From contig CANIAV010000015.1 in NCBI GenBank assembly GCA_947465365.1, forward strand, positions 1 to 11,785: a DNA stretch of 11,785 nucleotides, written 5' to 3'. Each line of letters begins with the position of its first letter. Position 1 is the first letter of the stretch. The stretch comes from Actinomycetota bacterium. GTDB lineage: Bacteria > Actinomycetota > Actinomycetes > Nanopelagicales > Nanopelagicaceae. Shown one piece after another: positions 1 through 11,785 of the stretch. Below the pieces are notes generated by a model that was not told where the DNA came from, ran no database searches, and worked only from the letters and a program-made list of their open reading frames with translations. The translations under genes were made by a program, and so were the position numbers.

Positions 1-115
1 GCTCTAAAACCAGAGTTTTAACGCCCTTTTGGGCTAAGGCGAAGGCGGTAGTAGATCCGCCTATCCCAGAACCAACAATGACCACATCCGATTCAATACG
101 AACCGGAGTGGCCAT
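1..115 (-). CDS. FAD-dependent (GMC-type) oxidoreductase, N-terminal fragment
   Basis: Only the first 38 codons are in the window; the gene continues past the left edge. The peptide begins MATPVRIESDVVIVGSGIGG, a beta-alpha-beta dinucleotide fold with the GxGxxG motif at residues 15-20. A second strand ends in LVLE, whose final glutamate is the usual ligand of the FAD ribose. This start is typical of GMC oxidoreductases and related FAD enzymes, but the fragment is too short to separate these families. The ATG at 115 is the only sensible start because the Rossmann motif follows almost at once; no clear Shine-Dalgarno sequence is visible. It lies 29 bases after the ABC ATPase stop on the same strand and is probably the distal gene of the transporter operon. 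A sugar- or polyol-oxidising role is inferred from context only. Confidence 0.7.
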   Translation of the reverse strand, partial: MATPVRIESDVVIVGSGIGGSTTAFALAQKGVKTLVLE

Positions 116-144
116 TGTTTTAAGTTCTATTTATTAACTAGTTA

Positions 145-939
145 TTAACGAACTGGTGAAAGCGCTTGGTCTTTCTTATCGACTGTCATAGCGCCAGTCA
201 TGATCGCAACAACATCGTTCATGCTGTGTGTCTTTGGAGTAACGACTGCAGCGCGCTTTCCGAGGCGTTGTACCTGGATGCGATCTGCAACTTCAAAGAC
301 CTGCGGCATGTTGTGTGAAATCAAGATAACTGGCATACCGCGATCGCGTAGTGACTCGATCAACTTGAGCACCTGACGTGATTCACGAACACCTAAAGCT
401 GCAGTTGGTTCATCGAGAATAATTAACTTCTGGCCGAAGGCTGCTGCGCGTGCCACGGCAACTGCCTGGCGTTGTCCACCAGAGAGCGTTTCCACTGCCT
501 GTGAAATATTTTGAATAGTTCCAATACCAAGTGCTGAAATATGTTCCTTCGCAGCCTTGCGCATTCCAGAGCTATCTAACATGCGGAAGATTGACCCAAG
601 TGGACCACTCTTACGCATTTCACGACCGAGATAAAGGTTTGATGCGATATCAAGTGCGGGTGCAACAGCAAGTGTCTGATACACAGTTTCGATACCGGCA
701 TGGCGACCATCTTGCGGACGCTTAAATGAAACTTGGGCGCCATCGAGAATGATCTGACCCTCATCAGGAATTTCCGCGCCTGATAAGCACTTAATCAAAG
801 TTGATTTACCAGCGCCGTTATCGCCGACTACTGCGAGAACTTCACCAGGAAATAGTTCTAGGTCTGCTCCATCTAGTGCGATAACGCGACCGTAGTTCTT
901 AGTTACTCCGACTGCTTGCAGGATAGGGGCTTTACTCAT
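145..939 (-). CDS. Sugar ABC transporter ATP-binding protein, FrcA-like single domain
   Basis: This is the cytoplasmic ATPase that powers a CUT2-class sugar importer. At 264 residues it has one complete ABC domain: Walker A GDNGAGKST at 39-47, Q-loop glutamine at 88, signature LSGGQRQ at 152-158, Walker B LIILDEP at 172-178 and switch histidine at 209. Many CUT2 ATPases (RbsA, XylG) carry two tandem ABC domains and are about 500 residues. The single-domain form, and the segments ALGVRESRQV and ISHNMPQVFEVADRI, are like FrcA of the rhizobial fructose transporter. The ATG overlaps the permease stop by four bases (ATGA), so the two are probably translationally coupled. The substrate cannot be read from an ATPase; the neighbouring apionate genes suggest a pentose or branched pentose. 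Confidence 0.93.
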   Translation of the reverse strand: MSKAPILQAVGVTKNYGRVIALDGADLELFPGEVLAVVGDNGAGKSTLIKCLSGAEIPDEGQIILDGAQVSFKRPQDGRHAGIETVYQTLAVAPALDIASNLYLGREMRKSGPLGSIFRMLDSSGMRKAAKEHISALGIGTIQNISQAVETLSGGQRQAVAVARAAAFGQKLIILDEPTAALGVRESRQVLKLIESLRDRGMPVILISHNMPQVFEVADRIQVQRLGKRAAVVTPKTHSMNDVVAIMTGAMTVDKKDQALSPVR

Positions 940-1979
940 TTACGTGCCTTTCTGATCCACTGGTCAACAGAGACCGCGAAGATAATTAGAAGTCCGATTG
1001 CAAGGAGCTGGTAGTAGAGATCTACGCCAGCAAGGGTCAGTCCGTTACGGAAAACACCCACGATGATCGCTCCGATTAGCGAACCGAAGATTGTGCCGCG
1101 GCCACCGAAGAGTGAGGTACCGCCGATAACCACCGCAGTGATCGAATCTAGGTTCAAATCGCTGCCGGTATTTGGGCTGGCTACCGTAACGCGGCCGATC
1201 ACGATCCAAGCAGATAGAGCGAAGATCAAACCAGCAACCACATAAACGCTCATCAAGACGCGGTTTACTGAGATACCAGCAAGGCGTGCGGCATCGATAT
1301 CGTCACCGACTGCGTAAACGTGGCGACCCCAACCGGTGTAGCGAAGCACGAATGCTAAGAATGAATACATCGCAATCATAAATAGAACACCTGTTGTAAT
1401 TCGGAACGGTCCAAGATTTACATAGTGCCCAAGAGTTAATAGGAATGGATCCATCTCAATTGAAGGAACAGTTCCCTTTGTCAATGTAAGAGTTAGCGCA
1501 ACGAATACGTTGAAAGTACCCAAGGTAACGATAAATGGTGGCAACTTAACTTTTGTAACCAAGAAGCCGTTTATTGCTCCGCCTAGCATTCCAACAGCCA
1601 AACCAAGCGGGAACGCTAACCAAATTGACCAACCAGCAGGGTGACCTTCACCTGGCGTTCCTTGAACTAACTTCGCCATAGTCATTGATGAAAAGACTGC
1701 GATTGCACCACATGAAAGATCGATGCCTGCTGTCAAGATAATTATTGTCTGACCTGCAGCAACTGCTCCGACGATTGCGACTTGCTGCAAGATAAGTGAG
1801 AAGTTAGAAGGTGTTAAGAAGTTTTCGTTGAAAAAGCTAAAGGTAATTGATGCAAAGAGAAGAACAAATGCTGAACTCAACCATGGGTATTTATGGAGAG
1901 TGGCTTGGATTTTCTGGCTAACTGATGCGCGGTCTTGAAACTCCGCAGCTGCATCATACGTGGCCGTATCTTGACTCAC
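936..1979 (-). CDS. Sugar ABC transporter permease, RbsC/FrcC family
   Basis: Integral membrane subunit of the CUT2-type importer, expected to act as a homodimer. Hydrophobic segments suggest eight to ten transmembrane helices. Family landmarks (numbered from the upstream ATG at 1994) are LTAGIDLSCGAI near residue 90, the cytoplasmic coupling loop YAVGDDIDAARLAGISVNRV near 227-246 and VIGGTSLFGGRGTIFGS near 289-305. An ATG at 1994 is in frame but has no Shine-Dalgarno sequence. The GTG at 1979 is preceded by AAAGGA with a six-base spacer and is preferred, giving 347 residues; starting at 1994 would add five. The gene follows the binding-protein gene after about 160 bases containing a strong hairpin and overlaps the ATPase start by four bases. 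Confidence 0.92.
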   Translation of the reverse strand: MSQDTATYDAAAEFQDRASVSQKIQATLHKYPWLSSAFVLLFASITFSFFNENFLTPSNFSLILQQVAIVGAVAAGQTIIILTAGIDLSCGAIAVFSSMTMAKLVQGTPGEGHPAGWSIWLAFPLGLAVGMLGGAINGFLVTKVKLPPFIVTLGTFNVFVALTLTLTKGTVPSIEMDPFLLTLGHYVNLGPFRITTGVLFMIAMYSFLAFVLRYTGWGRHVYAVGDDIDAARLAGISVNRVLMSVYVVAGLIFALSAWIVIGRVTVASPNTGSDLNLDSITAVVIGGTSLFGGRGTIFGSLIGAIIVGVFRNGLTLAGVDLYYQLLAIGLLIIFAVSVDQWIRKARK

Positions 1980-1985
1980 TTGTGG

Positions 1986-1991
1986 TCCTTT
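1986..1991 (-). promoter_or_regulatory. Ribosome-binding site deciding the permease start
   Basis: AAAGGA on the minus strand, six bases upstream of the GTG at 1979. It lies inside the coding sequence if translation starts at the ATG at 1994, so it argues for the GTG start. Confidence 0.55.
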
Positions 1992-2067
1992 CATTCTTGC
2001 TAAAAATCCGGATTGATCACTTTAAGCAACTCTACTGCCTTACAAGATTTTTATTGACTGGGACTAG

Positions 2068-2105
2068 TTAAAGAGGGCGACTGCCGAAGCAGCCGCCCTC
2101 TTTAA
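2068..2105 (-). terminator. UUCG-capped stem-loop between binding-protein and permease genes
   Basis: Read on the minus strand, a 12-base arm (TTAAAGAGGGCG) pairs perfectly with its downstream partner (CGCCCTCTTTAA). Inside it are one G-U pair and a 4-bp CTGC/GCAG stem closed by TTCG. The RNA would be a continuous 17-bp hairpin with a C(UUCG)G tetraloop, one of the most stable RNA loops. On the plus strand the internal pair is an A/C mismatch and the loop is CGAA, so the structure is better in transcripts of the ABC operon. Only UUUAA ends the 3' arm, with no long U-run. It may be a partial terminator or a 3'-end stabiliser that lets the binding protein be made in excess over the membrane subunits, a common arrangement in ABC operons. 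Confidence 0.75.
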
Positions 2106-2112
2106 ACGCTCT

Positions 2113-2133
2113 TCTTTAGTTATTAACTAAAGA
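2113..2133 (-). repeat. Small AT-rich inverted repeat after the binding-protein stop
   Basis: TCTTTAGT (2113-2120) and ACTAAAGA (2126-2133) are perfect 8-base arms around a five-base TATTA spacer. The repeat lies just downstream of the binding-protein stop and just before the larger UUCG hairpin. It may form a second, weaker hairpin in the same mRNA; its function is unknown. Confidence 0.5.
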
Positions 2134-2140
2134 GCTGGGA

Positions 2141-3205
2141 TTAACCCCAAGCGTTTGCTAGACCGTATTCAGTTGTCTCTGATGCAACACCATCTTGTGG
2201 GTCATCAGTGATCAACTTGACACCTGTGTTGAAGAAGTCAAGACCATCTGAAACAGCTGGCTTTGTACCGTTCTTCACGATGTCGTAGATAGCTTGAACA
2301 CCAAGGTCAGCCATCAATAGTGGGTACTGCTGTGAAGTTGCGTTGATGCAACCTGACTTAACAGCGCCGATACCGGCTCCACCACCGTCAACAGAAACCA
2401 TTGCATCGATCTTGACGCCTGCAGCCTTAGCAGCAGCACAAGCTCCGATAGCAGTTGGTTCGTTGATTGTGTAAACAACGTTGATCTTCTTGTTCTTAGC
2501 AAGAAGCTTCTCAAGTCCGGTACGTCCACCGTCTTCGTTAGCTCCAGTTGCTACGTTTCCTACGATCTCGTAATCGCCACCTGAGTACTTGCCAGTCTTG
2601 GCTTCGTCTCCCATGACCTTAGGATCCTTGACGTCGATTCCCATACCTGTAAGGAATCCGTTGTCACGGTTGTAGTCAACAGATACAACGCGATCATCAA
2701 AGATATCTAGAAGTGCAATTGTTGCCTTCTTGCCAGCGAGCTTCTTAGCTGTCCACTGACCGATTAGCTTTCCAGCTTCGAAGTTATCTGTCGCGAATGT
2801 GATATCCACGATTGAAGCAGGATCTGGTGGTGTGTCAAGCGCAATAACGAATAGACCTGCATCGCGGGCCTTAGTGATTGCTGCGTTAACTTCTGTAGAT
2901 ACTGGAACGATCAAGATTCCAGCTTGCTTTGCAGATACAGCGTTTTCAATAGCTGCAATCTGACCTGCGTAGTCTGATTCATCCTTACCAGATGCAACAG
3001 TTAGATCTACGCCAAGTGACTCTGCCTTAGCAGTAGCACCCTTGATCATTGCAACGAAGAATGGGTTTGACTGATCTTTTGTAATAAGTGAAACAGCAAC
3101 TTTGTCGCTGCCACTAGAGCTCTTTGAACATCCAGAGAGCACAAGCATTGACGCTGCGGCTACAGCAACAATTGCTGCAGTGCGGCGTGAGAAAAGCTTT
3201 GCCAT
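2141..3205 (-). CDS. Sugar-binding lipoprotein of the ABC importer, FrcB/RbsB type
   Basis: Extracytoplasmic solute-binding protein that captures the sugar and delivers it to the permease. The 354-residue product begins with a lipoprotein signal peptide: basic SRR at 6-8, a hydrophobic stretch at 10-23 and lipobox LSGC with the lipidated cysteine at 26, followed by a Ser-rich linker. The rest is a type I periplasmic-binding fold (Peripla_BP_4). It has ITKDQSNPFF near 41-50, IALDTPPDP near 121-129 and TINEPTAIGA near 246-255, the hinge-region pattern of fructose/ribose-binding proteins. AGGAGG lies eight bases before the ATG, the best ribosome-binding site seen here. A 135-base gap upstream suggests it also has its own promoter. 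Sequence alone does not fix the ligand; apiose, arabinose, fructose and ribose are all candidates, with apiose favoured by the flanking apnL-oiaC-apnO genes. Confidence 0.92.
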   Translation of the reverse strand: MAKLFSRRTAAIVAVAAASMLVLSGCSKSSSGSDKVAVSLITKDQSNPFFVAMIKGATAKAESLGVDLTVASGKDESDYAGQIAAIENAVSAKQAGILIVPVSTEVNAAITKARDAGLFVIALDTPPDPASIVDITFATDNFEAGKLIGQWTAKKLAGKKATIALLDIFDDRVVSVDYNRDNGFLTGMGIDVKDPKVMGDEAKTGKYSGGDYEIVGNVATGANEDGGRTGLEKLLAKNKKINVVYTINEPTAIGACAAAKAAGVKIDAMVSVDGGGAGIGAVKSGCINATSQQYPLLMADLGVQAIYDIVKNGTKPAVSDGLDFFNTGVKLITDDPQDGVASETTEYGLANAWG

Positions 3206-3340
3206 ATGTATTTCCTCCTATAGGTGGGTCATTCGCAACCGATACTACATAGGGTCTTCCCTCATTAAAAGGGTTTTCAGGCGAAAATTAGATCGTTACC
3301 CAACCGTTACTCGCTGCCGAAAGAGCGTTATTTGGCTGCC
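3206..3340 (-). promoter_or_regulatory. Leader/probable promoter region of the ABC transporter genes
   Basis: This gap between apnL and the binding-protein gene has no ORF that I credit. On the minus strand, TAGTAT (3242-3247) is a possible -10 box about 23 bases before the AGGAGG, but I see no good -35 element. CGTTAC occurs twice, at 3294-3299 and 3305-3310, exactly 11 bases apart and so on one face of the helix, which could mark a regulator site. CCCT/AGGG/CCCT blocks at 3251-3273 could form two alternative short hairpins. These elements are suggestive only. Confidence 0.35.
3214..3219 (-). promoter_or_regulatory. Strong ribosome-binding site of the sugar-binding protein
   Basis: A perfect AGGAGG on the minus strand, eight bases before the ATG at 3205. 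It is the strongest such site in the window and fits high expression of the binding protein. Confidence 0.85.
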
Positions 3341-5122
3341 TTAGCCCCGTATCAGGGCGATCTCGAAGGGGGCCAGGGTTAGTGGCAAATCGGCCGAAAT
3401 CGGAGTTGTCTCAGAATATGACCACCAATCCATAATCTGGCTCGCCCGGTCGCATTCATCGCTGCGCAAACTCTGAATCGATTTATAGCCGGCTAGCACC
3501 TTGGCGGTGATTTCAAGGGACCAAGGGCGAAGGGAAGCCACAAGAATTCTTTTAGTTTCTCTATTTTCAAATGCTACCCACGAATTATCAACTGAAGTCG
3601 CAATTGTTATTTGATGAGAGTGATGTGCGCCAAGGGCCGAAAGAGCATGAAATGTTGGAGAAAACTTAGTAGCACCGTTTTGCGAATAAATAACTCCGGA
3701 TTCACCAAATAGTTCGTGCCAACTTCCAGAGAATGCACCGGCGCTCGCAAGCGCAAAGATGGAACCGAGTGTCCAAGCTGCGCCTTCTATAGTTCTAATA
3801 CGCGATGCCGCATCTAAATTTGCAAAATTAATTCGCTCATCTCGCGAATGCCCGGTCTCAGGATTTCCACGAGTTGAAAAGGTAATCGGTGAGATAAAAA
3901 CCTGTGGAGCCAAATACTTTTGGGCAAACTCAATTGACTCGTGCTGGGTGTATAAAGTTTTAAAGATAGTTTCGGTATCTGCCGAATGCACCGTTGGCAC
4001 CATCGAATATGAAACCGAACTTCCGAATTCATATTTATTGCGGTGTAGATCAACTAGGTAAGCATCACTTCCTGGAATATAAGAGCTAAGTGATTCATTC
4101 TTTGGTAGGTCAACTTCTTCAACAATTTCGCGGCCTTCGCGCTGAATTAATATCCGCGAACCGGCAGGAACTCTTTGGCTTAACTGTGTTACTTCAGATT
4201 GCAATGCAGCGCCGCCATTAGATGAGAGCAGAGCCGCCTCCAAGATAAGCCCGCTAGATGAAGTAGTCGCAATCTTCTGGGCGGTAAGTGACTCCTCATT
4301 TACTCGCAAATGATCTATATCGAGTAAAACCAGGGCTTTTTCCAGGTCGTCGGGGGATAACAAAGGCTCGGTATTAAATTGAAGACCGATACTTGGCAGC
4401 GCTTCAATCTCGCGCACCACGATCTTTGCTGGGTCTGTAGCAGTACCACTTGGCGCGCCAACTTCAAATTTAATACTTTGCTTCCAGATGCTGCCCGCGC
4501 TTGTTACAAATGGACGCGGTTCGCTTAACGACCCGCTATAGATTTTATAAGTGTTATCAGTCCAGTTACGTTGATCTTCTGCTTCTAGAACTTTTCCAGT
4601 TGAAGTTGCCTTAATAAAGCGTTTGTCAGGTGCCACAAAGTGCATCTCATTTGCTGCAGGAAATAACCCTTGTGTGACCCCATCTATTACGCGCTGCGGT
4701 GAAATATCTTGCAAAAGCGTATAAGCATTTCCAGAATAGTTAACTGTTGATCCCATCCAGTCTCCGCTATGGAGACATAGACAAATTCCCCAACGGTTAA
4801 CTGAATATTCGGCTAAACCTTTTAATTGATAGTCAACCGAAAAAGTATTATCTGTTGTGAGTGTAATTATGGTTTGTGCCTCTAGCGCACCGGCAAAAGT
4901 GTCTGAAATCGTAACTATGCAGTCCGCACCATTTACTTTTACATCTTCTGTGTGGCTATCAGCAACAAGAGTTGACCAATCCCACGGTCTAATTGCGGTG
5001 TAGAGCAGATCAATTAGCTGGGCGCCTTTATAAGTGATGTTTCGTACTGCAGCTTCTGCTAAATCTAAAGTGAAATCTCCATGTTCTACCCGCGATGTAT
5101 CGGGCCAGTGATTTGTACTCAC
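3341..5122 (-). CDS. apnL: D-apionate lactonase-like protein (ApnL family)
   Basis: Probably hydrolyses D-apionolactone to D-apionate in oxidative D-apiose breakdown. The product is 593 residues with no signal peptide, so cytoplasmic. It reads as three parts: a beta-rich N-terminal domain (about 1-235) containing EAEDQRNWTDNTYKIY at 180-195; a TIM-barrel-like middle (about 240-500) with VPTVHSAD near 375-382, ISPITFSTRGNP near 410-421, the segment around EGAAWTLGS at 446-454 and a following glycine-rich GESGVIY; and a beta-rich C-terminal domain. I recognise this layout from the D-apionate lactonase family, from memory and not from a search. The frame is open upstream to an ATG at 5194, but those 24 codons lie over the dehydrogenase gene and look like noise. 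GTG at 5122 overlaps the dehydrogenase stop by four bases (GTGA) and is preferred. An unusual glycosidase-like enzyme is the main alternative. Confidence 0.7.
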   Translation of the reverse strand: MSTNHWPDTSRVEHGDFTLDLAEAAVRNITYKGAQLIDLLYTAIRPWDWSTLVADSHTEDVKVNGADCIVTISDTFAGALEAQTIITLTTDNTFSVDYQLKGLAEYSVNRWGICLCLHSGDWMGSTVNYSGNAYTLLQDISPQRVIDGVTQGLFPAANEMHFVAPDKRFIKATSTGKVLEAEDQRNWTDNTYKIYSGSLSEPRPFVTSAGSIWKQSIKFEVGAPSGTATDPAKIVVREIEALPSIGLQFNTEPLLSPDDLEKALVLLDIDHLRVNEESLTAQKIATTSSSGLILEAALLSSNGGAALQSEVTQLSQRVPAGSRILIQREGREIVEEVDLPKNESLSSYIPGSDAYLVDLHRNKYEFGSSVSYSMVPTVHSADTETIFKTLYTQHESIEFAQKYLAPQVFISPITFSTRGNPETGHSRDERINFANLDAASRIRTIEGAAWTLGSIFALASAGAFSGSWHELFGESGVIYSQNGATKFSPTFHALSALGAHHSHQITIATSVDNSWVAFENRETKRILVASLRPWSLEITAKVLAGYKSIQSLRSDECDRASQIMDWWSYSETTPISADLPLTLAPFEIALIRG

Positions 5123-5835
5123 CGCGCAGTCATTCCGCCATCGACTGCGTAAGAAGCACCAGTTGCAAATGAAGAATCTGTCGAAACCAACCAATTAACG
5201 ATTCCTACTAGTTCGCGCGGTTCACCTAAGCGACCAAGCGGTGTGCGCGCAACCAATCCTGCGCCCTTTGCAGGGTCTTCTAAAATCTTGGCAATAAGTG
5301 GCGTAATCATCGATCCTGGAACAACAACATTTGAACGCACGCCATCTTCTTTGTAATCGGCGGCGATTATGCGAGATAGGCCCATCATTCCTGCCTTGGA
5401 TGCGCCATATGCGCTGTAGCCGGCACCTTCCATCGAGATCGCAGTAGGCGAGCCGATTAGAACAACTGAGCCGCGGCCAGATTTAACTAAAAGTGGCATC
5501 GCGTGTTTAACAGATAGAAATGCGCCGGTGAGATTGATATCAATTGTGCGCTGCCAGGTATCTAATGTGACCTCACCAATTTTTGAATCACTGCCGACTA
5601 ATTGCACACCAGCTGCAACGATTATGGCATCTAGCTTTTCGATCTTTTTAAAAGCTTCCTGGACCGAGTTTTCATCGCTTAAATCAACGCTAATAAATTT
5701 AGAGCTTTCATCTGCAGGTTTCACAAAATCTAGGTTGTAGACCATTGCTCCATCTTCTAGCAACCCAGTTGCTAAAGCAGAACCAATCCCGCCAGAACCG
5801 CCGGTAATAGCAACGTGATATCCGCTTAGCTTCAT
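5119..5835 (-). CDS. SDR-family NAD(P)-dependent dehydrogenase, possible sugar 1-dehydrogenase
   Basis: Classical short-chain dehydrogenase of 238 residues. It has the cofactor motif TGGSGGIG at 11-18, an aspartate at 36 after the second strand (LDF, which favours NAD+ over NADP+), D51 in VDLSD, VAAG at 73-76 in place of the usual NAAG, active-site N101, S129, Y143 and K147 (YxxxK), and the usual C-terminal YAVDGG. It overlaps the upstream TIM-barrel gene (ATGA) and the downstream lactonase gene (GTGA) by four bases each, so it is embedded in the apionate operon. SDRs commonly oxidise aldoses to lactones. Next to a lactonase the simplest reading is oxidation of D-apiose to D-apionolactone, the job done by the unrelated ApsD elsewhere. 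That substrate is inferred; reduction or oxidation of a downstream ketose is also possible. Confidence 0.88.
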   Translation of the reverse strand: MKLSGYHVAITGGSGGIGSALATGLLEDGAMVYNLDFVKPADESSKFISVDLSDENSVQEAFKKIEKLDAIIVAAGVQLVGSDSKIGEVTLDTWQRTIDINLTGAFLSVKHAMPLLVKSGRGSVVLIGSPTAISMEGAGYSAYGASKAGMMGLSRIIAADYKEDGVRSNVVVPGSMITPLIAKILEDPAKGAGLVARTPLGRLGEPRELVGIVNWLVSTDSSFATGASYAVDGGMTAR

Positions 5836-6650
5836 ACTTTCAATCCTAGCGATTTACGTAAGAAGGAAACACTCTCTGTAGCCCAACTATCTTCCAGCGC
5901 CACAGTTTCTGCGTAACTTTCTTGGCGCGGGGTCCAGAGTTCAATCACTGCTGTGATTTCCCGTTTGATCCCTCCAACGGATTCGATAACTGCAGCAACA
6001 TCTAAGCGACCTTGTCCAAGTGCGGTGCCACGCACCGTAAATCCCATCTGACCATTTGTGCGAACGATTTCAAAATCCTTCATATGCACATTGATCGCTC
6101 GCGGAGCCAACGCTGGAATAACGGTATTAGGCGCTTCTACCGCTCCTAATGAATTAACAGTGTCTAAGCAGATACCAACCCAATCAGCTCCAACGCGTTC
6201 GATAATCTCGTTAAATTGTGCGCAAGTTAAGCGGTCATGATTTTCAATAGCCAATTTAATATTTGCTGCCTTAAATTTTGCGCTAAATGGTTTTAAGAGA
6301 TCGCAAATCTCAGCGATATCTGGTTCGTGGCCCTTGCTATCAATTACTACGCGCAATATTGGTGATCCCAATATTTGGGCGATTTTTAAGAAGCGCTCAA
6401 TATTTTCGGCTTTAATACCGCGTGTGCCAACTTCTAAAGCTATCGAATAACTATCAGCAGCTACCTTTAATCTGTGCAGCTCATCATCAGCTAAATGCCC
6501 AATAGGTAAGTTATCGGCGATTTGCAGTACATCAGCGCCAAGGGCTCGCGCCCGTTCCAGTAATTCAAATGCGTTCATAACTACCGGGTGATCATCTTCG
6601 ATCCCACCGATTGCCCAAGGAAAGGTAAAGCTAGAAACGCCTAGTTTCAT
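5832..6650 (-). CDS. oiaC: Xylose-isomerase-like TIM barrel, probable 3-oxo-isoapionate decarboxylase
   Basis: A 272-residue member of the AP_endonuc_2/sugar-phosphate isomerase-epimerase superfamily. The usual metal-binding set is visible: E136 in AIENHDR, D163 in CLDTVNS, H189 in NVHMKDF and E237 in VIELWTP. The segments SSFTFPWAIG at 6-15, QIADNLPIGHL near 43-53, EVGTRG at 73-78 and MGFTVRGTALGQGRLD at 202-217 match my memory of the OiaC-type subgroup, which decarboxylates 3-oxo-isoapionate to L-erythrulose. Placement directly after the apnO-like gene and upstream of an apnL-like gene supports this. The ATG follows the apnO stop by eight bases without a strong Shine-Dalgarno sequence, and the stop overlaps the dehydrogenase start. 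Superfamily membership is near certain; the exact reaction is less so, since ketose epimerases share the fold. Confidence 0.7.
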   Translation of the reverse strand: MKLGVSSFTFPWAIGGIEDDHPVVMNAFELLERARALGADVLQIADNLPIGHLADDELHRLKVAADSYSIALEVGTRGIKAENIERFLKIAQILGSPILRVVIDSKGHEPDIAEICDLLKPFSAKFKAANIKLAIENHDRLTCAQFNEIIERVGADWVGICLDTVNSLGAVEAPNTVIPALAPRAINVHMKDFEIVRTNGQMGFTVRGTALGQGRLDVAAVIESVGGIKREITAVIELWTPRQESYAETVALEDSWATESVSFLRKSLGLKV

Positions 6651-6658
6651 CTTGGGAT

Positions 6659-7504
6659 TTACTTATCTCCACCGGTGATTTGTTTAACGCTAGCGAGCAC
6701 ATTCTCTGGCTCAAAGATTGCTGCCCAATCATCACGGAAGAGCGAACCTTGCGCGTTCTTTAGCGCCATCAAAGCGCCATCAGATAACTTCCAATTTAAC
6801 TCTTCAAATAAGAGCGCGATGCTGATCTGAAGGTGTCCCATACAGAAATCTTTTGCAGCAGCCTCTGGTACTCCGAGATCAATAACTTTCTGCAGACCTT
6901 GGGTAATAACTTCAACACAACCATTAATAAGCGTTTCACTAAGCGCTGGCTCTAGCAGCGCCATTTGCTGCACGGTAATGCGGTGGCTGGCGCTAATTGG
7001 CGCAAACATTTCAGTGGCAATGGTTTCAACTAAATCTGCTTCTTCTTCAGTGCCCCAGGCAATCGCGAAGACAAGTGCTTGAGTCGCAAGTCCGCCGCCC
7101 CAATAATCGCGTCGCGCAGCAGGATCAGTCTCACCCAACAAACTAAATACTGGTGGATGCGTTGGGTGGCAGACGAAACAACTTATATCCTCACGCTTTT
7201 TTACGCGGCTAGCTGCAATAGCAGCCGGATCTAAAAAGAGGATCTTTGTTCCGGGATCTAGCTTTGGGACTACTTCATCTGAAATCTGTCGAACTAAAGC
7301 ATCTGGAGTTGTGAAAATTACAACATCAGTTCCCTTGAGGGCATCATCTAGATCCATGACTTCTAAACCCGCTTCGCGAATGCGCGCTTGTCCGGCTTCA
7401 GATTTTTCAACGAAACGAAGTTGGTACTTCTTGGTTTCAAGAAGTGGTTTGGTAATTCGATTACCCATCTTCCCGCCGGCGCCCAAAATCGTTACAACAG
7501 TCAT
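6659..7504 (-). CDS. apnO: D-apionate oxidoisomerase-like NAD-dependent enzyme (ApnO, PGDH_C family)
   Basis: Predicted to oxidise and rearrange D-apionate to 3-oxo-isoapionate. The 281-residue protein has an N-terminal Rossmann domain with ILGAGGKMG at 6-14. An all-alpha C-terminal domain of the phosphogluconate-dehydrogenase-C type follows, containing VCHPTHPPVF at 111-120, ETDPAARRDYWGG at 125-137, HRITVQQMALLEPALSET at 174-191 and KDFCMGHLQISIAL near 218-231. These blocks are characteristic of the group containing ApnO and are unlike true 6-phosphogluconate dehydrogenases, which are about 470 residues. The ATG is preceded by AGGAGA at 7509-7514. It is the first gene of the minus-strand block and faces araB across 77 bases. 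A related hydroxyacid dehydrogenase acting on another branched sugar acid is the alternative. Confidence 0.75.
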   Translation of the reverse strand: MTVVTILGAGGKMGNRITKPLLETKKYQLRFVEKSEAGQARIREAGLEVMDLDDALKGTDVVIFTTPDALVRQISDEVVPKLDPGTKILFLDPAAIAASRVKKREDISCFVCHPTHPPVFSLLGETDPAARRDYWGGGLATQALVFAIAWGTEEEADLVETIATEMFAPISASHRITVQQMALLEPALSETLINGCVEVITQGLQKVIDLGVPEAAAKDFCMGHLQISIALLFEELNWKLSDGALMALKNAQGSLFRDDWAAIFEPENVLASVKQITGGDK

Positions 7505-7581
7505 CAGATCTCCTATGAATTCTCGTTTGCCTACTTTTTCAACTCTAGCAGCAGGAATATCCTCTGCGGTAGGCTCCTCAG
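7505..7581. promoter_or_regulatory. Divergent promoter region between apnO and araB
   Basis: Seventy-seven bases separate the start codons of the two divergent operons, so both promoters and any shared operator must fit here or reach into the genes. The apnO ribosome-binding site AGGAGA is at 7509-7514 on the minus strand. TATCCT at 7558-7563 is a possible plus-strand -10 box, and TTGAAA at 7537-7542 a possible minus-strand -35 box, but neither has a convincing partner. I see no clear LacI-type or AraC-type palindrome. Confidence 0.45.
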
Positions 7582-9267
7582 GTGTCCGATTCAGCTACTA
7601 AAGACTTTGCTAATAAATATGTAATTGGCGTTGATTACGGAACTCTTTCCGGTCGCGCACTTCTGGTTCGAGTCTCAGATGGCGCCGAAATTGCAACTTC
7701 AGTTTATGAATATCCACACGCAGTAATTGAAGAAACGCTGCCAACTTCAGGTGCCAAGCTTCCACCCGATTGGGCGCTGCAAGTTCCAGCAGATTATGTC
7801 GATGTTCTCAAAGTTACCGTTCCTGCAGTCTTAAAAGAATCTGGGATTGATCCAGCATCGGTTATCGGAATAACTACAGATTTCACCGCCTGCACAGTTT
7901 TGCCCGTTAAAGCAGATGGCACACCACTTTGCGAACTACCGGAATTTTCTAAGAACCCGCATGCCTTTGTTAAGTTATGGAAGCACCATTCGGCTCAATC
8001 TCATGCGGATCGAATTACTGATCTCGCGCACTCACGAAAAGAGCCATGGATTTCGCGCTACGGTGGGAAAATTTCATCGGAATGGGAATTTGCTAAAGCG
8101 CTACAAGTTCTGGAAGATGCACCTGAAATTTATCAAGCGATGGATAAATGGGTGGAAGCAGCTGACTGGATTATCTGGCAGTTATGTGGAAAATATGTGC
8201 GCAATATTTGTACCGCTGGATATAAAGGTATTTATCAAGATGGAAAGTATCCAAGCAAGGAATACCTAGCCGCGCTTAATCCTAAATTTGAAAACTTCAT
8301 CTCTGAAAAGTTAGAACATGAAATTGGTCAGCTAGGTGCAGTTGCTGGAACCTTAACCGCAGAAGCAGCAGCTTGGACTGGGCTAAGAGAAGGTATTGCA
8401 GTTGCAGTCGGAAACGTTGATGCGCACGTAACTTCAGCTGCAGCAAATGCAGTTAACCCAGGACAGATGGTTGCGATTATGGGTACATCTACTTGCCATG
8501 TAATGGTCTCGGAGAAATTTGCTGAAGTACCCGGCATGTGTGGAGTTGTTGATGGCGGAATTATCGATGGCGCACTTGGCTATGAAGCAGGCCAATCAGG
8601 CGTTGGCGATATCTTCGGCTGGTTTGCCAATAATTACGCACCCGCTGAATACACCGCAGCTGCCGCAGCTAAAGGCGTAGATATACATACCTATCTATCT
8701 GATTTAGCTAGCGCGCAACCAGTTGGCGCACATGGCTTAGTCGCACTCGATTGGCAGAGCGGCAACCGATCTACCTTGGTAGATCACCAGTTATCAGGGC
8801 TGATCATGGGCTTAACGCTTTCTACCAAACCTGAGGAAATTTACCGCGCCATCGTTGAATCAACTGCCTATGGTGCGCGCAAGATCGTGCAGACCTTTAA
8901 TGAATCTGGTGTACCGGTAAAGGAGTTCATCGCTGCCGGTGGTTTAATCAAAAATAGATTTGTAATGCAGATCTATGCAGATGTATTGAATATGCCGATC
9001 ACAATTATTAAATCAGCTCAAGGCCCGGCACTTGGTTCGGCAATTCACGCAGCCGTTGCCGCTGGCGCATATAAAGATGTTCAAACCGCCGCGGCAGCAA
9101 TGGGCGGAGTTGCGCAAGAGCGTTACCAACCAAATGCCGCTAACGCTGCGGTCTATAACGATCTCTATAAGCACTACAACGATCTTTATGAAAACTTTGG
9201 GCACAATGGTGCAATGCAATCACTGCGCGCGATCCGCGATCGCGCCCTTACTGGATCGGCAAAATAA
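7582..9267 (+). CDS. araB: Ribulokinase
   Basis: FGGY-family kinase that phosphorylates L-ribulose to L-ribulose 5-phosphate with ATP, the second step of bacterial L-arabinose use. At 561 residues it is the usual AraB length and full-length. Motifs in order: phosphate-binding GVDYGTLSGRA at 16-26, TTDFTACTVLP at 98-108, KLWKHHSAQ at 131-139, ISSEWEFAK at 164-172, catalytic aspartate D280 in GNVDAHV, MGTSTCHVM at 300-308, GYEAGQSGVGDIFGWF at 333-348 and AAGGLIKN at 451-458. Translation starts at GTG 7582; a stop at 7570-7572 in frame rules out anything longer. AGG at 7571-7573 is a weak ribosome-binding site. It overlaps araD by one base (TAATG). AraB accepts several ketopentoses, so the substrate here could be broader than L-ribulose. 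Confidence 0.95.
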   Translation: MSDSATKDFANKYVIGVDYGTLSGRALLVRVSDGAEIATSVYEYPHAVIEETLPTSGAKLPPDWALQVPADYVDVLKVTVPAVLKESGIDPASVIGITTDFTACTVLPVKADGTPLCELPEFSKNPHAFVKLWKHHSAQSHADRITDLAHSRKEPWISRYGGKISSEWEFAKALQVLEDAPEIYQAMDKWVEAADWIIWQLCGKYVRNICTAGYKGIYQDGKYPSKEYLAALNPKFENFISEKLEHEIGQLGAVAGTLTAEAAAWTGLREGIAVAVGNVDAHVTSAAANAVNPGQMVAIMGTSTCHVMVSEKFAEVPGMCGVVDGGIIDGALGYEAGQSGVGDIFGWFANNYAPAEYTAAAAAKGVDIHTYLSDLASAQPVGAHGLVALDWQSGNRSTLVDHQLSGLIMGLTLSTKPEEIYRAIVESTAYGARKIVQTFNESGVPVKEFIAAGGLIKNRFVMQIYADVLNMPITIIKSAQGPALGSAIHAAVAAGAYKDVQTAAAAMGGVAQERYQPNAANAAVYNDLYKHYNDLYENFGHNGAMQSLRAIRDRALTGSAK

Positions 9268-9929
9268 TGGGCCAAAAGAAAGAGCTACAAAGCAAGGTCT
9301 GCAAATTAAATATTGATCTACAGCGATATGGTCTAGTTGCATGGACCGCTGGCAACGTTTCTGAACGTATGGCTGATGGAAAAAGTTTTATGATCAAACC
9401 AAGTGGCGTTAGCTATGAAGATTTGGTTCCATCTCAGATGATTATCTGTGATCTTGATGGAAAAGTTTTAGAAGGTGAACTCTCTCCTTCCAGCGACACT
9501 TTTACCCATGCCTATATCTACCGCCACATGCCACAAGTCGGCGGCGTCGTTCATACACATTCAAATTACGCAGCAGCATGGAGCGCAATACATAGCGCCA
9601 TTCCTTGCGCGCTAACTGCGATGGCTGATGAATTCGGTGGCGAAATTCCACTTGGTCCATTTGCCTTGATTGGTAATGATGAAATCGGTAAAGGTGTGGT
9701 TGAAACCCTTGCAGGACACCGATCTTCAGCGGTAATCATGAAGAATCACGGAGTTTTCGCAATCGGGAAAGATGCCACCGCTGCAGTTAAATCTGCGGTT
9801 ATGTGTGAAGACGTTGCAAAGACAACTTGGATCGCAAAGACGCTGGGTAATCTGCAATTACTTGATCAAGCCAGCATCGATAAGTTGTATGACCGCTATC
9901 AAAATATCTACGGTCAACGCGGTAATTAA
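9267..9929 (+). CDS. araD: L-ribulose-5-phosphate 4-epimerase (class II aldolase family)
   Basis: Interconverts L-ribulose 5-phosphate and D-xylulose 5-phosphate, linking arabinose to the pentose-phosphate pathway. The 220-residue protein has the class II aldolase/epimerase fold: TAGNVSER at 27-34, KPSGVSYEDL at 44-53 and SPSSDTFTH at 73-81. The zinc ligands are H96, H98 (VVHTHS) and H161 (KNHGVF). D77 and D121 (MADEFGG) correspond to the E. coli AraD residues D76 and D120, and Y215 in NIYGQ fits the C-terminal catalytic tyrosine. The start codon shares its A with the araB stop, so the two are coupled. A fuculose-phosphate aldolase would be the main alternative, but the araB neighbour and the YGQ tail favour AraD. 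Confidence 0.92.
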   Translation: MGQKKELQSKVCKLNIDLQRYGLVAWTAGNVSERMADGKSFMIKPSGVSYEDLVPSQMIICDLDGKVLEGELSPSSDTFTHAYIYRHMPQVGGVVHTHSNYAAAWSAIHSAIPCALTAMADEFGGEIPLGPFALIGNDEIGKGVVETLAGHRSSAVIMKNHGVFAIGKDATAAVKSAVMCEDVAKTTWIAKTLGNLQLLDQASIDKLYDRYQNIYGQRGN

Positions 9930-9982
9930 GCGTAATTATTAACCAATTTCAATTGCAGTAGTGATTGTGGGAAGATTTGCCA

Positions 9983-10750
9983 ATGGCTAACGATGAACGT
10001 TTAACCCTCTCTGTCGACTGTGGCGGGCTCTTCTTAAAGAGCTGCGTTCTCGACGAGTCAGGAACGATGCACTCAAAGCCCGGTCGCGTGGAAACTCCAT
10101 ATCCACTTTCACCGCAAAGATTTATGGATACGATTAAAGAGATTTCAGATTCACTTCCAACTACATATCGCGCAACAATCGGTATGCCCGGAATGATTCG
10201 CCACGGTGTAGTTATCTCAACTCCGCATTACATGACCAAGAGTGGACCGCGCACACGTATAGATCCAGAGCTCCAAGAACAATGGAGTGGATTTGATATG
10301 CAGAACGCGTTATCTAAAAAATTAGAAATGCCAACCCGCGTATTAAATGACGCTGAAGTCCATGGCGCAGGAATTATTTCTGGTTCTGGCTACGAGGTAG
10401 TTATTACTCTTGGCACCGGACTTGGTTTTGCAATCTTTTATGGTGGCTCTCTGTCACCACACATTGAATTTTCACACGCACCTGTGCGTCGTGCGACAAC
10501 TTATGACACTTGGATTGGCGAACACGAACGCCGCCGCCTAGGAAATGCTTTCTGGTCACGTCGAATTCGCGCCATGGTTGATGAACTTCGCCCAGTATTT
10601 ATGTGGGATCGCCTCTATATTGGTGGCGGAAACGCTCGTTGTATCCGTCAAGCAGATTTAGATCGTATGGGCGATGAAGTTGTAATCGTTCCCAACGCAG
10701 CTGGTGTTGCAGGTGGCGTGCGCGCTTGGACTTTAGAGCAATATAAGTAG
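9983..10750 (+). CDS. ROK-family protein, polyphosphate-glucokinase-like
   Basis: Likely a cytoplasmic sugar kinase or kinase-like protein of 255 residues. Landmarks are IGMPGMIRHGVV at 66-77, STPHY at 79-83, catalytic-type aspartate in LNDAEVHGAG at 121-130, LGTGLG at 143-148, the conserved EFSHAP block at 162-167, and YIGGGNAR at 212-219. The N-terminal phosphate loop reads VDCGGLFLKS, where ROK kinases have DxGGTxxK or DxGGSxxK. The leucine replaces the phosphate-contacting hydroxyl residue, so activity is uncertain. The cysteine-rich zinc motif of many ROK proteins is absent, as in polyphosphate glucokinases. The frame also allows TTG at 9965, but ATG at 9983 follows GGGAAG and is preferred. 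It lies 53 bases after araD and ends three bases from the convergent kinase gene. The substrate is unknown. Confidence 0.8.
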   Translation: MANDERLTLSVDCGGLFLKSCVLDESGTMHSKPGRVETPYPLSPQRFMDTIKEISDSLPTTYRATIGMPGMIRHGVVISTPHYMTKSGPRTRIDPELQEQWSGFDMQNALSKKLEMPTRVLNDAEVHGAGIISGSGYEVVITLGTGLGFAIFYGGSLSPHIEFSHAPVRRATTYDTWIGEHERRRLGNAFWSRRIRAMVDELRPVFMWDRLYIGGGNARCIRQADLDRMGDEVVIVPNAAGVAGGVRAWTLEQYK

Positions 10751-10753
10751 TAG

Positions 10754-11785
10754 TTAAGTAACCTTTAATTTAAAGGCGCCTGCTGCGATTCCCGCAAACT
10801 CTGCAGCCCCTGTCGCCCCAGCCTCTGTTGCATCTGAAACTCGGTAACTTCCAAACTGTTTCTCTTTGGCATAAGCAATAACTGGATTTTTAATCCAGCC
10901 ACCTGCAATTACAACGTTCTGTGCTTTACCAGTGTATTTTTCAATTAGCGAGATCATCTGCGCTGAATCATCGACTAAATGTTCTACAGTTGCGCGAAAT
11001 AGCGCAGCAGGTGAAACGGCGTCATCTAAGTTGGTAACTGAGAGGCCGTGATAATCATTTACAACACGCATCGCACTTGCGTTTGGATCAATGGCAAGTG
11101 CCGCCTTACCAAGTTCGATCTTTTCTTCGCGCGTTGCAACTCCTACTAAAGAACAGGCGCGTTCCAGAGTTAACCCGGTTGGCAGCGCGCCAAGCAATGT
11201 GTAGTGATCTGCAATTACCGAACAACTTAAACCAACATTGGCCGCCGCTAATTCGGCGATTGCATCGCGTGTTAAGGGAGCTTTAAATGTTCGAAGTAAC
11301 GCTTCCGCAGTTCCCATTGAATCAAAGAGTGAGCCTTCATTTATCGCACCGCAGTAATAAGCAGCGGTGAAATGGTCATGGCCGGCAATTGTTATTACTG
11401 CGCCCCTTAAAACTTCAGGTGCTTCGTTATTTACAACTCCGATTGGTTCACCGGCGACTACAAGGCGGGCCAAGAAATCTTTTCCGCCACCAACTAAGGC
11501 AATCGCTTCTTCCCATGGTTTGCGGGCTTCGACATCAAAGAAACCAGTGCGACTGACCAAGGAAAGTTCATTAACTGGTTCGGCACCTAAACAGTAAGCC
11601 ACCCATTCAGGCGCTGATAGAAAATACTTTGCCTTCTTAGATTCTGGATAATTTTGATTTAGCCAGAGCGTTTTTGAAATTGTTACGATCTCATTTAACA
11701 AAGCACCAGCACGTGCACGGAATTCAAAATCACCTAACTCTTTAACAATCGGCTCAGTTATTCCACGTGGATCATGCCAAGCTAA
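10754..11785 (-). CDS. FGGY-family sugar kinase, 5' end cut by the window
   Basis: The frame is open to the right edge and carries 343 codons of the middle and C-terminal part; the N-terminal phosphate-binding region is outside. The first visible residues read AWHDPRG, the usual FGGY segment. They are followed by WLNQNYPE, SRTGFFD, the catalytic-base block AGHDHFTAAYY (aspartate codon at 11375-11377), FDSMGTAEALL, and the ATP-site block VVIAGGWIKNP with ATEAGATGAAEFAGIAAG near the C-terminus. TTG at 11701 is not the start, because conserved family sequence lies upstream of it. It is clearly different from AraB. Possible substrates include xylulose, fuculose, erythritol or erythrulose-like polyols and ketoses; none can be chosen from sequence. 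It converges on the ROK gene with only three bases between stops. Confidence 0.88.
   Translation of the reverse strand, partial: LAWHDPRGITEPIVKELGDFEFRARAGALLNEIVTISKTLWLNQNYPESKKAKYFLSAPEWVAYCLGAEPVNELSLVSRTGFFDVEARKPWEEAIALVGGGKDFLARLVVAGEPIGVVNNEAPEVLRGAVITIAGHDHFTAAYYCGAINEGSLFDSMGTAEALLRTFKAPLTRDAIAELAAANVGLSCSVIADHYTLLGALPTGLTLERACSLVGVATREEKIELGKAALAIDPNASAMRVVNDYHGLSVTNLDDAVSPAALFRATVEHLVDDSAQMISLIEKYTGKAQNVVIAGGWIKNPVIAYAKEKQFGSYRVSDATEAGATGAAEFAGIAAGAFKLKVT

Follow-up and report, generated by a model that had tools for sequence, protein, structure and literature searches.

The oxidative D-apiose pathway that includes OiaC, attributed to Carter et al. 2018, reportedly proceeds through ApsD, ApnL, ApnO and OiaC, and then LerK/EryH/EryI. 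A second arrangement lies on plasmid pShin-03 of Shinella sp. HZN7 (locus L002), where an ApnL scoring 813.5 bits against the NCBIfam D-apionate lactonase family NF049900 (cut-off 750) is accompanied by an annotated, RuBisCO-like OiaX, a PGDH_C (ApnO-type) protein, a ribose-type ABC transporter and a Gfo/Idh/MocA dehydrogenase that, by its position, would be ApsD. PMC11747546 reports that a marine Rhodobacteraceae strain in which an ApsD/ApnL/ApnO/OiaK/OiaX cluster is annotated grows on D-apiose. The stretch of DNA analyzed here (the window, 11,785 nt, probably from a lake bacterium) resembles the OiaC-type pathway in having an ApnO and an OiaC homologue that retain almost all conserved columns, together with a lactonase of the ApnL family and, in the same locus, a sugar ABC transporter, and it shares with the Shinella plasmid the PGDH_C protein, the ApnL family and the ribose-type transporter. 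Unlike the OiaC-type pathway, it has a short-chain dehydrogenase/reductase (SDR) at the place of ApsD, a lactonase distant from the ApnL group, AraB and AraD as divergent neighbours and no DhaK-type LerK found in the operon genomes tested; compared with the Shinella locus, it has OiaC rather than OiaX and the SDR rather than a Gfo/Idh/MocA dehydrogenase. Loci L152, L153 and L100 (Microbacterium testaceum) likewise combine an SDR of the same clade with ApnO and ApnL and give no ApsD match, but L152 and L153 have a LerK-type kinase and L100 has OiaX instead of OiaC. We propose that the operon probably serves the uptake and oxidative breakdown of D-apiose (or its lactone) to L-erythrulose. It seems to be the known apiose route with its first enzyme swapped, and the second enzyme, the lactonase, appears strongly altered, so that the predicted variant of the known pathway would be new in its SDR in place of ApsD and in its remodelled ApnL-like lactonase.

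All four genes named in the preliminary description (ApnO-like, OiaC-like, SDR and ApnL-like) are present on the minus strand in the order claimed, spanning 3341-7504 of the window (Table 1). By their coordinates the SDR and OiaC-like genes overlap by 4 bp and the OiaC-like and ApnO-like genes are 8 bp apart, while the ApnL-like gene, which starts with the GTG at 5122, shares the four bases GTGA with the end of the SDR gene. The TTG start listed for the ApnL-like gene at 5194 was rejected as too early, because in four of the five close orthologues a TGA interrupts the aligned 617 codons, and no open frame begins there before the 593-aa start. The order ApnO-OiaC-SDR-ApnL is repeated at the orthologous loci L018-L022, L037, L039, L040 and L154-L158, and in L036 and L038 up to their contig ends, a recurrence beyond chance. 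A search of viral contigs gave no match.

Table 1. Features of the window
Feature	Position	Strand	Evidence or remark
GMC-family flavin oxidoreductase, first 38 codons, cut by contig end	1..115	-	
Sugar ABC transporter ATPase, single ATPase domain, 264 aa	145..939	-	PF00005, one stretch
Ribose-type sugar ABC transporter permease	936..1994	-	PF02653, 134 bits
Ribose-type sugar ABC transporter substrate-binding protein, putative lipoprotein	2141..3205	-	PF13407, 128.3 bits
ApnL-like, predicted D-apionolactonase, divergent, 593 aa, GTG start	3341..5122	-	NF049900; hhalign
SDR, candidate NAD(P)-dependent D-apiose 1-dehydrogenase replacing ApsD	5119..5835	-	PF13561; SDR clade
OiaC-like, predicted 3-oxo-isoapionate decarboxylase (xylose-isomerase-like TIM barrel)	5832..6650	-	PF01261
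ApnO-like, predicted D-apionate oxidoisomerase (PGDH_C / KARI-like)	6659..7504	-	First operon gene; PF16896
Divergent apnO-like/araB intergenic region, two conserved blocks ACTCTAGCAG and CTGCGGTAG	7505..7581	.	Alignment of 8 orthologous regions
AraB, L-ribulokinase (FGGY), divergent from operon	7582..9267	+	TIGR01234, 801.7 bits (cut-off 583.25)
AraD, L-ribulose-5-phosphate 4-epimerase family	9267..9929	+	NF005123, 344.6 bits (cut-off 251)

The ApnO and OiaC assignments are well supported by family and tree comparisons. The ApnO-like protein matches PF16896 (PGDH_C) at 163.7 bits, well above the cut-off of 25, and KARI_N at 32.8 bits, also above its cut-off, so that both the PGDH_C and the KARI-like nucleotide-binding part are present. 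It scores 230 bits against PDB 5t57, a Cupriavidus necator N-1 plasmid protein to which it is 42.5% identical, shares 43% identity with the PGDH_C protein of the Shinella apiose locus, and retains 50 of the 54 columns that are near-invariant among 77 ApnO-type proteins (an extra row, L102b, is in the tree and left out of this count). In a quick tree with long branches it nests in a set of 40 rows from mixed ApnO loci (support 96), the window-type proteins being set on a long stem of 2.42 changes per column. Among the matches listed, ApsD or ApnL lies within 10 kb of the ApnO-type gene in 55 of the 75 named loci that are not of the window type, and at least one of ApsD, ApnL, OiaC and OiaX in 69 of these 75, counted in flanks of at most 10 kb on contigs several of which are short. 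The OiaX and ApsD calls come from phmmer with one Shinella query each (E 1e-40), an incomplete gene in the case of OiaX; further proteins of the RuBisCO-like or Gfo/Idh/MocA kinds may be among these calls.

The OiaC-like protein matches PF01261 (AP_endonuc_2-type) at 65.9 bits against a cut-off of 31.1, as had been anticipated, and groups with 19 of 20 ApnO-linked OiaC-type proteins at a support of 91/94, its position inside this group being unsure because of a long Erwinia branch. The opposite group holds six proteins of loci without ApnO together with one ApnO-linked row, L063. The protein keeps 44 of 48 conserved columns in a count that omits eight rows (seven plasmid rows and L063), namely those of the other OiaC-like group and the outlier. 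The TRAP-type OiaC-like clusters of rhizobial and Roseobacter plasmids were set aside as a model, because both the OiaC-like proteins and the SDRs of these clusters belong to different clades. The ApnL and OiaC trees took the best match per locus, with minimum lengths set and no row dropped. The families holding the window ApnO and OiaC also occur in apiose loci of other phyla, and we found no other characterized pathway that claims ApnO or OiaC.

The lactonase assignment stood in part: a match to NF049900 was obtained (E 8.6e-24), but at 84 bits it stays far below the curated cut-off that the Shinella control exceeds, the window-type orthologue at L020 scoring 80 bits. Pfam gave no match, and a PDB search returned a chance-level match for the window protein and none for an ApnL-type profile. 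Aligned by hhalign to the ApnL group with 100% probability (E 1.1e-39, 555 columns), the protein is, on this profile comparison, a distant full-length ApnL homologue, about 21-24% identical to Shinella ApnL (28-30% for the ApnL proteins of L152, L153 and L100). A quick tree, rooted at its midpoint and subject to a long-branch warning, places it outside the ApnL group, which covers six phyla, with a very long branch between six window-type rows and 57 others. The window protein alone keeps 44 of 66 conserved columns and lacks 22, some of which, such as H117, are probably alignment shifts; all five full-length window-type rows keep 38, or 35 if L038, a row cut by a contig end, is included. Retained residues are E180, E182, D183, R185, N186, W187, D189, K193, Y195, H379 and D382, and the EDQRNW stretch is kept. 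The family matches first proposed were thus upheld for ApnO and OiaC on trees, conserved columns and neighbourhoods, and for ApnL as a distant full-length homologue short of the curated cut-off. Such a strongly diverged lactonase offers a test case for how far the ApnL family can change.

The preliminary description had left the SDR step open. The SDR matches PF13561 at 150.4 bits (cut-off 27) and is 42-44% identical (192-198 bits) to the SDRs of three actinobacterial ApnO and ApnL loci without an ApsD match; these are the closest relatives found and form one clade with it at a support of 100/98. No match was obtained among 72,556 plasmid records at E 1e-30. The stretches of five of the six actinobacterial matches outside our own set were examined (G373 was left out), and tblastn was used for the GC-rich loci L100 and L149-L153 because of many spurious ORFs there. 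Against the proposed pathway, four of the seven actinobacterial ApnO loci outside the genus have neither an ApnL match nor an SDR of the window clade; one of these four is on a contig of 4.6 kb. An ApsD homologue is absent from the window and, at E 1e-20, from genome G000 (58% complete), and operon-bearing genome G091 has no close one, its best match being 26% identical. Since its clade is shared with ApnO and ApnL loci without an ApsD match, we regard the SDR as the best candidate D-apiose 1-dehydrogenase in place of ApsD, a candidate new enzyme common to several actinobacteria.

In the pathway that we favor, the ABC transporter would import D-apiose, whose oxidation at C1 to D-apionolactone would fall to the SDR instead of the usual Gfo/Idh/MocA enzyme ApsD. 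Opening of the lactone by the divergent ApnL-like protein would give D-apionate, and the ApnO-like protein would convert this to 3-oxo-isoapionate by NAD-dependent oxidation with carbon-skeleton migration (reverse ketol-acid reductoisomerase chemistry), a beta-keto acid that the OiaC-like protein would decarboxylate to L-erythrulose. We infer all substrates and reactions, the role of the SDR and the fate of L-erythrulose from sequence. If true, plant cell-wall and duckweed sugar breakdown would extend to small-genome actinobacteria (1.3-1.5 Mb in near-complete relatives). Against this pathway, an apiosidase (PF13204) was found in none of 10 genomes searched, six operon genomes included. A GH127-type enzyme (PF07944) was not found in the source genome. 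Our literature search, which left most subscription journals outside its scope, found nothing joining Planktophila and apiose.

It is possible, though we think it unlikely, that another 3-C-branched aldose, or its lactone, is broken down by the same chemistry, the SDR and lactonase acting on a non-apiose substrate and the product being a substituted ketotetrose. The lactonase stands apart in its tree and lacks a third of the conserved columns, the operon has no ApsD, and four relatives with the operon (G185, G073, G085 and G028) have at a second locus a more typical ApnL gene together with an ApsD-like gene whose product is 44-47% identical to ApsD. This second locus occurs in four of six operon genomes versus one of 195 other genomes of the same draw, and the presence there of a closer ApnL and an ApsD-like gene means that the window ApnL-like copy may act on another lactone. 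Against a different sugar, nearly all of the conserved columns are retained by ApnO and OiaC, the enzymes that act on that same skeleton, and three further actinobacterial loci pair an SDR of this clade with a closer ApnL relative. As a source of ApsD for the window pathway, the second locus is ruled out in G091, since that genome has only the window-type operon.

A rather unlikely extension holds that small-genome freshwater actinobacteria have a parallel branched-sugar pathway, in which the SDR and remodelled lactonase feed ApnO and OiaC with a substrate that is perhaps not apiose, L-erythrulose enters through divergent AraB (with AraD) instead of LerK, and araBD was recruited away from arabinose use in lineages without araA. 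Counting against the apiose pathway proposed above, a LerK-type (Dak1) kinase was found in none of the six operon genomes tested (five at least 91% complete) and in one of the ten genomes of the whole set, G040, which lacks the operon. AraB is a possible partner of the operon: at E 1e-100 it occurs in 15 of 15 operon genomes versus 25 of 281 others, and AraA in nine of 15 versus 27 of 281, tallies assembled by hand from separate genome searches. Another FGGY kinase lies at 10754. AraA went undetected in six of the 15 operon genomes, all with AraB; in G641, G670 and G672, AraB and AraD are kept and AraA with its neighbouring block is absent beside isocitrate dehydrogenase. Outside the operon set, AraB likewise occurs without AraA in two genomes, G627 and G653, a combination thus present in six of 15 operon genomes versus two of the 25 others with AraB (Fisher p 0.036, uncorrected, among related genomes several of which are incomplete).

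We consider it quite improbable that D-apionolactone or D-apionate is imported, with the SDR or the GMC oxidoreductase acting elsewhere, for instance on an erythrulose-derived product. The lack of a close ApsD homologue in G091 would fit such import, as would a GMC gene following the transporter and the SDRs that adjoin OiaC-like proteins of TRAP-type loci, but the three TRAP-locus SDRs included in our tree fall outside the window SDR clade, and the transporter belongs to the ribose type, like that of the Shinella apiose locus. The window permease is 37% and the window substrate-binding protein about 26% identical to the Shinella counterparts; the latter is a lipoprotein on our reading of its signal sequence, and the region upstream of its gene is conserved. 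The Shinella ATPase counterpart is a 1,545-base gene that aligns twice to the window ATPase. In G091 and G073 a complete 497-aa gene, GMC by Pfam, follows the ATPase, and homologues occupy the equivalent place in L037, L040, L154, L155, L157 and L158.

That the genes belong to L-arabinose metabolism with AraB and AraD, their likeness to the apiose route being incidental, is very improbable: the ten orthologous loci annotated across this region (L018-L022, L154-L158) all have AraB and AraD beside the operon in divergent orientation, and both AraB and AraA are frequent in operon genomes, but this reading is weakened because AraB and AraD are also present where AraA and the block next to it are missing beside isocitrate dehydrogenase, and L-arabinonate is unbranched, so that ApnO-type chemistry would have no use for it.

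Scanning for promoters and terminators gave fewer matches than in shuffled sequences. Between the divergent apnO-like and araB genes, the blocks ACTCTAGCAG and CTGCGGTAG are conserved and may be regulatory.

All four genes that the preliminary description had assigned to an apiose cassette (ApnO, OiaC, an SDR and ApnL) are present in the window annotation, closely packed on the minus strand, and the orthologous loci compared keep the operon gene order in related genomes, where a GMC oxidoreductase gene comes after the transporter. The start of the ApnL-like gene was placed at 5122, because a GTGA at this position overlaps the SDR stop codon and the longer frame contains a TGA in four of five close orthologues, whose frames open only from the 593-aa start. 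We favour, with some reserve, reading the operon as a variant form of the oxidative apiose route already known. A literature search for Planktophila and apiose together found no paper. Growth on D-apiose is reported for a strain in which an ApsD/ApnL/ApnO/OiaK/OiaX cluster is annotated (PMC11747546).

Features of the operon in transcription order, followed by the flanking genes
Feature	Position	Strand	Remark
ApnO-like	6659-7504	minus	
OiaC-like	5832-6650	minus	
SDR	5119-5835	minus	
ApnL-like	3341-5122	minus	
SBP		minus	
Permease		minus	
Single-domain ATPase		minus	
GMC flavin oxidoreductase (gene start)	1-115	minus	first 38 codons, truncated at contig end; 3' of transporter genes
AraB, AraD, ROK protein			divergent from operon
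FGGY kinase			convergent towards AraB, AraD and ROK

The window has a GC content of 46.6% and comes from an incomplete genome (57.75%) whose 149 contigs total 948,127 bases. The ApnO gene was found in 15 of 296 genomes of the taxonomic order, all within one of its 17 genera. Lac Pavin appears in the title of one named relative and the sample codes of the others were taken as lakes and reservoirs; from source, genome size and GC together we infer that the carriers belong to the freshwater acI/Nanopelagicales group.

Pfam profiles assign a PGDH_C domain and a KARI-like part to the ApnO-like protein. Its closest solved structure is 5t57, whose sequence, compared by eye, matches a plasmid protein of Cupriavidus necator N-1 (locus L001) that shares 42.5% identity with the window protein. 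The reaction of ApnO is that of a ketol-acid reductoisomerase run in reverse on a beta-branched 2,3-dihydroxy acid, and this narrows the range of possible substrates. Scanning named genomes with an ApnO alignment retained at least 80 loci, of which 5 belong to the window type and 75 do not. Among the matches listed, these 75 carry, within 10 kb, ApnL (52), ApsD (52), OiaX (47), a similar ABC permease (46) and OiaC (20); at least one of ApsD, ApnL, OiaC and OiaX lies near ApnO in 69 and none in 6. Window-type ApnO falls inside this apiose-linked family on a long stem and the window protein retains 50 of the 54 columns that are shared by 95% or more of 77 rows, so that the ApnO assignment is likely right.

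The same holds for OiaC, likely correctly assigned given its tree position and its retention of 44 of the 48 columns that are shared by 90% or more of 20 rows. Window-type OiaC groups with an Erwinia plasmid protein and 19 of the 20 ApnO-linked OiaC-type proteins, from Bacteroidota, Chloroflexota, Verrucomicrobiota, Planctomycetota, Spirochaetota, one Rubrivivax bin and one unclassified bin. The exception, from ApnO-linked locus L063, joins six plasmid relatives from loci without ApnO, which are separate from the window type. The Erwinia plasmid clusters OiaC-like, PGDH_C, DhaK-family kinase and triose-phosphate-isomerase-like genes, a set expected from the L-erythrulose branch, with rpiB close by. 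Four rhizobial and Salipiger plasmid loci (L028, L030, L031, L034) place an OiaC-like gene beside an SDR, a split transketolase and a TRAP transporter, with a DhaL-type kinase at L030 and L034 and no annotated PGDH_C gene at any of the four; they perhaps serve a different acid-sugar route.

The SDR step had been left open. The window contains no ApsD, and no close ApsD homologue was found in G091, an operon-bearing relative whose genome is 99% complete. Outside the window type, among the matches listed from at least 80 named loci, the best SDR match is that of Microbacterium testaceum, at 44% identity and 194 bits, with the second best at 112 bits. The SDRs of two other actinobacterial loci, L152 and L153, score 197-198 bits, and their gene order is LerK, OiaC, ApnO, SDR, ApnL; three ApsD queries gave no match at these two loci or at the M. 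testaceum locus. Of seven actinobacterial ApnO loci, all three with an ApnL match carry this SDR, and none of the four without an ApnL match does; one of the latter, L149, holds an SDR of 33% identity that lies beyond the window SDR clade. In a hand-picked tree of 21 rows, the window, M. testaceum, L152 and L153 SDRs form one clade (support 100/98), and the window SDR had no match at E 1e-30 in 72,556 plasmid records. An SDR clade at ApnO and ApnL loci without an ApsD match, together with the lack of ApsD in the window, makes this protein a probable candidate for an SDR-type D-apiose dehydrogenase of actinobacteria, a reading limited by there being three such loci only and by SDR substrates being hard to predict.

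The ApnL assignment stands incompletely. Profile comparison shows homology to ApnL over the full length, but under the curated model (cut-off 750 bits) the window protein scores 84, an orthologue 80 and a Shinella protein 813.5, and a very long branch separates six window-type rows from 57 others. The window protein retains 44 of the 66 columns that are shared by 92% or more of 53 rows, and 38 are retained in all five full-length window-type rows. Window-type ApnL is about 69-75% identical to most orthologues and 96% identical to that of G091, against 95-99% for ApnO; judged by these identities, window-type ApnL evolves fast. With this fast divergence, the long branch and the lost columns, the window protein may be either an apionolactonase that has diverged rapidly or a lactonase acting on another substrate. 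Across the genus, identities of OiaC, SDR and ApnL-like (3341-6650) mostly lie at 69-83%, with higher values in G091, and those of the flanking ApnO, transporter and AraB mostly at 85-99%, a pattern that suggests mid-operon recombination or relaxed constraint.

The 57 other rows include a second ApnL-like gene of the genus, also present in G161; in the tree this gene groups next to Bacteroidota, and its four rows in the column count retain 57 of the 66 columns. These second loci (L023, L024, L025, L026 and L027 in G161, G185, G073, G085 and G028) contain an ApsD-like gene, ApnL, an SDR and an aldolase/dehydrogenase fusion, of RhaD type in the scanned L025, which also has an MtnA-like isomerase. 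A RuBisCO-like protein is encoded at L024-L027; in L024 and L025 it is closer to MtnW than to OiaX. ApnO and OiaC gave no match at the five loci, which possibly encode an unfamiliar sugar or methylthioribose-like pathway.

As for L-erythrulose, Dak1 kinases gave no match in six operon genomes and were present in one of the ten genomes tested in all. AraB occurs in 15 of 15 operon genomes versus 25 of 281 others; since it passes the curated ribulokinase cut-off, phosphorylation of L-erythrulose by AraB is speculation. AraA is present in 9 of the 15 and missing from its site in G641, G670 and G672; in G606 the stretch was too short for the site to be judged, and no anchor was obtained for G680. 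Two conserved blocks in the apnO-araB spacer are compatible with shared control. Upstream of the SBP gene (3206-3340), a GTAACG repeat is conserved, the starts of its two copies lying 11 bases apart, and an AGGAGG ahead of the ATG is conserved as well. An accessory block beside isocitrate dehydrogenase, read by translation as an AraA-family protein, a sugar ABC transporter, a kinase-like and an enolase-like protein, is present at loci L159, L160 and L161 and absent at L166, L167 and L168, whose genomes still keep araBD by the operon.
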